This document shows positions 1-64,000 of a DNA stretch of 64,000 nt, piece by piece. The stretch spans positions 186,001-250,000 of the forward strand of contig NZ_NBYO01000001.1 in NCBI RefSeq assembly GCF_002238045.1, in the 5' to 3' direction. Position 1 is the stretch's first letter. Each line of letters starts with the position of its first letter. Position numbers and translations under genes: made by a program. A model generated the notes under the pieces. That model worked only from the letters and a program-made list of their open reading frames with translations. It had not been told where the DNA came from and made no database searches. This DNA is from Notoacmeibacter marinus. GTDB lineage: Bacteria; Pseudomonadota; Alphaproteobacteria; Rhizobiales; Rhizobiaceae.

Positions 1-1
1 C

Positions 2-124
2 GGCACCAACGCGCCCTGGACCATCGGCCAGAACGTCTCCTCCGGCTGCATCCGGATGCGCAATGAGGATGTGCAGGATCTCTACGGGCAGGTCGGCGTT
101 GGCACGAAGGTGGTGGTGAGATAG
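2..124 (+). CDS. L,D-transpeptidase (YkuD family), C-terminal fragment
   Basis: Only the last 40 codons of this gene lie in the window, so it is truncated by the window edge rather than broken. The visible protein contains SSGCIRMRNEDV followed by LYGQVGVGTKVVV. This is the conserved end of the YkuD catalytic domain, in which the Cys of the S-x-G-C-I-R-M motif forms the acyl-enzyme that makes 3-3 peptidoglycan cross-links in the periplasm. The residue before Gly is Ser where many family members have His (SHGCIRM), a known variant. The stop TAG is at 122-124, 15 bases before the end of the convergent glcF gene, and there is no obvious terminator between them. Identification rests on the motif alone; length and signal peptide cannot be judged. 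Confidence 0.85.
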   Translation, partial: GTNAPWTIGQNVSSGCIRMRNEDVQDLYGQVGVGTKVVVR

Positions 125-139
125 GCCATATCGATACCG

Positions 140-1528
140 TCAGGAGACCGTGACAGCAGCCTCTTTCGCAAGGGTTTCGAGAAGCGAAGCCGTTTCGCTC
201 TTAGCGGCAGGTGCGCGACCCTCCGGCGCGCCGTCGGGCTTCGGCCCGCCATAAGCCCAGTCGAGCAGCTTGACCGTGTGAATGAGCGGCACGCCCGCCT
301 CGCCCGACAATTGCATAATGCAGCCAATATTGCCGGCGGCGATGACTTCCGGCTCCGTTGCCTTCAGGTTCTTCAGCTTGCGTTTTTTGAGCCGGCCTGC
401 AATCTCCGGCTGGGTGATATTGTAGGTGCCGGCAGACCCACAGCACAGATGCTTCTCCGCCGGTTCGGACACATTGAAGCCAGCCGCGCGCAGCAGATCG
501 ATGGGCGTCTCGGTGATCCGCTGACCGTGCTGCATCGAGCAAGCCGAATGATAGGTGACGTTCAGGCCCGTCTCGTTCACCGGCTCCGGCAGATCGAGCG
601 CGTAAAGATATTCGGTGATGTCCTTGGCGATCGCGGCGACCTTTTCGGCGCGTTTCGCATAGCCCTCGTCGTGCCGCAGCATGAAACCGTAATCCTTGAT
701 CGTGGTTCCGCAGCCGCTGGCCGTGATGATGATCGCGTCGAGCCCCTCGCCCTCGATCTGGCGGCTCCAGGCATCGACGTTCTTTCGCGCGAAATCGAGC
801 GACGCTTCCTCGCGGCCCATATGGTGGACGAGCGCGCCGCAGCAGGTTTCGCCGCGCGGCACGACCACCTCGACACCGACCCGGTTCAGGAGGCGGATCG
901 TCGCTTCATTGGTTTCGGCATCGAGAACGCTCTGTGCGCAGCCGGTCAGAATGGCGACGCGCCCGCGCCTGGCGACGGTCGGGTCGGCACGGCGGACGCC
1001 AGGCGCAACACTGTCGCTCTTCGGCGGCATTTGCGCCGGAGCCAGCGCAAGCATGGCGGTAAACGGTTTCGTCAACTCCCAGCGTCCGAAAAGACCGGCG
1101 AAGGGGCGGCCGATCTGCGCGCCGCGCAGCGCCAGCCGGAACCGCGACGGGTAAGGCAGGACCGCCGCCAGCACGTTGCGCAGCGCGCGCTCGTGCCATG
1201 GTCGCTTATAGGTCTTCTCGATATGGGCGCGGGCATGGTCGACCAGGTGCATATAGTTCACGCCCGACGGGCAGGTCGTCATGCAGGCAAGGCAGGAGAG
1301 GCACCGGTCGATATGGGTGACGGTCTTCTCGTCAGCAGGCCGGTCGTTCTCCAGCATCTCCTTGATGAGGTAGATGCGCCCGCGCGGGCTGTCGAGTTCG
1401 TTGCCGAGCGTGACATAGGTCGGGCAGGTGGCGGTGCAGAAACCGCAATGGACGCATTTGCGCAGGATCGCCTCGGAATGGGCGGTGGCAGGATCGGTCA
1501 GCTGCTCGGCGGTGAAATTGGTCTGCAT
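140..1528 (-). CDS. glcF: Glycolate oxidase iron-sulfur subunit GlcF
   Basis: GlcF (462 aa) is the electron-transfer subunit of the membrane-associated glycolate oxidase GlcDEF, which oxidises glycolate to glyoxylate. Two ferredoxin-type 4Fe-4S motifs are visible: Cys25-x2-Cys28-x2-Cys31-x3-Cys35-Pro and Cys76-x2-Cys79-x2-Cys82-x3-Cys86-Pro. Two CCG domains follow, with ETCCGALVHH near residue 229 and HLCCGSAGTY near residue 360. The protein is longer than E. coli GlcF (407 aa), mainly through an Ala/Pro/Lys-rich tail of about 30 residues. The start ATG at 1526-1528 overlaps the stop of the upstream AT-rich gene as TGATG, so translation is probably coupled. It is the last gene of the glcD-glcE-(intruder)-glcF order on the minus strand. 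Confidence 0.95.
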   Translation of the reverse strand: MQTNFTAEQLTDPATAHSEAILRKCVHCGFCTATCPTYVTLGNELDSPRGRIYLIKEMLENDRPADEKTVTHIDRCLSCLACMTTCPSGVNYMHLVDHARAHIEKTYKRPWHERALRNVLAAVLPYPSRFRLALRGAQIGRPFAGLFGRWELTKPFTAMLALAPAQMPPKSDSVAPGVRRADPTVARRGRVAILTGCAQSVLDAETNEATIRLLNRVGVEVVVPRGETCCGALVHHMGREEASLDFARKNVDAWSRQIEGEGLDAIIITASGCGTTIKDYGFMLRHDEGYAKRAEKVAAIAKDITEYLYALDLPEPVNETGLNVTYHSACSMQHGQRITETPIDLLRAAGFNVSEPAEKHLCCGSAGTYNITQPEIAGRLKKRKLKNLKATEPEVIAAGNIGCIMQLSGEAGVPLIHTVKLLDWAYGGPKPDGAPEGRAPAAKSETASLLETLAKEAAVTVS

Positions 1529-2193
1529 CAGCGACTCTTAGGCGTCATAACCACAGCATAGCCACACTGCCAATATCTGTAGCCATCCCAATCTTTAGAA
1601 TTAATTCTTATACCTCCCTGAAACTTGAATTCAGGATACGCTGACTTTGACTTTTCCATAAAATCCTCCAAGGTTGTCCGAAATACTTCTTCTGCCTCCT
1701 CGTTCATACAACCAGCGTCGTTGTCGATTTCTTCTTCGCGGTCGCGTGTAGCTGCAAAAGCTGCCCAACGAAATGTTCCCTTGTTCAATACCCCGTACTT
1801 CTCGATCAATTTAGCTGATCTATCTACATCCTTAGATAAATTAGAATAACCGAATTGCCTTTTAACCTCGACAATACCAATGGGAAAATCTCTTTTGTGC
1901 CAATACACAATATCCGCACGCTGTCCATTTTTCAGTAAAGTTGGTATTCTTCCTCTTTCTCCTGATTTACCTGACAAATCTCTTAACATTTTGAATCCAG
2001 TTTCTAAACTTACGAAGCACCTTTCGTCTTTTTCGCATCCAGCATCGTATAGACTCTTAGCTACTGCAGCAGAAATTAACGACTCCGGTCCTGATTGACT
2101 GATTGACCAACCTCCTGTCATATCAAGATAATTATTGTTAGCGATTTCAATTCCACTCAAAATTGCTTGATATGTTTCTTTTGCTGTCAGCAT
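1528..2193 (-). CDS. AT-rich orphan gene with PD-(D/E)XK nuclease-like signature
   Basis: This 221-aa protein is not one I recognise by family name. Its base composition is clearly lower in GC than both flanking genes (runs such as 1600-1680 and 1790-1960 are visibly AT-rich), which suggests recent acquisition. The middle of the protein has the layout of a PD-(D/E)XK nuclease core: Asp94 in QRADIVYW, then Glu109-Val-Lys111 in GIVEVKRQ. Glu37 or Glu64 are candidates for the helix acid. The C-terminal half is charged, with a Glu/Asp cluster near 155-170. It lies exactly between glcE (11-bp gap) and glcF (TGATG overlap), so the operon frame is undisturbed. Its ATG has only a weak ribosome site (AGAGA). 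A restriction- or repair-type nuclease or a defence gene is inference from the motif alone. Confidence 0.7.
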   Translation of the reverse strand: MLTAKETYQAILSGIEIANNNYLDMTGGWSISQSGPESLISAAVAKSLYDAGCEKDERCFVSLETGFKMLRDLSGKSGERGRIPTLLKNGQRADIVYWHKRDFPIGIVEVKRQFGYSNLSKDVDRSAKLIEKYGVLNKGTFRWAAFAATRDREEEIDNDAGCMNEEAEEVFRTTLEDFMEKSKSAYPEFKFQGGIRINSKDWDGYRYWQCGYAVVMTPKSR

Positions 2194-2204
2194 TTACTGT
2201 CTCT

Positions 2205-3428
2205 CTAAGCCACCATTTTTCCGGGATTGAGAATGCCCTTGGGGTCGAAGGCGTCGCGGATCCGTTTTTCCAGCGTAACGAGGGGTTTGGCCTGCGGCTG
2301 AAAAGGTACGGCGAAACGCCGTTCGCTCGGCGTCGCGCGGATGAGCATGGCGTGGCCGCCGCCATGGGCTGCCACGGTCTTCCGCACGAGCCCCGACAGC
2401 GTATTGCCGCCCTCCATTCGTACCCAGGCCAACCCGCCCTGCCAGTCATAAAAGGCGGACGCGCCGGCCTCCATGCGCAGCGCCATCACCGCTTCATGGG
2501 CGTCGGACGGTTTCATCGAGAGCCGCCAGACCGGGCGCTGCCTCTGATCGGCGAAGGGTTTGACGTCGCGAATGTCGGACCAGAGCCGCTGGCTCCGTTC
2601 GGCGTCCAGCGTTTCGATCTCGCCGAGCCGGCCGAACATCGCCTTCAGCTTCTCGGCGCGTTCATGGACGGAGCTTTCGAACCCCTCCAGACGCATCAGC
2701 GTGGCCGGCTCCGAGCCAAGCGCGCCATCGAGCACCTTGCCGGCAGTGAGTTCGGGCAGATGCGCCGCGCCCGTCACATCGGTGGACGTCGCCATGGCGT
2801 GAGCAAGGACGGTCACGGCATCGGCCTCCAGCAGGCCACGCACGGCAAGGGTCGCTTCGGTCTCCGGCTTCGGCTGCACTTTCAGCGTGACTTCAGTCAG
2901 AACGCCGAGCGTGCCGAAACTGCCGGCCATCGGCTTCACCAGATCGAGGCCGGTAACATTTTTCATCACCCGCCCGCCATTCTTGACGATCTCGCCTCTG
3001 CCATTGACGAAGCGGACGCCCAGCAGGCTGTCGCGGCAAGCCCCTGCGACGAAGCGGCGCGGGCCGGAGGCGTTGACCGCCACCATGCCGCCGACCGTCG
3101 GCTTGCCTTCGGTGCCGAGCAGGGTGTGGTGGTCGATCGGCTCGAAGACGAAGCGCTGATTGGCTTCGTCCAGCGCGGCCTGCAATTCGGTAAGCGGCGT
3201 TCCGGCTTTTACCGTGGCGACCATCTCATTGGGCGAATAAGCGACGATGCCGGAGAGTCTGGCCGTCGAGAGCGTGGCGAGGGCATCGACCGGGCGGCCG
3301 AATGTCCGTGTGCCACCACCTTCGATCTCGAGCGGCGTGCCCTCTTCGGCCGCTTCGCGAACGGCATCGGCCAATTCGGTCTCGTCAGCCGGCTCGATCC
3401 GCCGGTCGGCCTTGTCCGAAGGGATCAT
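2205..3428 (-). CDS. glcE: Glycolate oxidase FAD-binding subunit GlcE
   Basis: GlcE (407 aa) is the second flavin-domain subunit of glycolate oxidase. It has one FAD_binding_4 (PCMH-type) domain over roughly residues 15-190, including VKAGTPLTEL, GKPTVGGMVAVNASGPRR and the very typical GlcE segment GGRVMKNVTGLDLVKP. It ends with FDPKGILNPGKM, the common C-terminal signature of GlcD/GlcE flavoproteins. It lacks the large FAD-oxidase C-terminal domain present in GlcD, as expected. Its ATG overlaps the glcD stop (ATGA at 3425-3428), showing translational coupling. The downstream neighbour in the operon is the AT-rich orphan gene rather than glcF directly. Confidence 0.95.
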   Translation of the reverse strand: MIPSDKADRRIEPADETELADAVREAAEEGTPLEIEGGGTRTFGRPVDALATLSTARLSGIVAYSPNEMVATVKAGTPLTELQAALDEANQRFVFEPIDHHTLLGTEGKPTVGGMVAVNASGPRRFVAGACRDSLLGVRFVNGRGEIVKNGGRVMKNVTGLDLVKPMAGSFGTLGVLTEVTLKVQPKPETEATLAVRGLLEADAVTVLAHAMATSTDVTGAAHLPELTAGKVLDGALGSEPATLMRLEGFESSVHERAEKLKAMFGRLGEIETLDAERSQRLWSDIRDVKPFADQRQRPVWRLSMKPSDAHEAVMALRMEAGASAFYDWQGGLAWVRMEGGNTLSGLVRKTVAAHGGGHAMLIRATPSERRFAVPFQPQAKPLVTLEKRIRDAFDPKGILNPGKMVA

Positions 3429-4921
3429 TCCGCCGCCTCCATTGGCGAAGGGCGCGTATCGGGGTCGGCCGAAGCCTTGCCGCCATCAGTTTCGCCGCGG
3501 CCTTCCAGCGGAAAGACCTTGGAGGGGTTGAAAATCCATTCGGGATCGAAAGCGGCGCGCACGGCCTTCATCTGATCGAGGTCGGTGTCGTTATATTGAT
3601 GCGTCATCAGATCGCGCTTCTCGATGCCGACGCCATGTTCGCCGGTCAGGCATCCGCCGGCATCGACACAGAGCCGCAGAATATCGTTGCCGGCATCCTC
3701 CGCCTTCTGGCGTTTAACCGGATCGTTCACATCGTAGAGGATGAGCGGGTGCATGTTTCCGTCGCCGGCGTGAAACACATTGGCGGCGCGCAAACCGTAG
3801 CGCTTGACGATCTCGCCAGTCTCTTTCAGCACATAGGCAAGCTGGCTGAGCGGCACGGTGCCGTCCATGCAGATGTAATCGGCCACGCGGCCCGTTGCGC
3901 CGAAGGCGCTCTTGCGCCCCTTCCAGATCAGCGCCGCCTCGGTGGCGCTCTGGCTCTCCTTGATGGTCTGCACATCGTGGCGTCGCGCGATCTCGACAAT
4001 ACGACCGAGCTGGTCGGCCATTTCCTTGTCGGAGCCTTCGACCTCAACGATCAGCAGCGCTTCCGCATCGAGCGGATATCCGGCCTTGGCGAAGGCTTCG
4101 CAAATGGCGATGGCTTCCTTGTCCATGAATTCGATGGCCACGGGAATGATGCCGGCGGCGATGATGTCGGCCACGCAATCGCCGGCCTTCTCGGAGCTGG
4201 CAAAACCGAACAGCACCGGCTGCGCGCCTGCCGGCTTGGCGATCAGGCGGACGATGGCCTCTGTTACCAAGCCGAGCTGGCCCTCCGATCCGCAGACGAG
4301 GCCGAGCAAATCGAGGCCGGCCGGATCGAGTTCGCCCTCGCCGAGGCGGATGACCGTACCGTCGTAGAGAACCATCGTGACGCCGAGCAGATTGTTGGTC
4401 GTGACGCCATATTTCAGGCAATGCGCGCCGCCCGAATTCATGGCGATATTGCCCCCGATCGTGCAGGCGAGCTGGCTCGACGGATCGGGCGCGTAGAAGA
4501 AGCCGTCGGCGGACACCGCCTCGGAAATGGAGAGGTTGGTCACGCCCGCCTCGACCCGCGCCAGGCGATTGGGATAATCGACCTCCAGAATGCGCGACAT
4601 TCTGGTCAACGAGACAATGACCGCATCCTCCTGCGGGATCGCTCCGCCACAAAGCGATGTGCCCGCTCCACGCGGCACAACCGGAACTTTTTTCCGCGCC
4701 AAGGCTTCCATCACTGCCGCGACTTCTTCGGTAGATGACGGCAGAACGACTGCCAATGGCAGTCGGCGATAGGCCGTGAACCCATCGGTTTCGAAGGCGC
4801 GCAACTGGACCGGATCGGAGACAACCGCCTCGTCAGGCAGAACCGACCGCAAACTGGAAACAATATCGTCCCGGCGCGCGAGAATGGAGGGATCGGGCTT
4901 GAGAAACTGGATGGACGTCAC
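3425..4921 (-). CDS. glcD: Glycolate oxidase catalytic flavoprotein subunit GlcD
   Basis: GlcD (498 aa, versus 499 in E. coli) is the FAD subunit that dehydrogenates glycolate or D-lactate-like 2-hydroxyacids. The FAD_binding_4 domain includes VVPRGAGTSLCGGAIP, with IGGNIAMNSGGAH further on. The FAD-oxidase C domain includes NVFHAGDGNMHPLILYD and GCLTGEHGVGIEKR, carrying the conserved metal/substrate His residues. I place the start at GTG 4919-4921, because GGGAGGA lies 6 bases upstream. The ATG at 4936 is the alternative. The frame stays open further upstream, but that stretch runs antisense into the LysR gene and has no GlcD-like sequence. First gene of the glc operon, divergent from the LysR gene. 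Confidence 0.95.
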   Translation of the reverse strand: MTSIQFLKPDPSILARRDDIVSSLRSVLPDEAVVSDPVQLRAFETDGFTAYRRLPLAVVLPSSTEEVAAVMEALARKKVPVVPRGAGTSLCGGAIPQEDAVIVSLTRMSRILEVDYPNRLARVEAGVTNLSISEAVSADGFFYAPDPSSQLACTIGGNIAMNSGGAHCLKYGVTTNNLLGVTMVLYDGTVIRLGEGELDPAGLDLLGLVCGSEGQLGLVTEAIVRLIAKPAGAQPVLFGFASSEKAGDCVADIIAAGIIPVAIEFMDKEAIAICEAFAKAGYPLDAEALLIVEVEGSDKEMADQLGRIVEIARRHDVQTIKESQSATEAALIWKGRKSAFGATGRVADYICMDGTVPLSQLAYVLKETGEIVKRYGLRAANVFHAGDGNMHPLILYDVNDPVKRQKAEDAGNDILRLCVDAGGCLTGEHGVGIEKRDLMTHQYNDTDLDQMKAVRAAFDPEWIFNPSKVFPLEGRGETDGGKASADPDTRPSPMEAAE

Positions 4922-5026
4922 GATCGCTCCTCCCATCGGTGTATGCGTCAGAACACCAGAAATACATCTATGGCTTCGCCGCCAGCCCGCAAGATGCAGC
5001 CTGCCGAAACGGTCCGGGGAGCGAAC
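4922..5026. promoter_or_regulatory. Divergent glcD / LysR-regulator promoter gap
   Basis: This 105-bp gap separates the glcD start from the divergent LysR-type gene, the usual arrangement when a LysR protein controls its neighbour and itself from one site. It holds both ribosome sites (GGGAGGA for glcD, GGGGAG for the LysR gene). I could not pick a convincing T-N11-A LysR box by eye. Confidence 0.5.
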
Positions 5027-5959
5027 ATGACCCCGACCGCCGAACTGGAAATCTTCGCGCGTGTCGTCTCGGCCGGTTCGCTGTCGGCTGCGGGCCGGGA
5101 AATGGGCCTGTCGCCGGCCGTGGTGTCCAAGCGGCTGCGCAAGCTGGAAGACCGGCTCGGCACGCGCCTTCTGCAGCGGACAACGCGGCAGATCGCGTTG
5201 ACCGAGGCCGGCCAGGGCTTTCACGAGCGGGTCGTTGCCATTCTGGCTGCCGTGGAGGAGGCGGAGTCCTTCGTTTCGCGTCGCTCGGCACAGGCCAGAG
5301 GCACTTTGAAAATCTCGGCCCCGACCTCGTTCGGGCGGATGCACGTCGCCCCGCATCTGACAGCCTTCATGGAAGCTCATCCCGATCTGTCGATCAATCT
5401 GGCTCTATCGGATGAGTTCGTCGATATCGTCGCGGATGGTTTCGATCTGGCGATCCGGATTGCCGAACTCCCCGACAGTTCGCTGGTCGCGCGCCGGCTC
5501 GCCGATGTCGAACGGCTTCTGGTCGCCGCGCCGGACTATCTAGCCAAGCATGGCGAGCCGAAATCGGTCGACGATCTGGCGCAGCATCTGTGCCTTCCTC
5601 CGCATAATGGCGAGCTTTGGCGTTTGGAAGGTCCCGATGGCGCGGCCGTCTCATTGCGGCCGGACGGTCCGCTTTCGACCAATTCGTCAGAAGTTCTGCG
5701 CGAAGCGGTGATCGCCGGTACGGGAATCGCCCTGCGCTCCACATGGGATATCGGCTCGGAGCTGGCGCGCGGCGAACTGGTGCACGTGTTGCCGGATTGG
5801 CGGGCATCGCGCCATATCGGACTTCATGCCGTCTATCCCTCGCGGCGCTTCCTGCCTGTGAAGGTCCGCCTCTTCATCGACTATCTGGCCGATCTGTACG
5901 GTCCCGAACCTTATTGGGACCATCCGCGCAATTCGGAGTATTCCACTGCGGCCGAATAG
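5027..5959 (+). CDS. LysR-family transcriptional regulator
   Basis: A 310-aa LysR regulator. The N-terminal winged helix-turn-helix spans roughly residues 1-60 (LSAAGREMGLSPAVVSKRLRKLEDRLGTRLLQRTTR, read in parts), with the substrate-binding domain from about residue 90 (RGTLKISAPTSFGRMHVAP). The ATG at 5027 is chosen because GGGGAG sits 6 bases upstream and the HTH then begins at the usual distance. An in-frame ATG at 4970 would add residues with no family support. Divergent from glcD, so control of glycolate oxidation is a reasonable inference, but the AaeR/DsdC-like subfamilies cannot be told apart here. In E. coli the glc operon is controlled by GlcC, a GntR protein, so this would be a non-orthologous regulator. 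Confidence 0.9.
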   Translation: MTPTAELEIFARVVSAGSLSAAGREMGLSPAVVSKRLRKLEDRLGTRLLQRTTRQIALTEAGQGFHERVVAILAAVEEAESFVSRRSAQARGTLKISAPTSFGRMHVAPHLTAFMEAHPDLSINLALSDEFVDIVADGFDLAIRIAELPDSSLVARRLADVERLLVAAPDYLAKHGEPKSVDDLAQHLCLPPHNGELWRLEGPDGAAVSLRPDGPLSTNSSEVLREAVIAGTGIALRSTWDIGSELARGELVHVLPDWRASRHIGLHAVYPSRRFLPVKVRLFIDYLADLYGPEPYWDHPRNSEYSTAAE

Positions 5960-5995
5960 GCAGGCGATGGTTACGGCCGTCATCAGGCGAGCGCC

Positions 5996-7354
5996 CTATG
6001 ACGGGTCGCGGTGACCTTTGCGGATACGCCAGACGATTGCGGCGATGGCCAGCACCACGACCGGCACCGAGAACGCCGTGACATAGGCCGGATCGACCGA
6101 CGCGCCCAGCGGGTCGAGCCCCTTGGCCAGATAGCCAATCAGACCCACGACGTAATAGGAAATCGCGGCGATCGAGAGCCCTTCGACGGTCTGCTGCAGG
6201 CGAAGCTGCGCTGCCGTCCGCCGGTTCATCGATTTCAAAAGGCCGGCATTCTGTCGCTGTAGATCGATGTCGACCCAGGACCGGATCAGCGCCGAGGCGC
6301 GGGTTAGCTTGCGGCTCATATTGGCCTGCCGCTCCTCTACCGACCGCACGGTCCGCATCGCCGGCGCCAGCCGCCGCTCGAGAAAGGCGGTCCAGCTTTC
6401 GGAGCCGGAGACCGGCACCTCGCCAAGCGATTTCAACCTTTCCTCTACGATGCCGTTATAAGCGCGGGCCGCGCCGAAGCGATAAAGGCTCGAAGTCGCA
6501 TCGGCTTCCAGGTCGGCGGCCAGATCGGTCACGGTTGCCAGCAAATCTTCTGCGTCACGCGGTCCCCCCGCACGCATCCGGTTGGCAATATCGGCCAGGT
6601 CGTTCTCGACCCGGGCGATGCGCGGCGACAGTTTTTGGGCCAGCGGCAGGGCCAGCATGGCCAGCGTCCGATAGAACTCGATCTCGATCAGCCGCTGCGC
6701 GAGTACCCCGGCGCGAGCCGGGGACAGGCCATCATGCAGAACGAGAATATGGGTGAACCCCTCCGCATCCTGGCGGAAATCGGTGATGGCGCTGGCCTGG
6801 CCCTTTTCCACCAGCGAATGGCTGAGCGTGACCGGATCGAACCGTTCGATCAGCTTTTCGCTTCTCGCGTTACGCGAATGGATCTCGAGATGAACGGCTG
6901 AGATGACGGTCCCAGGCGCCGAGAAGGACCGGCCGAACGGGCTCTGACCAAGAGGTTCGCTGCTTTCAGGGCGAAGAGGGGCATGCCACAGATAGGTCGA
7001 AAACTCGGTATGGCGCTCCCAGCGCAATTCGCCGTGCGGCAGGTCGATGGCGTAATGGCGGACGCTGCGGTCCGGCACCGACGCGCCCAGGGCCCGGCAT
7101 TGCGACGCCAATGCCGACCAGGCCAAGCCGCTTCCCCCATCGGACATGAAAGCGATCGCCTTGATGATCGAGGGCGTTTCGACGACCGGGTTGGGCCGGG
7201 AATGCACTTCGCCAATCGCATCATTGCGCAGATGGTACGGCAAAAAACCGGCAACGCGCGCGCCGCGCTCCTCCAGCGCGGTGGTCCGATCCTGGTCGGC
7301 GGCGGACGGTTCCGACTTGCCATTTTCGTTCATTCCGGGGCGCTCGCCTTCCAT
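5996..7354 (-). CDS. DUF3422 family membrane protein
   Basis: About 452 aa, matching the DUF3422 family by overall pattern: the N-terminal EVHSRPNPVVETPSII segment, then the HTEFSTYLWHAPL segment, then a long helical middle part. Two hydrophobic stretches close the protein (AISYYVVGLIGYLAKGL and YVTAFSVPVVVLAIAAIVW), giving a C-terminal membrane anchor with most of the chain probably cytoplasmic. The function of the family is not known. The start is uncertain: ATG at 7354 has a partial ribosome site (GAGAAAG), while ATG at 7333 is weaker. It is divergent from lutABC with a 61-bp gap and convergent with the LysR gene, so a shared promoter region with the lactate genes is likely. Confidence 0.8.
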   Translation of the reverse strand: MEGERPGMNENGKSEPSAADQDRTTALEERGARVAGFLPYHLRNDAIGEVHSRPNPVVETPSIIKAIAFMSDGGSGLAWSALASQCRALGASVPDRSVRHYAIDLPHGELRWERHTEFSTYLWHAPLRPESSEPLGQSPFGRSFSAPGTVISAVHLEIHSRNARSEKLIERFDPVTLSHSLVEKGQASAITDFRQDAEGFTHILVLHDGLSPARAGVLAQRLIEIEFYRTLAMLALPLAQKLSPRIARVENDLADIANRMRAGGPRDAEDLLATVTDLAADLEADATSSLYRFGAARAYNGIVEERLKSLGEVPVSGSESWTAFLERRLAPAMRTVRSVEERQANMSRKLTRASALIRSWVDIDLQRQNAGLLKSMNRRTAAQLRLQQTVEGLSIAAISYYVVGLIGYLAKGLDPLGASVDPAYVTAFSVPVVVLAIAAIVWRIRKGHRDPS

Positions 7355-7386
7355 TATGGCTTTCTCATTTCGTGATCGGATCGTGC

Positions 7387-7397
7387 CTGTTATACCA
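7387..7397 (+). promoter_or_regulatory. Candidate GntR (FadR-subfamily) operator before lutA
   Basis: CTGTTATACCA fits the FadR-subfamily GntR consensus TNGT-N3-ACNA at all but the first base. It lies 18 bases before the lutA start, a position compatible with repression. LldR/LutR-type GntR proteins control lactate operons in many bacteria, but no GntR gene is present in this window. Single weak site, low confidence. Confidence 0.3.
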
Positions 7398-7415
7398 AAA
7401 TACCGGGAAGGATAC

Positions 7416-8243
7416 ATGGAGCGAGGCATCGTGGTGGAGGAGATCGACAAAGGAAAGGGAGAGCAGTCCGCGCGACCGACGGTCGGCCTGTTCGTGACCT
7501 GCCTTGTCGATCTGTTTCGACCGACGGTCGGTTTCGCAGCGATCAAACTGCTGGAAGAGTCCGGCTGCGATATCACCGTGCCGAATACTCAGACCTGCTG
7601 CGGCCAGCCTGCCTACAATGCCGGCCATCGGAACGAAACGGCCGCCATCGCCCGACAGGTGGTCGCCGCCTTCGAGGCTTTCGACTACGTCGTCGCGCCA
7701 TCCGGGTCTTGCGCGGCGATGATCCGCCATCACTACCCGGCGCTTCTCGCCGACGACCCAAAATGGGCAGCGCGCGCCGAAAAGCTAGCTGAGAAAACGC
7801 ACGAACTGACCAGTTTTCTGACGGATGTCCGGTCTGTGAGCACTACCGCCGCAGCCCTGCCTGCAAGGACCAGCGCCACCTATCACGATAGCTGTTCGGG
7901 GCTGCGCGAACTTGGCGTGAAGGCTCAGCCTCGCGCGCTTCTGGCGAAGATCGACAACCTCGAACTGAAGGAAATGAACGATCCGGAGGTCTGCTGCGGG
8001 TTCGGCGGCACGTTCTGCGCCAAATATCCGGCCATCTCCGAAGTAATCGTCTCGGCCAAGACCAAAGACATCGCCGGAACCGAAGCCGACCTGCTGCTCG
8101 CCGGCGATATGGGCTGCCTGATGAACATGGCGGGGCGTCTTCGGCGAGAGGGTCACAGGACCGAAGTGCGGCACGTCGCCGAAATCCTTGCTGGCATGAC
8201 CGATACACCGCCTATTGCGGGCTCCGGGGAGGATCGCTCGTGA
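7416..8243 (+). CDS. lutA: L-lactate utilisation protein LutA (CCG-domain Fe-S protein)
   Basis: LutA (275 aa; YkgE in E. coli) is one of three subunits of the LutABC iron-sulfur L-lactate dehydrogenase, which oxidises L-lactate to pyruvate. Two CCG domains are visible: TCCGQPAYNAGH in the first half, then HDSCSGLRELG and EVCCGFGGTFCAKYPAIS in the second, together ligating a 4Fe-4S type cluster. The ATG at 7416 is chosen for the AAGGA five bases upstream and because the family begins close to GLFVTCLVDLFRP. The frame is open upstream but antisense to DUF3422. The stop overlaps the lutB start (GTGA at 8240-8243), so the three lut genes are coupled. Confidence 0.93.
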   Translation: MERGIVVEEIDKGKGEQSARPTVGLFVTCLVDLFRPTVGFAAIKLLEESGCDITVPNTQTCCGQPAYNAGHRNETAAIARQVVAAFEAFDYVVAPSGSCAAMIRHHYPALLADDPKWAARAEKLAEKTHELTSFLTDVRSVSTTAAALPARTSATYHDSCSGLRELGVKAQPRALLAKIDNLELKEMNDPEVCCGFGGTFCAKYPAISEVIVSAKTKDIAGTEADLLLAGDMGCLMNMAGRLRREGHRTEVRHVAEILAGMTDTPPIAGSGEDRS

Positions 8244-9667
8244 AGGTTCATTCCGCCGAATTCATCGAACGCAGCGCCGAGGCCATTGGCGACAAGCAGC
8301 TTCAGCGTGCGCTCGGCAATGTCCGCGCCGGGTTTATCGGCAAGCGCGCCAAGGCCGCGGCGGCGTTGCCGGAATTCGAGGCGATCCGCGATGCGGCGGT
8401 CGGCATCAAGAACCATGTCCTCGATCATCTGGATGTCTATCTCGAGCGGTTCGAGGCCAATGTGAACGCCGCCGGCGGCCATGTTCACTGGGCGCGCGAT
8501 GCCGACGAGGGCCGGGCGATCATTCTGGATATCTGCCACAAGGCCGATGCCCGAACGGTCACCAAGGGCAAATCCATGCTGACCGAGGAGATCGAACTCA
8601 ACGCCCATCTCGATGCGCACGGGATCGAGGCCGTCGAGACCGATCTCGGCGAATACATCATCCAGTTGCGTGGCGAGACGCCGAGTCACATCATCGCGCC
8701 CGCCGTCCACCTCAACCGCGACCAGGTCGAGGCCGATTTCCGACGGGTCCACACAGGTTTCGACAAAGATCGCATTCTCGATACGCCCGAAAGCCTGCTG
8801 GGCGAAGCGCGCGAAGTGCTGCGCCAGCGCTATTTCGAGGCGGATGTCGGCATAACCGGCGCCAACTTCCTCGTTGCCGAAACCGGCAGCACGGTGATCG
8901 TGACCAATGAGGGCAATGGCGACCTGACGCAGACATTGCCGCGCGTTCATATCGCCCTCGCTTCCATCGAGAAGATCGTGCCGACGATGGAAGATCTTTC
9001 GACGATCCTGCGGCTTCTCGCCCGTTCGGCAACCGGCCAGGAGATGAGCGTCTATACAACCATCTCGACCGGACCGCGCCGCAACGAAGATCAGGACGGG
9101 CCGGAGGAATTTCATGTCGTGCTGCTCGACAATGGCCGCTCGGCGCTGCTGGGCACGGAGTTTCAGGAGGTGTTGCGCTGCATTCGCTGCGGGGCGTGCA
9201 TGAATCACTGCCCGGTTTTTCATGCCGTTGGGGGCCATGCCTATGGCGCGGTCTATCCCGGACCCATCGGCGCAGTCATCACCCCGGCGCTGGCGGGCAT
9301 CGACCAGGCTGGGCACCTACCGAACGCTTCGACCTTCTGCGGGCGCTGCGAGGCGGTCTGCCCGATGCGCATTCCCTTGCCGAAGCTGATGCGACAATGG
9401 CGTGAAAAGGAGTATGAGAAGGGCTATCAGCCCGGCGCCATGCGGCGCGGCATGAGCCTTTGGGCGTTTGCCGCCCGTCACCCGCGACTTTACAGGTTCG
9501 GCGCGATCATTGCCGCGCGAATACTGTCCGGCCTGGGCGGCACGCGACATCGTCTGTCGCGCCTGCCCCTTGCATCCGGCTGGACCGATGCGCGCGATTT
9601 GCCGGCCCCGGAAGGGCGAACCTTCATGCAGGCCTATGCCAAATCGGAAAAGGCGAAGCGGCCATGA
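8240..9667 (+). CDS. lutB: L-lactate utilisation iron-sulfur protein LutB
   Basis: LutB (475 aa; YkgF) begins with GTG overlapping the lutA stop. The N-terminal two thirds is the LUD domain (GVDVGITGANFLVAETG-like segment near residue 215), and two 4Fe-4S motifs follow. The first begins at Cys314 (CIRCGACMNHCPVF) and the second at Cys367 (CGRCEAVCPMRIPL). HAYGAVYPGPIGAVITP between them is the typical LutB linker. The protein is thought to be the electron-transfer core of the LutABC lactate oxidase. Its stop TGA overlaps the lutC start as ATGA. Confidence 0.95.
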   Translation: MKVHSAEFIERSAEAIGDKQLQRALGNVRAGFIGKRAKAAAALPEFEAIRDAAVGIKNHVLDHLDVYLERFEANVNAAGGHVHWARDADEGRAIILDICHKADARTVTKGKSMLTEEIELNAHLDAHGIEAVETDLGEYIIQLRGETPSHIIAPAVHLNRDQVEADFRRVHTGFDKDRILDTPESLLGEAREVLRQRYFEADVGITGANFLVAETGSTVIVTNEGNGDLTQTLPRVHIALASIEKIVPTMEDLSTILRLLARSATGQEMSVYTTISTGPRRNEDQDGPEEFHVVLLDNGRSALLGTEFQEVLRCIRCGACMNHCPVFHAVGGHAYGAVYPGPIGAVITPALAGIDQAGHLPNASTFCGRCEAVCPMRIPLPKLMRQWREKEYEKGYQPGAMRRGMSLWAFAARHPRLYRFGAIIAARILSGLGGTRHRLSRLPLASGWTDARDLPAPEGRTFMQAYAKSEKAKRP

Positions 9668-10365
9668 GCAGCGCCAGAGACATCATCTTGCAAAGGATTG
9701 GCAAGGCTATCGAGGAAGGTCGTGCACCGCCCCGATCCGAAAGGGAGAGCGGCGCCGAAGCCTGTCTCGCAGCAAAGGAAAACGTTCTGGTGCCAGCGGG
9801 CGCGAACGTCTCCGGCGACGAGGCCATCGCCCTTTTCACGCAAAAGGCGCAAAGCGTTCAGACCACCATCCGGCATGTGGCCGCAATCTCGGACGTGGCC
9901 GAGGCCGTCTCCCAATACCTAACCGCCAAAAACCTGCCACAGGCGATCCGGCGCGGAAGCGACCCGCTTCTCGACAGGGCCGGTTGGGAAGCACAGCCGT
10001 TGATGGAGGTGACGATCGGCCCCTCGGACGGTTCCGACCGCGTCGGCCTGTCGGTGGCGGTGAGTGCAGTCGCCGAAACAGGAACCCTCATTTTGTCGTC
10101 CGGGCCGGACAATCCGACGACGCTGAACTTTCTGCCCGACCACCATCTTGTCGTCCTATCCGCCGCGCGGATCGTCGGGCCGCTGGAAGAGGCTTTGCGG
10201 GCGACGGTCGCCGAGGCCGGTCCGGCCGGCATCCTGCCGCGCATCGTCAATCTGATTACCGGGCCGTCACGCTCCGGCGATGTCGAGCAACAGATCGTGC
10301 TGGGCGCTCACGGACCGCGCGCCGTTCACGTTATCCTCATAGGCGACCATCCGACCGCGGTCTGA
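9664..10365 (+). CDS. lutC: L-lactate utilisation protein LutC (LUD domain)
   Basis: LutC (233 aa; YkgG) is the small LUD-domain subunit of the LutABC lactate oxidase. The conserved segment SVAVSAVAETGTLILSSG and the ending segment HGPRAVHVILIGDHP are typical. I choose the ATG at 9664, which overlaps the lutB stop (ATGA), rather than the longer open frame that runs back into lutB. The gene is the last of the operon and is followed 10 bases later by a strong hairpin terminator. No lactate permease (lldP/lctP) follows. Confidence 0.92.
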   Translation: MSSARDIILQRIGKAIEEGRAPPRSERESGAEACLAAKENVLVPAGANVSGDEAIALFTQKAQSVQTTIRHVAAISDVAEAVSQYLTAKNLPQAIRRGSDPLLDRAGWEAQPLMEVTIGPSDGSDRVGLSVAVSAVAETGTLILSSGPDNPTTLNFLPDHHLVVLSAARIVGPLEEALRATVAEAGPAGILPRIVNLITGPSRSGDVEQQIVLGAHGPRAVHVILIGDHPTAV

Positions 10366-10375
10366 TCCCAAAACG

Positions 10376-10401
10376 AAACACCCCGCTTGCGCGGGGTGTT
10401 T
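10376..10401. terminator. Bidirectional hairpin terminator after lutC and the 46-aa gene
   Basis: A perfect 11-bp stem (AAACACCCCGC / GCGGGGTGTTT) with the 4-base loop TTGC. It lies between lutC (plus) and the small minus-strand gene ending at 10425. The T-rich tail is better on the minus strand (TTTCGTTTTG) than on the plus strand (GTTTGCC), so it probably serves both. Confidence 0.8.
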
Positions 10402-10424
10402 GCCAAATTGCTATTTTCAAAGGA

Positions 10425-10565
10425 TCAGTTGATCGCGGCAACAACACCGTAACCGGCGGCGTAGCCATTGCTGGCTTCGGCTTCAGTTGCGTTCATGCCA
10501 ACATACCAGATACCGGCGGCAGTCAGGGTAAAAACGGAAAAAAGGGCTGCTTTCACGGCGTTCAT
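10425..10565 (-). CDS. Small 46-aa membrane or secreted peptide
   Basis: This gene codes for 46 residues: a short basic start (MNAVKA), a hydrophobic helix at about residues 5-24 (LFSVFTLTAAGIWYVG), then ATEAEA, which resembles a signal-peptidase site, and a Gly/Ala/Tyr tail (SNGYAAGYGVVAAIN). I do not recognise the family. Evidence that it is real: intact frame with start and stop, sensible protein chemistry, a strong terminator 24 bases downstream, and an upstream sigma-EcfG-type promoter at 10650-10674 in the right orientation. The ribosome site is weak (GCGAGACC, about 8 bases before the ATG). It could be a single-pass membrane peptide or a secreted peptide of about 15 residues. Confidence 0.65.
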   Translation of the reverse strand: MNAVKAALFSVFTLTAAGIWYVGMNATEAEASNGYAAGYGVVAAIN

Positions 10566-10649
10566 CTCGAATGGTCTCGCAATCTCGGTTATAGATCAAT
10601 TTGCTTTCCGAAACGTTCCCGCCGGCAGGGTCGCTTCATTCGAGGGGCT

Positions 10650-10674
10650 AACGGAGTGTGGCGGATGTGGTTCC
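10650..10674 (-). promoter_or_regulatory. Sigma-EcfG-type promoter upstream of the 46-aa gene
   Basis: On the minus strand the site reads GGAAC, 16 bases, CGTT, a full match to the alphaproteobacterial general-stress (EcfG) promoter consensus GGAAC-N16/17-CGTT. Transcription would start near 10644, leaving a leader of roughly 75-80 bases before the ATG at 10565. The -10 surroundings (CACTCCGTT) are the same as in the phasin promoter at 21300-21324. Confidence 0.65.
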
Positions 10675-10864
10675 CCAAAAGAACACAATTCTGCTCACTT
10701 TGCCGTTACCCAAGAAACAGCACGTGATCGGTAACGGGCGGCTTATGGGCCCAAACCGTAACAGGCGAAAGTCATTAAATCGTTGTCGTTGACGCTCCCT
10801 GTGGAAACGTGTCCTACCCGCAACAGCGACCGTCCATTAACCATTCACAAACCATAGAGAGACA

Positions 10865-11635
10865 ATGCGCGCCGATTACCGCCTGCCCCGCCTCTTCATC
10901 GACGGTGATCTATCCGAGGCAAAGCCTGTCGTTCTGACCAAGGATCAAAGCAACTATCTACTCAATGTCCTACGCATGGACGACAGCGCCCCGTTGCTTC
11001 TCTTCAACGGGCGCGACGGCGAGTGGCGCGCGGCGCTTCGGCGATCGGGCAAAAAGGGCGGGGTACTGGAGATCGGAGAACAGGTGCGGCCGCAGCCGCC
11101 GATGCCCGACCTCCATTACCTTTTCGCGCCGCTAAAGGTCGGCCGTATGGATTATATGGTGCAGAAGGCGGTGGAGATGGGCGCCGGCATTATCCAACCG
11201 GTTCAGACCCAGCACACGCAGATGCCGCGGATCAATGCCGGCCGGCTGGAAGCCAATATGCGCGAAGCGGCCGAACAGTGCGGCATTCTGACGCTTGCCG
11301 AACTGCGTCCGATGCAGAAGATCGGCCCGCTGCTGGAAGGGTGGAATCCAGCGCGCCGCATCGTCTTCTGCGACGAGGATGCGACCGACGACGATCCCGT
11401 GCCGATCCTTTCCAGGCTGACGCCCGGCCCGATGGCCGTTCTCATCGGCCCGGAAGGCGGGTTTTCGGACGACGAACGGCGGATGCTGCGCGCCCTGCCC
11501 TTCGTGACGGCCATTCCGCTCGGGCCGCGCATTCTGCGCGCCGATACGGCCGCGGTGGCGGCACTGGCCCTCGTTCAGGCGGTTTGCGGCGACTGGCGCG
11601 GAAATGTCCACGACGATCGTGTGACAGACGATTGA
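10865..11635 (+). CDS. rsmE: 16S rRNA (uracil-1498-N3)-methyltransferase RsmE
   Basis: RsmE (256 aa) methylates N3 of U1498 in helix 44 of 16S rRNA using SAM. The N-terminal PUA-like part (residues 1 to about 75) holds LPRLFIDGDL and HYLLNVLRM-type sequence. The C-terminal SPOUT domain carries the trefoil-knot motif LIGPEGGFSDDE near residue 192 and PLGPRILRADTAAVAALALVQ at the end, the standard RsmE signature. It starts with ATG at 10865 after AGAGAGACA. The 299-bp gap upstream holds the promoter of the minus-strand peptide and a TTAACCAT octamer at 10837-10844, but no other gene that I can see. It is followed by gshA in the same direction, a pairing often seen in rhizobia. Confidence 0.95.
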   Translation: MRADYRLPRLFIDGDLSEAKPVVLTKDQSNYLLNVLRMDDSAPLLLFNGRDGEWRAALRRSGKKGGVLEIGEQVRPQPPMPDLHYLFAPLKVGRMDYMVQKAVEMGAGIIQPVQTQHTQMPRINAGRLEANMREAAEQCGILTLAELRPMQKIGPLLEGWNPARRIVFCDEDATDDDPVPILSRLTPGPMAVLIGPEGGFSDDERRMLRALPFVTAIPLGPRILRADTAAVAALALVQAVCGDWRGNVHDDRVTDD

Positions 11636-11701
11636 TCTTCCCGGCCGCCTCCGCCATCTATGCGAAGATTGATGGCGTGCCTTCGCGCCGAATGAGACGG
11701 A

Positions 11702-13081
11702 ATGACCATGGCACGCGATACCAGCAACGACACGCCCGTCGAGGGCTTTGACGACCTTGTCGACTATCTGGCCCAGGGGTGCCGCCCCCGCGAAGACTGG
11801 AAGATCGGAACAGAGCACGAAAAATTCGCCTTTTACGCGGATGGCAACAGCCCCGTGCCCTATGATGGCTCCGCCGGCATCCGCGTTCTTCTGGAAGGCA
11901 TGCAGGAAAAACTCGGGTGGGAGCCGATCGTCGACGGCAACAAGCTGATCGGCCTTGCATCGCCTATCGGCCAAGGCGCAATCAGCCTCGAACCGGGCGG
12001 CCAGTTCGAGCTTTCGGGCGCGCCGCTCGAAACGATCCATCAGACCTGCCGGGAATCGAACGTTCACCTGTCGCAGCTTCGGCAGATCGCCGAGCCGCTC
12101 GGCATCGGGTTTCTCGGCATGGGCGCCAGTCCGAAGTGGTCGCTCGAACAGACACCGCTCATGCCGAAGTCGCGCTATGAGATCATGTCCGCCTATATGC
12201 CGGAAGTCGGCAGTCAGGGGCGCGATATGATGCGCCGGACCAGCACCATCCAGACCAATCTGGATTTCTCGTCGGAAGCGGATATGCGGCGCAAGATGCA
12301 GGTCGGCATGAAGTTGCAGCCGCTTGCGACGGCGCTGTTCGCTTCATCGCCCTTCACCGAAGGCGCGCCGAACGGTCTTCTGTCCTGGCGCGGCGACATC
12401 TGGCGCGATGTCGACAACAATCGCGCCGGCATCCTGCCTTTCACCTTCGCCTCCGATTTCGGCTTTGCCGATTATGCTGAGTGGGCGCTCGACGTACCGA
12501 TGTATTTCGTCCTGCGGGACGGGCGCTACCATCGCGCGACCCATGTCACCTTCCGCCAGTTCATGGATGGCGCACTGCGTGACGAGGTACCGAACCCGGA
12601 ACCGACGCTGGGCGACTGGATCAATCATCTGTCGACGCTCTTTCCCGATGTGCGGCTGAAGCAGTTTCTCGAAATGCGCGGCGCCGATGGCGGCCCATGG
12701 CGGCGGATCTGTGCTCTGCCGGCCTTCTGGGTCGGCCTACTCTACGACCAGGACGCGCTCGACGAGACGGCCGATTGGACCGCGGACTGGACGGTCGATG
12801 AAGTGCAGGCCATGCGCGACACCGCGCCGGAAAAGGCTTTGGCGACGCCTTTCCGGGATGGCACCATGCGCGATCTCGGTTATCGCGCGCTGGCCATTGC
12901 GCGGGCCGGACTGCAACGACGCGCGAAACTCAATCCGGATGGGTTCGACGAAGCGCATTTCCTGGCGCCGCTGGAGGAGATCGTCGCGCGCGGGACCACG
13001 GAAGCGGAAGAAATGCTTCGCGCCTATCACCTTCGCTGGGATCATTCGATCGAGCCTCTATTCGAAGCCTATGCCTATTAG
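11702..13081 (+). CDS. gshA: Glutamate-cysteine ligase GshA (plant/proteobacterial type)
   Basis: GshA (459 aa) joins glutamate and cysteine with ATP in the first step of glutathione synthesis in the cytoplasm. It belongs to the plant-like GCS2 class found in alphaproteobacteria, recognised by KIGTEHEKFAF near residue 37, the ISLEPGGQFELSGAPL segment, and LGMGASPKWSLEQTPLMPKSRYEIM. Two close ATGs are possible (11702 and 11708). I keep the first, which has GACGGA just upstream. Length and domain order are normal. No gshB is in the window. Confidence 0.95.
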   Translation: MTMARDTSNDTPVEGFDDLVDYLAQGCRPREDWKIGTEHEKFAFYADGNSPVPYDGSAGIRVLLEGMQEKLGWEPIVDGNKLIGLASPIGQGAISLEPGGQFELSGAPLETIHQTCRESNVHLSQLRQIAEPLGIGFLGMGASPKWSLEQTPLMPKSRYEIMSAYMPEVGSQGRDMMRRTSTIQTNLDFSSEADMRRKMQVGMKLQPLATALFASSPFTEGAPNGLLSWRGDIWRDVDNNRAGILPFTFASDFGFADYAEWALDVPMYFVLRDGRYHRATHVTFRQFMDGALRDEVPNPEPTLGDWINHLSTLFPDVRLKQFLEMRGADGGPWRRICALPAFWVGLLYDQDALDETADWTADWTVDEVQAMRDTAPEKALATPFRDGTMRDLGYRALAIARAGLQRRAKLNPDGFDEAHFLAPLEEIVARGTTEAEEMLRAYHLRWDHSIEPLFEAYAY

Positions 13082-13138
13082 CCTGGACTATCGGTCGCTT
13101 TCCGGCCGAAAACCGCTATTGTGACAGGGAGCAGACCA

Positions 13139-14077
13139 ATGAGGCGACCCATGATTCCGATCTTTCCGATGCTGTCATCCATGAATGATGGCGCGCTTCA
13201 GAAGCAGTTGTCGGAGCAGTTCGCTCTCAACCAGAAACAGGCCATGAACGTACTGGCCGCCGTCGCGCCGGCCTTCAGCGAAGCGTTGCGACGGCAGACG
13301 GCGACGCCCGCCGATACGACGGATTTCATGGCCACCCTCAGTTCCGGCCGGCACGCGCCCTACGGTTTCGACGTCACAAAGGCTTTCGAGCCAAATGCGA
13401 TCCATCAGGCGCAGAATATTCTCGACCAGCTCTTCCGTTCGGCCGGTTTGATGCGGGCCATCACCGACCAGGTAGCCAATGAAACAGGCGTGCCGCGCGA
13501 GGATGTGCAACGCATGCTGCCGGTCATCGCCAGCGCGGTGATGGGCGGCATCACCCGGCAGATGACGGAGTTTTTCGTAACCGCGAGCGATGCCGCGCCC
13601 CGTTACTCCAACCCTTACGTTCAGGCGCCGGCCGCTGCTGCGCGGAAACCCGAAAATCAGCGGCAGGAAGAACCGGCCGGGCTGATGGAAGCGATCTACG
13701 GGCCCGCCGGTCGTGTCTGGGACGAAATGTGGGCGCCCTTCGTGAACAGCGCAAAGGCGGCGAGCCAGTCGACGCGCGGCACGGGCGGCTTCGGCGATAT
13801 GATGGAAATGTTTCTTGGACGCCCACGCTCCAACCCGGAAAAGAACCATACGGCGGACGGCATCGGCATGGTGCCGCCCGGCCTGCCGCTCGAGCCGGAG
13901 CCTTTTCTGGTCGACGAGGCCGCCGACCCGGATTCGCCGGACGACGACGATCAGGACAAGACGGCCAATGATTTCTTCGGGCCGATGTTCGCCGCGGGCG
14001 AAGCCGTCAGCCGTCAGCAGATCGAGGCGATGGAAAAGCTCTTCGATCAGTTCGGCGTCGGCTCCAAGAAGGACTGA
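13139..14077 (+). CDS. DUF937-like cytoplasmic protein
   Basis: A 312-aa protein whose first half resembles the DUF937 family: a helical region with LQKQLSEQFALNQKQAMNVLAAVAPAF and a second repeat-like helix set ending in RMLPVIASAVMGGITRQ. The second half is less ordered and acidic (DEAADPDSPDDDDQDKTANDFF), followed by an amphipathic C-terminal helix. No signal peptide or membrane span is visible. The ATG at 13139 has AGGGAG seven bases upstream and is preferred to the GTG at 13121. The gene lies between gshA and xseA in the same direction with short gaps. Function unknown. Confidence 0.7.
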   Translation: MRRPMIPIFPMLSSMNDGALQKQLSEQFALNQKQAMNVLAAVAPAFSEALRRQTATPADTTDFMATLSSGRHAPYGFDVTKAFEPNAIHQAQNILDQLFRSAGLMRAITDQVANETGVPREDVQRMLPVIASAVMGGITRQMTEFFVTASDAAPRYSNPYVQAPAAAARKPENQRQEEPAGLMEAIYGPAGRVWDEMWAPFVNSAKAASQSTRGTGGFGDMMEMFLGRPRSNPEKNHTADGIGMVPPGLPLEPEPFLVDEAADPDSPDDDDQDKTANDFFGPMFAAGEAVSRQQIEAMEKLFDQFGVGSKKD

Positions 14078-14098
14078 GCGTACGAGCGGGAGGCAATC

Positions 14099-15595
14099 TT
14101 GGCCGCCGCCAAGTCCAATGCGGAAGAATTCACCGTCAGCGATCTGTCTTCGGCGCTCAAGCGCGTGGTCGAAGACCGCTTCGGCTATATCCGCGTGCGC
14201 GGCGAAATCACCGGCTATCGCGGACCGCATTCCTCCGGCCATGCCTATTTCGGCCTGAAGGACGAGCGTGCCCGGCTGGACGCGGTGGTCTGGCGTAAGG
14301 CTTTCCAGCAATTGGCCTTCAAGCCAGAAGAAGGGCTGGAGGTGATCGCCACCGGCAAGCTGACCACCTATCCGGGATCGTCGAAATACCAGATCGTCAT
14401 CGACCGGATCGAGCCGGCGGGCGAAGGCGCGCTGATGGCGCTCGTGGAGGCGCGGCGCAAGGCACTGGCCGCAGAGGGTCTATTCGACGAAAACCGCAAG
14501 AAGGCGCTGCCCTTTCTACCAAAGACGGTGGGCGTCGTGACCTCGCCGACCGGCGCTGTCATCCGGGACATCTGCCATCGGATCGCCGACCGTTTTCCGC
14601 TGCATGTCCTGGTCTGGCCGGTGCGCGTTCAGGGCGAGACGAGCGGCGACGAGGTGGCGCGCGCCATTGCCGGCTTCGACGCGTTGCCGGCGGGTGGCGA
14701 TCTGCCGCGCCCGGACGTGCTGATCGTCGCACGAGGGGGCGGATCGCTGGAAGACCTCTGGGGCTTCAACGATGAAGCAGTGGTTCGCGCGGTCGCCGCC
14801 TGCTCGATCCCAGTCATCTCGGCCGTCGGCCACGAAACGGACTGGACGCTGATCGACCACGTCGCCGATCGTCGCGCGCCGACGCCAACCGGCGCTGCGG
14901 AGATGGCGGTGCCGGTGCGCGCGGAACTGCAGGCCGCCGTCGCCACATTCGGTGCGCGGCTGGGGTCGGCCCACCGCCGCCTTCTGGATCGTCGCTCCCA
15001 GGATTTGCGAAGCCTGGCGCGCGCCCTGCCATCGGTCGACGCGCTGCTTGCCATTCCCCGCCGCCGCCACGACGAGGCCGCCGGGCGGCTGGCGCGGGCC
15101 CTGGTCTCCGGCATCGCGCTTCGCCGCAACCGGCTGACGCATTTGACCGAGCGGCTGTCGCCGACAGTGCTGGACCGGCAGCTAAGAAGCGAGCGGCAAA
15201 GGCTGACGGTTGCCGACAAACGCCTGGACCCGGCGATCCGGCGGATCCTCGAACGGCGGCGGGAGCGTCTTGTCTCGACGGCGCGGCTGATCGAGGTTCT
15301 GTCGCACCAGAACGTTCTTGCGCGCGGCTACGCCGTGGTACGCGACAGCGAGCGGAACGTTCTGACGCGAGCCGGCGACATCTCCGCCGGCATGGCGCTT
15401 CATCTCGAGATGGATGGCGGCACCGTTCTCGCAACGGCAAGCGAAGCCGCTCCTGGAGCGAAGGCTGAGCGAAGGCGGGCCGGAAGTGCGAAGACTGCGA
15501 CATCGACAGGCGGAAAAACCCGAAAGGCGGCGGCCAAGCCGACCAACGAACGGTCGCCTGCGACACCGGTCAACCAGAAGGACCTCTTCGACTGA
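14099..15595 (+). CDS. xseA: Exodeoxyribonuclease VII large subunit XseA
   Basis: XseA (498 aa) is the catalytic large subunit of exonuclease VII, which degrades single-stranded DNA from both ends together with XseB. The N-terminal OB-fold is seen as [28 protein letters not shown] (read in parts), and the central domain carries [14 protein letters not shown] and the conserved [14 protein letters not shown] at about residue 211. A long helical stretch follows, and the C-terminal tail is Lys/Ala-rich and about 40 residues longer than in E. coli. It starts with TTG at 14099 with GGGAGG six bases upstream. The end is 3 bp from the end of the convergent ATPase gene. xseB is not in the window. Confidence 0.95.
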
Positions 15596-15598
15596 GGG

Positions 15599-18500
15599 TT
15601 ACAACTCGATCAAATCGAGCCCGTCCCCGAGCGTGCGCTGTGCCGTCTCGGCAACCGCTTTGTGGTGGGTAAAGAGGATGGGCTGAACAGCGGGCGCGAT
15701 TTCGGCGAAGGCCCGCAGTCCCGCTTCGGTTCGGTCATCGTCGAAACTCGCGAAGAGATCATCGCCGATAAAAGGCGGCAGATCGTTGCGCTCCGCCCGT
15801 TCCTTCAGCCAGGCAAGGCGTAGCGCCAGGTAGAGCTGGTCGCCCGTCCCCTCCGACAAGGTGCCGGAAACCGGCATCGTTCCGCCATCGGCACGCTGAA
15901 CGATGAGGATTGGTTTGCCCTCGCTATCGAGATCCTCCGAAAGACCGCTGAACGCGCCGCCCGTCAGGGTCTCAAACAGCCGCCCGGCTTCAGTAAGGGC
16001 TGCGTTGGGAACGGATCGCGCATAGTGGTCCATCGCGGCATCCAGCAAGATCGAAGCAGCGCGCAACCGGCCCCATTCGCGTGCCGCATTGGCCATGCGC
16101 TCTTCGGCAGCCTGGCGGCGGAAGGCTGCAAGTTCCGAACCCCTCCGCGCGCCAAGCGTCGCTTTTCTCTCCAGAAGCCGGCCCGCCTCCAAGCGATGAC
16201 GCTCCCGCTCTTCTTCGGCCGTTCCCTTTTCGTCTTCGAGCCGCATCAACTCGTCGCGCGCGCTCGTCTGGTCCATCGCCTCGACCGCCTGCCGCACATC
16301 TTCTTCGGGTAGACCGTCGGCGAGATCGGAAAACCGGCGTTGCTGCTCGACCAGCGTCCGGGCTGCCCGTTCACGCTCCCGCAGCCGCTCCGCAACCGCG
16401 GGCAGTTCAGCCCCTTCCGGCAGCAGGGCCGCACATGCAGCAAGTGTCGCTTCCGCCTCCTGCCCGCGCGTTTTCGCCCTGGACAGCGCTTCGTCGGCTT
16501 CGGCGTATTCGCCGCGCAGATCCGCTACCCGCCTGGCAAGACTGGCGGCCTCTTCGCAACGGTCGCGCAATGTGCCGACGGCGCTATCCAGGGAATCGCC
16601 CGCGGCATCTGGCATCAGCCGTTCGATCAATTCCTGTGCCGACCGGCGAAACGCTGCATTCTTGTCGTCGATACCGGCCAGGCGGCGTTCCGTCTCGGCG
16701 ATCTTGGCACGGGTTTCCGATAGATTGTTGAACCCTTCGAGGATCGCGAAGACTGTCTCGGGCATCACATCGTCCGGCAGGGAAAATCCCGAAAGGTCCG
16801 CCTTCAGCGCCGTGCGCATGGCGGCGATTTCGGCGGAAAGGCGCTGATATTCGCTCTCGGCGTGGCCATAGGATTTGCGGCGCTCGTCCATGACGGCGCG
16901 CTCGGTCTGCCTTGCCCGATCCTCCTGCGCAAGACCGTCGAGACGACGCGCCACCGCGCGCCATAATATGTCGATGGCAAGCGTATCGGCATCCGGCAGA
17001 ACGACCGAGGCCGCCAGTTCGAGCAGAGCCGGCCGGTGGCCGTCGGCGCGGTCGATAATTGAATCGGCTTTGTCCTGGCTCGCATTCGCCGCCGCAACGG
17101 CATCGCGTAGCGAGCGAAGGCGACCCATCCAGTTCGCCGCCCGCGCCGACGCAGGCGGTTTGACGGAGAGCGTTTCGAACAGCGTCGCCCAATCCTCCTG
17201 CCAGCGATCCATCGCCTGCCGCACCGTCTCCAATTTCCGGACGATGTCGTTACGCTGCAAGGCCAGTCTTTCCCGCTCGACCCGTTCCTGCCGCCGGGCA
17301 GCCATCGCATCGGCATCGTCGATCAACCGGTCGGCTATTCGATCCGCCGCGGCGACCGCTTTCAGCGCATCCGCCCAATCACCCCTTCCCGCTTGGAGGT
17401 GCGCCAGCCCACTATCGCGTTCCATGCGCGCATTTTGCAGGTCCATGCGATCAGGCAACTGCTCCGCTGCATCGCCTTCACCGGCACGGCGCCGCCCTTC
17501 CGCCATTGCCGATTCCAGTTCGGCCAATCGCGTTTCGAGGCGGCTCTGATCCGTCGTCAACGCCGTATGACGGCCGAGCGCTTCGTCGATATCGCTGTCG
17601 GAGGGCCAGACCAGCCCGATCTTATACGCAAGCGCCTCGACCGGCGGATCAAGCCGGAGCGCAGCTTCGCCGGCTTCGACAATCGCGCGCTGCGCTTCCG
17701 CGCGGCGTTCGATCGCCTGGTCCAGCGGCTCGAAAACAAGTGACAGGTCAGCCGCCAATCGCAGCGAGCGCGGTAGATCCGGTAAGGCCTTCGCGTCTTC
17801 GGTATTGTCTTCGCGCCTCATGCGTTCGGCCAGTTCCGCCATCTCGTCGAAGCGGCTCTGGCGGCTAGCGAGAAGACGCTGCAGGCGCAATGCCTGTTGG
17901 TTCAGATGGCTTCGTTCGGCAATAGACGGCAGCGCCAACCCTCCACCGTCAGCTTTCGGATCGAGTTCGCGCCACCAACGTGCCTCCTCGGCCTTTTGGG
18001 TCGTCAGACGCTCCGTGAGTTTCGGCGTATGTTCCTGCCACTCCCTGAACGCACCGAGATTTTCCGCCAATTCCTTGACCGCAGGCATCGCTGCAACGAG
18101 AGCCTGATCCGGCGCATAACGTTCCAATTGTTCGGTAAGGCGGGTCCGCCGCGTCTCCGCATCCGCCAGTGCCCGGCTGGCCGCGTCCTGTTCCGCGAGT
18201 GCCGCGTCGATCCGGTCGGCTAGGCCATCGGGAAGGTCGGCCAGATCGTCGAAAACCGCAAGATCGCGCCGGGCCTCGTCGAGATGTCGAAGTGCCGGTC
18301 GGAGAGCGATCCGCCGGCTCAGGTCGCGGTGGCGCTGATCAAGCTGCGCCAGCTTCTGGCGGGTTTCGTCCTGTGCGACCGCATTGTCCCGGATCGCTGC
18401 TTCGTTATCGCGCCATTCTCTGGCGCTGAGAACGATGTCGGTGTCGCGCTCGTCATTGCGCGCCGCATCGCGTTCGGCGCGCGCCAGGGCGAACTGGCTC

Positions 18501-19060
18501 TTTTGAGAGCGCGGCTTGAAGATATCGTCCGCTTCTTCGTTAATTCTCAGCTGCAGCCGGCGCAGCCCGACCAGGCCGGAGGACGCGGCAAGGAGGCTGC
18601 AGCCAAGATCGGCGTCGGTCTCGCCAGCCAGAACGGCACCGCCCTGCCGAAGCGTTTCGGCGTCCAGCCCGTGTTCCCGGATAAACCGCTCGCGGTCCAG
18701 CCCACCCAGAAAGGCATCCAGCGCATCGTCCGGCAGGGTCTCGCCCGTATCCGGATCACTGAGCGCGGCCTTGTTGGCCTTGCGGCGGACAAAGGCGAGC
18801 GTCGCGCCGTCCTTGCGCAGCAATTCACCGCCCAGGCGCAGTTCCGGGAGCCGGAAACGGAAATCGACAGGCCGATGGCGCGCTTTGCCCGTATAACGCT
18901 GAGGAAAATCGAAAAGGAGGTCGCCAATGGATTGCAGGACCGTGGACTTGCCGGCCTCGTTCGGCCCGTAGATCAGATGAACCTTGGCATCCGACCGGAA
19001 GCCAATGCGCCGATCTGCGAAATGCCCGTAGGCGATCAGGTCCAGATAGCGAATATGCAT
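15599..19060 (-). CDS. YhaN/SbcC-like SMC-type ATPase
   Basis: A 1153-aa ABC/SMC-type ATPase with the layout of SbcC, Rad50 and YhaN. The N-terminal Walker A is at residues 32-40 (GPNEAGKST), two long coiled-coil arms fill the middle, and the C-terminal half-site has a signature-like stretch (SGTLSEGTGDQLYLALRLA) and Walker B (LPPFIGDDLFASFDDD). The N-terminal text around Walker A, plus FRLPELRLGGELLRKDG, is characteristic of the YhaN branch rather than classical SbcC. It lies 8 bp downstream of the metallophosphoesterase gene, the usual YhaO-YhaN operon. The pair probably processes DNA ends or hairpins. No zinc hook (CxxC) is visible at the coil tip. Confidence 0.88.
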   Translation of the reverse strand: MHIRYLDLIAYGHFADRRIGFRSDAKVHLIYGPNEAGKSTVLQSIGDLLFDFPQRYTGKARHRPVDFRFRLPELRLGGELLRKDGATLAFVRRKANKAALSDPDTGETLPDDALDAFLGGLDRERFIREHGLDAETLRQGGAVLAGETDADLGCSLLAASSGLVGLRRLQLRINEEADDIFKPRSQKSQFALARAERDAARNDERDTDIVLSAREWRDNEAAIRDNAVAQDETRQKLAQLDQRHRDLSRRIALRPALRHLDEARRDLAVFDDLADLPDGLADRIDAALAEQDAASRALADAETRRTRLTEQLERYAPDQALVAAMPAVKELAENLGAFREWQEHTPKLTERLTTQKAEEARWWRELDPKADGGGLALPSIAERSHLNQQALRLQRLLASRQSRFDEMAELAERMRREDNTEDAKALPDLPRSLRLAADLSLVFEPLDQAIERRAEAQRAIVEAGEAALRLDPPVEALAYKIGLVWPSDSDIDEALGRHTALTTDQSRLETRLAELESAMAEGRRRAGEGDAAEQLPDRMDLQNARMERDSGLAHLQAGRGDWADALKAVAAADRIADRLIDDADAMAARRQERVERERLALQRNDIVRKLETVRQAMDRWQEDWATLFETLSVKPPASARAANWMGRLRSLRDAVAAANASQDKADSIIDRADGHRPALLELAASVVLPDADTLAIDILWRAVARRLDGLAQEDRARQTERAVMDERRKSYGHAESEYQRLSAEIAAMRTALKADLSGFSLPDDVMPETVFAILEGFNNLSETRAKIAETERRLAGIDDKNAAFRRSAQELIERLMPDAAGDSLDSAVGTLRDRCEEAASLARRVADLRGEYAEADEALSRAKTRGQEAEATLAACAALLPEGAELPAVAERLRERERAARTLVEQQRRFSDLADGLPEEDVRQAVEAMDQTSARDELMRLEDEKGTAEEERERHRLEAGRLLERKATLGARRGSELAAFRRQAAEERMANAAREWGRLRAASILLDAAMDHYARSVPNAALTEAGRLFETLTGGAFSGLSEDLDSEGKPILIVQRADGGTMPVSGTLSEGTGDQLYLALRLAWLKERAERNDLPPFIGDDLFASFDDDRTEAGLRAFAEIAPAVQPILFTHHKAVAETAQRTLGDGLDLIEL

Positions 19061-19068
19061 GGCCGGAC

Positions 19069-20322
19069 CTACTGCTCTTCGGCGCGCGCGAGCAAAGTGG
19101 CGCGGCCTTCGGCAAGAATGGCATCGATCTCGCCTTCGAACTGTTCCGATCCGCCCGTCATATGACGGCCGATCTGTGCCATCGTTTCGGTGATCTTCTC
19201 CTGCACGGCGGGATCTGTCGCAGCCTCCGACAGGAGTGTTTTCAGATCGAAATCGCCGGCAGCAAGAATGTTCGCGGCTCGGGCGTCCGCCTCTTCAGTC
19301 CTGACGGGAGCAGTGCGCAGAACCACTTTCTCGATGCGAATATCGTCACGCCGGCGGTCCGCCGCAGCCTGGGCTTCCGCCATCCGTTTCTCGTGACCGA
19401 TTGCGATCAACGCATCATGGATCGATCCCTCGCCGCCGATCACGATCCGGGCCGCGTGAAGGGTCTCGACGCCCGGTTCGACAACGGTTGCGAACTGATC
19501 GCTCAACCCATCCCACAATTCCTGCATTTCGTTCAGACCCTCAATGTCGACGCCGATCTGCAGAAACTGCCCGCTATCGACAATGAGGCGCTCCGGCGGG
19601 CCTGCGATGTGGCCGTCTTCCACCATGACGAGAACAGCGCCCTTCGGCCCCTGTTCGCGGATCGAACGGCCCTGAAGATTGCCGGGATAGACGATCATCG
19701 GATCGCTGTGACGGACCATTTCGAATTCATGGCTGTGGCCCAGAGCCCAGTAGTCGTAACCACGCGCGACAAGATCGGCGGGTGTGCAGGGCGCGTAACT
19801 GCCATGACCCTGCCGACCATCGAGAGAAGTATGAAGAAGGCCGATATTGAACCAGCCCTCTTTCGGTACCGGATAACGGCTTGCCAGATTGTCCGGACAG
19901 GCCCGGTCCGCAAAGCCCTGCCCGTGGATCGCGACGCGTAGATGCTCCAACGCGACCGTCTCCGGCGCGTCGGTCGAAAGCTCCCTTACATTGTCCGGCA
20001 AGGTGATTTCGCGCCGCACGACGCTGCGCGCGTCGTGGTTGCCGCGCAGCATGAAGACCGGAATGCCGGCTCGTGCCAATCGCGCCATCTGGGCAGCGAA
20101 ATCCAGCCCGGTGGACAGATCCTGCCATTCACCATCATAGATATCGCCAGCCAGCAACAAAAAGGCGGCTTCCGCCTCGATCGTCCGGTCGACAAGCCTG
20201 CTGAGCGCGGTACGGGTCGCCTGGGCGAAATGCCGCGCGGTCGCTTCGTCACGAATCGCCAGACCGTGAAATCGGGTACCAAGATGCAGATCGGCGGCGT
20301 GGACGAAGCAGAATTGGGACAA
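19069..20322 (-). CDS. YhaO/SbcD-like DNA repair metallophosphoesterase
   Basis: A 417-aa calcineurin-like phosphoesterase of the Mre11/SbcD/YhaO kind. The metal-binding motifs appear in order: D10-x-H12 in FVHAADLHLG, GDIYDG, RGNHDAR, LLHTSLDG and WALGHSHEFE. These build the two-metal site used to cut DNA. It is the first gene of a two-gene minus-strand operon with the YhaN-like ATPase. The C-terminal part (about residues 290-417) is helical and would cap or bind the ATPase coils. I see no special promoter in the 144 bases up to the tRNA. Confidence 0.9.
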   Translation of the reverse strand: MSQFCFVHAADLHLGTRFHGLAIRDEATARHFAQATRTALSRLVDRTIEAEAAFLLLAGDIYDGEWQDLSTGLDFAAQMARLARAGIPVFMLRGNHDARSVVRREITLPDNVRELSTDAPETVALEHLRVAIHGQGFADRACPDNLASRYPVPKEGWFNIGLLHTSLDGRQGHGSYAPCTPADLVARGYDYWALGHSHEFEMVRHSDPMIVYPGNLQGRSIREQGPKGAVLVMVEDGHIAGPPERLIVDSGQFLQIGVDIEGLNEMQELWDGLSDQFATVVEPGVETLHAARIVIGGEGSIHDALIAIGHEKRMAEAQAAADRRRDDIRIEKVVLRTAPVRTEEADARAANILAAGDFDLKTLLSEAATDPAVQEKITETMAQIGRHMTGGSEQFEGEIDAILAEGRATLLARAEEQ

Positions 20323-20466
20323 GGCTGACCTATCGGGCGAATCGGTGGATCAGAGTGCCATGGTAACTGCTGCAGGCGAAAGGCGAGCGCCGATCCCATG
20401 CACATGAGAATGGGCCAGGTTGCAACGCTCGGCCGTCAGGCGGCCAGATCAGTGGGAAAAGGGAAA

Positions 20467-20543
20467 TGGTACGGTCGGGTGGAGTTGAACCACCGACCTC
20501 AGGAGCCACAATCCTGCGCTCTAACCAACTGAGCTACGACCGC
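20467..20543 (-). tRNA. tRNA-His (GTG)
   Basis: On the minus strand the sequence folds as a normal cloverleaf of 77 bases with encoded CCA. The anticodon stem CAGGA/TCCTG encloses TTGTGGC, giving anticodon GTG (His). The acceptor stem GCGGTCG / CGACCGT has a G1:U72 wobble pair and discriminator A73, and the base before G1 is T, so no G-1 is encoded. These are the features of the unusual tRNA-His of many alphaproteobacteria. It stands alone between the YhaO-like gene and the phasin gene. Confidence 0.95.
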
Positions 20544-20652
20544 ACATTGCCGGGCGGCGAATGCGTCCAGCGAAGGCTCCATACAGGCGAGAGCCGCGCC
20601 TTTCAAGGGCTAAGATTTGCTGTGGGCCGCCAATTATCGGCAACTCAAAAAC

Positions 20653-20683
20653 AAACCGCCATGCCGGTCAGGCATGGCGGTTT
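20653..20683 (-). terminator. Rho-independent terminator of the phasin gene
   Basis: A 13-bp perfect stem (AAACCGCCATGCC / GGCATGGCGGTTT) with a 5-base loop lies 33 bases after the phasin stop. On the minus strand it runs into TTTGTTTTTG. Confidence 0.85.
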
Positions 20684-20715
20684 CAACCGTTCGTGAACGG
20701 ATAGCGTTTCGGCGC

Positions 20716-21252
20716 TTAGCGCGACATGCCGTCAACGGCCTTCGTGAAGGCTTCACGCGCGGGCTTGGACACTTCTTCCACGGCGCCGGACGTTACGTTC
20801 TGCATTTCCTTGGCCTGAGCGATATTCATCTCGGCCTGCTGCCGCAGAAAAGCCGTCTGGATTTCAAGAAACTCGCTGATCGACTTAACACCCATCAGCC
20901 GCTCGACGTGATCGAACGCGGCCTGCGACTGCTGGCGGGCATTCTCGATGCTCTTCTTCGACACAGTCTGAACAGCCGAACGAACGGTCTCGACCGATTC
21001 TTCGAGCGCCTTGTGGTTCTCTTCAGCCTGGGACTTGAACTTGGCGTAGGCTTCCTGGGTCTGCGCCATGCCCTTCTCGGCAAAGCTGCGGAACTGCTCG
21101 GATACGGCGTCCGAATTGAAGTTGGCCATGGCAGCCGTCGCGGCGTCGTTCACCTGCTTTGCTGCGGTCTCGACCGTCTTCTTGGCTGCTTCGGGAGCGT
21201 CATTCGCGGTCGCGTCGTTGATCGAACCGGTTTTCGTTGTTGCACGAGCCAT
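20716..21252 (-). CDS. Phasin (polyhydroxyalkanoate granule protein)
   Basis: A 178-aa helical protein without Cys, rich in Ala, Glu, Gln and Lys, matching the phasin_2 family of Rhizobiales. Examples are KALEESVETVRSAVQTVSKKS and FLEIQTAFLRQQAEMNIAQAKEM (read in parts). Phasins coat polyhydroxybutyrate granules and limit their size. The N-terminal 30 residues are low complexity. The ATG at 21252 has AAGGAGAA about 6 bases upstream. A perfect EcfG promoter lies about 50 bases upstream, with TGC-rich dyads further on, and a strong terminator follows. It is a single-gene transcript. No pha synthase is in the window. Confidence 0.9.
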   Translation of the reverse strand: MARATTKTGSINDATANDAPEAAKKTVETAAKQVNDAATAAMANFNSDAVSEQFRSFAEKGMAQTQEAYAKFKSQAEENHKALEESVETVRSAVQTVSKKSIENARQQSQAAFDHVERLMGVKSISEFLEIQTAFLRQQAEMNIAQAKEMQNVTSGAVEEVSKPAREAFTKAVDGMSR

Positions 21253-21299
21253 GAGATAATTCTCCTTCCTCTACAATTGCCGACGCACCGTTCTTGGAA

Positions 21300-21324
21300 A
21301 ACGGAGTGTCGGCCGGCTTGTTCC
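21300..21324 (-). promoter_or_regulatory. Sigma-EcfG-type promoter of the phasin gene
   Basis: The minus strand reads GGAAC, 16 bases, CGTT, a full consensus match. The predicted start near 21293 leaves a leader of about 40 bases. The -10 neighbourhood ACACTCCGTT is shared with the promoter at 10650-10674. Confidence 0.7.
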
Positions 21325-21352
21325 TGCTACGGTTAAATATAGGCATTATTTT

Positions 21353-21381
21353 TTGCGTTGCAACATTTATTTTGCAGTGCA
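21353..21381. promoter_or_regulatory. TGC-rich dyads, candidate PhaR sites
   Basis: Two small TGC-rich inverted repeats, TTGCGTTGCAA at 21353-21363 and TTGCAGTGCA at 21372-21381, lie 29 bases upstream of the phasin -35 box in an AT-rich stretch. PhaR, the repressor that senses PHB, binds TGC-rich dyads upstream of phasin genes in related bacteria, so these are plausible targets. No phaR gene is present here. Confidence 0.35.
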
Positions 21382-21506
21382 TCATTTTGAGCTGTTAACC
21401 GTGGCTTCGTACGGTCGGTGTTAGCCGGTTTACGTGACGATCGTGCTTTGATTAATTAATGAAGTGTAAACTGGGCCACACGCGCGCCGCCCAAGCAGGA
21501 CCATTC

Positions 21507-24500
21507 ATGCGCCTATACCCCTTTATCGATATCGCGGTGCTTCCGCAGGTGCGCGAGAGTTTCTCCAAGGGTGAGGCTCTGGCGGTCCTGAGCGAAGACG
21601 CCGCCGAGATATTGTGGATCAACGGCCCGGGCGCCGCATTTTTCGGTTCCGATGCGATCGAGGACTGGATCGGCGAAGCGACGCCATTGCAAGCTCAGGC
21701 CCGGCGGCAGGTGCGGGCGGCGGGCAGCGGCCCTTTGCCGCGCCCGCTTCTGCTGCGCATGGACCGCAGCGTAACGCAGCGCCAAGTGGCCATCAAAGCG
21801 AGTCGTATTGACCTGCCGGATGGAAGCCGCGGCATTCTGGTCATCGCACCGGGCACGGGAGAAGAAAACGCACTGTCCGGCTTCTCGGACGACAAGACGG
21901 TTGCGGCTCTTCTCAATGAGACCGGTGCGCGCATTGTCGGCGACCCGCGACTGGACGAGATCGACCCCTCGCCGGAAGACCTCTTGGTCATGCGCAACCG
22001 ACTGGACCGGGAAGGCGCAGCTTCCGTCAAGCGGCGTATCCAGACCGGACAGGGCCTGGTACCGGCCGCACTTGGCGATCTGGGTGGCGAGCCGAAGCGG
22101 TTCATCCTCTTCATGTTTCTGGAACCGGCATCCAACGCTGCACCTGTCGCCGTAGCTTCGGAGGACGCGCAGCCGGCAACGCTGCGTTTTCTTTGGGAAA
22201 CCGATTCTGACGGTCGCTTTGCGATCGTCTCCGAGCCCTTCAAACGTGTCGTCGGGTCGACCGCAGCCGTCGAGGACCGTCTTTTCCAGGACGTCATGAC
22301 CCGCCTCGGTCTCGACCCGCAGGGCCGTTTGTCATCCCTGATGCAACGGCAGGAAACCTGGTCGGGTCAGACAGTCCTCTGGCCGATCGCCAAGACGTCG
22401 GATGCTGTTCCGACCGATCTGGCGGCTCTGCCGCTCTTCGACCGCGAGCGCCGTTTTCTCGGTTATCGCGGCTATGGGGTCGCACATCTGTTGCAAATCG
22501 CGCCCGATCCCGAACGGCGCGGAATGGGCTTTGGCGATGCTTGGCCAGACCAGAGCGAACCGCCTGTTGCAACCGGAAAGGACGATGGCGTCAGTGTCGA
22601 GAGCGGGGCCGGGGCCGGGACGACGCCCGTGGCGAATGTCCTGTTCGAGCCTCCGGCCCTCACCCCGTCGCTCTTGAGACGACGAAGCGATCGACCGGAT
22701 AACAACCGGACGCGAAAGGCATTGACCGACGCGGAAACGCTGGCCTTCCAGACGATCGGCGCGCGTTTGCGCGAAGAGAGCGATCCTGAACCTGAAGCAT
22801 CGGACGCCGAAGGCATCCAAACGGAAACTGGGGACGCTGAGCCAGATACATCTTTCGCCGATCCGCGAGAGTCGGTGCAGGAACCGGACGCTCATGCCCT
22901 GTCGCCGGATGCGCGAGCCGCAGAATTTGTCGAGGAAGAATCCACTCCTGACAAAGTTTTGCCGGCTGGTGGTGACGAGACCGAGCTCAATGACGAGATC
23001 GCCCGCCTCGCGATAGAGGCGATGGGCTGGCAACGCAGCAACAAAGCCGATCCGGCTTTGATAGCTAGGCTTGCCGCGCTTTCCGACCGCAATCCAACGA
23101 ATGACGGGAAGCCGCGCCCGGCCGATGAGATAGCCGATAGCGAAGCGATCGGGGGCGGGACCAGCGAAACGACAGCGGAGGTCGGAGGCGACTCTCCGGT
23201 CGATGACACGCAAGATGAAAGCGGGGCGCATCCTGTTTCCATCGAGAACGGGGTGGCCGATCTCGTCACCGATGAACCTGACGCCAGCAGCGACTTGGAC
23301 GACGCGGGGGCCGAGCCCGATCGATCGTCTGTTTTTGCGCAAGCCGACGAGGTCGATCCTATCGGTCGAGGTCCCGAAACCGATAAGAGCGATGAAACCG
23401 TTCCTGATGCCGCGATAGAGGTCAAAGAACCCGAAAATGCGGCTCAGCTCGATATTGAGGCGGCTGCCGCGCCCCTACCGCGCAGCACGCATCTGACACC
23501 ATCGGCGCTGGCCTTTCTCCCGGTGCCGTCGCTGGTGCTCGATCGTGGTCGGATCGCCTATGCTTCGCGCGCGCTGCTCGACCTCACCGGCTATCCGGAC
23601 GTGGCGGCGATGGAGACGGCCGGCGGCTTTGCCGAACTGTTCGGCGAACCCGAGACAGACGGAAATGAACGCCCTGACGGCCCACCGCTGCGCATCGTCA
23701 AGGCGAACGGCGCCATTGCCGCGATCCATGCGCAGATGCAGGCCATCGGGTGGAATGGCGCCAGCGCGCTTCTCTTCGCGTTTACCCCTGTGGGACCGCA
23801 GCCGCAAACAGATCGCCAGGACACCACCGACCGGACCAATCGTCTGACCGAGGACGAGGCCGCAAGGCGCGCCGAGGAGATCGCCGAGCCGTTGCGACGG
23901 CATGTCGATGAACTGTCCGCCATCTTGGATACGGCGACCGATGGCGTTATCATCCTGACGCCGGAAGGCGATATCCGCTCGATCAACCGGTCCGGCGAAG
24001 CATTATTCGGCGACGATGCCGATGCGCTGCGGAACCGGCCCTTCCGCCAGCTCTTCGCCTATGAAAGTCGCCTGACCATCGACAGCTACCTCGCTTCGCT
24101 GCGCGAAAGCGAAATGGCAAGCGTGCTCAACGATGGCCGCGAAGTCATCGGCAAAGAAAAGGGCGGCGGCTTCATTCCGCTGTTTATCACCCTCGGCAAA
24201 CTGCCGTTCGACAGCGGCTATTGCGTGGTCCTTCGCGACATTACACCATGGAAACGCGTGGAAAACGAACTGCGCGAGGCGCGCCGCGCGGCCGAAGACG
24301 CATCCGCCCAGAAAACGGAGTTCCTCGCGCGGGTCAGCCATGAAGTTCGCACCCCGCTGAATGCGATCATCGGCTTTTCCGAACTGATGATTTCGGAGCG
24401 GTTCGGCCCGGTCGGCAATCCCCGCTACCGCGACTATCTGCGCGACATCCAGAAATCGGGCACACACGTTCTGGATCTGGTGAACGACCTCCTGGACATT

Positions 24501-25007
24501 TCCAAGATCGAAGGCGGCCATCAGGAGATGGAATATGAAGCGCTCGGCCTGAACGAGGTGGTCGCTGAAGCCGTCGCCATGTTGCAGCCGCAGGCCAATG
24601 CCGAGCGAGTGATCATCCGCACCTCGATGCATTCGGGCCTGCCCGATGTGGTGGCCGATCCGCGGTCCGTCAAACAGGTGGCGATCAACCTCTTGACCAA
24701 TGCGGTCAAATTCACCGCCGCCGGCGGGCAGGTCATCGTTTCGACTGGCCGGAACCGGGACGGGTCGGTGACCTTGCGGTTTCGCGATAGCGGTATCGGG
24801 ATGAGCGAAGACGACATTTCGCAGGCACTGAAACCGTTCAAACAGATCAGCACGCTGCGCCGCAGCCGACGCGACGGGACCGGCCTTGGTCTTCCGCTGA
24901 CCAAGGCGCTGGTCGAAGCCAACAAGGCGCGGTTTTCGATCGAGAGCGAGCCGAATATCGGAACGCTGATCGAAGTGACGTTCCCGTCCGGCCGTGTCCT
25001 GAACTGA
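21507..25007 (+). CDS. PdhS-like sensor histidine kinase with long acidic linker
   Basis: A 1166-aa soluble histidine kinase resembling PdhS of Brucella and Rhizobium, a DivK-interacting kinase of the cell-cycle pathway. The order is: an N-terminal region with sensor-like sequence (YPFIDIAVLPQVRESFSKG...), an acidic, low-complexity stretch at about 395-655, a PAS-like segment near 660-720, a second PAS near 800-920, HisKA with His945 in SHEVRTPLNAIIGFSELM, and HATPase_c with NLLTNAVKF and GTGLGLPL. The segment ERFGPVGNPRYRDYL after the His is a hallmark of this family. No membrane span is evident. The ATG at 21507 has AGGA eight bases upstream and is preferred to the ATG at 21459. Divergent from the phasin gene. 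Confidence 0.85.
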   Translation: MRLYPFIDIAVLPQVRESFSKGEALAVLSEDAAEILWINGPGAAFFGSDAIEDWIGEATPLQAQARRQVRAAGSGPLPRPLLLRMDRSVTQRQVAIKASRIDLPDGSRGILVIAPGTGEENALSGFSDDKTVAALLNETGARIVGDPRLDEIDPSPEDLLVMRNRLDREGAASVKRRIQTGQGLVPAALGDLGGEPKRFILFMFLEPASNAAPVAVASEDAQPATLRFLWETDSDGRFAIVSEPFKRVVGSTAAVEDRLFQDVMTRLGLDPQGRLSSLMQRQETWSGQTVLWPIAKTSDAVPTDLAALPLFDRERRFLGYRGYGVAHLLQIAPDPERRGMGFGDAWPDQSEPPVATGKDDGVSVESGAGAGTTPVANVLFEPPALTPSLLRRRSDRPDNNRTRKALTDAETLAFQTIGARLREESDPEPEASDAEGIQTETGDAEPDTSFADPRESVQEPDAHALSPDARAAEFVEEESTPDKVLPAGGDETELNDEIARLAIEAMGWQRSNKADPALIARLAALSDRNPTNDGKPRPADEIADSEAIGGGTSETTAEVGGDSPVDDTQDESGAHPVSIENGVADLVTDEPDASSDLDDAGAEPDRSSVFAQADEVDPIGRGPETDKSDETVPDAAIEVKEPENAAQLDIEAAAAPLPRSTHLTPSALAFLPVPSLVLDRGRIAYASRALLDLTGYPDVAAMETAGGFAELFGEPETDGNERPDGPPLRIVKANGAIAAIHAQMQAIGWNGASALLFAFTPVGPQPQTDRQDTTDRTNRLTEDEAARRAEEIAEPLRRHVDELSAILDTATDGVIILTPEGDIRSINRSGEALFGDDADALRNRPFRQLFAYESRLTIDSYLASLRESEMASVLNDGREVIGKEKGGGFIPLFITLGKLPFDSGYCVVLRDITPWKRVENELREARRAAEDASAQKTEFLARVSHEVRTPLNAIIGFSELMISERFGPVGNPRYRDYLRDIQKSGTHVLDLVNDLLDISKIEGGHQEMEYEALGLNEVVAEAVAMLQPQANAERVIIRTSMHSGLPDVVADPRSVKQVAINLLTNAVKFTAAGGQVIVSTGRNRDGSVTLRFRDSGIGMSEDDISQALKPFKQISTLRRSRRDGTGLGLPLTKALVEANKARFSIESEPNIGTLIEVTFPSGRVLN

Positions 25008-25021
25008 TCTTGCTTCCAAAA

Positions 25022-25036
25022 CTGGAATCGTTCCAG
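25022..25036. promoter_or_regulatory. Perfect dyad CTGGAA-N3-TTCCAG upstream of the iron ABC genes
   Basis: A 15-base palindrome with centre TCG, 108 bases before the solute-binding protein start. The same dyad with centre ATA occurs at 58143-58157 before the di-haem/imelysin operon. The GAA-N3-TTC core matches the centre of the Irr/ICE iron box (TTTAGAA-N3-TTCTAAA in rhizobia), though the outer bases differ. Confidence 0.5.
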
Positions 25037-25078
25037 CCAACCGATCTTATCCTTGACCGTGAGCGTCGACTTTAAGAG

Positions 25079-25107
25079 AAGGCGTCATGGCTTCACGCCT
25101 TGAAGCC
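25079..25107 (+). promoter_or_regulatory. Two mutually exclusive hairpins in the iron-transporter leader
   Basis: AAGGCGT (25079-25085) pairs with ACGCCTT (25095-25101), and GGCTTC (25089-25094) pairs with GAAGCC (25102-25107). Each stem uses the other's loop, so only one can form. An in-frame ATG at 25087 with GAAGG just upstream lies within the structure, so it may influence which start is used. Confidence 0.35.
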
Positions 25108-25143
25108 TTGGAAAGACATCTTCTCGCTGTCACGGAGTTTCAA

Positions 25144-26193
25144 ATGATCGCATACGCCGCGAGGCTGGCCGCAGCCGCTACGCTCGTGTTTTCTTCCGGC
25201 CTGCTGGCCCCTGCCCAGGCCGCAGATGACACAACGGTCAATATTTACAGCTATCGGCAGCCGGACCTCATCAAGCCCGTGCTCGACGCCTTTACCAAGG
25301 AAACGGGCATCGAAACGCAGGTTCTGTTCATCAATAAGGGTTTGGAAGAGCGTGTGCAGGCCGAAGGTGAAAACTCACCTGTTGATCTCATCCTGTCGAC
25401 CGACATTTCGCGGTTGGTCAACGCCAAGGATATGGGCATCACCCAGCCGGTCGAGAGTGAAGAACTCGCCAGCGCCATCCCCGCCGAATATCGCGACGAA
25501 GAGGGCAACTGGTTCGGCCTGACCCGTAGGGGCCGCGTCATCTACGCCAGCAAGGAGCGCGTTGACACAGATGAAATGGACTATGCCGATCTGGCCGATG
25601 AGGCCAATCGCGGACGCATATGCATTCGCGACGGCCAGCATTCCTACAATCTGGGTCTCTTCGGCAGCCTGATTGCCCGCTGGGGCGAGGAAAAGACCGA
25701 AGAATGGATGGAAGGGCTGCGCGACAATCTGGCCCGCCGGCCGGACGGCAACGACCGCGCGCAGGCTCAGGGCATCTATTCGGGCGAATGCGATCTGGCG
25801 CTCGGCAACACCTACTATGTCGGCTTGATGCAGACCAACGAGAAGGAGCCGGAACAGCAAGAGTGGGCCAAGGCCATCAAGGTCATCTTCCCGACCATTG
25901 GCGAGTACGGCACGCATGTGAACATTTCCGGCATGGCGCTGGCCAAGCATGCGCCCAACGCCGAAGCAGCCAAGAAGCTGATGACATTCCTGGCTTCGGA
26001 CGAAGCGCAGCGGATCTATGCAGGTCAGGTGTTCGAATATCCGGTCAAGGACAGTGTGCCGGCGTCCGACATCGTCAAGGGCTTCGGCGAACTCGACGCG
26101 GACGACCTACCGCTTTCCGACGTGGCTTCGCATCGCCGCGCCGCATCGGAAATGGTGGACCGTGTCGGTCTCAACCAGGGACCGACAAACTGA
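25144..26193 (+). CDS. Ferric iron ABC transporter solute-binding protein (FbpA-like)
   Basis: A 349-aa periplasmic binding protein of the FbpA/FutA/SfuA type. A signal peptide of about 27 residues ends at AQA, before ADDTTVNIYSYRQPDL. The paired tyrosines of the iron site are seen in LGNTYYVGLM near residue 225, and the typical NISGMALAKHAPN segment follows. The preferred start is ATG 25144 (GGAG seven bases upstream, normal signal peptide). An in-frame ATG at 25087, also with a good ribosome site, would add 19 residues. It forms a unit with the permease gene 85 bases downstream. A candidate iron-responsive dyad lies upstream. Confidence 0.9.
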   Translation: MIAYAARLAAAATLVFSSGLLAPAQAADDTTVNIYSYRQPDLIKPVLDAFTKETGIETQVLFINKGLEERVQAEGENSPVDLILSTDISRLVNAKDMGITQPVESEELASAIPAEYRDEEGNWFGLTRRGRVIYASKERVDTDEMDYADLADEANRGRICIRDGQHSYNLGLFGSLIARWGEEKTEEWMEGLRDNLARRPDGNDRAQAQGIYSGECDLALGNTYYVGLMQTNEKEPEQQEWAKAIKVIFPTIGEYGTHVNISGMALAKHAPNAEAAKKLMTFLASDEAQRIYAGQVFEYPVKDSVPASDIVKGFGELDADDLPLSDVASHRRAASEMVDRVGLNQGPTN

Positions 26194-26278
26194 TCGGCTG
26201 CGATCACACTTTCGATAAAGGACGCATCGGCTGGATATCCCGGCCGGTGCGTTCACGCATGTTTCCGGTGCCGGTCTG

Positions 26279-27982
26279 ATGGAAGCATTTCTTTCCGAAT
26301 GGCGTCTACGCATCCAGCCGCGGCGGGCTCAAACCGTCCGGATCAGGAGCAAGGGTCCGCTTTTCACCGTCGGCGTGATCGCCGCTCTGGCGCTTCTGCC
26401 GATCCTAACCGTTCTGGGCATCGCCGTCTTTGGCCAGACAGACGCGGCGCAATGGCGTCATCTGACCCAGGCCGTCCTGCCGAACGCCTTCGGCACGACG
26501 TTGTGGCTGCTCCTTCTCGTCGGGATCGGCACGACCCTTATCGGCGTCGGCACGGCATGGCTGATCGCCACGTTCGAATTTCCGGGTCGGCGCCTGCTGG
26601 CGTGGATGCTGGTTCTCCCCATCGCGGTGCCGCCCTATCTGGCAGCCTACGCCTTTGCCGAATTTCTCGCCTATACCGGCCCGGTCCAGGGTGCGTTGCG
26701 TGCAGTCTTCGGCTGGCAGAGCGCTCGAGATTACTGGTTTCCCGACATCCGCTCCACCGCCGGCGCGGCGCTGGTCATGGTCGTGGTTCTCTACCCCTAC
26801 CTCTACCTCGCGGCGCGGGTGATCTTTCTGATGCAGGGGCGCAATATCGCCGATGTGGCGCGCACGCTCGGCGCCAGTACGGCCAAAGTGTTCGGCCGTG
26901 TCATGCTGCCGACCGCGCGCCCAGCCATTGTTGCTGGCCTCGCTTTGGTGATGATGGAGACGCTGAACGATATCGGCGCGGTGGAGCATCTGGGCGTGCG
27001 AACGCTCACCTTCGCCATTTACGATACGTGGCTGTCGCGCGGCAGTCTGGCCGGCGCGGCGCAGTTGGCCGCCGTGATGATGATGATCGTCTTTTCGCTC
27101 GTCCTAGCCGAGAACTGGGCACGGCGTCGCCAGATCTTCCACGGTAGCCGCGCCACGCAGATGATGAGCCGGCCCGTGCGCCAGAACCTGCCCACCGGAC
27201 CGAGGCTGATGGCGAGCGGCTTGTGCGCCCTGCCCGTTCTCCTCGGCTTCGGCATTCCGCTCGCGGTGCTCGCCCGCTACGCGCTGCACCGGCCGGAGCA
27301 ATTCACCAGCCCCGCCATGATGGAGGCGTTGGGCAATTCGATGGTTCTAGGGGCGGCGGTGGCGGCGATCACCGTCATGCTGGCTTTCGTTATGCTGGCC
27401 GCCAGTCGGCTGGAGCATTCGCGCCTGCTCGGATCGCTCTCCCGGCTAGCCACGCTCGGATACGCCATGCCAGGCACGATTCTTGGGCTAGGCCTGCTCT
27501 TTGCCCTGACGACATTCGACAATTCGCTCGATCGTTTTCTTCGCGCCAATTTCAGCCTTTCGACCGGCCTGCTGCTGTCGGGATCGGCCATCGCCGTCGG
27601 CTATGCCTGCACGGCGCGCTTTCTGGCGCTGGCCGACGCCAATCTGCGCGCCGGCCTGCACAAATTGCCGCCCCATATCGACCATGCCGCCCGCTCGCTT
27701 GGCGCCGGCGCCGGACGCTCCCTTTTCCGAGTGCTGCTTCCCCTTTTGAAACCTGCGCTCGGAACGGCCTATATTCTCGTTTTCGTCGATACGGTGAAGG
27801 AACTGTCTGCGACAATCCTGTTGCGGCCATTCGGCTTCAATACGCTTGCGACGCATGTTTACGAAAATGCGTCGCGCGGCGCCGTGGAGGATGGCGCGGC
27901 GGCGGCTCTTCTCATTCTCGTCCTCGCCATGATCCCGGTGCTGCTTCTTTCGTACGCGCTGCGACAGGACCGCCCCGTCTAG
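26279..27982 (+). CDS. Ferric iron ABC transporter permease (FbpB-like, fused double domain)
   Basis: A 567-aa inner-membrane permease made of two tandem BPD_transp_1 domains with about 12 membrane spans. Each half has the cytoplasmic EAA-type loop that contacts the ATPase: RTLGASTAKVFGRVMLPTARPAIVAG in the first and RSLGAGAGRSLFRVLLPLLKPALG in the second (read in parts). This is the usual FbpB/SfuB arrangement. Start ATG 26279; the ribosome site is poor. No fbpC ATPase gene follows. The next sequence is a terminator-like hairpin facing the other way and then an AsmA gene. Confidence 0.92.
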   Translation: MEAFLSEWRLRIQPRRAQTVRIRSKGPLFTVGVIAALALLPILTVLGIAVFGQTDAAQWRHLTQAVLPNAFGTTLWLLLLVGIGTTLIGVGTAWLIATFEFPGRRLLAWMLVLPIAVPPYLAAYAFAEFLAYTGPVQGALRAVFGWQSARDYWFPDIRSTAGAALVMVVVLYPYLYLAARVIFLMQGRNIADVARTLGASTAKVFGRVMLPTARPAIVAGLALVMMETLNDIGAVEHLGVRTLTFAIYDTWLSRGSLAGAAQLAAVMMMIVFSLVLAENWARRRQIFHGSRATQMMSRPVRQNLPTGPRLMASGLCALPVLLGFGIPLAVLARYALHRPEQFTSPAMMEALGNSMVLGAAVAAITVMLAFVMLAASRLEHSRLLGSLSRLATLGYAMPGTILGLGLLFALTTFDNSLDRFLRANFSLSTGLLLSGSAIAVGYACTARFLALADANLRAGLHKLPPHIDHAARSLGAGAGRSLFRVLLPLLKPALGTAYILVFVDTVKELSATILLRPFGFNTLATHVYENASRGAVEDGAAAALLILVLAMIPVLLLSYALRQDRPV

Positions 27983-27997
27983 AAGCCGGGCGCAAAC

Positions 27998-28161
27998 AAA
28001 AAAAGGCCCCAGCCTTGATGGCCGGGGCAAATATGTGCGAACCAAACCTTCAGAGAGCCTGAAAACTGTTTTCAGGGGGTAGATATACGCCTCTGAACGA
28101 TGGGCATCTTCGGTTCATACATACTAACGAAACCTTGCCCGTACATCTCAAAATTTACCAT
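27998..28161 (-). ncRNA. Candidate short minus-strand transcript with tiny frame
   Basis: The 296-bp gap between the permease and AsmA genes holds a classical minus-strand terminator (28006-28028, followed by seven Ts at 28004-27998) although no annotated minus-strand gene ends there. Upstream on that strand is an open frame of 29 codons (28161 to 28072), or 16 from the internal ATG at 28122 with AAGG upstream (MYEPKMPIVQRRISTP). Just after its stop lies a 9-bp palindrome, CCTGAAAAC-T-GTTTTCAGG (28058-28076). Either a small RNA or a tiny peptide gene is possible. The promoter is not identified and the 5' end given is only the frame start. Confidence 0.4.
28006..28028 (-). terminator. Minus-strand rho-independent terminator
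   Basis: The stem GCCCC-A-GCC / GGC-C-GGGGC with loop TTGAT has one A/C mismatch. The uninterrupted T7 follows only on the minus strand. In the plus direction the stem is followed by AAATATG, so it is a poor terminator for the permease gene. Confidence 0.75.
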
Positions 28162-28278
28162 TGGCTAGGAAGTGTGATCTTAAGGTAAATTTGCGCGAAG
28201 GACTTTCTTAACCATAGCAGGTGGCGGCTTCTTCCGGTCCGTCCTCGTTGAAAACCCGATCCGTTAGCGTCAGACCTC

Positions 28279-30102
28279 ATGAAACGTCGCCTCCGCACCG
28301 CTGGTATCGTCGCAGCCTCCATCGCGCTTGCAGCCGCCATCTTGCTGCCAGCGCTTTCCTATGTCGGCTCGCAACTGGTGCTGCGCGAACGCATCGTATC
28401 GTCTCTGTCGCGATGGACCGGTCAGCCCGTACGGATCGGACGCGATCTTTCGATTGCCTATTTTCCCCGCCTGTCGGCAGAGGTGAGCGATCTGAGGATC
28501 GGCCGGGCAATGGCGGACGGCCAGGCGCCGCTTCGGGTGCGCCAGGCAAGCCTCCAGCTATCACTGATCGACGCTCTTTTCGGCGAGGCCAATCTGTCCT
28601 CCGTGGTTCTGATCGGCCCGGAACTGCGCATTCCATCTGCCGATACCGCAGACCAGGGACCGGCCATTCTCGACAATATCGTGCGCCGCTGGATCGGGAC
28701 GAAGGCCGCACCAGCTCCGCGCGGTCCGGGCTATCTGGAGCTTCGCGATGGACGAGTCGTATCCGCCTCCGGCGATAGCCCACCCATTGCCATAAACATC
28801 GAAGGGCGATTGGCCGGGCTCGATGCGGACAGGTCGCTTCGCTTCGAGGGCGGGGCGAACTGGCGTTCGCTACCCATCAGCGGATCTCTGCAGATCGAAC
28901 GCCTTCGGGACCTGGCGAAGATTCAGCCGACCGCCGTTACCGCAAGCGTCCGCTCGCCGCTCGGCTCGTTTGCCTTCGAAGGGATGTTCGACCCGCGCCA
29001 CCGCAACTGGATGCGCGCGCTGGCCGGCGATTTCAGCTTCTCGTCCAATCGCCTGGCGCAGTTCGGTCGGGCGGTGGGTCTTAGGTTGCCGGTCTCACTG
29101 CCCCGGTCTCTCTCGATGGCCGGAATAATCGAGCAGGAAGACAGTCGGGCGAATCTGACGCTGCAGACCATCACCCTCGGCGATCATAGCGGGACCGGAA
29201 CCGTTGGGTTCACGCCGCGGCGACGGAATTCTCCCGCAGCGCTATCGGCGACACTCGGATTTCAAACGCTCGATCTCATGTCCGTCATCAACCGCGTCGA
29301 CGCCCCCATTATCGAACGCCGAGGCCGTCCCCGCGCCGGCGATACGGGCCGGACGGCGGGACGTGTCGACAATCTGGTCTCTATCGATTTGCGGCTATCC
29401 GCCAGTGAGGCGAATTATGGCGCGGTTCAACTTGCCAATCTGGCTGTAAGCGGACGGTTCGGCGAGGGCAGGAGCGCGCTCGACATCAACAACGCACAAT
29501 TGCTCGATGGAAGGCTTCAGGGGAACTGGCGGCGGGAACGCGAACCGAACGGAACGAAAAGCCGGCTCGAACTGCATTTCGCCGGCGTTTCCGGCTCGCG
29601 ACTTTCCAAGCATCTTGGCCTACCCGGCGCCCTGCCAACGGGCATCGCTCATATCGATCTGGACCTGGCCGGCCCGTCCTCCCTCAACCGGCTGCTGCTT
29701 AGGGGCGAAGGAACGTTCAAGGCGCGATTCGAAACCGGCGAGATTCAGGGGCTCGATCTGGCTCCGCTTATCGAGGAAGAACTCGGGGGCGGTTTCTTCA
29801 GCCTGTCGCGCCTTGCCGGAAGCGACCTCGACTACGATGAAGCACGCTTCGAGGGTTCGGTCAGGAGCGGCATCGCTCAACTCGATGACGGTCTCATCCG
29901 GACAGGCCGATACCGGATCGAACTGAAGGGGCGCGTTCCCTATAGCAGTGGAAGTCTGGCGCTATCGGGGCGACTTCTGGCCACACCCGCTCCCGGCCTG
30001 ACCGGCGCGCTGCCGGACGACGCCGTGCCGCGCGTGCTGACCCGGTTCTTTGTTGGCGGTTCCTTTACCAACCCCTTTATCAACGCCACTCCAAACCAGT
30101 GA
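28279..30102 (+). CDS. AsmA-like envelope protein
   Basis: A 607-aa protein with one N-terminal membrane anchor (about residues 7-29) and a long beta-rich periplasmic body, as in the AsmA family. Family marks include the start WTGQPVRIGRDLSIAYFPRLSAEVSDLRIG (read in parts), a central repeat region, and the C-terminal AsmA_2-like part with DGLIRTGRYRIELKGRV. AsmA relatives are bridge-like proteins linked to phospholipid transfer and outer-membrane assembly. The gene starts at ATG 28279. A TTAACCAT octamer at 28208-28215 is in the upstream gap. It ends 11 bp from the convergent regulator gene. Confidence 0.85.
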   Translation: MKRRLRTAGIVAASIALAAAILLPALSYVGSQLVLRERIVSSLSRWTGQPVRIGRDLSIAYFPRLSAEVSDLRIGRAMADGQAPLRVRQASLQLSLIDALFGEANLSSVVLIGPELRIPSADTADQGPAILDNIVRRWIGTKAAPAPRGPGYLELRDGRVVSASGDSPPIAINIEGRLAGLDADRSLRFEGGANWRSLPISGSLQIERLRDLAKIQPTAVTASVRSPLGSFAFEGMFDPRHRNWMRALAGDFSFSSNRLAQFGRAVGLRLPVSLPRSLSMAGIIEQEDSRANLTLQTITLGDHSGTGTVGFTPRRRNSPAALSATLGFQTLDLMSVINRVDAPIIERRGRPRAGDTGRTAGRVDNLVSIDLRLSASEANYGAVQLANLAVSGRFGEGRSALDINNAQLLDGRLQGNWRREREPNGTKSRLELHFAGVSGSRLSKHLGLPGALPTGIAHIDLDLAGPSSLNRLLLRGEGTFKARFETGEIQGLDLAPLIEEELGGGFFSLSRLAGSDLDYDEARFEGSVRSGIAQLDDGLIRTGRYRIELKGRVPYSSGSLALSGRLLATPAPGLTGALPDDAVPRVLTRFFVGGSFTNPFINATPNQ

Positions 30103-30113
30103 TCTTTTCTCCA

Positions 30114-31559
30114 TCACCGAAAATCGAAGGCAGACAGGCCCGTGACCATCTCGTCCAGGCCGAGCGGCCGCGTAATCGGCGGTTCCGCACGAGCAAGACA
30201 AGCCTGGCGTTCGCATAGCCGGCAGGCCGGGCCGATCGGCGTTGCGGGAACGAACGCTTCCTTGGTGCCGCCCGCCTCCACGCCCGGCAGACCATCGCCA
30301 TAGACGATCTCGTCCTTCTGATTGAGATCGCAGCCAAGAAGGATCGCTGTGCGACGAGGACGCTCGGAGAACGAGCCTTGCGGTCCTTCAAGCGTGCGGC
30401 TGACCGTCAGGAATGCCGCACTGTCCGGCATCTCCACCGCCTCGACGAACAATTGTCCGGGCTGGGTAAAGGCCGCGTGGATAGCCAGTTTCGGGCAATG
30501 ACCGCCAAAACGCTGCTGGGGAAAGCCGGTCGCACCCGCCCGGCGGAAGCGATTTCCGGCATTGTCGATTTCCAGCATGAAGAACGGCACACCTTCCATC
30601 CCGTCGCGGCGCAGGGTTGTCAGCCGGTTTGCCACCTGCTCGAAACTGACGGAGAACCGGCTGCGCAACACATCGATGTCGTAACGGACCCGGCGCGCGG
30701 CCGTGTGAAACCGCTCATAGGGCATTATCAGCGCATGAGCTGCGTAACGCGCCAGTTCGAACCGGGCGATCCGCCGCGCCTCTTCCGTAGACAGCGGCAG
30801 CGCTTCGATCTGTTCGGCGATAGGCCGCGCCAAGGCGATCATCGCGGCTTCCATCGCGACTTCACGCAACTGATCGAAGGGCGACAGCCGCTCGGAGATG
30901 AACAGGCGCTGGCTGTGGCGGTCGAAGCGGCGGCGCCAGAGCGGCATGGTCGAGACGGGAAGCACGCGGACGGACAGCCCCTGCTCGGCGCGGAACCACT
31001 CCTTCAGGGCGGGCAGCAGCGCATCGCCAGGGGACAGGGTGTCGTAAAAGGCTTCGGCAGCCGCCTCGATGGCCGGGAAATGGTTCGGCCGGGCCTCGAG
31101 CAGTTCGCGCACCTCATCTATCGGCATACGCTTGCCGGCGACGGCTGTAACCCGGCCCTCCTTGGCCAGAATGGAGGACAGATCGGACAACCTCTCGCCC
31201 TGCTCGACATAGGCCCGATGCAGTTTGACGATGGATGCGGCGACATTCGGCGCAGCTTCGGCCACTTCCAGCAATTCGGTCTCGCTCGGTACGTCGTCGG
31301 CGAGAAGCGGATCGGAGAAGACCTGCCGGATCTCGCCGACCGTGGCGTCGGATTCCCCCTGCAACTGCTCCGGATCGACCCGGAAGACCGAGGTCAGCTT
31401 CAATATGATCTGAACGGTCAGCGGCCGCTGATTGCGCTCGATCAGGTTGAGATAGGATGGCGAGATGCCCAGCCGTTCGGCCATCGCGGTCTGGGTCAGT
31501 TTCTCCGCGTGACGAATACGGCGAATGCGCGGGCCGGCGAAAATCTTACGGTCAGCCAT
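30114..31559 (-). CDS. ScfR-type regulator (HTH, IrrE-like and DUF2083 domains)
   Basis: A 481-aa transcription regulator of the short-chain fatty acyl responsive type. The N-terminal Xre HTH (about residues 10-65) reads RRIRHAEKLTQTAMAERLGISPSYLNLIERNQRPL in parts. It is followed by an IrrE/ImmA-like region with LFISERLSPFDQLREVAMEAAM, and then a DUF2083 C-terminal domain with several Cys (ACRLCERQACLARAEPP). Relatives include RamB and PrpC-linked ScfR, which control propionate, acetate and glyoxylate genes. The start ATG at 31559 begins directly at the HTH. The longer open frame (to 31640) has no family support. A palindrome at 31597-31610 is a candidate self-regulation site. Confidence 0.88.
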   Translation of the reverse strand: MADRKIFAGPRIRRIRHAEKLTQTAMAERLGISPSYLNLIERNQRPLTVQIILKLTSVFRVDPEQLQGESDATVGEIRQVFSDPLLADDVPSETELLEVAEAAPNVAASIVKLHRAYVEQGERLSDLSSILAKEGRVTAVAGKRMPIDEVRELLEARPNHFPAIEAAAEAFYDTLSPGDALLPALKEWFRAEQGLSVRVLPVSTMPLWRRRFDRHSQRLFISERLSPFDQLREVAMEAAMIALARPIAEQIEALPLSTEEARRIARFELARYAAHALIMPYERFHTAARRVRYDIDVLRSRFSVSFEQVANRLTTLRRDGMEGVPFFMLEIDNAGNRFRRAGATGFPQQRFGGHCPKLAIHAAFTQPGQLFVEAVEMPDSAAFLTVSRTLEGPQGSFSERPRRTAILLGCDLNQKDEIVYGDGLPGVEAGGTKEAFVPATPIGPACRLCERQACLARAEPPITRPLGLDEMVTGLSAFDFR

Positions 31560-31596
31560 GTGTTTTCCGAAACGGTGAGAGGGAGCAGTTTCCTGG

Positions 31597-31610
31597 GTAA
31601 AAGTTTTTAC
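31597..31610. promoter_or_regulatory. Palindrome GTAAAA-GT-TTTTAC upstream of the ScfR-type gene
   Basis: A 6-bp inverted repeat around GT, 38 bases before the regulator start, in an AT-rich stretch (AAGTTTTTACAAAATT). RamB of Corynebacterium binds AAAGTTTGCAAA-like sites and controls its own gene, so self-regulation is plausible but not shown. Confidence 0.35.
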
Positions 31611-31829
31611 AAAATTACAGAGACCGACTGCGTCAAGCAAGACAGCTTGACCCTTTCTTCTTAAAGCCTTTCTTCATTTTCGCTCGAAAAGCGGTAGGTT
31701 TTCCGTTTAGAGGCGTTCTGCTCTTTACAATCGATGACAGGACGCGATGGTCGACGATGGTTCGCTTGCCAAGCCCGATGTGCGGGGCTATCGAGCCGGA
31801 ACGCTAACAGATCGCATGGAGACGCGACG

Positions 31830-32063
31830 ATGAAACCACCCGTCAAGGAACGCGCCGAAGAACAGTCTTCCGCCATGGATGGCGATCAGCAGGCTGCCAT
31901 TCGCATGGTCGCGAACGACCTTCACCGCCTCAACCAGAGCGTCATGAAGGCCGTGGATGCCGGCGTTTCGGTGGAACTCGTCCGCTCTGCCCGCCATCAT
32001 GGCGGCGAAGGCAATTGGGGCGACCTTCTGGTGCCGGTCATCATCGCCCAGAAGGCTGGCTGA
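31830..32063 (+). CDS. Small conserved-looking hypothetical protein
   Basis: A 77-aa soluble, mostly helical protein (EQSSAMDGDQQAAIRMVANDLHRLNQSV, then a His/Gly turn ARHHGGEGNWGDLLVPVIIAQ). I do not recognise the family. The ATG at 31830 has GGAG eight bases upstream. An earlier in-frame ATG at 31734 adds a Cys/Arg-rich stretch with no ribosome site. A strong bidirectional terminator follows at 32095. It appears to be a single-gene transcript divergent from the ScfR-type gene, with a 270-bp gap. Confidence 0.7.
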   Translation: MKPPVKERAEEQSSAMDGDQQAAIRMVANDLHRLNQSVMKAVDAGVSVELVRSARHHGGEGNWGDLLVPVIIAQKAG

Positions 32064-32094
32064 CCGACGAATATAGACACCGCCAAAAAAAAGA

Positions 32095-32121
32095 GGCCCG
32101 GCGCGCATCGGCGGCCGGGCC
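32095..32121. terminator. Bidirectional hairpin terminator
   Basis: The 8-bp stem GGCCCGGC / GCCGGGCC with an 11-base loop is preceded by A8 and followed by TTTT. It can end both the small plus-strand gene (32063) and the minus-strand DUF1206 gene (32147). Confidence 0.8.
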
Positions 32122-32146
32122 TTTTCTCGTTTATGCGCTGCATCCA

Positions 32147-32956
32147 TCAGCCCGGTGCATCGGCGTCCTCGACATTGATCTTGCGCCAGATCGCCTCGGC
32201 AAAGGAGTAGGCTGCAAAACAGATCAGTCCGACCCCGATAACCCCCATTAGCAAAGCACCAGCCGGTAGATCGGCGATGAAGCGCAGGGCATCGGCCAAG
32301 CCGACATCGGTATCGCCACCGCCGCTGACGGCGCGCCAGGCAAAGAGGTAGGAGATAATGAGGAAGATGATACCGCGGGCCGTCAAACCGGTTCGCGAAA
32401 CGGGGTCGACGATCCATTTCGCCTCTTCGCTCGGGCTCATATATTTCATGTAGCGGCGCTTATAGGCCTTCACCAGATGGGCAATGGCAACGCCCAGGAA
32501 CACGATAGCCAAAACCGCCGAAGCCAGCGTCGATCCGATGAAGTTCGACATGGTTTGCGCAAGACCGCCGCCACCGCCATCGTCGCTTGAGCCGCTCCGC
32601 CAGAGCGAGAAGGTGTAGGCCGCCAGTGCGGCGTAGGTAAAACAGGAAGCCAGCAAGCCGCCTCGGATCGCGAGCCCCTTCGGCTTCAAGCCATGGTCGT
32701 CCGTATCGAAGATCGATTGAATGAAACGCCAGACGGCATAGGCCACGAGCCCGATCATCAATGCGATGGCGACCAGCGTTCCGAACCCGCTGCCGCCCAG
32801 CAGCTTCTGCAGCGCGTCCTTGGAGCTGAGGATTTCACCACCGCCGATCGCAAAATAGGCGGCGAAGATGCCGATCACGAGAAACACCAGGCCTCGCGCG
32901 GCATAGCCCGTGCGCGCAAACGGTCGAAAAACTCGTTCCATGGCCTTGCGATCCAT
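32147..32956 (-). CDS. DUF1206 membrane protein
   Basis: A 269-aa inner-membrane protein with six predicted spans in three repeated pairs, the layout of DUF1206. Each repeat has a FxRxGYxARGLVFLVIG-like start (FARTGYAARGLVFLVIG, then a degenerate copy, then VSRTGLTARGIIFLIIS). The start ATG at 32956 has AAGGAG about ten bases upstream. The function of the family is unknown; many members are annotated simply as membrane proteins. The gene is divergent from the DUF1223 gene with a 105-bp gap. A GGAAC box lies in that gap but lacks a matching -10 (see rejected items). Confidence 0.85.
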   Translation of the reverse strand: MDRKAMERVFRPFARTGYAARGLVFLVIGIFAAYFAIGGGEILSSKDALQKLLGGSGFGTLVAIALMIGLVAYAVWRFIQSIFDTDDHGLKPKGLAIRGGLLASCFTYAALAAYTFSLWRSGSSDDGGGGGLAQTMSNFIGSTLASAVLAIVFLGVAIAHLVKAYKRRYMKYMSPSEEAKWIVDPVSRTGLTARGIIFLIISYLFAWRAVSGGGDTDVGLADALRFIADLPAGALLMGVIGVGLICFAAYSFAEAIWRKINVEDADAPG

Positions 32957-33061
32957 CGGTTTGCATCTCCTTCGCCAATTCATTGATCTGGCAATAAGCT
33001 GTAATATTGCGGAAGGTTCCTTCGATAAGGGGTTATGCATATAGGACGGAGGACGTCGCCG

Positions 33062-33778
33062 ATGAGAATTCTTTTTGGACTGCTGGCGGCTCTATGCCTT
33101 GCAACGCCGGCGCTGGCGCAATCCCGACCCGTTACCGTCGTCGAACTCTTCACAAGCCAGGGCTGCAATTCCTGTCCGCCGGCTGACGCGTATCTGGAAG
33201 ATCTTGCCGAACTCGATGACGTTCTGGCTCTCGGCTATCATGTCGATTACTGGGATCGCCTCGGCTGGAAGGATACGCTTGGCGATCCGGCCTTCACCGC
33301 GCGGCAATATGGTTATGCCGAGACATTACAGCGTCGCGGCGTCTATACGCCGCAAGCCGTGATCGACGGCAGGCAGCATCTTGTCGGTTCCAACCGCCCG
33401 GCCATCGAGACAGCGCTTGCGCAGAAGGCGACCCGGGAAGCGCCGATGCTTTCGCTCGATACTGGGGATGGTAGCACCATTTCCATCTCGCTATCGGGAG
33501 CCGATGGGTCCGACCCTTCCCTACACCTGACGATCGTGCGTTATATCGAAGAGGCGGCGGTTCCCATCGAACGCGGCGAGAATGCCGGAAAGACGATCGC
33601 TTACGTCAACGCGGTTCGGTCCGTGAAAGCCATGCCGTTACCGGATGGCAATGCAACCCTGAACGTGCCTCGCCTCCAGAAGGGCGAAGGGTTGGCCGTT
33701 CTTCTGCAGGCCTACAGTCCCAAGGGCGCGCCAGGGCCTATCCTTGCCGCCGCGCGTTACGAGGCTGTGGACGACTGA
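33062..33778 (+). CDS. DUF1223 secreted thioredoxin-like protein
   Basis: A 238-aa exported protein with a signal peptide of about 19 residues (LATPALAQ) and a thioredoxin-like fold with CxxC in ELFTSQGCNSCPPADAYL. YTPQAVIDGRQHLVGSN is the typical DUF1223 second motif. Members are periplasmic and probably redox-active, but no reaction is known. The ATG at 33062 has GGAGGA nine bases upstream. The 3' end overlaps the convergent PAP2 gene by 22 bases. Confidence 0.85.
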   Translation: MRILFGLLAALCLATPALAQSRPVTVVELFTSQGCNSCPPADAYLEDLAELDDVLALGYHVDYWDRLGWKDTLGDPAFTARQYGYAETLQRRGVYTPQAVIDGRQHLVGSNRPAIETALAQKATREAPMLSLDTGDGSTISISLSGADGSDPSLHLTIVRYIEEAAVPIERGENAGKTIAYVNAVRSVKAMPLPDGNATLNVPRLQKGEGLAVLLQAYSPKGAPGPILAAARYEAVDD

Positions 33779-34521
33779 CCTTCGCCATTGTCGGCTCTGG
33801 CCCGGTCCGTATCGCGCCAGCGTTGCAGAAGGGTCATCACGACCCAGCAAAAACACGCCCAGAACGTCCCGATTGCCCAACCGGCCAGAACGTCAGACGG
33901 CCAGTGGACGCCGAGATAGACGCGTGTAACGCCGATCAGCAACGCGTAGATCACCGCCATGACGAAGATGTAGACGCGACCGCGTGGATTGTCGGTCAGG
34001 CGGATCAGCATGACGGCGAGCGTCAGCACCACGCAGGTGGTGATCGTTGCGTGGCCGGATGGAAAGCTCTTGGTATGGATCACGTCGAGCTGCGTTACCA
34101 GATCGGGACGCGGGCGGCTGTAGAACAGCTTCAGGCTGGTCGACAGCGCCATGCCGCCAAGAATGCCGATGGAGACGAACAGCGCCGCGCCCCATCGCCG
34201 TTCGATCGCCAGGAAACCGAGCACGGTGATCACGAGCAACGTGACCACGGGAATGCCGCCCAACGCCGTGAATTCGATGGCCGATTCGCGGACCCAGGGC
34301 GGCCCGATCGTCTGTTCCGGATCGCCCGCATGGCGGAAGAAAAGCAGGACAGCCTGGTCCAGTCGCTCGGTTTCGCCTTCATCGACCTCGTCGGCAATGG
34401 CGAGAAAAACGAAAAGCGCAGCAGACGCAATGGCCGCCACGATCATCGAGGCAAGGGAAAGCGGGCTGCTCCGCAATTCGTTCAGGAGAGCGCGAGCCGT
34501 TCTTCTAATCGTTCGATTCAT
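33757..34521 (-). CDS. PAP2-family membrane phosphatase
   Basis: A 254-aa integral membrane phosphatase with the three PAP2 motifs: KLFYSRPRP (K-x6-RP), PSGH, and TRVYLGVHWPSDVLAGW (R-x5-H-x3-D). These catalyse removal of phosphate from lipid phosphates such as phosphatidic acid or undecaprenyl pyrophosphate in or outside the inner membrane. About six membrane spans are seen. The N-terminus is basic (NRTIRRTARALLNELR). The substrate cannot be decided. The tail overlaps the end of the DUF1223 gene. Confidence 0.88.
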   Translation of the reverse strand: MNRTIRRTARALLNELRSSPLSLASMIVAAIASAALFVFLAIADEVDEGETERLDQAVLLFFRHAGDPEQTIGPPWVRESAIEFTALGGIPVVTLLVITVLGFLAIERRWGAALFVSIGILGGMALSTSLKLFYSRPRPDLVTQLDVIHTKSFPSGHATITTCVVLTLAVMLIRLTDNPRGRVYIFVMAVIYALLIGVTRVYLGVHWPSDVLAGWAIGTFWACFCWVVMTLLQRWRDTDRARADNGEGQSSTAS

Positions 34522-34610
34522 TCAAAGCCTGTCCATCGCATTGCGCCACTTCTCTCCGGCACCAATCAAATCTATACCGGACACGCAACAGTGGTAGTGG
34601 CGGAACAGAG

Positions 34611-36050
34611 ATGACAACCCATAAGGAGCCGCCAGCAGCCGGCGCCAACGAGAAATGCGACGATGACGATCTGCAGCTTGCAATCCAGTCGCTGCGCGGC
34701 GTACCCGGCTGGACGGAAGCTTCGGCCTGGCTACAGGCGCGCGGGATCGAGGACATCGAATGCATCACGCCGGACCTCGCAGGGGTAACGCGCGGCAAGA
34801 TGATGCCGAGCTCCAAATTCACGTCGAACACCGCCCTCTCGCTGCCCTCATCGCTGTTTCGGCAGACAATCTCCGGCGAATATCCCGACGAGACAGGCGA
34901 GTTCCGCTACGACCCGAACGATGGCGACCTGAAACTGCGCCCGGACCTTTCCACGCTCTGCGTCGTACCATGGGAAAGCGACCCGACCGCACAGATCATT
35001 TGCGACATTGTCGATACGACTGGCGAACCCGTCCGCTACACGCCGCGCAATGTGTTGAAGCGGGTCGTCCAGGCCTATTCCGACGATGGCTTTCGCCCTG
35101 TCGTTGCCCCGGAGATCGAGTTCTATCTCGTCGCCCAGAATATCGATCCCGACGATCCGCTGAAACCGCCGAAGGGCCGGTCCGGCCGGCCCATTCAGGG
35201 CGGGCAGTCCTACTCTATCGCCGGCATCAACGAGTTCGACGATCTGGTCGACGATATCTACCATTTCTCCGAAGCGCAGGGGCTGGAGATCGATACGCTC
35301 ATCCATGAGGAAGGGCCGGCGCAGATGGAGATCAATCTGCGCCATGGCGATCCGCTGGAACTGGCCGATCAGGTGTTTCTGTTCAAACGGACTATTCGCG
35401 AAGCGGCGATGAAGCACGGCATCTACGCCACCTTCATGGCCAAGCCGATGGAAGGGCTGCCCGGCAGTGCCATGCATATCCACCAGAGCGTGGTTGATAG
35501 CGAGACCGGCGCCAACATTTTCACGGCAGAGAATGGCGAGCCGTCACCGCTGTTCTTCCATTATGTCGGCGGGATGCAGCGCTACGTCCCGCGCGCGCTC
35601 GTCACCATGGCGCCCTACGTCAATTCCTATCGGCGGCTCGCGCCGGACATGGCCTGCCCGCTCAACAACAAATGGGGCTACGACAACCGCACCACGGCCT
35701 TCCGCGTGCCGGCGTCCGAGCCGCAGGCGCGGCGCGTGGAGAACCGCCTGCCCTCCTCCGACGCCAATCCCTATCTGGCGCTGGCCTCCTCGTTGGCCGC
35801 GGGTCTTCTTGGCATCCGCAACGAAATCGAGCCGGACGAGCCGACGCAGGAATCGGTTAATGAGGGCGCGATCGAACTGCCGCGCAGCCTGCTCGACGCG
35901 GTGGCGCTCTTCGAAGGCGAGGGCGATTTTCGCGAGGTTCTCGGTCGCGAATTCATCACCAATTATTGCGGCGTCAAACGCGGCGAATTCGAAACCTTCA
36001 TGCAGGTCATCAGCCCGTGGGAACGGGAATATCTGCTGCTGAATGTCTGA
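34611..36050 (+). CDS. puuA: Gamma-glutamylputrescine synthetase (glutamine synthetase family)
   Basis: A 479-aa glutamine-synthetase-like ligase (PuuA of E. coli has 472 aa). It joins glutamate to putrescine with ATP, the first step of the Puu pathway. The GS catalytic segments are visible: VAPEIEFYLV, EEGPAQMEINLRHGDPL, GSAMHIHQS and NKWGYDNRTTAFRVP. The PuuA assignment over glutamine synthetase rests on the neighbouring FAD oxidase gene and the family-specific N-terminus; other GS-like ligases remain possible. Its last codons overlap the next start by 8 bases. Confidence 0.85.
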   Translation: MTTHKEPPAAGANEKCDDDDLQLAIQSLRGVPGWTEASAWLQARGIEDIECITPDLAGVTRGKMMPSSKFTSNTALSLPSSLFRQTISGEYPDETGEFRYDPNDGDLKLRPDLSTLCVVPWESDPTAQIICDIVDTTGEPVRYTPRNVLKRVVQAYSDDGFRPVVAPEIEFYLVAQNIDPDDPLKPPKGRSGRPIQGGQSYSIAGINEFDDLVDDIYHFSEAQGLEIDTLIHEEGPAQMEINLRHGDPLELADQVFLFKRTIREAAMKHGIYATFMAKPMEGLPGSAMHIHQSVVDSETGANIFTAENGEPSPLFFHYVGGMQRYVPRALVTMAPYVNSYRRLAPDMACPLNNKWGYDNRTTAFRVPASEPQARRVENRLPSSDANPYLALASSLAAGLLGIRNEIEPDEPTQESVNEGAIELPRSLLDAVALFEGEGDFREVLGREFITNYCGVKRGEFETFMQVISPWEREYLLLNV

Positions 36051-36459
36051 AAGCCGGCTCATGACGACCGACTCGGACCACATCGTCCACCGCGCGGATA
36101 TCGATGCGCTGTTCGATACCTATCGCAACGGGTTCGATGATTTCGATGCCGAAGCCATCGCCGACTGTTTTACCTTCCCGGTGACGATCTGGCAGTTCGG
36201 CAAGGGCAATATTTTTCAGGACGCGGACGATCTTCTGGATAATATCGAGGCGCTTCTCGACGTTCTTGGCAAGGAAGAGATCGCGTCGAGCGACTTTGCA
36301 ATCCACGCCTGCGAAATGGTCGGCGCAACCGCCTTCGTCAGTGTCGAATGGGTGCAAAGCCGCGCCGATGGCGAAGAGGCGTGGCGCTTTGCCTGCCATT
36401 ACACGCTTATTCTGGATAGCGACGACGTTCCTGCCATTGCGATGATCGTCAACGCCTGA
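36043..36459 (+). CDS. NTF2/SnoaL-like small protein
   Basis: A 138-aa protein with an NTF2-like (cone-shaped alpha-beta) pattern: an N-terminal helix pair (DIDALFDTYRNGFDDFDAEAIADCF), TFPVTIWQFG, and alternating strands to the C-terminus. No catalytic set can be assigned. The ATG at 36043 overlaps the end of puuA; an ATG at 36061 is possible too. It is placed between puuA and puuB in the same direction, so it is probably co-transcribed, and a role in polyamine metabolism is inferred from position only. Confidence 0.7.
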   Translation: MSESRLMTTDSDHIVHRADIDALFDTYRNGFDDFDAEAIADCFTFPVTIWQFGKGNIFQDADDLLDNIEALLDVLGKEEIASSDFAIHACEMVGATAFVSVEWVQSRADGEEAWRFACHYTLILDSDDVPAIAMIVNA

Positions 36460-36515
36460 GGCGACGATAAGTGCTGCCACTTGTGCCGCGCAACGGCGGC
36501 GGCTAATGGCGCGCG

Positions 36516-37808
36516 ATGAACTATCGCAGCCCCATCTCTCCCGGCCTGTCCTGGTATGAAGCCAGCCTTACCGACCGCCCGACCTACCCTTCGGCGGACG
36601 GCGATATCCGCGCGGACATCGCAATTATCGGCGGTGGCTATACCGGCCTGGCTGCCGCGCTGCGACTTGCCGAACAGGGTGTCGATGTCGTCCTGATCGA
36701 TGCGCATCGCTTTGGCGATGGGGCGTCAGGCAGGAATGGCGGGCAGATCGGCACCGGCCAAAGAGCGTGGCCGACCGAACTGGAGGACGACCTCGGCCTT
36801 GACCGCTCGCGCGCGCTGTTCCGCATCGCCGAGGACGCCAAGACCGAACTGCTGGCGCTTCCCGCCAAACATGGATTCGACGTTGGCTACAGGCCAGGTC
36901 AGATCAGCGCCGTTCACAAGAAGCGCTGGATTGCCGGCTACCGCAACCATGCCACGGCAATGGCGGAGCGCTACGATTATCCGCATATCGCCTATCTGGA
37001 CCGGCCCGAGACCGCAGCGGCCATCGGATCGAAGCGTTATCATGCCGCGATACGCGATGCCGGTACCGGACATATCCATCCGCTCAAGCTTGTGGTCGGG
37101 TTGGCTGGCGCGGCCCGAAAGGCCGGGGCGAAGCTCTATGAAAACACGCCGGCGCTCGGCATCGATCCTGCCGGTGGGCGCGTGAAAATTACGACCGAAC
37201 GCGGCATCATCCATGCCGATCGCTGCCTGGTGGCGACGAATGCCCATGGCGATGCGTTCGAGGCCGAGCCCGTCTCGCCGCGCCATATCATGCCGATCCG
37301 CTCCTTCATCGGCGCCACCGCGCCGCTGCCCGCGAACGACGATATTCTGCCGGGGGGCGAAGCGGTCGACGACAGTCGGTTCATGGTGCGCTATTTTCGC
37401 AAGACGCCCGACAACCGGCTGATGTTCGGCGGGCGCGAGGCCTATAGCGCGAAGACCCCGAACGATATTGCCGGCCATATCCGAGCGCAGATCGCGGAAA
37501 TCTTTCCCGCCCTCTCCGAAGCCGACATCGACTATGTCTGGGGCGGTTCCGTCGGTATCACATTGCCGCGCCTGCCCTTCGTGCGGACGATCATGCCGGG
37601 CGTTACGTCGATCGGCGGTTTCTCTGGCCATGGCGTCATGATGGCGACCCATACGGGCCGCCTTTGGGCCGATTCGGTCACCGGCCGTCGCGACGATCTG
37701 AACCTTCTACGCGATCTCGACATTCCGCCATTTCCCGGCGGCACCGCGCTGCGCAAGCCACTGCTGTTTCTTGCCATGACCTGGTATGCGATGCTGGACA
37801 GGCTCTGA
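36516..37808 (+). CDS. puuB: Gamma-glutamylputrescine oxidase (FAD-dependent, DAO family)
   Basis: A 430-aa DAO-fold flavoprotein. The N-terminal FAD dinucleotide motif is in ADIAIIGGGYTGLAAALRLAE near residue 30, followed by GASGRNGGQIGTGQR and, near the C-terminus, WGGSVGITLPRLPFV and IGGFSGHGVMMATHTG. PuuB oxidises gamma-glutamylputrescine to the aldehyde with release of ammonia and H2O2. The puuA neighbourhood supports this, though other amine or amino-acid oxidases of the family (for example OrdL) look alike. No puuC or puuD is present. Confidence 0.85.
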   Translation: MNYRSPISPGLSWYEASLTDRPTYPSADGDIRADIAIIGGGYTGLAAALRLAEQGVDVVLIDAHRFGDGASGRNGGQIGTGQRAWPTELEDDLGLDRSRALFRIAEDAKTELLALPAKHGFDVGYRPGQISAVHKKRWIAGYRNHATAMAERYDYPHIAYLDRPETAAAIGSKRYHAAIRDAGTGHIHPLKLVVGLAGAARKAGAKLYENTPALGIDPAGGRVKITTERGIIHADRCLVATNAHGDAFEAEPVSPRHIMPIRSFIGATAPLPANDDILPGGEAVDDSRFMVRYFRKTPDNRLMFGGREAYSAKTPNDIAGHIRAQIAEIFPALSEADIDYVWGGSVGITLPRLPFVRTIMPGVTSIGGFSGHGVMMATHTGRLWADSVTGRRDDLNLLRDLDIPPFPGGTALRKPLLFLAMTWYAMLDRL

Positions 37809-37883
37809 TCGGGTCGGGGTGGCCGAACGGGTTCGCCGCGCCTTCCAACGGCAGAAAAATCGACCGTGCATGGCAGCCGCGCA

Positions 37884-37903
37884 AGAAGGCTCATTGCCCT
37901 TCT
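37884..37903. promoter_or_regulatory. Inverted repeat AGAAGG / CCTTCT before zwf
   Basis: A 6-bp inverted repeat with an 8-base spacer lies 52 bases before the zwf start. Just downstream is the AT-rich TTTATATAA, which could be part of a -10 region. Whether this is an operator is not known; the HexR consensus is not seen. Confidence 0.3.
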
Positions 37904-37954
37904 AAATCGATTTATATAAACAGTCCCCATCGACGTTGGAGAACCGTCCGCCTC

Positions 37955-39427
37955 ATGAGCAGCACTATCATTCCCGTCGCGTCATGCGATTTCGTCATTT
38001 TCGGCGCGACCGGCGATCTGGCCGAACGCAAGCTCCTGCCGGCACTTTATCACCGCCAGTGCGCCGGTCAGTTCTCCGAACCAACGCGGATCATCGGCGC
38101 ATCCCGTTCGGATCTGACCGACGAAGCATTCCGGGATTACGCGCGTGAGGCGCTTGCGGAGTTCGTCAGTGAGGAAGAACGCGATCACGGCGAGATCGAC
38201 CGGTTCCTGAACCGGCTCTCCTATGTCGCCATCGATGCGAAAAGCGACGGCGGCTGGGACAAGCTGCGCGAGGCGATCGGCGACAGCAAAGCAGTTCGCG
38301 CCTTCTATCTGGCGGTCGGGCCTTCGCTCTTCGGTCCCATCGCCGAACGCATTCGCGACCACGAGCTTCTGAGCAACGAGACGCGGATCGTGGTCGAGAA
38401 GCCTCTCGGCCGAGATCTGGCCTCGGCCATCGAACTCAACAAGACTTTGTCCTCCGTCTTCCGGGAGGACCAGATTTTCCGCATCGACCACTATCTCGGC
38501 AAGGAGACGGTGCAGAATCTGATGGTGCTGCGCTTCGGCAATGCGCTCTACGAACCGCTCTGGAACAGCGCCCATATCGACCATGTGCAGATTACGGTTG
38601 CGGAGAATGTCGGTCTGGAAAGCCGGGCGGATTATTACGACAAATCCGGGGCCATGCGTGACATGGTGCAGAACCATATTCTCCAGCTCCTTTGCCTGGT
38701 CGCCATGGAGCCGCCCTCCTCTCTCGACGCCGATGCGGTTCGCGATGAAAAGCTGAAGGTTCTGCGCGCGCTCGATCCGCTGACCGGCGAAGCGGTGCAT
38801 CGCCAGACCGTTCGGGGGCAGTACCGCGCCGGCGCAGCGCATGGCGGAGCCGTCAAGGGCTATCTAGAAGAGCTGGAAAGCGGGCAGAGCGATACGGAAA
38901 CTTTCGTCGCGCTCAAGGCCGAGATTGGAAACTGGCGTTGGGCGGGCGTGCCGTTCTATCTGCGGACGGGCAAAAGGCTGGCGGCACGGGCATCCGAGAT
39001 CGTCGTTCAGTTCAAGCCGATCCCCCATTCCATCTTCGAGGAGGCCGAAGGTCAGGTCATCGCCAACCAGCTGGTGATCCGCCTGCAGCCCGATGAGGGC
39101 GTGAAGCAGTGGATGATGGTCAAGGATCCCGGACCGGGTGGGATGCGCTTGCGCCATGTGCCGCTCGACATGTACTTTGCCAAGGCTTTCGACGTGCGCA
39201 ATCCGGACGCCTATGAGCGGCTCCTGACGGATGTGGTGCGCGGCAATCAGACCCTGTTCATGCGCGGCGACGAGGTGGAAGCGGCGTGGCGCTGGATCGA
39301 TCCCATCCTACATGAATGGCAGGGCCGGCCGAAGGATATTGCCGGCTACACATCGGGCTCATGGGGGCCGTCGGCTTCCATCGGACTGATCGAACGAGAT
39401 GGCCGGAGCTGGCATGAATCCATCTGA
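37955..39427 (+). CDS. zwf: Glucose-6-phosphate dehydrogenase
   Basis: Zwf (490 aa) oxidises glucose-6-phosphate to 6-phosphogluconolactone with NADP+, the entry to the Entner-Doudoroff and pentose-phosphate routes. The nucleotide motif FGATGDLAERKLLPAL is at about residues 15-30 and the substrate motif RIDHYLGKETVQN is near residue 177. The ATG at 37955 begins just before the Rossmann strand. The open frame upstream to 37664 is antisense-like and not family-related. The stop overlaps the pgl start by 14 bases. Confidence 0.95.
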   Translation: MSSTIIPVASCDFVIFGATGDLAERKLLPALYHRQCAGQFSEPTRIIGASRSDLTDEAFRDYAREALAEFVSEEERDHGEIDRFLNRLSYVAIDAKSDGGWDKLREAIGDSKAVRAFYLAVGPSLFGPIAERIRDHELLSNETRIVVEKPLGRDLASAIELNKTLSSVFREDQIFRIDHYLGKETVQNLMVLRFGNALYEPLWNSAHIDHVQITVAENVGLESRADYYDKSGAMRDMVQNHILQLLCLVAMEPPSSLDADAVRDEKLKVLRALDPLTGEAVHRQTVRGQYRAGAAHGGAVKGYLEELESGQSDTETFVALKAEIGNWRWAGVPFYLRTGKRLAARASEIVVQFKPIPHSIFEEAEGQVIANQLVIRLQPDEGVKQWMMVKDPGPGGMRLRHVPLDMYFAKAFDVRNPDAYERLLTDVVRGNQTLFMRGDEVEAAWRWIDPILHEWQGRPKDIAGYTSGSWGPSASIGLIERDGRSWHESI

Positions 39428-40178
39428 CCCTCCCGCCCAACGCGACCCGAGCGACTTTCTCGCCGATGCGCCGGGCGAGCCGAAATGGCAGGAATATTCC
39501 AGCGGCGGACGGCTGGCGGAACGGCTGTCCGGCACGGTCGCCGAGCAACTCTCAAACGCCATCGAGGCGAGAGGCGTCGCGACCCTGGCCGTTTCGGGTG
39601 GACGAACGCCGATCCCGGTTTTCGTTGCGCTTTCGGAGCGGGACATCGCCTGGGACAAGGTGATCGTGACGCTGGTGGACGAGCGCTTCGTCGACACATC
39701 GTCACCCCGTTCCAATGCTGCGCTCGTGATACAACGCCTTCTTCAGCGCCATGCCGCAAATGCGGCGTTCGAATCGCTTTACGAGCCTGTCGCCGATGCG
39801 GCGATGTCTGCGGAAGTCGCGAGCCGCCGCCTTGCCAATCTGCCCCAGCCTTTCGATGTCGTCATGCTCGGCATGGGGACGGACGGGCACACTGCCTCCT
39901 TCTTTCCGAAGGGCGACAGGCTGGATGAGGCGCTGGACCCCAAGGGCGAACCGCGCATCGTTTCCATGGACGCGCCGGACGCCGGCGAACCACGCCTGAC
40001 CTGGACCCTTCCGGCGCTGGTCAATGGACGATTCATCCATCTGCACATCGAGGGAGTGGAAAAGAAGAACGTGCTGTTCGACGCGCTCTCCGACCAGGAG
40101 TCGCCCTACCCCATTCGGGCGATCTTCAACCACGCCAAAACGACCATCAGCATCTGGTACGCGCCAGCCGAAGGATAA
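39414..40178 (+). CDS. pgl: 6-phosphogluconolactonase
   Basis: Pgl (254 aa, DevB type) hydrolyses 6-phosphogluconolactone to 6-phosphogluconate. The NagB-like fold shows [26 protein letters not shown] and [14 protein letters not shown], the conserved active-site segments. I choose ATG 39414 because GGAG lies six bases upstream, inside the end of zwf; ATG 39399 is the alternative. edd follows after 5 bases. Confidence 0.93.
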
Positions 40179-40183
40179 ACGAC

Positions 40184-42001
40184 ATGCCGACCGCAAACAT
40201 CTCCCAGATCACGCAACGCATCGTCGAACGCAGCAGACCGAGCCGCGAAGCCTATCTGGAGAGGCTCGACGACGCAGTGACAGCCGGCGTGAACCGCTCG
40301 TCCCTCTCCTGCTCCAACCTGGCGCATGGCTTTGCGGTCTGCTCGCCTTCCGAAAAGAGCGATCTTGCCGGCGACACGGTGCCCAATCTCGGCATCGTTA
40401 CCGCCTATAACGATATGCTGTCGGCGCATCAGCCCTTCGAGCGCTTCCCGGACATTATTCGCCAGGCGGCGCGCGAAGCCGGCGGCGTGGCGCAGGTGGC
40501 GTCCGGCGTGCCGGCCATGTGCGATGGCGTCACGCAGGGCCAGCCCGGCATGGAACTGTCGCTCTTTTCGCGCGACGTGATCGCCATGGCGGCGGCGGTC
40601 GGCCTGTCTCACAACATGTTCGATGCAGCGGTCTATCTCGGCGTCTGTGACAAGATCGTGCCCGGCCTTTTCATCGCGGCGCTTACCTTCGGCCACCTGC
40701 CGAGCATTTTCGTGCCTGCCGGGCCGATGCCTTCGGGTTTGCCCAATGACGAGAAGGCGCGCATCCGCCAGCTCTATGCCGAGGGCAAGGTCGGCCGCGA
40801 CGAATTGCTGGAGGCGGAGAGCAAGAGCTATCACGGCCCCGGCACCTGTACCTTCTATGGCACGGCCAATTCCAACCAGATGATGATGGAGATGATGGGC
40901 CTGCACATGCCGGGCGCTTCGTTCGTCAATCCGAACACGCCGCTGCGCGATGCGCTGACCAGGGAGGCGGTCAGCCGCGCCTTCCAGATCACGCAGGCGG
41001 GCAATGAGTTCACGCCGGTCGGGCGGATGATCGACGAGCGCTCGATCGTCAATGCCGCGGTCGGGCTGAATGCGACGGGCGGCTCGACCAATCACACGAT
41101 CCATCTGATCGCCATGGCCGGCGCCGCCGGCATCAGGCTCACATGGCAGGACATTTCCGACATTTCCGACACCGTGCCGCTTCTGGCGCGGGTCTACCCG
41201 AACGGCCTGTCCGACGTGAACCATTTCCACGCCGCCGGCGGCATGGGCTTTCTGATCAAGGAACTCTGCCAGGCCGGGCTGATGCATGACGACATCCGCA
41301 CCGTCTATGGCGAAGGGATGGAAGCCTACGGCATCGAGGTGGGCTTGAATGAAGACGGTACGGTCCGCCGTTCGCCCGCTCCGGAGATCAGCCACGAGCC
41401 AAAGATCCTAGCGACCGCCGACAAGCCGTTCCAACCGACCGGCGGACTGGAAGTGCTGCAGGGCAATCTGGGCGATGCGATCATCAAGATCTCCGCCGTC
41501 AAACCGGAAAACCGGGTGGTCGAGGCGCCGGCCATCGTCTTCGAGGACCAGTCCGAATTGCAGGCCGCCTTCAAGGCGGGCGAACTGGAGAAGGACTTCA
41601 TCGCGGTCGTGCGCTTTCAAGGACCGCGCGCCAACGGTATGCCCGAATTGCATAAGCTGACGCCGCCACTCGGCGTGCTTCAGGATCGCGGCTTCAAGGT
41701 CGCGCTCGTCACCGATGGACGCATGAGCGGCGCGTCGGGCAAGGTGCCGGCGGCCATTCACGTCACGCCCGAGGCGCTTGATGGCGGGCCGATCGCCAAG
41801 CTGCGTAACGGCGACCTGGTCCGGCTGGATGGCGAGAGCGGCACGCTCGAAGTGCTGGTCGACGAGGCGGAGTTCGCCGCTCGCCCGGCCGCCAAGGGCC
41901 AGATGGTGAAGAACCAGCACGGCATGGGCCGCGAACTATTCGCGGCGTTCCGGCAGGCGGTCGGCCAGGCCGATCACGGCGCAAGCGTGTTCGGCGTCTG
42001 A
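40184..42001 (+). CDS. edd: 6-phosphogluconate dehydratase
   Basis: Edd (605 aa, versus 603 in E. coli) dehydrates 6-phosphogluconate to KDPG using a 4Fe-4S cluster. It is an IlvD/Edd family enzyme. Visible signatures are [61 protein letters not shown], and the C-terminal [25 protein letters not shown] (read in parts). It is the last gene of zwf-pgl-edd; the aldolase eda is not adjacent. Two hairpins follow. Confidence 0.96.
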
Positions 42002-42002
42002 C

Positions 42003-42037
42003 CTTACGTTAGTAAGACGGCGCCGGTCGCGCGGCGC
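42003..42037. terminator. Two hairpins between convergent edd and the Wzz-like gene
   Basis: CTTAC-GTTA-GTAAG (42003-42016) and GCGCCG-GTCGCG-CGGCGC (42020-42037) fill the 42-base gap between the convergent genes. Neither has a T-run, so intrinsic termination is uncertain. Confidence 0.35.
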
Positions 42038-42043
42038 AGCCTC

Positions 42044-44536
42044 CTAGCGGCTTATGCGAGAAGCCAGATCGTCCAGTATATGCCGCATGGAGCGCACCGT
42101 TTCGCGCATTTCGGCCAGTTCGCGCTGATCGATATTATGCTGCTGGCTATATGGCCCTGCCATCCTCACGCCACGAGGATCGTAGGGCACGGGCTGACCT
42201 TGCCAGTTCGGCGCAGCAGGATAATGGGCGGCGGCAGGCTCCGGATAAGGATAGGGATAAAGCGCGCCCTGCCCCGTGTGCGCCACAGGCTGCGCACCAT
42301 AGGCCGGCCGGTTGTGCGTCTGGGGTGCGTAACCTTCGTTCTGCATGCCATGCTGATGGTTCCAGCCGCCTGCTGACGGCGGATAGGATGATCCCCCATA
42401 CGGATCGTGTGCTGCCATCGGTCCGTGATGACCCGGCTCGTAAGGAGGCGTATTCGGCGCCATAGCGGGGGAAGCGTGATGGGCGTAGGGATCGGTCGCG
42501 GCGGTCATCTGCGTTGTCGAACGTGGCGGATATGCGTCTGGATAGGGCGATGATCGGTACATGGAGTCCTCACTGGGCGTTTCTTCAGGTTCGTCGCGCG
42601 ATTGGACCTGGCTCTCGTTTTCGGATTCGGGTTCGGTGTTCCTCCGGTCGCGGATGAAAACATTTGAACCGGTGAGCGATCGTTGGGCCATCATATCCGC
42701 CCACACGCCGCGAACTGCCCCGATCACCACGCCGACGAGAAACCCCAGGATTGTGGAGAGGATCACCGTGGAGGAACGGGACGGTCCTTCTGGACGCAGA
42801 GGAGGCTGCGCCTTGCCGATGATGGAAATGTTGGTGGTGTCGATGTCCTTTTGCTCGCCGGCATCGCGGGCGCGCAACAGATAGGATTCGTAGATATTGC
42901 GTTTGGCAGCCGCCTCTCGCTCCAGCTGGCGCAAGGTGACGAGTTCGTCGGAAATGTCGCCCTGGCGCACCTTCAATTGGGCAAGCCGATCCGCCAGATC
43001 CTGTTGCTGCTGGCGCGCCCGGCGCAACTCCGCTTCGGCGGAGGCGGCGATGCGTCGCAGTTCGGCCGCCATCTGTTCGCGAGAGCCGCGCAGCTGCGAT
43101 TCAATGGCGATCCGTTGCGGATGGCGCGGCCCCAACCGCGCCGAAAGGCTTTCCGCCTGCTGACGGAGCTGGGCGTACTGCGCACGCAATTCACCGATCA
43201 CCGGCGAGTTGATGGCCTCGGGCAGGCCGCCACCCAAGATCGCATCCGTGCTGGTCTCACGGATCGAACGCGCTTTGGCTTGCAGCTCGATCAGCTGCGC
43301 CTCGGCATTGGCGAGTTGATCGTTAAGGCGAAGGATTTCCTCGTCCGTGATGAGCCGACCTTGCGATTCCACCAGATCGTTTTCGGTACGGAAAGCTTCC
43401 ACCGCCCGTTCGGCCGCTTCCACTTCCGTCCGCAGATCGTCGAGTCGCGCCGTAATCTCGCTTTCGGCGCGCCCCGCCGTGGCAGAGGAAAGGTTGCGGG
43501 AAACGTCGACATAAGCATCGATGACAGCGTTAGCGATGTCTGCCGACAATTGCGGATCGCGCGTTTCCGCAGCGACCGAGACGACAAATGTGCGGTCCGC
43601 ACGGGCGATCTCGAGGGATTGCGCCAGATCGCTGGCGGCATTGGCGATTTCGCTGTCGTCATCACCATCGCTGCCGAGCGAGACCAGCGAACGGAGAGCT
43701 TCAATCAATGCGAACAACCCGCTTGGCGGCGCGGTGAAACGCGGATCATTGGCAAGATCGAGGTCGCTTGCCACTTTGCGCATCACCTGCGGAGCGTACA
43801 TCAGACGCACCTGGTTCTCCACAAGCGCCAGAGTGGCGTCGGACGGCAGCCCCTGAGAAGTCAGGTCGCGGTCGGAAATCTTGATGTCGCGCGGATCGAT
43901 GAGAACATCGGCAGACGCCACATAGAGCTTCGGCGTAGAGAGCGCGATTACAATCCCGAGGACCGCACCGATAATCGTGGTCGCGGCAACAATCAGCTTG
44001 GCGTTCCAGATACCCGTCAGCACAGCGAGAGGATCGACTGCCGGTCGCCAGACCTCGCTTTGGACGCGCCGCCGCTCAGGGAAGAACGAGGAATGTTCCC
44101 GGTGGACTTCGCGGTCGGCGGCGGGACGAATCGAGGGTGCTGTTTCGGATGGCTCCGCCACCGGAGCATTCTGCCGATCGACGCGAGGCGTTTCTTCGCC
44201 GGCGGGTTCCGACTTCTTCGCGGCCATCCAATGACGAACGGAATCCAGCACGGTCGGCGTTGCTTCGACAGGCTTTTCGACCGGACGCTGCCGCGCGTTG
44301 ACGGCAGGATTGGGCCGTGCCGCCCTTGTCGGCGCCTCAGAACGCGGCTGGGACTTCGGCTCCGCAGACGAGGACGATTTTTCCTTTCGCCTTGCCGCTG
44401 CCGATAGAACGCTGTTGCTGCGCTGGCTACGCCTACGATCCTTCGCTTCGACAAATGTCTGGCGAATGTCTGGCTGCTCGGCGCTGGGCTCCTGCCGGTT
44501 CGCGTCTGCCGTTCTCGAGAGAAATGATCCGGTCAT
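42044..44536 (-). CDS. Wzz/GumC-like polysaccharide chain-length protein with Tyr-rich tail
   Basis: An 830-aa polysaccharide co-polymerase. A basic, disordered N-terminal region (to about 165) is followed by the first membrane span (LIVAATTIIGAVLGIVIAL), the Wzz domain (PKLYVASADVLIDPRDIKI), a long periplasmic coiled-coil (about 330-590), and the second span (VILSTILGFLVGVVIGAVRGVW). The C-terminal tail (about 660-790) is rich in Tyr, Pro and His, with about 15 Tyr, and ends in an amphipathic helix ELAEMRETVRSMRHIL. No Walker A/B kinase domain is present, unlike ExoP or Wzc. The ATG at 44536 (AAGGG upstream) is preferred to TTG 44554. Divergent from the flippase gene. Confidence 0.85.
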   Translation of the reverse strand: MTGSFLSRTADANRQEPSAEQPDIRQTFVEAKDRRRSQRSNSVLSAAARRKEKSSSSAEPKSQPRSEAPTRAARPNPAVNARQRPVEKPVEATPTVLDSVRHWMAAKKSEPAGEETPRVDRQNAPVAEPSETAPSIRPAADREVHREHSSFFPERRRVQSEVWRPAVDPLAVLTGIWNAKLIVAATTIIGAVLGIVIALSTPKLYVASADVLIDPRDIKISDRDLTSQGLPSDATLALVENQVRLMYAPQVMRKVASDLDLANDPRFTAPPSGLFALIEALRSLVSLGSDGDDDSEIANAASDLAQSLEIARADRTFVVSVAAETRDPQLSADIANAVIDAYVDVSRNLSSATAGRAESEITARLDDLRTEVEAAERAVEAFRTENDLVESQGRLITDEEILRLNDQLANAEAQLIELQAKARSIRETSTDAILGGGLPEAINSPVIGELRAQYAQLRQQAESLSARLGPRHPQRIAIESQLRGSREQMAAELRRIAASAEAELRRARQQQQDLADRLAQLKVRQGDISDELVTLRQLEREAAAKRNIYESYLLRARDAGEQKDIDTTNISIIGKAQPPLRPEGPSRSSTVILSTILGFLVGVVIGAVRGVWADMMAQRSLTGSNVFIRDRRNTEPESENESQVQSRDEPEETPSEDSMYRSSPYPDAYPPRSTTQMTAATDPYAHHASPAMAPNTPPYEPGHHGPMAAHDPYGGSSYPPSAGGWNHQHGMQNEGYAPQTHNRPAYGAQPVAHTGQGALYPYPYPEPAAAHYPAAPNWQGQPVPYDPRGVRMAGPYSQQHNIDQRELAEMRETVRSMRHILDDLASRISR

Positions 44537-44702
44537 CCGGCCCTTACCCGCCAAAGCTCATCGGCCGGTTCTGGACGCCGACGGTGAATTCTTTTCGAAG
44601 ACTAAACAGCCATGGCAAAGAAAGTGTAAAGATTTCCGACTGCTTGAGCCGGCCCGATGTCTGCGAACCGGACATTAAGGCCTTTCGGGCAAGGTAAAGC
44701 CC

Positions 44703-46019
44703 ATGTCGGAGAGCCCTCTTCATAGCGGAACGATCCGCCGCCATCCGCTTTGGCTGCGCAGACTGGCCAGCCGCCTGCCCGAAGGAGCCCTGCGGTTGAC
44801 CGGCGGCTACCTTGCCGCAACCAGTGGTTCGCTCGGCCGCCTTGTCTTCTCGCTCGCCTATTTCGTCCTGCTTGCCAACACGTTGACCATCGCCGAGTTC
44901 GGCGTGTTCGCAACGGCTAGCGCCGCAGGTGTCATGCTGTCGCGGATCGTCGGTTTCGGCATGTCTTCGCCCCTCTATCGCGCCGCCACCGTACGGCCTC
45001 GTCTGATCGGCCTTTACGCGGGCGGTTTGCTGGTCGCAGGGGCGCTTTCTCTGCCCGTTCTCGCGATGGCCACCTACGCGACCTGGCTCCTCATTTTCGC
45101 CCGCGATGTCCCCTTCGGCCCCTTCGCACTCATCATTGCGGCCGAAGCGCTTCTATGGCGTAGCACGGAGATCGTCATCATCGTCAATAACGGCCTCGAA
45201 CGGTTCGGGCGCGGCGCTGTCCTGACCATTCTCGGAACCGCCCTGCGAGCGCTCGCAGCGCTCGGCATGACTTTCCTGGCAGTGCCGGATCTCGCTGCAT
45301 GGTCATGGCTCTACCTTCTGGCCAATGGCGTCGCCCTGGCTGTCGGGCTGGCGTTCTACTGGCCGCGACAGCGCCTCCGCTGGCATCCTGGCGCCTGGTG
45401 GCGGCGAACCTCCGACGCCATTCCGGCCTGCGGTGCGGAGATCCTGTTCTATCTGCAATCCGAACTGGACAAGCTGCTGGTTCTGTTTCTCGGCGGCGCA
45501 CAACTGGCCGGTCTCTATGCCGTCGTGATGCGGCTCGTCGATCTGACGGCCCTGCCGGTAAGAACCTTCATCATGCTTCTCATTCAGAAACTGATGGGCA
45601 GCACGCAGGCCATAGCTTCGCGCCTGCGACGGCTCGGTCTGGAGGCGGCCATCGCCACCGCCTCGACGCTCGGGATCGTGGCGCTGGCGTTCATTCTATG
45701 GCTCCGGCCGACATTGCTTGGCGACAATGTCGCCGAGGCCGCACCGCTGGTTCTGCTCGTGCTGGCCGTGCCGGCGCTGCGCAATCTCATCGAATATCAC
45801 GCCGAACTGCTCTACGGACGCGGCCAGAGCGGCCGGCGAGTGATCAATCTGGCACTGATCGGCATGGCGAAGGCTGCGCTACTTGGCGCGCTCCTCATTC
45901 GCTTCGAAGAAGCCGGTTCGATCATGATATGGCTGAATGCCGTATTCGCTGCGCTTTACGCCCTCTCTCTCGTCCTGACCTACCGGGCGCTGTCAAAGGG
46001 CAAGGGTCGGTCGTTCTAG
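44703..46019 (+). CDS. Polysaccharide flippase-like membrane protein (Wzx/MATE type)
   Basis: A 438-aa membrane protein with about 12 spans, of the oligosaccharide flippase (MVF/MATE-like) type that moves lipid-linked repeat units across the inner membrane. The order of helices and the N-terminal GSLGRLVFSLAYFVLLANTLTIAEFGVFATASAAGVMLSRIVGFG segment (read in parts) fit this family. The start ATG at 44703 has AAGG nine bases upstream. It is divergent from the Wzz-like gene with a 166-bp gap, in which I see no clear operator. Convergent with the DUF6492 gene. Confidence 0.82.
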   Translation: MSESPLHSGTIRRHPLWLRRLASRLPEGALRLTGGYLAATSGSLGRLVFSLAYFVLLANTLTIAEFGVFATASAAGVMLSRIVGFGMSSPLYRAATVRPRLIGLYAGGLLVAGALSLPVLAMATYATWLLIFARDVPFGPFALIIAAEALLWRSTEIVIIVNNGLERFGRGAVLTILGTALRALAALGMTFLAVPDLAAWSWLYLLANGVALAVGLAFYWPRQRLRWHPGAWWRRTSDAIPACGAEILFYLQSELDKLLVLFLGGAQLAGLYAVVMRLVDLTALPVRTFIMLLIQKLMGSTQAIASRLRRLGLEAAIATASTLGIVALAFILWLRPTLLGDNVAEAAPLVLLVLAVPALRNLIEYHAELLYGRGQSGRRVINLALIGMAKAALLGALLIRFEEAGSIMIWLNAVFAALYALSLVLTYRALSKGKGRSF

Positions 46020-46043
46020 TGGGTTGTAAGCCCAGCGTCCCGG

Positions 46044-46940
46044 TTATCCGATCACGCGCCGCAGATCGCCGATATCCGACCCGGTAAAGCTTTGCAGCGC
46101 AACCGCGACCTGGCTTTCGCCCATTGCGTCGAGGAAGTCGCGGATGCCTCCTTCCGTCAGACCGGGACCGCCCCAATAGGTGTGGCACCATTCCGTATCG
46201 TCGTGAAAATGATGGGTCCGATCATCGAACTCGTCACTGAATCTGCCGTAGATCATGCATTCGGAAAAGGCTCTTTGCCGCGCAAGCGCCTCGACCCAAT
46301 GGCGCGAACACGCGTTTTCGATGCGTTCGATCATCGCTCGAACCGAGGCCGTTCGCCAGGCAATGAGGGTGGCGATATAATCGTGTGGCGAAGTGGTCGA
46401 TCCGAGGCCCAATATGCGGCCCGCATTGCGGCTCCAGACATGCTGTTCGGAAGGTGGCCGGCGAACCAGTTCGAACGGTCGGCGGAACAGCCTGACCGAA
46501 CCATCGGAGCGGACAACCGTGCGCGCATCGAATGCCTTGACGAAGGCGACATCGCTATCGAGGAAAACCAGCGCATGTTCGTCGACATGCCGAGCGATGG
46601 CGATCTTTCGCAATTGCTGGATGTGCCAGCCGCGCAGCGGCCAGCCGCGCCAGGACAGCCAGAGTCGACGTCCGCCAAGATTGAAGGGATCGGGCATGTC
46701 GTGCAGCCATTCCGGCAGGAGTTCGTTCTCGTTGACGATATGGCGGCGCGGACCTTCGAACGGGCGAAACAGCGCCGCATCGCGACCGGAGACCAGGACA
46801 AGATGACGGGAATAGCCCTGCGCGTGACGGTCCAGCGTTTCGCAAAGCAGGCGAAAGCGCTCCATGTCACCAGCATAGCTGGCTGTCACGAGGGCCACCG
46901 AGTGATCGTGGCCAGGCGCCGCACGTTCCGCTTCGGTCAA
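46044..46940 (-). CDS. DUF6492 family protein (glycosyltransferase-like)
   Basis: A 298-aa protein matching DUF6492, found in rhizobial exopolysaccharide loci. The N-terminal half looks like a nucleotide-sugar transferase fold: VALVTASYAGDMERFRLLCETLDRH, then RHLVLVSGRD, and a DxD-like LVFLDSDVAFVK near residue 120. I place the start at TTG 46938-46940, which overlaps the stop of the upstream wecG-like gene (TTGA) and has GGAG six bases before it. A longer frame (to 47042) lies inside wecG and has no family support. Likely co-translated with it. Confidence 0.75.
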   Translation of the reverse strand: MTEAERAAPGHDHSVALVTASYAGDMERFRLLCETLDRHAQGYSRHLVLVSGRDAALFRPFEGPRRHIVNENELLPEWLHDMPDPFNLGGRRLWLSWRGWPLRGWHIQQLRKIAIARHVDEHALVFLDSDVAFVKAFDARTVVRSDGSVRLFRRPFELVRRPPSEQHVWSRNAGRILGLGSTTSPHDYIATLIAWRTASVRAMIERIENACSRHWVEALARQRAFSECMIYGRFSDEFDDRTHHFHDDTEWCHTYWGGPGLTEGGIRDFLDAMGESQVAVALQSFTGSDIGDLRRVIG

Positions 46941-47686
46941 CGCTCGCTCCGATCTTTCAGAACACGGTAGAGAAAACGCGGATTGCCAATCACGTATCGC
47001 GCAAAGAGGCGACGCGGTTCCAGCGCCAGCCGCCACACCCATTCGCTTCGCAACCGACGGATCGAGCGAGGTGCCCGGGGCACCGCGCCGGAAAGGAAAT
47101 CGAACAGGGCGCCAACCCCGAACACCAGCGTGCCATGGCGATGGTCCAGATGACGAGCGATCCAGTTCTCCTGCGCCGGCACGCCCATGGCGACCATCAG
47201 AAGATCGGGCCGGTCGCCAAGCAGACGATCAAGCACGGCCTCCTCCGTCTCCTGCTCGAAATAGCCGTCCGAAAACGCGGTGAAGCGGTGCTGCGGAAAA
47301 CGCGTTCTGAGCGCACCGACCGCGCCATCGAGACTTTCGCGGGAGGCACCGATGAGCCCGACATGAAGGGCGGGCCTCAAACGGCTTAGAAGAAGAGGCA
47401 TGAAATCGGTGCCGTTCAGATTGGCCGGAAAGGTACCGCCATGTTTGAGCCAGGCGGCAATGTCCACGCCGATCCCGTCCGGCAAAATCAAAAAATCCCG
47501 GAGCAGTTGCTTATAGGCTGGATCGTCGGCGGCGATGTTGGCGACATGACTGTTCAGAAAGGCAATGCGGGTAAACTCGCCGCGGTCGAGCCGCATCTGC
47601 AATTCCACCGCAGCCTCAGCCGCCGTCAGTGCGGCAACGTGATGACTCAGAATCTGCTTGGCCGGCAATTCCGCTCCATCCGACAT
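46937..47686 (-). CDS. WecG/TagA/CpsF family glycosyltransferase
   Basis: A 249-aa GT26-type enzyme that adds ManNAc or a related sugar to a lipid-linked acceptor. The family is recognised by FLNSHVANIA, ILPDGIGVDIAAWLKHGG, and, in the C-terminal half, LLMVAMGVPAQENWIARH and FGVGALFDFLSG with the ending RAPRSIRRLRSEWVWRLALEPRRL (read in parts). ATG 47686 overlaps the stop of the GT4 gene (TGATG). The chain acceptor and sugar are not deducible. Confidence 0.9.
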   Translation of the reverse strand: MSDGAELPAKQILSHHVAALTAAEAAVELQMRLDRGEFTRIAFLNSHVANIAADDPAYKQLLRDFLILPDGIGVDIAAWLKHGGTFPANLNGTDFMPLLLSRLRPALHVGLIGASRESLDGAVGALRTRFPQHRFTAFSDGYFEQETEEAVLDRLLGDRPDLLMVAMGVPAQENWIARHLDHRHGTLVFGVGALFDFLSGAVPRAPRSIRRLRSEWVWRLALEPRRLFARYVIGNPRFLYRVLKDRSER

Positions 47687-48855
47687 CAAGCTGCTCGAAA
47701 ACTTGCGATGTCATGACCAAGGGCCGCCAGTGCGCGGTCCATGGCGCTATCGAGGGCCGCCTTCTGGCGCTGACGGAAAGCCGAGCCATCGATACGTCGC
47801 CCTTCTTGGGCCTGGCGGACCATCATCGAGGCAAACTCGGTCGGATCGTCGGACACAACGACATTAGGCGGCAGATGGGCAATCCCGCGCAGCGAACTCG
47901 ACGTCGCCACGGCGGGCATTCCCAGTTCAAACGTTTCGAGCGTCTTCAGTTGAATACCCGTGCCGGCCCGGCTCGCCAGCGGCACCATCCGGCCGCCGAG
48001 CAGAAAAGCGGTGGCGTCCTCCACGCGGCCGACAAAACGCACGCCGGTCGTCGGGGGGCGGATATCGCCCGGCATGTCGCCGGCAATTTCGACGGTAAAG
48101 TCTGCGGGCAGGCGTGGCGCAACATGCTGGAGGAACCACTCCAGGCCGATCCGGTTGGGCGCCCATCCCCACGAGCCGATCATGGTTGCGCTGACACGCG
48201 GCTCAATGGCCGGCACCTCCTCCGGTGCGGGCGTAACGAGCGGCAGAACGGTCGCTTCGTCCGGCGTCAGTCGCAAGGCCTGCCGATCGTCTTCCGTAAG
48301 AACGATCACGTGGCTGGCGCGATGGCACAGATCGCTTTCGAGCCGCTGCAACAAAGCGGCTTCGCGCCGATAGAGAAGCCGCTCGAAAACACTCGTTGCG
48401 GCCACGGCATTTTGCAAGGCCGACTGGTGCTCGACATTGTGTGCGATGAACAGAGCAGGCCTGTCGCGGAACAGCTCTGGATAAGCCCCCGCCAACTGCA
48501 CCGAATTCCAGACGAAACCGTCGATCGGAGGCAATGCGTCAAGCTTTTGCCTGATCTCGGCCGGTGAAGAGATACGAAGCTTTGCGTTTGCGAAAGTGTT
48601 GCGCGTACCGACGGCGCGGCCCAACCATGCGAGCTTGGTGGTCAGCGAGGCATTTTGCGTCCGCGCATCGATTTCGCCCAGCACGATTGTCGAGGCGCCC
48701 TGCGAGCCGTCGTCCTGACCTGGCCAGCGGTAACCAAGCACGCTGATGCGCTCCACGCGTGCCTCAAGCGCCCTCAACATGGCCGCATTGGCCACGTCAA
48801 AACCGCTTGCCGGTGTATCAGGCGGGATCAGAGATGTTACGAATACGAGATGCAT
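47686..48855 (-). CDS. Glycosyltransferase family 4
   Basis: A 389-aa GT-B type glycosyltransferase. The N-terminal half starts MHLVFVTSLIPPDTPASGFDVANAAMLRAL, and the C-terminal half has VEIAGDMPG, GVRFVGRVEDA and AGTGIQLKTLETFELGMPAVATS, where the E-x7-E-like segment contacts the donor nucleotide. The start is ATG 48855 rather than the TTG three codons earlier. First gene of the minus-strand GT4-wecG-DUF6492 unit. It is divergent from the GT2 gene with a 160-bp gap carrying a palindrome. Confidence 0.88.
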   Translation of the reverse strand: MHLVFVTSLIPPDTPASGFDVANAAMLRALEARVERISVLGYRWPGQDDGSQGASTIVLGEIDARTQNASLTTKLAWLGRAVGTRNTFANAKLRISSPAEIRQKLDALPPIDGFVWNSVQLAGAYPELFRDRPALFIAHNVEHQSALQNAVAATSVFERLLYRREAALLQRLESDLCHRASHVIVLTEDDRQALRLTPDEATVLPLVTPAPEEVPAIEPRVSATMIGSWGWAPNRIGLEWFLQHVAPRLPADFTVEIAGDMPGDIRPPTTGVRFVGRVEDATAFLLGGRMVPLASRAGTGIQLKTLETFELGMPAVATSSSLRGIAHLPPNVVVSDDPTEFASMMVRQAQEGRRIDGSAFRQRQKAALDSAMDRALAALGHDIASFRAA

Positions 48856-48953
48856 ATGTCTCAAAGCACTCTTGTAAAAGGCCCTTATTAGCCGCCTTTA
48901 TCGAATGATGCTGTGCCGAAATGAAATTGCCGTTAACACCCGCCATGGTAGAG

Positions 48954-48967
48954 AATTGTAAACAATT
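48954..48967. promoter_or_regulatory. 14-bp palindrome between divergent glycosyltransferase operons
   Basis: AATTGT-AA-ACAATT is a perfect inverted repeat at the AT-rich centre of the gap between the GT4 unit and the GT2 gene, where a single regulator could control both. It does not match a consensus I can name with confidence. Confidence 0.4.
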
Positions 48968-49015
48968 TTTAACTTTAGATTGCTCTACTGAACGATACCT
49001 CTTTGAGGAGGCGTC

Positions 49016-50065
49016 ATGCGTTCGGTCGAAGGTTTTCGCAGTCAGATGGACCAAAGCGGTGTAACGACGGACGGACATAGCGTCCCGCCGGTTTCGACCA
49101 TTCTGACGCGGTCGGCCGGTCTTGATGTGGACGCGCCCGAAATCGTGATCACGGTGCCAACCTACAAACGTCCCGACCAGCTTCTCAGAACACTGCAAAG
49201 CCTGATCGCGCAGAAGACCAGCCGTTCCTATGCCATCATCGTCATGGAGAATGAGAACGAAGCGCGCGAAGGAGCGGCGGCGGCGGCTCACCTCTTCGAA
49301 AGCGGCGCTGTGGCCGGGCTTATCATCGCGGCTCACAGGCGCGGCAATTGCGAAGCCTACAATGCCGGCTGGCAGATGGCGCTCGAGACATTCCCCCATT
49401 TCCGACACCTCCTGGTTATCGACGATGACGAGACCGCCGATCCGCGCTGGCTGGCGCGCATGTGCGGCACGGCCGAAACATTGGAACTCGATATTGTCGG
49501 CGGCCCTCAAAATCCGATCTTCGAAAAGGACGAGTATGAAAGCTGGGCGCAACATCCCGTCTTTCGCCCGCCTTACACGGAGACCGGCCCCGTGCCGGCG
49601 CTCTATTCGACCGGCAACCTGCTGCTGACGAGACCGGTGCTGGAACGTTTTTCGCCGAATTTCCTCGATCTTCGCTTCAATTTCATGGGTGGCGGCGATT
49701 CCGATTTTCTGACGCGCGCGCGCAAGGCCGGCTATGAATTCGGCTGGTGTGCGGAAGCCATAGTTCACGAGACCATCCCGTCGCGCCGGCTTCAGGCGGA
49801 CTGGATCAGAACGCGGTCGTTGCGCAACGGCGTTATCTCGACCCTTGTCGATCATGAGCGGCGGAAGGGGCACAGCTTTGCACGCGTTCAGGTGCTGATG
49901 AAAAGTCTGGCACTTCTGGCGGCGTCTCCCTTACGCGGCCTGAAGGCGGGGCTGGCAGCAAGGTCGCTTTCCGTCGGTCTTTACCCGGTCCTTGTCGGGG
50001 CAGGACGGGTGCTCGGCGAATTCGGTTACATGAATGACCAGTACCGCCAAGCCGAGAAAAACTGA
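49016..50065 (+). CDS. Glycosyltransferase family 2
   Basis: A 349-aa GT-A enzyme. It has the family opening IVITVPTYKRPDQLLRTLQSL (read in parts) near residue 42, the DxD-like LLVIDDDETADPRW near residue 138, and the acceptor-side segment GGGDSDFLTRARKAGYEFGWC. It transfers a sugar from a nucleotide donor to a growing repeat unit on the cytoplasmic face. Its ATG has GAGGAGG six bases upstream, one of the strongest ribosome sites here. The end overlaps the ligase/polymerase start by 32 bases. Confidence 0.9.
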   Translation: MRSVEGFRSQMDQSGVTTDGHSVPPVSTILTRSAGLDVDAPEIVITVPTYKRPDQLLRTLQSLIAQKTSRSYAIIVMENENEAREGAAAAAHLFESGAVAGLIIAAHRRGNCEAYNAGWQMALETFPHFRHLLVIDDDETADPRWLARMCGTAETLELDIVGGPQNPIFEKDEYESWAQHPVFRPPYTETGPVPALYSTGNLLLTRPVLERFSPNFLDLRFNFMGGGDSDFLTRARKAGYEFGWCAEAIVHETIPSRRLQADWIRTRSLRNGVISTLVDHERRKGHSFARVQVLMKSLALLAASPLRGLKAGLAARSLSVGLYPVLVGAGRVLGEFGYMNDQYRQAEKN

Positions 50066-51368
50066 TCCCCAGATCGCTTTTGAGGTGATGGGCAAAGCGT
50101 GGCGTGACGGCACGCTGGCGACGCTACTTGCCTGTCTTATGCTGGCCGTCGCGCTGATCGGATTTCGCCCCATCTCGATCGACTACGATCCGGATTATCT
50201 GACGAAGGGCGATCCGCTCAATCAGATGGGCTGGGGTGCAATGATGGTGCTGTCGGTCGTCGCCGGTCTTCTGATGGCCGATGCGCGGCGCCTCTATGCA
50301 TTGCTGTCGCCATGGTGGCTGTTGCTTATTGCCATGGTTCTTCTCAGCGTCATGCGTACGCCCGATCCGATGGGCGCCTTTCGGGGCGTCGCCTTCTCCA
50401 TCATCGGCATTGGCGCGATCATGGTGATTTTGTCGCTGCCGCGAACGCAGGCGCAAATGGCTACCGTCCTCGCCTTCGCCGCTCTGTCGCTGCTGTCGCT
50501 CAGCTATTTCGCCGTTTTCGCCTTTCCGCAATCGGGCATTCACCAGACCGGCGGTTTCGAGGATCAGCATGCCGGGCTTTGGCGCGGCATCTATCCGCAC
50601 AAGAATGTCGCCGGTCCCGTTGCAGCCTGCACCCTGTTTGTCGGGCTCTACCTTTTGCGTCTGGGGCGGCCGGTCATCGGAGGCATTGTCTTCGTGCTCG
50701 CGACGATCTTCGTTCTGAAGACCGGCTCCAAAACAACGCTCGGCCTGCTCGGCATCTCCATATTCATGGTTCTTCTGCCCTCGTGGACGGGCTTTCGCCG
50801 TTACCTGCCGGCGATCTTTCTTGTCGCGGTCGCGGCGCTGGCCCTTGCAACACTCGGTATCGTCTTCATCGAACCGCTGAAGAACTGGATGAGTTCAGTT
50901 GCTCCGACATTCAGCTATACGGGGCGAACCACGCTGTGGGACTTTGGCGGCCGGATGGCGATGGAACGCCCTTGGACGGGTTATGGCTACGGCAATTTCT
51001 GGCAAACGCCGCTGGTGCTCGAAGCCGAAGCCCATTTCGACGAACGCTGGGACTTTCGGCGGATCGGCGATTCCCATAGCGGCTATATCGACACCATGCT
51101 GATGGGCGGTTTCCCGGCACTCGGCATCACCCTTTTCGCCATATGGGTGGCCCCAATGGCCGATTATGTCCGCGTCCCACAGCTCCGGCAGAACATTCTC
51201 TTTGCCGATCTGATGATCATGATCGTCATTTTCACGGCGCTGAACGGCTTTCTCGAGACTTTCTTCTTCAACCGGGCGGACCCGGTCTGGATCTATATGC
51301 TGCTCGGATGTTTCGGTCTTCGGATCGCGTCACGTTTTGTCCTGCATGAGAACGGTCCGCCCGGCTGA
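50034..51368 (+). CDS. O-antigen ligase/polymerase-like membrane protein
   Basis: A 444-aa integral membrane protein with about 10-12 spans and one larger periplasmic loop, matching the Wzy_C/WaaL superfamily. The loop contains HKNVAGPVAACTLFVGLYLLRLGRP (read in parts) and GRTTLWDFGGRMAMERPWTGYGYGNFW, with the H and R that often mark the active loop, and GDSHSGYIDTMLMGGFPALG after it. It may act as a polymerase of repeat units or as a ligase. The start at 50034 lies inside the end of the GT2 gene; a later ATG (50088) cannot be excluded. No lipopolysaccharide core gene is near. Confidence 0.82.
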   Translation: MTSTAKPRKTDPQIAFEVMGKAWRDGTLATLLACLMLAVALIGFRPISIDYDPDYLTKGDPLNQMGWGAMMVLSVVAGLLMADARRLYALLSPWWLLLIAMVLLSVMRTPDPMGAFRGVAFSIIGIGAIMVILSLPRTQAQMATVLAFAALSLLSLSYFAVFAFPQSGIHQTGGFEDQHAGLWRGIYPHKNVAGPVAACTLFVGLYLLRLGRPVIGGIVFVLATIFVLKTGSKTTLGLLGISIFMVLLPSWTGFRRYLPAIFLVAVAALALATLGIVFIEPLKNWMSSVAPTFSYTGRTTLWDFGGRMAMERPWTGYGYGNFWQTPLVLEAEAHFDERWDFRRIGDSHSGYIDTMLMGGFPALGITLFAIWVAPMADYVRVPQLRQNILFADLMIMIVIFTALNGFLETFFFNRADPVWIYMLLGCFGLRIASRFVLHENGPPG

Positions 51369-51436
51369 GACGCGCCTTGCACAGATGTGCCGGCCTTGCC
51401 ACAAGCATTGGCAGGAAAGCAAAAACGGAGCGGACG

Positions 51437-52243
51437 ATGCGGATTCTGATGGTCGGATGCGGCAATATGGGATTTGCCGTTCTCAAGGCCTGGCTGGATA
51501 GCGGCGCGGTTGCTGCGGCGGATGCAGCCGTCGTGGAACCGGGCGATGCCGGGCGCGAGCGGGCCGCGGCGCTCGGTGTCGAAACCTTCGCCGAAGCGCC
51601 CTCTCCCGATGCCTTCACGGCCGATCTCGTCGTGCTGGCGCTCAAGCCGCAGATCATGGGCGACGCGGCCCCTGCCTATCGGTCGTTCACCGATGGCGGC
51701 GCCGCCATCATGACCATCGCGGCAGGCCTGCCGATCCGTTTCTACGAAGCCATGTTCGGCGACAATACGCCCATCATCCGCGTCATGCCGAACACGCCCG
51801 CCGCCATTGGCGAAGGGATGATGGCCTATATCGCCAACGAAGCGACCACCAGCGAGATGGTCGACCAGATAAGAGAACTGCTGAAGGCCAATGGCGCGGT
51901 CGCCGAACTGGCGAGCGAAGAGCAGATGGATGCGGTCACGGCCATTTCGGGCAGCGGGCCGGCCTATCTCTTCCATTTTCTGGAAGCCCTCACTGCCGCC
52001 GGCGAACAGATCGGGCTGGAACCCGACCTAGCGGCGCTTCTGGCCCGGCAGACCGTTCTCGGCGCGGCGAAGCTGGCCGCCGATGGCCAGACCGAGCCGG
52101 CCGAACTGCGCCGCCAGGTGACCAGTCCGAACGGCACGACCGCCGCCGGCCTTGCGCCGATGATGGAGGGCGACCGGCTGAAAAGCCTGATGCGCGAAGC
52201 GGCCGAAGCCGCAAAGCGCCGCTCCGTCGAACTGTCGCGCTGA
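51437..52243 (+). CDS. proC: Pyrroline-5-carboxylate reductase
   Basis: ProC (268 aa) reduces pyrroline-5-carboxylate to proline with NADPH. It has the N-terminal Rossmann motif MRILMVGCGNMGFAVLKAWL, VLALKPQIMGDA, IRVMPNTPAAIGEG, and the dimer/active-site segment AISGSGPAYLFHFLEAL. The ATG at 51437 has GGAG eight bases upstream. Length is normal. The gene follows the ligase/polymerase gene by 68 bases but is metabolically unrelated, so the two need not form an operon. A convergent inverted repeat follows. Confidence 0.95.
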   Translation: MRILMVGCGNMGFAVLKAWLDSGAVAAADAAVVEPGDAGRERAAALGVETFAEAPSPDAFTADLVVLALKPQIMGDAAPAYRSFTDGGAAIMTIAAGLPIRFYEAMFGDNTPIIRVMPNTPAAIGEGMMAYIANEATTSEMVDQIRELLKANGAVAELASEEQMDAVTAISGSGPAYLFHFLEALTAAGEQIGLEPDLAALLARQTVLGAAKLAADGQTEPAELRRQVTSPNGTTAAGLAPMMEGDRLKSLMREAAEAAKRRSVELSR

Positions 52244-52269
52244 CCCAGCCATTCACCGATTTGTGAAAA

Positions 52270-52305
52270 TGGCGGCCGCACCCTTGGACATCGGGCGGGC
52301 CGCCA
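52270..52305. terminator. Inverted repeat between convergent proC and the imelysin gene
   Basis: TGGCGGCC (52270-52277) pairs with GGCCGCCA (52298-52305) across a 20-base loop. It lies between two convergent genes but has no T-run. Confidence 0.3.
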
Positions 52306-52333
52306 GTCTGCCAGGCTATCGATGCCGACGCTC

Positions 52334-53620
52334 TTACTGGAAAACGGCGTTCGGGTCGTCCAGGCTGTCGGAGCCTTCCAGTTCGATATTGCCGAGATCG
52401 AGAGCCGCAATCACCCGTTCGATGGTTCGCGTCTGCGCGATCAGCGCATCGATGGCGGCCTGCACCCGCGCATTGCCATCTTCATTTCCCTCGCCGATCT
52501 GCTGATCGTAGGCTTCGCCCGCCTCGGCCTTGTCGGCAATTGCCTGCATGGCCGCCATCGTCTCATCGAGCTTGGTGCGCATTTCTTCGTCCAACGCCGG
52601 GTCTGTGGCCTTCACCAGATCAGAAAGCGCTGTGCCGGAAACGGTCTCGCCATCAGGACCTTCATATGCACCGAGATAGACGTTCCGGATGCCTTTCGCG
52701 TCATAGAGGTGAGAATTGTGCGTATTGTCGGAAAAGCAGTCATGCTCTTCTTCCGGATCGTGCAGCAGAAGGCCGAGCTTCATGCGCTCGCCGGCCAATT
52801 CGCCATAGGACAGAGAGCCAAGGCCGGTGAGAATGGTCCGCAGAGCCTCTTCCGGTGCGCCCTCCGTAAGATTCTTCCGCGCCGCGCCATCGGCCGTCCA
52901 ATGGCCGACCATCTCTTCCAGATCGGCGATCAGAAGGTCCGAAGCCGCCTTCAAATATTCGGCCCGGCGGTCGCAATGGCTGCCCGTGCAGGCCTCCCCT
53001 TCGGCGAAATCGCTCGCGGGGCGCGCGCCCGCGCCAGCATCGGTGCCGTTGAGATCCTGGCCCCAAAGCAGAAATTCGATGGCGTGGTAGCCCGTGGCGA
53101 CATTGGCCTCGACACCCCCGGCCTCCTGCAGTTCATCCTGAAGCAACGCCGGCGTGATGGTGCTGGCGTCTACCGTTTCGCCATTCAGGGATAGGCTCGG
53201 ATTGGCGATGATATTGGCCGTATAGGCTGTATTGGCATCACTTTCGTTGCCATAGGACGCATCGACGTAATCGATCAGCCCCTCATCGAGCGGCCATGCA
53301 TTCACCCGGCCCTCCCAATCGTCGACGATCGGATTGCCGAACCGATAGGCTTCCGACTGCTGATAGGGCACCCGGGCCGCGATCCACGCTTGCCGCGCAG
53401 CCTGCAGTGTTTCGTCAGTCGGGTTTTCGATCAACGCATCGATCTTCGCATCCAGTTCGCGGGCCGTCTCCAGTGAATCGGTATATTTCGCCAGAGCGAT
53501 GTCGGCGTAATTGTCGACGATAGCCGAGCGGTCGATGCCTCCCTCGGCGAGAGCCGGAGCGACTGTTCCCGCCAGAAGAACGGTGAACAGGCTTGCGCGA
53601 ATGAAAGTGCGATGTCTCAT
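52334..53620 (-). CDS. Imelysin-family iron-regulated exported protein (IrpA-like)
   Basis: A 428-aa exported protein of the imelysin (M75) family, best known as IrpA or IcmP and induced by iron limitation. A signal peptide of about 25 residues ends at PALAEGG. The family core GYHAIEFLLWGQDLNGTD carries the conserved GxHxxE motif thought to bind metal. FGNPIVDDWEGRVNAWPLDEGLIDYVD is the other strong signature. Despite the peptidase name, a role in iron or haem handling is now favoured. The gene follows the Cys-rich gene by 22 bases and shares its promoter. Confidence 0.9.
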   Translation of the reverse strand: MRHRTFIRASLFTVLLAGTVAPALAEGGIDRSAIVDNYADIALAKYTDSLETARELDAKIDALIENPTDETLQAARQAWIAARVPYQQSEAYRFGNPIVDDWEGRVNAWPLDEGLIDYVDASYGNESDANTAYTANIIANPSLSLNGETVDASTITPALLQDELQEAGGVEANVATGYHAIEFLLWGQDLNGTDAGAGARPASDFAEGEACTGSHCDRRAEYLKAASDLLIADLEEMVGHWTADGAARKNLTEGAPEEALRTILTGLGSLSYGELAGERMKLGLLLHDPEEEHDCFSDNTHNSHLYDAKGIRNVYLGAYEGPDGETVSGTALSDLVKATDPALDEEMRTKLDETMAAMQAIADKAEAGEAYDQQIGEGNEDGNARVQAAIDALIAQTRTIERVIAALDLGNIELEGSDSLDDPNAVFQ

Positions 53621-53642
53621 GATGATCCTTTCGGTAATGATG

Positions 53643-54185
53643 TCAGTGTAGAGTTGGGAGAGCCGAGCGCCGGTCGCGCGGAGACGTCCCGTTCGTCTTC
53701 GCCAGAGATGCCGTCATGGCGGCGGAAACAGGCAAGAGGGTTCGGCCAACCATGCGAAGGCGCATTGCGTAATCGGTCGCCGACATGGCCAGTTCCCCGC
53801 AACGCAACGGGCAGGACAAGGCCTGCGCCGCGATCTGGCCGGTCTGTTCATCGCCATGTTGAGCAGCGGCGATCAGCGCCAGCAGCAGGCCCTCGTCGCG
53901 GCAAAGATGGCGCATGTCGCTGTTGAAGAAGCGCAGCGGACACCGCGCGCAGCGACCAAGCGCGTCGATCATTCCGATCAGGCCATCAAAGGCGATCCGC
54001 CCACCGTGCGCACCCAGTTCGTCGCGGTAAAGGGTCCAGGCGACCTGCCAGCCGCTGGGATCACCGCCCGCACAACCGGACAGACCCGTGCGATAGCCCT
54101 CGACAACCAACCGTTCCGCCGGGCGCGCCAAATATGTTTCCGCAGGGCAAACGGGTCCGCTCCGCGAATCGTCGAAACGCGACAT
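53643..54185 (-). CDS. Cys-rich hypothetical protein in the imelysin cluster
   Basis: A 180-aa protein with seven Cys, including CARC and CPLRC pairs in GRCARCPLRFFNSDMRHLC and ALSCPLRCGELAMS. This suggests a bound metal or Fe-S cluster, although no known motif fits. No signal peptide is seen. The ATG at 54185 (MSRFDDSR) is chosen; an earlier in-frame start at 54212 lacks support. It sits directly before the imelysin gene and has its own 114-bp upstream gap with a half-matching copy of the CTGGAA dyad. I do not recognise the family. Its position suggests an iron-linked role. Confidence 0.65.
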   Translation of the reverse strand: MSRFDDSRSGPVCPAETYLARPAERLVVEGYRTGLSGCAGGDPSGWQVAWTLYRDELGAHGGRIAFDGLIGMIDALGRCARCPLRFFNSDMRHLCRDEGLLLALIAAAQHGDEQTGQIAAQALSCPLRCGELAMSATDYAMRLRMVGRTLLPVSAAMTASLAKTNGTSPRDRRSALPTLH

Positions 54186-54260
54186 GAAAACTACCTCGGT
54201 CAGCAGGGTCACTGTGCTTTTCTGGTAGAATCTTCGATCAGTGGAGTCAAAGAGTCTAGT

Positions 54261-54275
54261 TTACAATTCTTCCAG
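54261..54275. promoter_or_regulatory. Half-matching copy of the CTGGAA-N3-TTCCAG dyad
   Basis: TTACAA-TTC-TTCCAG keeps the right half perfectly and three of six bases of the left half. It lies 76 bases upstream of the Cys-rich gene start, comparable to the full copies at 25022 and 58143. On its own it could be chance. Confidence 0.3.
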
Positions 54276-54299
54276 TCTGGGCACTCGGCGCGTATGGGT

Positions 54300-55370
54300 T
54301 CAGAGCGCCAGAATGTGATTGTCGAACGCCATCGACGCCAGGTCGCTCGTTCCAAACCGGCCAGTGCCGGTCGAGGTCACGAAATCGTTCGCCAAGGGCG
54401 CCACGCCGCAAAGGTCGACGCCGTTCCGAGAACCAACAACCTCGCCCCGACCAGCATCCATAAAGATCGCGATGTCGCCATGTGGCGACGTGATCGCGAT
54501 CAGGCCTGACCGGTTGTTCACGCTGACCGAACCGACATAGCCGTTGAGGCGCCGTGCGAATTTGCCGAGATCGTGTTCGCGCCGGTCCTCGCCGCGCGCG
54601 AAGGAGAGCAGCAAGGGCGGGCAGTCATTCGCCTCGCCCTGCCACTGGCACCCCACGAAAACCCGCCCGCCGGCGGTGATGTCCATATGGCGCGTCGAAA
54701 GACGCGACCAGTCCGGCGGCAGCGTGTGCCTTTCCTTCAACGATCCATCGGCTGCGTCGAGAAAGACCAAAGAGGGCTCCATGAGAGCCAGGTTCAGGAT
54801 CTGACGGCCGAAATCAGGATGAGTTTCCATGCCGCCATTGGCGACGATCAGCGAGCGGCCATCGGGCGAAAGCGCCAGATCGTGCGGGCCGACGCCATGG
54901 CTGGACCATTCGTCGATCCGCCGGAAACCATTCATCGCGTCGTAGAGACCGAGAACGCCCCGACCCTTCTCGTAATCGTTCTCCGTCGCGACAAGCAGGC
55001 GGTCCCGGTCGATGAACAGGCCGTGCCCGTAGAAATGCCGGTTGGGCGGACAATGAAACACCTGCGGCTCACGGCTCTTGCGGCGGTCGAGCGCTAGGGC
55101 GAAGGTTCCCGGCCTACGGGCAAAGGCGACAATGTGATCGCCGCTGGAATCGGCAGTGACGTCATGACCGCGGCCGGGCAGCGAAATACGGCGTAGCAAA
55201 TTTCCATCCCGATCAAGAATGGCCATTCCGAACCGTTCGCCCTCCATAAAGGCGGTTGCGAAGAGCGGATCACCTGCTTCTTCGGCCCTCGCGACCGTTG
55301 GCAATCCGATCGTGGCCAGCGCCGCGCCAAAGCCACGCAGAATGGTGCGGCGTGAAAACGCGATGGACAT
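54300..55370 (-). CDS. DUF1513 periplasmic beta-propeller-like protein (Tat-exported)
   Basis: A 356-aa protein with an N-terminal twin-arginine signal (SRRTILRGFGAALATIGLPTVARA), so export by Tat is predicted. The rest is a repeating strand pattern with blade-like segments (GRGHDVTADSSGDHIVAFARRPG, GHGLFIDRDRLLVATENDYEKGRGVLGLYD), as in DUF1513. The start ATG at 55370 is just after the stop of the upstream imelysin gene (1-base gap). The longer frame has no family support. In Pseudomonas the same family sits in the icmP cluster. Confidence 0.88.
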   Translation of the reverse strand: MSIAFSRRTILRGFGAALATIGLPTVARAEEAGDPLFATAFMEGERFGMAILDRDGNLLRRISLPGRGHDVTADSSGDHIVAFARRPGTFALALDRRKSREPQVFHCPPNRHFYGHGLFIDRDRLLVATENDYEKGRGVLGLYDAMNGFRRIDEWSSHGVGPHDLALSPDGRSLIVANGGMETHPDFGRQILNLALMEPSLVFLDAADGSLKERHTLPPDWSRLSTRHMDITAGGRVFVGCQWQGEANDCPPLLLSFARGEDRREHDLGKFARRLNGYVGSVSVNNRSGLIAITSPHGDIAIFMDAGRGEVVGSRNGVDLCGVAPLANDFVTSTGTGRFGTSDLASMAFDNHILAL

Positions 55371-55371
55371 T

Positions 55372-56475
55372 TCAGTCGCCGTCCAGCGAAGAGAAGCCGG
55401 CGACCAGCCCAATGGCGTTCGCGAAGCGTTCGGCGAAGAGGTCGCGAAGGCTTTGCGTGACGATGAGCAGATAGGTGACGGGTTGGCGCTTCTCCTCGGT
55501 CTGCACGAGTTCAGGCAGTGGTTCGTCGATGCCCGACAAAGCGCGCTGCGCACTAGCGAATTCGAAGCGGGTTTCGGAAGCGAGATTGCTGTCTTCGGCG
55601 GGCAGCAGGCGCGCCATGCCGGCCGCATCGAACAGAACGCGCAATCCATCGAGATTCTGCGCAAGCGCTCTGTCCGTCAAACCCGACCGCCACCACGCCG
55701 CCGCCTTCGGACGGGCCGCTGCCGCGCCCGTCCCGAAGAAGGGCGCGATGCGCGTATCGGCAATCAGTTCGAAGCCATTAGTGAAGGCGCCGAGCAGCGC
55801 GCGGAGCGAATCGTCTACCGTCTGGAAATCGGCGTAAGTGGGATCGGGGCCGGTGAACCGCTTGGCAATCCCATCGGGCGCGGCCCATTCATCGGCGATG
55901 AGCGTCGCCGTCGCTTCGATGCGCTCCGTCACCGCCTCGGCGAAATCGCAGCGAAAGCCGCCCGCGCCCTCAGCGGCCAGATCCCGCGCACCCGTTCCGA
56001 AGAGCAGATATTCCAGCGTGCCGAGCCCCTGCAGCGCGACGCTCTTGCCGGCAAGGCTCTGCGCATCCGCCGCGGTCTCGTCCTTCGTCGCCAGGACGCC
56101 CTGGACCTGCCGCAGACCGATGCCGCGACGGTCCGGGAAGAAATAGAGCCGTTCGGCCGCGTTCTGGCGCAGGATCGGGCCAAAGCGAATGCTCTCCAGC
56201 CGCGACCAGGCGGCGACCGTTTCGCCGAATGCCTGCCGGGCGGACCCGAGCGCATCGTCGGACGGCACATCGCACAGCGCTCCGACGGCGTCGTTCAGCG
56301 CGCCGGACCGTTCCTGCAACTGACGGTATCCGGGCCGGATGAACTTCTCGACAGCATCGGCGAGGACAGCGCGGGCCAGCGCCTCGTCGCGCTCTGCCGA
56401 AAAGGCCGGCTCCGGCCCAAGCGGCAGGGCCGACAATGCGCCAATGACGGCGAAGGCGGCGGCGATCCCCCTCAT
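55372..56475 (-). CDS. Second imelysin-family protein
   Basis: A 367-aa imelysin-like protein with a signal peptide (about 26 residues, EPAFSAERD). It has FGPILRQNAAERLYFFPDRRGIGLRQVQGVLA and LQGLGTLEYLLFG, the second corresponding to the GxHxxE segment, but with GLGTLE in place of GYHAIE. So the metal-binding His of the classical motif is absent. It probably forms a pair with the di-haem protein. ATG 56475 overlaps the end of that gene (ATGA). Confidence 0.85.
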   Translation of the reverse strand: MRGIAAAFAVIGALSALPLGPEPAFSAERDEALARAVLADAVEKFIRPGYRQLQERSGALNDAVGALCDVPSDDALGSARQAFGETVAAWSRLESIRFGPILRQNAAERLYFFPDRRGIGLRQVQGVLATKDETAADAQSLAGKSVALQGLGTLEYLLFGTGARDLAAEGAGGFRCDFAEAVTERIEATATLIADEWAAPDGIAKRFTGPDPTYADFQTVDDSLRALLGAFTNGFELIADTRIAPFFGTGAAAARPKAAAWWRSGLTDRALAQNLDGLRVLFDAAGMARLLPAEDSNLASETRFEFASAQRALSGIDEPLPELVQTEEKRQPVTYLLIVTQSLRDLFAERFANAIGLVAGFSSLDGD

Positions 56476-58064
56476 AGCGATTCCAGAAAGGCGATCAGCG
56501 CTTCACGTTCGGGTTTCTCCATTGCGGCATAGGCGTCGCGCGCGCTTTGCGCCTCTCCACCGTGCCACAAAATGGCCTCTTCGAGATTGCGCGCGCGGCC
56601 ATCGTGCAGGAACAATGTGTGGCCGGAGACAGTCTCGGTCAGCCCGATGCCCCAAAGTGGCTGGGTGCGCCATTCGCGACCATTGGCGCGACCAACCTGC
56701 TGGCCATCGGCCAGCCCCTCGCCCATATCGTGCAGCAGAAAATCCGAATAGGGCCAGATCAACTGGAAGGCGTGCGCCTTGTTGGACGCATCGCGCCGGG
56801 TGACGAATTTCGGCGTGTGGCAACTGGCGCAACCCGCGCCGTAAAACGCTTCCTTGCCGGCCAGAACCGTCTCGTCGCCGACATTGCGGCGCTCCGGCAC
56901 GGCGAGATTCTCCGAATAAAAAGCGATTAGACCGATCACCGGATCGGGCGCTTCCGTCGGCCCCAACCGTTCCTGTTCGCCATTAGGCTGGGCGAAGCAT
57001 GCCGTCTGCGCCTCGGTGCAGTCGCCATAGGAGCGCGGCACGGGTGGCGATGATATGCCGATGTCGCCGGCAAGCGCCTCGGCGGACTGTTCGTGCACCG
57101 TCGCATTCTGCGCCTTCCAGCCGAAACGTCCCGGAACGACATTGGACGCCACGCTTCCCCGCGCCCAGGCCAGCCGCCCGGAAATACCATCGTCATCCGC
57201 ATCTTCAGGGTCGGCGTTGCGCGCCAGATCGGCCGGGTGGATCGCCTGAATGAGGCCCATGCCGATCATCGGATTGGCGATCCGCGGCGACAGGCTGACC
57301 CCTTCGTCGAGCGGGCCGTAAGCCAGATCGCGCAGGCTGTAATGCGGCTTGCGCAACGAGACCACCGTGCCGTCGTTGAGCGTGACGGGTACTTCCTCGT
57401 AGCGGATGTCGACCTGCCCTTCCGGCTCGAGGCCCGGCACGGCCGCCGTCTGCAACTGGCCGCCATAGGTGTCGTCGGGAATGGCCGGCGCCAGAAAATT
57501 CTCCAGCGCCGCCTTCTCGTCCGCCGTCGCCGCCGGCTTGCCGAGGCGGATCAGCATGGAGACGGCCGGCTCACCGGCTGCGGGAGGCTGGCCCCGACCA
57601 TCCTTCAGATGACAGTTCTGGCAGGCGCGGGCATTGAAGAGCGGGCCGAGCCCATCCGATGCCTGTGTCGAGGAAGGTGAGGCCACCCAAAGTTTTCGAA
57701 AGAGGGCATTGCCGAGCTTGAAGCGCTCTTCCTCGGCGAAGGTGAGATTGGCGGAGGACTGCGAGAAGGCATCTCGATTGGCAAGCTTTCTGGACGTTGC
57801 TGCCCCGCCGCTCATCGCTTCGAACGGCTCCGGCTCGTCAAAGGAGCTGGCCGGCTCGGTGACGCCAATCACCCGCTGCCGATCCGCTTCCGAAAGATCG
57901 GTGCGTTCGGTCAGACTGCCGGTTACGTTCGCAGCAGGCGGTATTTGACCGCCATCCGGTGTCGGAACCGCGTCGTCCGCTGCCGAGATCCCGGCAAGTC
58001 CGCAGAGCAATGTCAGGCCCAACGCCAAAGCGGCTCGCCTACCCAAACAGTTCCGCACTTCCAT
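56472..58064 (-). CDS. Di-haem oxidoreductase-like c-type cytochrome (DUF1111 / thiol oxidoreductase)
   Basis: A 530-aa periplasmic c-type cytochrome. Two CxxCH haem sites are visible: CQNCH near residue 150 and CASCH near residue 410. A signal peptide of about 28 residues (LLCGLAGISAADD) is seen. The rest matches the DUF1111 family often called thiol oxidoreductase, which resembles di-haem peroxidases. The ATG at 58064 has GGAG six bases upstream and begins the signal peptide sensibly. Upstream ATGs at 58076 and 58082 have weaker sites. First gene of the di-haem/imelysin/DUF1513 unit. An iron-type dyad lies about 80 bases upstream. Confidence 0.88.
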   Translation of the reverse strand: MEVRNCLGRRAALALGLTLLCGLAGISAADDAVPTPDGGQIPPAANVTGSLTERTDLSEADRQRVIGVTEPASSFDEPEPFEAMSGGAATSRKLANRDAFSQSSANLTFAEEERFKLGNALFRKLWVASPSSTQASDGLGPLFNARACQNCHLKDGRGQPPAAGEPAVSMLIRLGKPAATADEKAALENFLAPAIPDDTYGGQLQTAAVPGLEPEGQVDIRYEEVPVTLNDGTVVSLRKPHYSLRDLAYGPLDEGVSLSPRIANPMIGMGLIQAIHPADLARNADPEDADDDGISGRLAWARGSVASNVVPGRFGWKAQNATVHEQSAEALAGDIGISSPPVPRSYGDCTEAQTACFAQPNGEQERLGPTEAPDPVIGLIAFYSENLAVPERRNVGDETVLAGKEAFYGAGCASCHTPKFVTRRDASNKAHAFQLIWPYSDFLLHDMGEGLADGQQVGRANGREWRTQPLWGIGLTETVSGHTLFLHDGRARNLEEAILWHGGEAQSARDAYAAMEKPEREALIAFLESL

Positions 58065-58072
58065 TTTCCGCT

Positions 58073-58100
58073 CCATGGACATCCACTTTCAAGTCCATGG
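58073..58100. repeat. Inverted repeat CCATGGAC / GTCCATGG near the di-haem gene start
   Basis: An 8-bp perfect inverted repeat with a 12-base spacer covers the alternative start codons. In the transcript it could form a stem just upstream of the chosen start. No regulator can be named. Confidence 0.4.
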
Positions 58101-58142
58101 CGCTGATAGGCGTCCCGAAGCCGGCAAGTCAAAGACGCAATT

Positions 58143-58157
58143 CTGGAAATATTCCAG
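58143..58157. promoter_or_regulatory. Perfect dyad CTGGAA-N3-TTCCAG before the di-haem/imelysin operon
   Basis: A 15-base palindrome with centre ATA, 79 bases from the di-haem gene start and 105 bases from the divergent receiver gene. It is identical in both arms to the dyad at 25022-25036 before the iron ABC transporter, and has the GAA-N3-TTC core of Irr-type boxes. Confidence 0.5.
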
Positions 58158-58261
58158 ACTGCGCGCGGTGGACAAACTCGCCGAAGGCGCCCCACCGCGT
58201 GTTCTGGACGGTTCACGCAATAGTGAATTGCAAATATGAAAGATCAGGCCGATGATTCGAC

Positions 58262-58672
58262 ATGAATAAGGGAATATTCCACGTGCGAATACTTTATGTC
58301 GACGACGATCCCGATATTGCCGAGATCGCCACCATGTCACTTCGGTTGAACGAGGAGCTTGAGGTCGAAAGCTGCTCAAACGGCAAGGAGGCGTTGGAAA
58401 AGGCGGAATATTGGCAGCCAGATCTTGTCCTTCTGGACGTAATGATGCCGGGCATGGATGGCCCGACCGTGCTGGAAAAACTCCAATCCATGCCGGACAC
58501 CCAAGACATTCCTGTGGTCTTCATGACAGCCAGAACGCAAACCGCAGACGTCGAGCGATTGATGGCGCTCGGAGCGCGGGGAGTGATTGCCAAGCCGTTC
58601 GATCCAATGACCCTTGCCTTGCAGGCTCTGGCCTATGCGAGAGATGCTTCGGTGCCTTCCGGGGTTGGCTGA
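58262..58672 (+). CDS. Single-domain response regulator (CheY-like)
   Basis: A 136-138-aa receiver with nothing attached. The acidic pocket is in ILYVDDDPDIAEIA, the phosphoacceptor Asp59 in LVLLDVMMPGMDGP, then FMTARTQ (Thr) and the conserved Lys in GVIAKPFDP. It can act as a phosphate shuttle like DivK or CheY. The start at ATG 58262 has a weak ribosome site; GTG 58283 is an alternative that begins directly at the first strand. It is convergent with the histidine kinase gene (63-bp gap) and divergent from the di-haem gene. Confidence 0.9.
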   Translation: MNKGIFHVRILYVDDDPDIAEIATMSLRLNEELEVESCSNGKEALEKAEYWQPDLVLLDVMMPGMDGPTVLEKLQSMPDTQDIPVVFMTARTQTADVERLMALGARGVIAKPFDPMTLALQALAYARDASVPSGVG

Positions 58673-58734
58673 ACAAGCCGACGCCGCGCCGGCGCCAGCA
58701 CCGGCCGGGCGGTCGCGAAATGATATGCAAGAGA

Positions 58735-61700
58735 CTATCCGGCCGCCGAACGGTCTTTCTGCGATCGGTTCGCGACGGGCAGGTCCACCCAGAAGGTCGA
58801 GCCTTTGCCGACTTCGCTCTCAAAGCCAATGCGGCCGCCCATCTCTTCCACCATCATCTTGGCGAGATGCAGGCCAAGACCAGTGCCGCTCGCCTTGCGG
58901 GTCGCGGACGAATCCGCCTGGGCGAAGCGCGAGAAAATCCGCTGGCGGAATTTGGGAGATATGCCAGGACCGTTATCCTGGACATGGATGCGGACGCTAT
59001 CTTCTAGCTGCTCGCCGAAAATTCGCACCGTGCCATTCTCCGGAGAGAACTTTACGGCGTTGGAGAGCAGATTGGCCAGAACCTGATGGAGCCGGTGGCG
59101 GTCGACCGCGATCTGCACGTCCGGCAATTCGTCGTCCAATTGCTGTTCGATGCCGGCCTGTTCGGCATATCCCTCATTGGCCTCCAGCGCGTCGACGATC
59201 AAACTGCGCAAATGTTCCGGCTGAATATCGAACGACATGTTTCCCGTCGACATCTTTTCCAGATCGAGAATGTCGTTGACCAGGAAGATCAAACGTTCGG
59301 AGTTCGAATGGGCGATCGTCAGCAGGTGTTTCACACCCTCGGAAAGTTCATGGTTCATGGTACCCAGAATCAGGCTGAGCGATCCGCGAACCGAGGTCAG
59401 AGGCGTGCGCAATTCATGGCTCACGCTCGCCACGAACTCCGATTTGAGACGCTCGGTTTCCTTTTGCTCAGAAATATCCTGGAAAATGATGATGAGGTGT
59501 CCCGAGCCGCCGTAATCGTGCCCGAGCGATACGCTGATCGACATCCAGAGAACGCGCCCGTCCTTGTGCAGACAGCGTAGCTGCCTCTGATAGGCGGTCA
59601 ATTCGCCAGCGACGACCTGCTCCATCTTTCCGTCCCTCGTCTTCTCCAAGTCTTCGGGAAGCATCACGTCGGCAATATCGAGGGACAACAATTCTTCTTC
59701 GGTGTATCCGAGCAGGTCGCATAGCGCTCCATTGACCTTGATCCACGTCCGGTCGGGCGTCATCAGCGCCATTCCGACCGGCGCATCCTCGATCGCGTTC
59801 CGGAATTTCTGCTCGCTGGCCTGAAGAGCGTTCGCCGCGTTTCTCAACTTGGTAATATCGGTTTGGGTACCGATCATCCGAATCGCGGTGCCATCGCTGG
59901 CACGGGCCGCGATAACGGCGTCCGAACGTATCCAAGTCCAGTGGCCATCGACGTGTCGGATCCGGTACTCGGCGATGGAACGGGGCGCGTCTCCCTTGAT
60001 ACAGGCCCGGTCCGCTTCAAGCACCGACGGCAAATCGTCCGGGTGAAGCCGCTCGATCCATTCCTTCTGTGGATCGATGGAGGCGTCCGGTTCGAAGCCG
60101 AGCATCGTCTTCCATGTCGACGAGACCTTGGAGGTTCCCCTCTTCAAATCGATATCGAAGACGCCGAGAGCGGCACCCTCCAACGCCAGCTTCCAGCGCT
60201 CTTCGGTTTCCTCCAGAGCACGGGTCGCCCGCACTTCGCCGGTGATGTCCCGAATAAGAGCCGTAAAGCGCCGCTCATCGTTTTCGCTGGTCCAGCCATT
60301 CAGCTGAACGGCCAGATGCAACAGCTCACCGTGACGATCGCTTGCGGTTATGGTCCGCTCCACCGGACCGGAGGTATCGGCCAGAAGGTTCAACTGGCCG
60401 AGATGGGCGCGGCACTGTTGATCGGCCCGTTCATCGGGTCCGTAATCGAACAATCTTTTGGCGGCATGATTGTATCGAAGGATCCTGCCCTGATCATCCA
60501 GCACAACGATCGCGATCACCGCCGTCTGAACGATCGATTCGTTCTGCTGCTCGACGGCGACAAATTCGCGTGTCTTGCGCTCCACGGTCTGCCGGATGGA
60601 TTCTTCGCGGCGGTCGAGGGCAAACAGGAAAAGGCTGAGGAGGAAGCTGGCAAGCAGGCCACCGATCAACACTAAAATTCCTTCCCGACTGCCGATGGCG
60701 TCATCGAATTGCGGCGTACTCTCCCACAACAGAGTCCATTCGCGCCCCATGACCGACAAGGTTTTCGTGACCCTTATATCGCCCGTCTGCGTGGTCGGCT
60801 CTGTCCGGCTGGAGTAGATGAGACGATCAGGGTCAACCTCCCGCCCTTCAAAGATAGCGACGTTCAGGCGCAACCCCTGACTTTGAGTTAGGCCACTCAT
60901 CAAGGCGCTGCCGGTCAACTGCGCATAGGTCCATCCGACAAAGGCCTGCCGTCTCTGTGCTTCGGTGCGCGGCCGAACAGCGCCGTCATACATCGGTCGA
61001 AAGATCAGCAGCCCGAGATCGGCCGGTGGCCCGTCGCGACGGCGGGTCAGGGTCGTCTGCCCCGTATCGCGCGCCCGAAGGGCGGCTTCGTATTCGCCGG
61101 GCTTCAGCTGAAGCGTGGGTGGTGGCGGCGTCTCCGCGTTGGTTGCGGGGGAGAAATACTCAACCGTGCGGCCGGCCAGTCCGCCGGACGCCCCCCAATG
61201 TGGAGACATTGCATGTTCGGATGGCGCTCGCAGCGGCTCCTTTGCGTCATTCGCAACAAGTCGCACAGCCCCGATACCATAGGTTTTGGACAGAGCGTTG
61301 CCATAGGCGATTTCATCGACGAAAGCCGCCCATTCATCGGGGTCGACACTGTCGGACCCGCGGAAAAAGCCGGCGGCCGCATCCAGACTTTCCTTGTAGG
61401 AATTCAGGCGCTGCAAAAGCGCGAATTCGTGATCGTGCGCCAGCGTCTCGAATGCGTTCGCATTACGCTGATCGGCAATACGGCCGGTTACCCCGGAGGC
61501 CAGAAAGGTCAGGCAAAGCGAAAGCCCGATCGCCGCGACGGACAATTGGGTAAAGCTCGTGACCGGCTTTCCGTTGTAAGTCATTGTCCATGGACGCCAT
61601 GGTCCAAAAAGACCGAGAGGCAGGAAGATCAAGACGCCGAGAGCCTGGCCCAGCCACCAGTTCGTCCAGCTTAGGGGCAATTCGGCGAGGGTCAGACTGT

Positions 61701-62163
61701 CCCGCACCATAATGATCGCCAAGCCGAGTGTCGGAGCAATGGCGCAGATGAGCGGTCCGCAAATGAGCAGGAGAAGGACGAAATCGCGCACGCTCCTGAA
61801 TTGGATCGGGCGGCCGAACAACCGTCTGGCGATGAAGGCGGCGACCACCGCCTGAATCGTCGGCCCGACAGCAAAAGGCGCAGCCAAGGCGATGGCCTGC
61901 CAAGAGAGCGGCACCCCGCCCGATACCACGATCCAGGTCGACAGGATGACCGAGCCGATAAAAATGCCCGGCCAGAGCCGCATGCCCCAGAGGATCAGGA
62001 CCGCGATCGCCAACCCGGCCTGCGGCCATATGGCCACGTCGTAATCTGCCGGTTTCGTCAGCGCCGGGCCGATCATCCCCATGACGGGATAGGCCAGACC
62101 GATGGCGGCCAGCTTTGAAAGATAAGATAGAGATCGGGAGGTCGTTATTGTGATAGCGGGCAT
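58735..62163 (-). CDS. MASE1-CHASE-PAS sensor histidine kinase
   Basis: An 1142-aa membrane histidine kinase. In order: a MASE1 domain with about eight spans (residues 10-240), a periplasmic CHASE-like domain (about 255-500, starting FETLAHDHEFALLQRL), another span near 520, three PAS segments (AIVVLDDQGRILRYNHAAKRLF, WKLALEGAALGVFDIDLKR, FRNAIEDAPVGMALMTPDR), HisKA with His916 in SHELRTPLTSVRG, and HATPase_c with NLLSNAVKFSPENG and GTGLGLHLAK. No receiver is attached. It follows the HPt gene by 12 bases, so it is part of a signalling operon. The ligand is unknown; CHASE domains sense extracellular small molecules in other systems. Confidence 0.92.
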   Translation of the reverse strand: MPAITITTSRSLSYLSKLAAIGLAYPVMGMIGPALTKPADYDVAIWPQAGLAIAVLILWGMRLWPGIFIGSVILSTWIVVSGGVPLSWQAIALAAPFAVGPTIQAVVAAFIARRLFGRPIQFRSVRDFVLLLLICGPLICAIAPTLGLAIIMVRDSLTLAELPLSWTNWWLGQALGVLIFLPLGLFGPWRPWTMTYNGKPVTSFTQLSVAAIGLSLCLTFLASGVTGRIADQRNANAFETLAHDHEFALLQRLNSYKESLDAAAGFFRGSDSVDPDEWAAFVDEIAYGNALSKTYGIGAVRLVANDAKEPLRAPSEHAMSPHWGASGGLAGRTVEYFSPATNAETPPPPTLQLKPGEYEAALRARDTGQTTLTRRRDGPPADLGLLIFRPMYDGAVRPRTEAQRRQAFVGWTYAQLTGSALMSGLTQSQGLRLNVAIFEGREVDPDRLIYSSRTEPTTQTGDIRVTKTLSVMGREWTLLWESTPQFDDAIGSREGILVLIGGLLASFLLSLFLFALDRREESIRQTVERKTREFVAVEQQNESIVQTAVIAIVVLDDQGRILRYNHAAKRLFDYGPDERADQQCRAHLGQLNLLADTSGPVERTITASDRHGELLHLAVQLNGWTSENDERRFTALIRDITGEVRATRALEETEERWKLALEGAALGVFDIDLKRGTSKVSSTWKTMLGFEPDASIDPQKEWIERLHPDDLPSVLEADRACIKGDAPRSIAEYRIRHVDGHWTWIRSDAVIAARASDGTAIRMIGTQTDITKLRNAANALQASEQKFRNAIEDAPVGMALMTPDRTWIKVNGALCDLLGYTEEELLSLDIADVMLPEDLEKTRDGKMEQVVAGELTAYQRQLRCLHKDGRVLWMSISVSLGHDYGGSGHLIIIFQDISEQKETERLKSEFVASVSHELRTPLTSVRGSLSLILGTMNHELSEGVKHLLTIAHSNSERLIFLVNDILDLEKMSTGNMSFDIQPEHLRSLIVDALEANEGYAEQAGIEQQLDDELPDVQIAVDRHRLHQVLANLLSNAVKFSPENGTVRIFGEQLEDSVRIHVQDNGPGISPKFRQRIFSRFAQADSSATRKASGTGLGLHLAKMMVEEMGGRIGFESEVGKGSTFWVDLPVANRSQKDRSAAG

Positions 62164-62175
62164 TGTGGTGCGCGT

Positions 62176-62523
62176 TTATCGGGCCATTCTTTTGCGGCGA
62201 TCCACCATCCGGGCGTCGAAATAAAGGCTGGTCCGTTCCGCTTCGTCTTCGACGGCCGACAGTGGCGCACGTAGATCGCGTCGATCGCGGCAAGCCTGCT
62301 CCAACACCAATGACAGTTCCGACAAACGCGAGCACCCCAGAATTCCCGCGCGCGATGCCAGCTTGTGGGCGCGCATCTCGATATCATCGACGGCCGTCAC
62401 ATCACCCCGCGTCAGCCCGATCGACAATTGGCGAAGATTGGCGATGAACGCCTCGATCCGTTCTTCGTCGAAAATAGCCAGCAATTCGTCGAAAGCCGCT
62501 TGGTCGAACTCGTGCCCGCTCAT
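62176..62523 (-). CDS. HPt phosphotransfer domain protein
   Basis: A 115-aa four-helix HPt protein. The phosphorylated His is in MRAHKLASRAGILGCSRLSE, matching the family pattern H-K-L-x-S-x2-x2-G. It lacks other domains. HPt proteins carry phosphate between receivers in multi-step relays. It lies between the diguanylate cyclase gene (27-bp gap upstream) and the kinase gene. Confidence 0.85.
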   Translation of the reverse strand: MSGHEFDQAAFDELLAIFDEERIEAFIANLRQLSIGLTRGDVTAVDDIEMRAHKLASRAGILGCSRLSELSLVLEQACRDRRDLRAPLSAVEDEAERTSLYFDARMVDRRKRMAR

Positions 62524-62550
62524 ATCCGTTCCCCCTCGTTCAGGCGCATG

Positions 62551-63834
62551 TCAGGCCGTGGCCTTCAGGCAAACCGGCGGCTTGTTCATCATGTCCGTCA
62601 CGGTCCTCCGACGGCCCCGAGCCTTGGCCTCGTAAAGCGCGGCATCGGCCAGCTTCACCAGATCGGTGGCGGACATGCCCTTGCTGAAATCGCTGATCCC
62701 GGCGCTGAAGGAGACGTTGAATGCAACATCGTCGACCTCGAAGTCGGTTTTCTCGAACGTCTCGCGGATGCGGTCGATGACCTGCGCGGCAGCCTCGGCA
62801 TCGGTGTCCAGCAATACGGCGCCGAACTCCTCGCCGCCCAGCCGCCCGATCAGATCCGTCTTACGCAGCGCATTCGTCAGCAGGGTCGCGAGAGAGCGGA
62901 TGACCCGGTCGCCGACCTGGTGGCCATACGTATCGTTGACCGATTTGAAGTGATCCAGATCGATCAGCGCTACGCTGATCTTCGCCCGGGTCCGGCGGCT
63001 TCGCTCGATTTCGTGTTCCAGATGAGCATGAAAGCGCCCATGATTGAGTAGGCCGGTCAGACTGTCGCGTTCGATCAGGCTCTTCAGAGCCCCCGCACGC
63101 TGCAAACGCATTTCCACGATCTGACAAAGCCGGCTGGGCGCGACCGGTTTCAAGATGAAGTCGTCGCCGCCGAAACGCCGCGCCTGCAATTGACGCGACG
63201 GATCGCGTTCGCTGGACAGGAAGATGATCGGCAGGGACAGATTTTCCTGATCCTGACGTATGATCCGCGCCAGTTCCACGCCATCGACATCCGGCATTTG
63301 CAGATCGAGCAGCACAGCATCGACGCTATTGGCGTGGAGAAAGGAAAACGCCTGCTGAGCGCTGTCGACCACGGTCACGGTCATGTCGGCCTGCCGAAGG
63401 GCCTGAGCGCTGACTTCCTGAGTAACACAATCGTCGTCGACAATGAGAACATGGGCCTTGCGGGCGTGTTCCAACGTCGAAAAGTGACGAACCCAACTGG
63501 TCAGTTCGTCGCTGGAGACCGGCGCATGAACGATACCGGCAATGCCTTCCCGCGCGGCCTGTAGACGTGCATCGAACGACTTGTCGTTGGTGATCTTGAT
63601 CGTCGGCAGATGACCGCCGATGGCCTGCCACTTCTGCTTCGCTCCAGTCGCGTCGCCATTGAGGATGACGAGATGCGGCTGGAAGGGTTCCTCGTCGAGA
63701 GCCTCGACGCCGAACCCGTCTATGGGTATGAAGCGAAGCTCATGAACAACGGCCTCGACCTGGGAAAACGACTCGCCTTCATCGAAGATGACGATCGACC
63801 CTCGGCTTCCATCTGACGCGATAGCATTCTGCAT
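62551..63834 (-). CDS. PleD-like diguanylate cyclase (REC-REC-GGDEF)
   Basis: A 427-aa c-di-GMP synthase. The N-terminal receiver-like part (1 to about 115) is degenerate. The second receiver (about 125-245) is complete, with VLIVDDDCVTQ, Asp177 in VLLDLQMPDVDG and Lys in FILKPV. The GGDEF domain (about 265-420) carries the active-site RLGGEEF near residue 330. Five residues before it is the inhibitory I-site RKTD, so product feedback is expected. The start at 63834 has GGGGGA immediately upstream; an ATG at 63846 is the alternative. First gene of the operon with HPt and the kinase. The layout matches PleD of Caulobacter. Confidence 0.92.
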   Translation of the reverse strand: MQNAIASDGSRGSIVIFDEGESFSQVEAVVHELRFIPIDGFGVEALDEEPFQPHLVILNGDATGAKQKWQAIGGHLPTIKITNDKSFDARLQAAREGIAGIVHAPVSSDELTSWVRHFSTLEHARKAHVLIVDDDCVTQEVSAQALRQADMTVTVVDSAQQAFSFLHANSVDAVLLDLQMPDVDGVELARIIRQDQENLSLPIIFLSSERDPSRQLQARRFGGDDFILKPVAPSRLCQIVEMRLQRAGALKSLIERDSLTGLLNHGRFHAHLEHEIERSRRTRAKISVALIDLDHFKSVNDTYGHQVGDRVIRSLATLLTNALRKTDLIGRLGGEEFGAVLLDTDAEAAAQVIDRIRETFEKTDFEVDDVAFNVSFSAGISDFSKGMSATDLVKLADAALYEAKARGRRRTVTDMMNKPPVCLKATA

Positions 63835-64000
63835 GAGTCCCCCCATACCCGCATTCTGCCGCGAGGACAGCGCTGGATTGTCAGAACCATATTTCCTCCA
63901 TTGGCTGTAGAAAGTCTTAACGCAACCTATGCTGATAGTTCCAAGCAATCATGTGTTAGGATTTTTAAAGCGAAATCCATCGATAATACGCCTTGCCACT

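What the first reader, a model, noticed from the sequence alone, without database searches (positions are those of the whole stretch)
1528..2193. AT-rich PD-(D/E)XK-like gene inserted cleanly between glcE and glcF
The gene's composition is far from its neighbours, yet it sits exactly between two operon genes. There are 11 bases after glcE, and its stop shares bases with the glcF start (TGATG). The protein has Asp94 followed by Glu109-Val-Lys111, the core pattern of PD-(D/E)XK nucleases. A stand-alone nuclease carried within a metabolic operon, borrowing its promoter and translational coupling, could be a small defence or selfish element. This is the clearest horizontally acquired gene in the window.
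Basis: partly seen in the sequence, partly recalled or inferred. Interest (0 to 1): 0.6.

Follow-up and report, generated by a model that had tools for sequence, protein, structure and literature searches.

The report
Swappable nuclease gene inside glycolate operon
A foreign-looking gene for a probable DNA- or RNA-cutting enzyme sits in one gap of a bacterial glycolate-use operon, and in related bacteria that same gap is empty or holds other small genes, some of them toxin-like or nuclease genes, so it looks like an exchangeable slot.

Summary
ORF 1528-2193(-) encodes 221 aa at 40.5% GC between glcE (65.8%) and glcF (64.1%), starts 11 nt after glcE and shares TGATG with glcF. Two congeners have 8-9 nt there.

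The protein has no significant match in Pfam, NCBIfam, PHROGs, PADLOC or PDB sequences. I found five family loci; all keep D94, E109, K111 and R112. Two models show a restriction-endonuclease-like core order; structural matches stay below Z 8.

Unexpected: four of the five loci lie at this same glcE-glcF junction, in three genera of two families. Of 270 junctions parsed, 158 are empty and 112 hold different small genes: DUF4870, DUF433+DUF5615 pairs, NucS-like nucleases, this family, HigB, PIN and others. One seven-species Aureimonas clade has five contents.

Best reading: a stand-alone PD-(D/E)XK toxin or defence nuclease in a swappable operon-internal slot. Activity, role and transfer route are inferred. 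Toxin/nuclease genes also occur in other operon gaps; enrichment over a small control is modest.

The parts
1528..2193 (-). the cargo gene: 221-aa predicted PD-(D/E)XK nuclease of an uncharacterised family
   Evidence: ORF; family of five loci and invariant residues; models
1861..1914 (-). predicted catalytic stretch: D94 (1912-1914), E109 (1867-1869), K111 (1861-1863)
   Evidence: invariant in 5 of 5 aligned members; on neighbouring predicted strands 92-99 and 104-111
2194..2204 (-). 11-nt spacer between the glcE stop and the cargo start
1526..1530 (-). TGATG: cargo stop and glcF start share one base
140..1528 (-). glcF, downstream flank of the slot
   Evidence: NF008434, 455.6 bits, cut-off 333
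2205..3428 (-). glcE, upstream flank of the slot
   Evidence: NF008439, 295.1 bits, cut-off 284
3425..5029 (-). stretch tested as glcD (true start not determined), first gene of the set
   Evidence: best matches are the GlcD models, but below their curated cut-offs (518.6 of 897 and 457.9 of 567.9 bits)

Best explanation
The gene is cargo in an exchangeable slot between glcE and glcF. It encodes a stand-alone PD-(D/E)XK nuclease of an uncharacterised family that most likely acts as a toxin or defence nuclease. It has no integrase of its own; alleles with different cargo or none are proposed to move between species by homologous recombination across the conserved glcE and glcF flanks. The cargo is tolerated because it can be read through from the glc promoter and ends on the glcF start, so that translation passes on to glcF. 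Shown: position, spacing, foreign composition, empty congeners, conserved catalytic residues, predicted core order, and different contents of the same slot in relatives. Inferred: nuclease activity, its target, the toxin or defence role, co-transcription, and the recombination route.
For: D94, E109, K111, R112 invariant in 5 of 5. Two models with the same element order, D and ExK on neighbouring strands. Restriction-endonuclease-like and cap-snatching endonuclease structures fill most of the top 25 rows of both structural second looks. Weak Pfam signals for HSDR_N_2 (3 of 5 members, best E 0.022) and DUF234 (1 of 5, E 0.003). Four of five loci at the same junction, 7-11 nt after glcE and -1 to 0 nt from glcF, GC 0.18-0.25 below the glcE end. 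Junctions of 2 congeners and of 4 other genomes of the Afifella genus code are empty. 112 of 270 junctions occupied by different genes; five contents in one Aureimonas clade. dS of the cargo 2.2 between two Aureimonas against 0.50 (glcE) and 0.45 (glcF). None of the five glcE-glcF cargo profiles hits the glcD-glcE gaps, as expected if cargo travels with its flanks.
Against: No activity measured. Structural Z is at most 7.8 and Foldseek has no match at E <= 0.001; methyltransferases and other non-nucleases also appear in the lists. The commonest cargo, DUF4870 (67 alone), is a small gene with no known toxin role. No PADLOC match. No sharp identity break in the window's flanks against two congeners, so no recombination tract is seen. 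High dS may come partly from unequal GC3 (0.71 and 0.50). Toxin/nuclease-like genes also occur in the xdh control gaps (2 of 52 by eye), and over all 270 junctions the excess is not significant (p = 0.135). One family locus is outside glc.
Confidence: 0.5

Rival explanations
1. Homing nuclease: the enzyme recognises and cuts the empty glcE-glcF junction, and repair from the occupied allele copies the gene in.
For: Four of five loci found at one junction in three genera; empty alleles in congeners; conserved junction ends (NPGRM at the GlcE end, MQT at the GlcF start in most rows); nuclease-like fold.
Against: Unrelated genes without a DNA nuclease (DUF4870) use the same gap. G860 has the gene elsewhere although one of its glcE-glcF junctions is empty with 5 nt. 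No cleavage data.
Confidence: 0.15
2. Old vertical gene of the glc operon that has been lost in most lineages.
For: Same position in three genera with low identity (24-33% to P0001), and two Aureimonas copies at 72%.
Against: 4 of 270 junctions only; 2 of 21 Aureimonas, 1 of 3 genomes in the window's genus code and 1 of 5 in the Afifella genus code; foreign composition in each of the five; cargo dS 4-5 times that of its flanks.
Confidence: 0.12
3. Accessory gene that serves glycolate oxidation, for example an assembly or regulatory factor.
For: Position in the glc operon and tight spacing to glcF.
Against: Absent from nearly all parsed glc operons and replaced by unrelated genes within one genus; one member outside glc; nuclease-like residues.
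Confidence: 0.06

Closest known systems
PD-(D/E)XK nuclease superfamily (restriction-endonuclease-like fold)
   Same: Conserved D...ExK, predicted helix and strand order, structural neighbours such as 3ijm, BamHI, DrdV, BsaXI, NucC, HsdR.
   Different: No significant sequence match to a named family; no methyltransferase gene next to it; activity unknown.
Uma2 family (COG4636), described as a likely solo toxin predicted to be PD-(D/E)XK (PMC2701414, passages)
   Same: Stand-alone predicted PD-(D/E)XK gene; a Uma2 gene occurs in the neighbouring glcD-glcE gap of some relatives.
   Different: P0001 does not match the Uma2 model or any other Pfam model above cut-off.
PIN-DUF433 (COG2442) toxin-antitoxin pairs (PMC2701414, PMC3834315; passages)
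   Same: DUF433 modules use the same glcE-glcF slot in relatives, on the same strand and close to glcF.
   Different: P0001 is a single gene with no antitoxin-like partner in the 676-nt gap.
Free-standing homing endonucleases (family recalled, not from a call)
   Same: Gene nearly fixed at one junction, with empty alleles in relatives.
   Different: One family member lies at another site; cleavage of the empty allele is unknown.

Membership tests
PD-(D/E)XK nuclease superfamily | D ... (D/E)xK active-site residues | tested here: met
   D94, E109, K111 invariant in 5 of 5 aligned members
PD-(D/E)XK nuclease superfamily | alpha-beta-beta-beta-alpha-beta core with D and ExK on neighbouring strands | tested here: met
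   predicted order H37-53, E59-66, E92-99, E104-111, H116-133, E143-155 with a short helix 67-73; same order in the Aureimonas model; predictions only
PD-(D/E)XK nuclease superfamily | structural match to solved members | tested here: inconclusive
   best Z 7.8 and 7.5 (3ijm), no Z of 8 or more, Foldseek none at E <= 0.001
PD-(D/E)XK nuclease superfamily | metal-dependent nuclease activity | not testable with these tools
   needs a purified protein
Known anti-phage defence proteins (PADLOC models) | match to a PADLOC model | tested here: not met
   0 families up to E = 10
Type II toxin-antitoxin pair | toxin gene with an adjacent antitoxin gene | tested here: not met
   the 676-nt gap holds the 666-nt gene only; neighbours are glcE and glcF
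Homing endonuclease | empty alleles at the insertion site in relatives | tested here: met
   junctions of 8 and 9 nt in two congeners
Homing endonuclease | family confined to its target site | tested here: inconclusive
   4 of 5 loci at glcE-glcF; G860 elsewhere
Homing endonuclease | cleavage of the empty allele | not testable with these tools
   needs a cleavage assay

The most novel reading that the evidence does not exclude
The family is a nuclease that homes into the glcE-glcF junction. By cutting empty alleles it helped make this junction a landing slot that toxin-antitoxin and other nuclease cassettes then exploit, so that a core metabolic operon serves as a standing docking site for swappable nuclease cassettes without any integrase.
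Probability: 0.12. Interest if true: 0.8.

Novelty: new variant of a known kind. Interest (0 to 1): 0.55.

Why it matters
Defence and toxin genes are usually sought in islands and prophages. Here a conserved catabolic operon has a gap that takes and swaps small genes, a good part of them nuclease or toxin-type, often fitted closely to the next gene's start codon. If true, gene-sized gaps between conserved operon partners are a searchable signature for new small nucleases, and the series of empty and occupied alleles is a natural system for testing how such genes move without an integrase. It also gives an unnamed PD-(D/E)XK family with a nearly fixed address.

Tried and rejected
Searches with the protein alone: Pfam best E 0.15 (DUF7345), PADLOC, PHROGs and NCBIfam 0 families, PDB sequences best E 1.6. 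tblastn on plasmids and phages with P0001 and with the G860 homologue: no match in 4 searches. Viral contigs with P0001 and with the five-row alignment: no relative. Genome contigs with P0001: no relative; with the three-row alignment: 3 loci. The profile's best PDB sequence hit (O-phosphoseryl-tRNA synthetase, E 0.13, residues 91-119 only) was set aside as a short motif match.

Weak genome hits dropped and not counted as members: L003 (26%, stops inside), L004 (50 aa inside an ORF that looks Fic-type by eye), L006 (E 1e-3, opposite strand of an hsdS-like gene by eye).

The first classification of slot contents was wrong for DUF5615, because out-of-frame ORFs of DUF4870 genes polluted the profile; redone with such overlaps removed. 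6 of 276 loci could not be parsed. The glcD-glcE gap was meant as a control but proved a second slot, so xdhA-xdhB and xdhB-xdhC gaps were used (22 and 30 gaps parsed from 30 loci). Of the 9 control gaps over 150 nt I looked at the ORFs of most, but not at L303 (248 nt, xdhB-xdhC) nor at the xdhA-xdhB gap of L311 (181 nt). The change counts were not set against shuffled labels.

Considered and rejected: sequencing artefact (same reading frame conserved in independent genomes); element with its own integrase or transposase (no room in the 676-nt gap); two-gene toxin-antitoxin (no partner); restriction-modification pair (neighbours are glcE and glcF; the rest of the window was not scanned for methyltransferases).

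Literature: no held paper contains both DUF433 and DUF5615. Five contain glcE, glcF and 'inserted'; none concerns this by title and abstract start. Searches gave nothing on this slot in their listings. These were seen as listings only.

Full report
What is there. The ORF at 1528-2193(-) is real: 221 aa, ATG start, 11 nt after the glcE stop, its own stop sharing one base with the glcF start. Its GC is 0.405 (GC3 0.342); of 571 tiles of 666 nt over the window, the three at or below 0.45 all lie on it. The neighbours are GlcE and GlcF by NCBIfam, over the cut-offs.

What the protein is. Alone it matches nothing at a useful level in Pfam, NCBIfam, PHROGs, PADLOC or PDB sequences. Convincing hits other than the window's own: 1 in 297 family genomes, 1 in 397 order genomes, 1 in 385 class genomes, 2 in 21 genomes of the Aureimonas genus code, 1 in 332 order genomes with the five-row profile. 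These samples overlap and must not be added; three weak hits were dropped (see Tried and rejected). The other four are 24-33% identical to the window's protein; the two Aureimonas copies are 72% identical. E37, E64, D94, E109, K111 and R112 are among the 20 invariant positions. Pfam gives weak signals only: HSDR_N_2 in 3 of 5 members (best E 0.022) and DUF234 in 1 of 5 (E 0.003). AlphaFold2 models of the window protein (best model pLDDT 86.8; the five range from 67.9) and of the Aureimonas protein (83.0; from 42.3) have the same order of elements, with D on one strand and ExK on the next. The structural second looks put restriction-endonuclease-like and cap-snatching endonuclease structures in most of the top rows (3ijm Z 7.8 and 7.5; BamHI 6.8; DrdV 6.3; BsaXI 6.0; NucC 6.2; HsdR 5.7), but methyltransferases and others also appear, no Z reaches 8, and Foldseek has no match at E <= 0.001. 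A PD-(D/E)XK nuclease is likely, not proved.

Where it sits elsewhere. In both Aureimonas and in Afifella, as in the window, the gene lies between glcE and glcF on the same strand, 7-11 nt after glcE and -1 to 0 nt from the glcF start, with GC 0.18-0.25 below the glcE end. In G860 it follows, by 6 nt, a gene that looks like a WYL regulator (by eye), GC 0.42 against 0.71; one of that genome's two glcF loci has a glcE-glcF gap of 5 nt, the other could not be parsed. The two congeners of the window genome have 9 and 8 nt between glcE and glcF (L022, L023). Four other genomes of the Afifella genus code have 2 nt.

The slot. From glcF searches of 21 relatives (17 with a match), 23 chosen handles (22), 257 family genomes (228) and 219 order genomes (179), which overlap, I took 276 loci, mostly the better-scoring ones, and parsed 270 junctions. 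This is not a random sample, and a few genomes give two loci. 158 of 270 are empty (under 150 nt). The 112 occupied: DUF4870 alone 67, DUF433+DUF5615 14, this family 4, DUF433 with no recognised partner 2, DUF433+NucS-like 2, NucS-like alone 1, DUF4870 combined with DUF433 modules 5, other 17. Labels rest on profiles built here from seeds named by Pfam (the DUF4870 seed is below Pfam's cut-off, and one of two DUF5615-type seeds shown to Pfam had no match). The 'other' set includes a HigB-like gene, a PIN gene and DUF2585 (Pfam), receiver-type genes (Pfam for the one in L180), a cation-efflux-like gene (by eye), a further PD-(D/E)XK-like gene in two genomes of one family (motif by eye; Pfam 0 families for the one tested; the other copy has an in-frame stop), and gaps without a convincing gene. 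In the window's family 90 of 156 junctions are occupied, outside it 22 of 114; toxin-antitoxin or nuclease-type content is 27 of 156 and 5 of 114.

Exchange. On a tree of 270 GlcE-end plus GlcF-start sequences the content changes at least 58 times; this family accounts for 4 changes with 4 tips, NucS 4, DUF433 12, DUF4870 28 (FastTree, no shuffle control, and such counts cannot tell gain from loss). In Aureimonas a seven-species clade (support 100/99 for GlcF, 95/96 for GlcE) holds five different contents; of the groups around it some are empty and one carries DUF433+DUF5615. The two Aureimonas cargo genes differ at synonymous sites far more (dS 2.2, saturated) than glcE (0.50) or glcF (0.45), with dN 0.19. 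That fits cargo alleles older than their hosts' glc genes, though unequal GC3 (0.71 and 0.50) inflates dS. The window's own GlcE and GlcF group with its congeners, and its flanks show no sharp identity break against them, so only a short stretch can have come with the cargo.

How special is glc? The glcD-glcE gap exceeds 200 nt in 31 of 215 loci; examples named by Pfam are PIN, Uma2, DUF559 and HNH, and a SLATT match below cut-off. None of the five glcE-glcF profiles hits ORFs there at E <= 0.001. As an outside control, 52 xdh gaps (22 xdhA-xdhB, 30 xdhB-xdhC) gave 2 with toxin/nuclease-like genes by eye, two long gaps not looked at. Against 2 of 52, the family's 27 of 156 gives p = 0.019 and all 32 of 270 gives p = 0.135. 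So small toxin or nuclease genes in operon gaps look like a wider habit of these bacteria, and glc is a rich case rather than the only one. What is specific is the address of this family: 4 of its 5 known loci at one junction.

Mechanism. I favour a stand-alone nuclease kept as toxin or defence cargo, moved with flanking glc DNA by homologous recombination, and tolerated because it hands translation on to glcF. Homing is the boldest alternative and is not excluded; G860, with an empty junction and the gene elsewhere, speaks against strict homing. Vertical descent with many losses and a glycolate-related role are less likely. No activity has been measured.

Known context. DUF433 (COG2442) next to PIN genes was predicted as a toxin-antitoxin pair, and Uma2 was described as a likely solo toxin predicted to be PD-(D/E)XK (PMC2701414, passages). 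In a PIN-COG2442 pair of Synechocystis the PIN protein arrests E. coli growth and its partner neutralises it (PMC3834315, abstract and passages). That DUF5615 is PIN-like is recalled, not from a call. I found no paper on a glcE-glcF cargo slot (listings); the library lacks most subscription journals.

Noticed in passing
L041, L116, L139 (glcE-glcF junctions of G1068, G023, G234): A DUF433 gene directly before a NucS-like nuclease gene instead of a PIN-type gene, in three genomes. PMC2701414 (2009, passage) reported no COG2442 neighbours other than PIN genes, so this may be a new partner for this antitoxin family.
   Followed up: partly
glcD-glcE gaps of 31 of 215 loci, e.g. L095, L120, L137, L176: A second slot in the same operon with other toxin/nuclease-type genes: PIN, Uma2, DUF559, HNH.
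   Followed up: partly
L296 and L311 (xdhB-xdhC gaps): A two-gene toxin-antitoxin-like pair and a DUF559-like gene between xanthine dehydrogenase genes (by eye), which suggests that such insertions are not limited to glc.
   Followed up: no
L146, L174, L180, L206 (glcE-glcF junctions): A gene with a membrane-like start and a receiver-like end, beside DUF4870 (L146, L174), beside DUF433 (L180) or alone (L206); Pfam Response_reg for L180.
   Followed up: no
L259: L287 (glcE-glcF junctions of G329 and G504): DUF2585 followed by another PD-(D/E)XK-like gene (DVDLIIAD...WLCEAK, motif by eye), unknown to Pfam for L259; the L287 copy has an in-frame stop.
   Followed up: partly
L036 (G1065): DUF433 alone in a 310-nt gap, inside a clade whose neighbours have DUF433+DUF5615: possibly a decayed pair that lost its second gene.
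   Followed up: no
window 10351-10950: A second, milder GC dip (0.52-0.54 against about 0.63) within the first 12 kb, the only part profiled.
   Followed up: no
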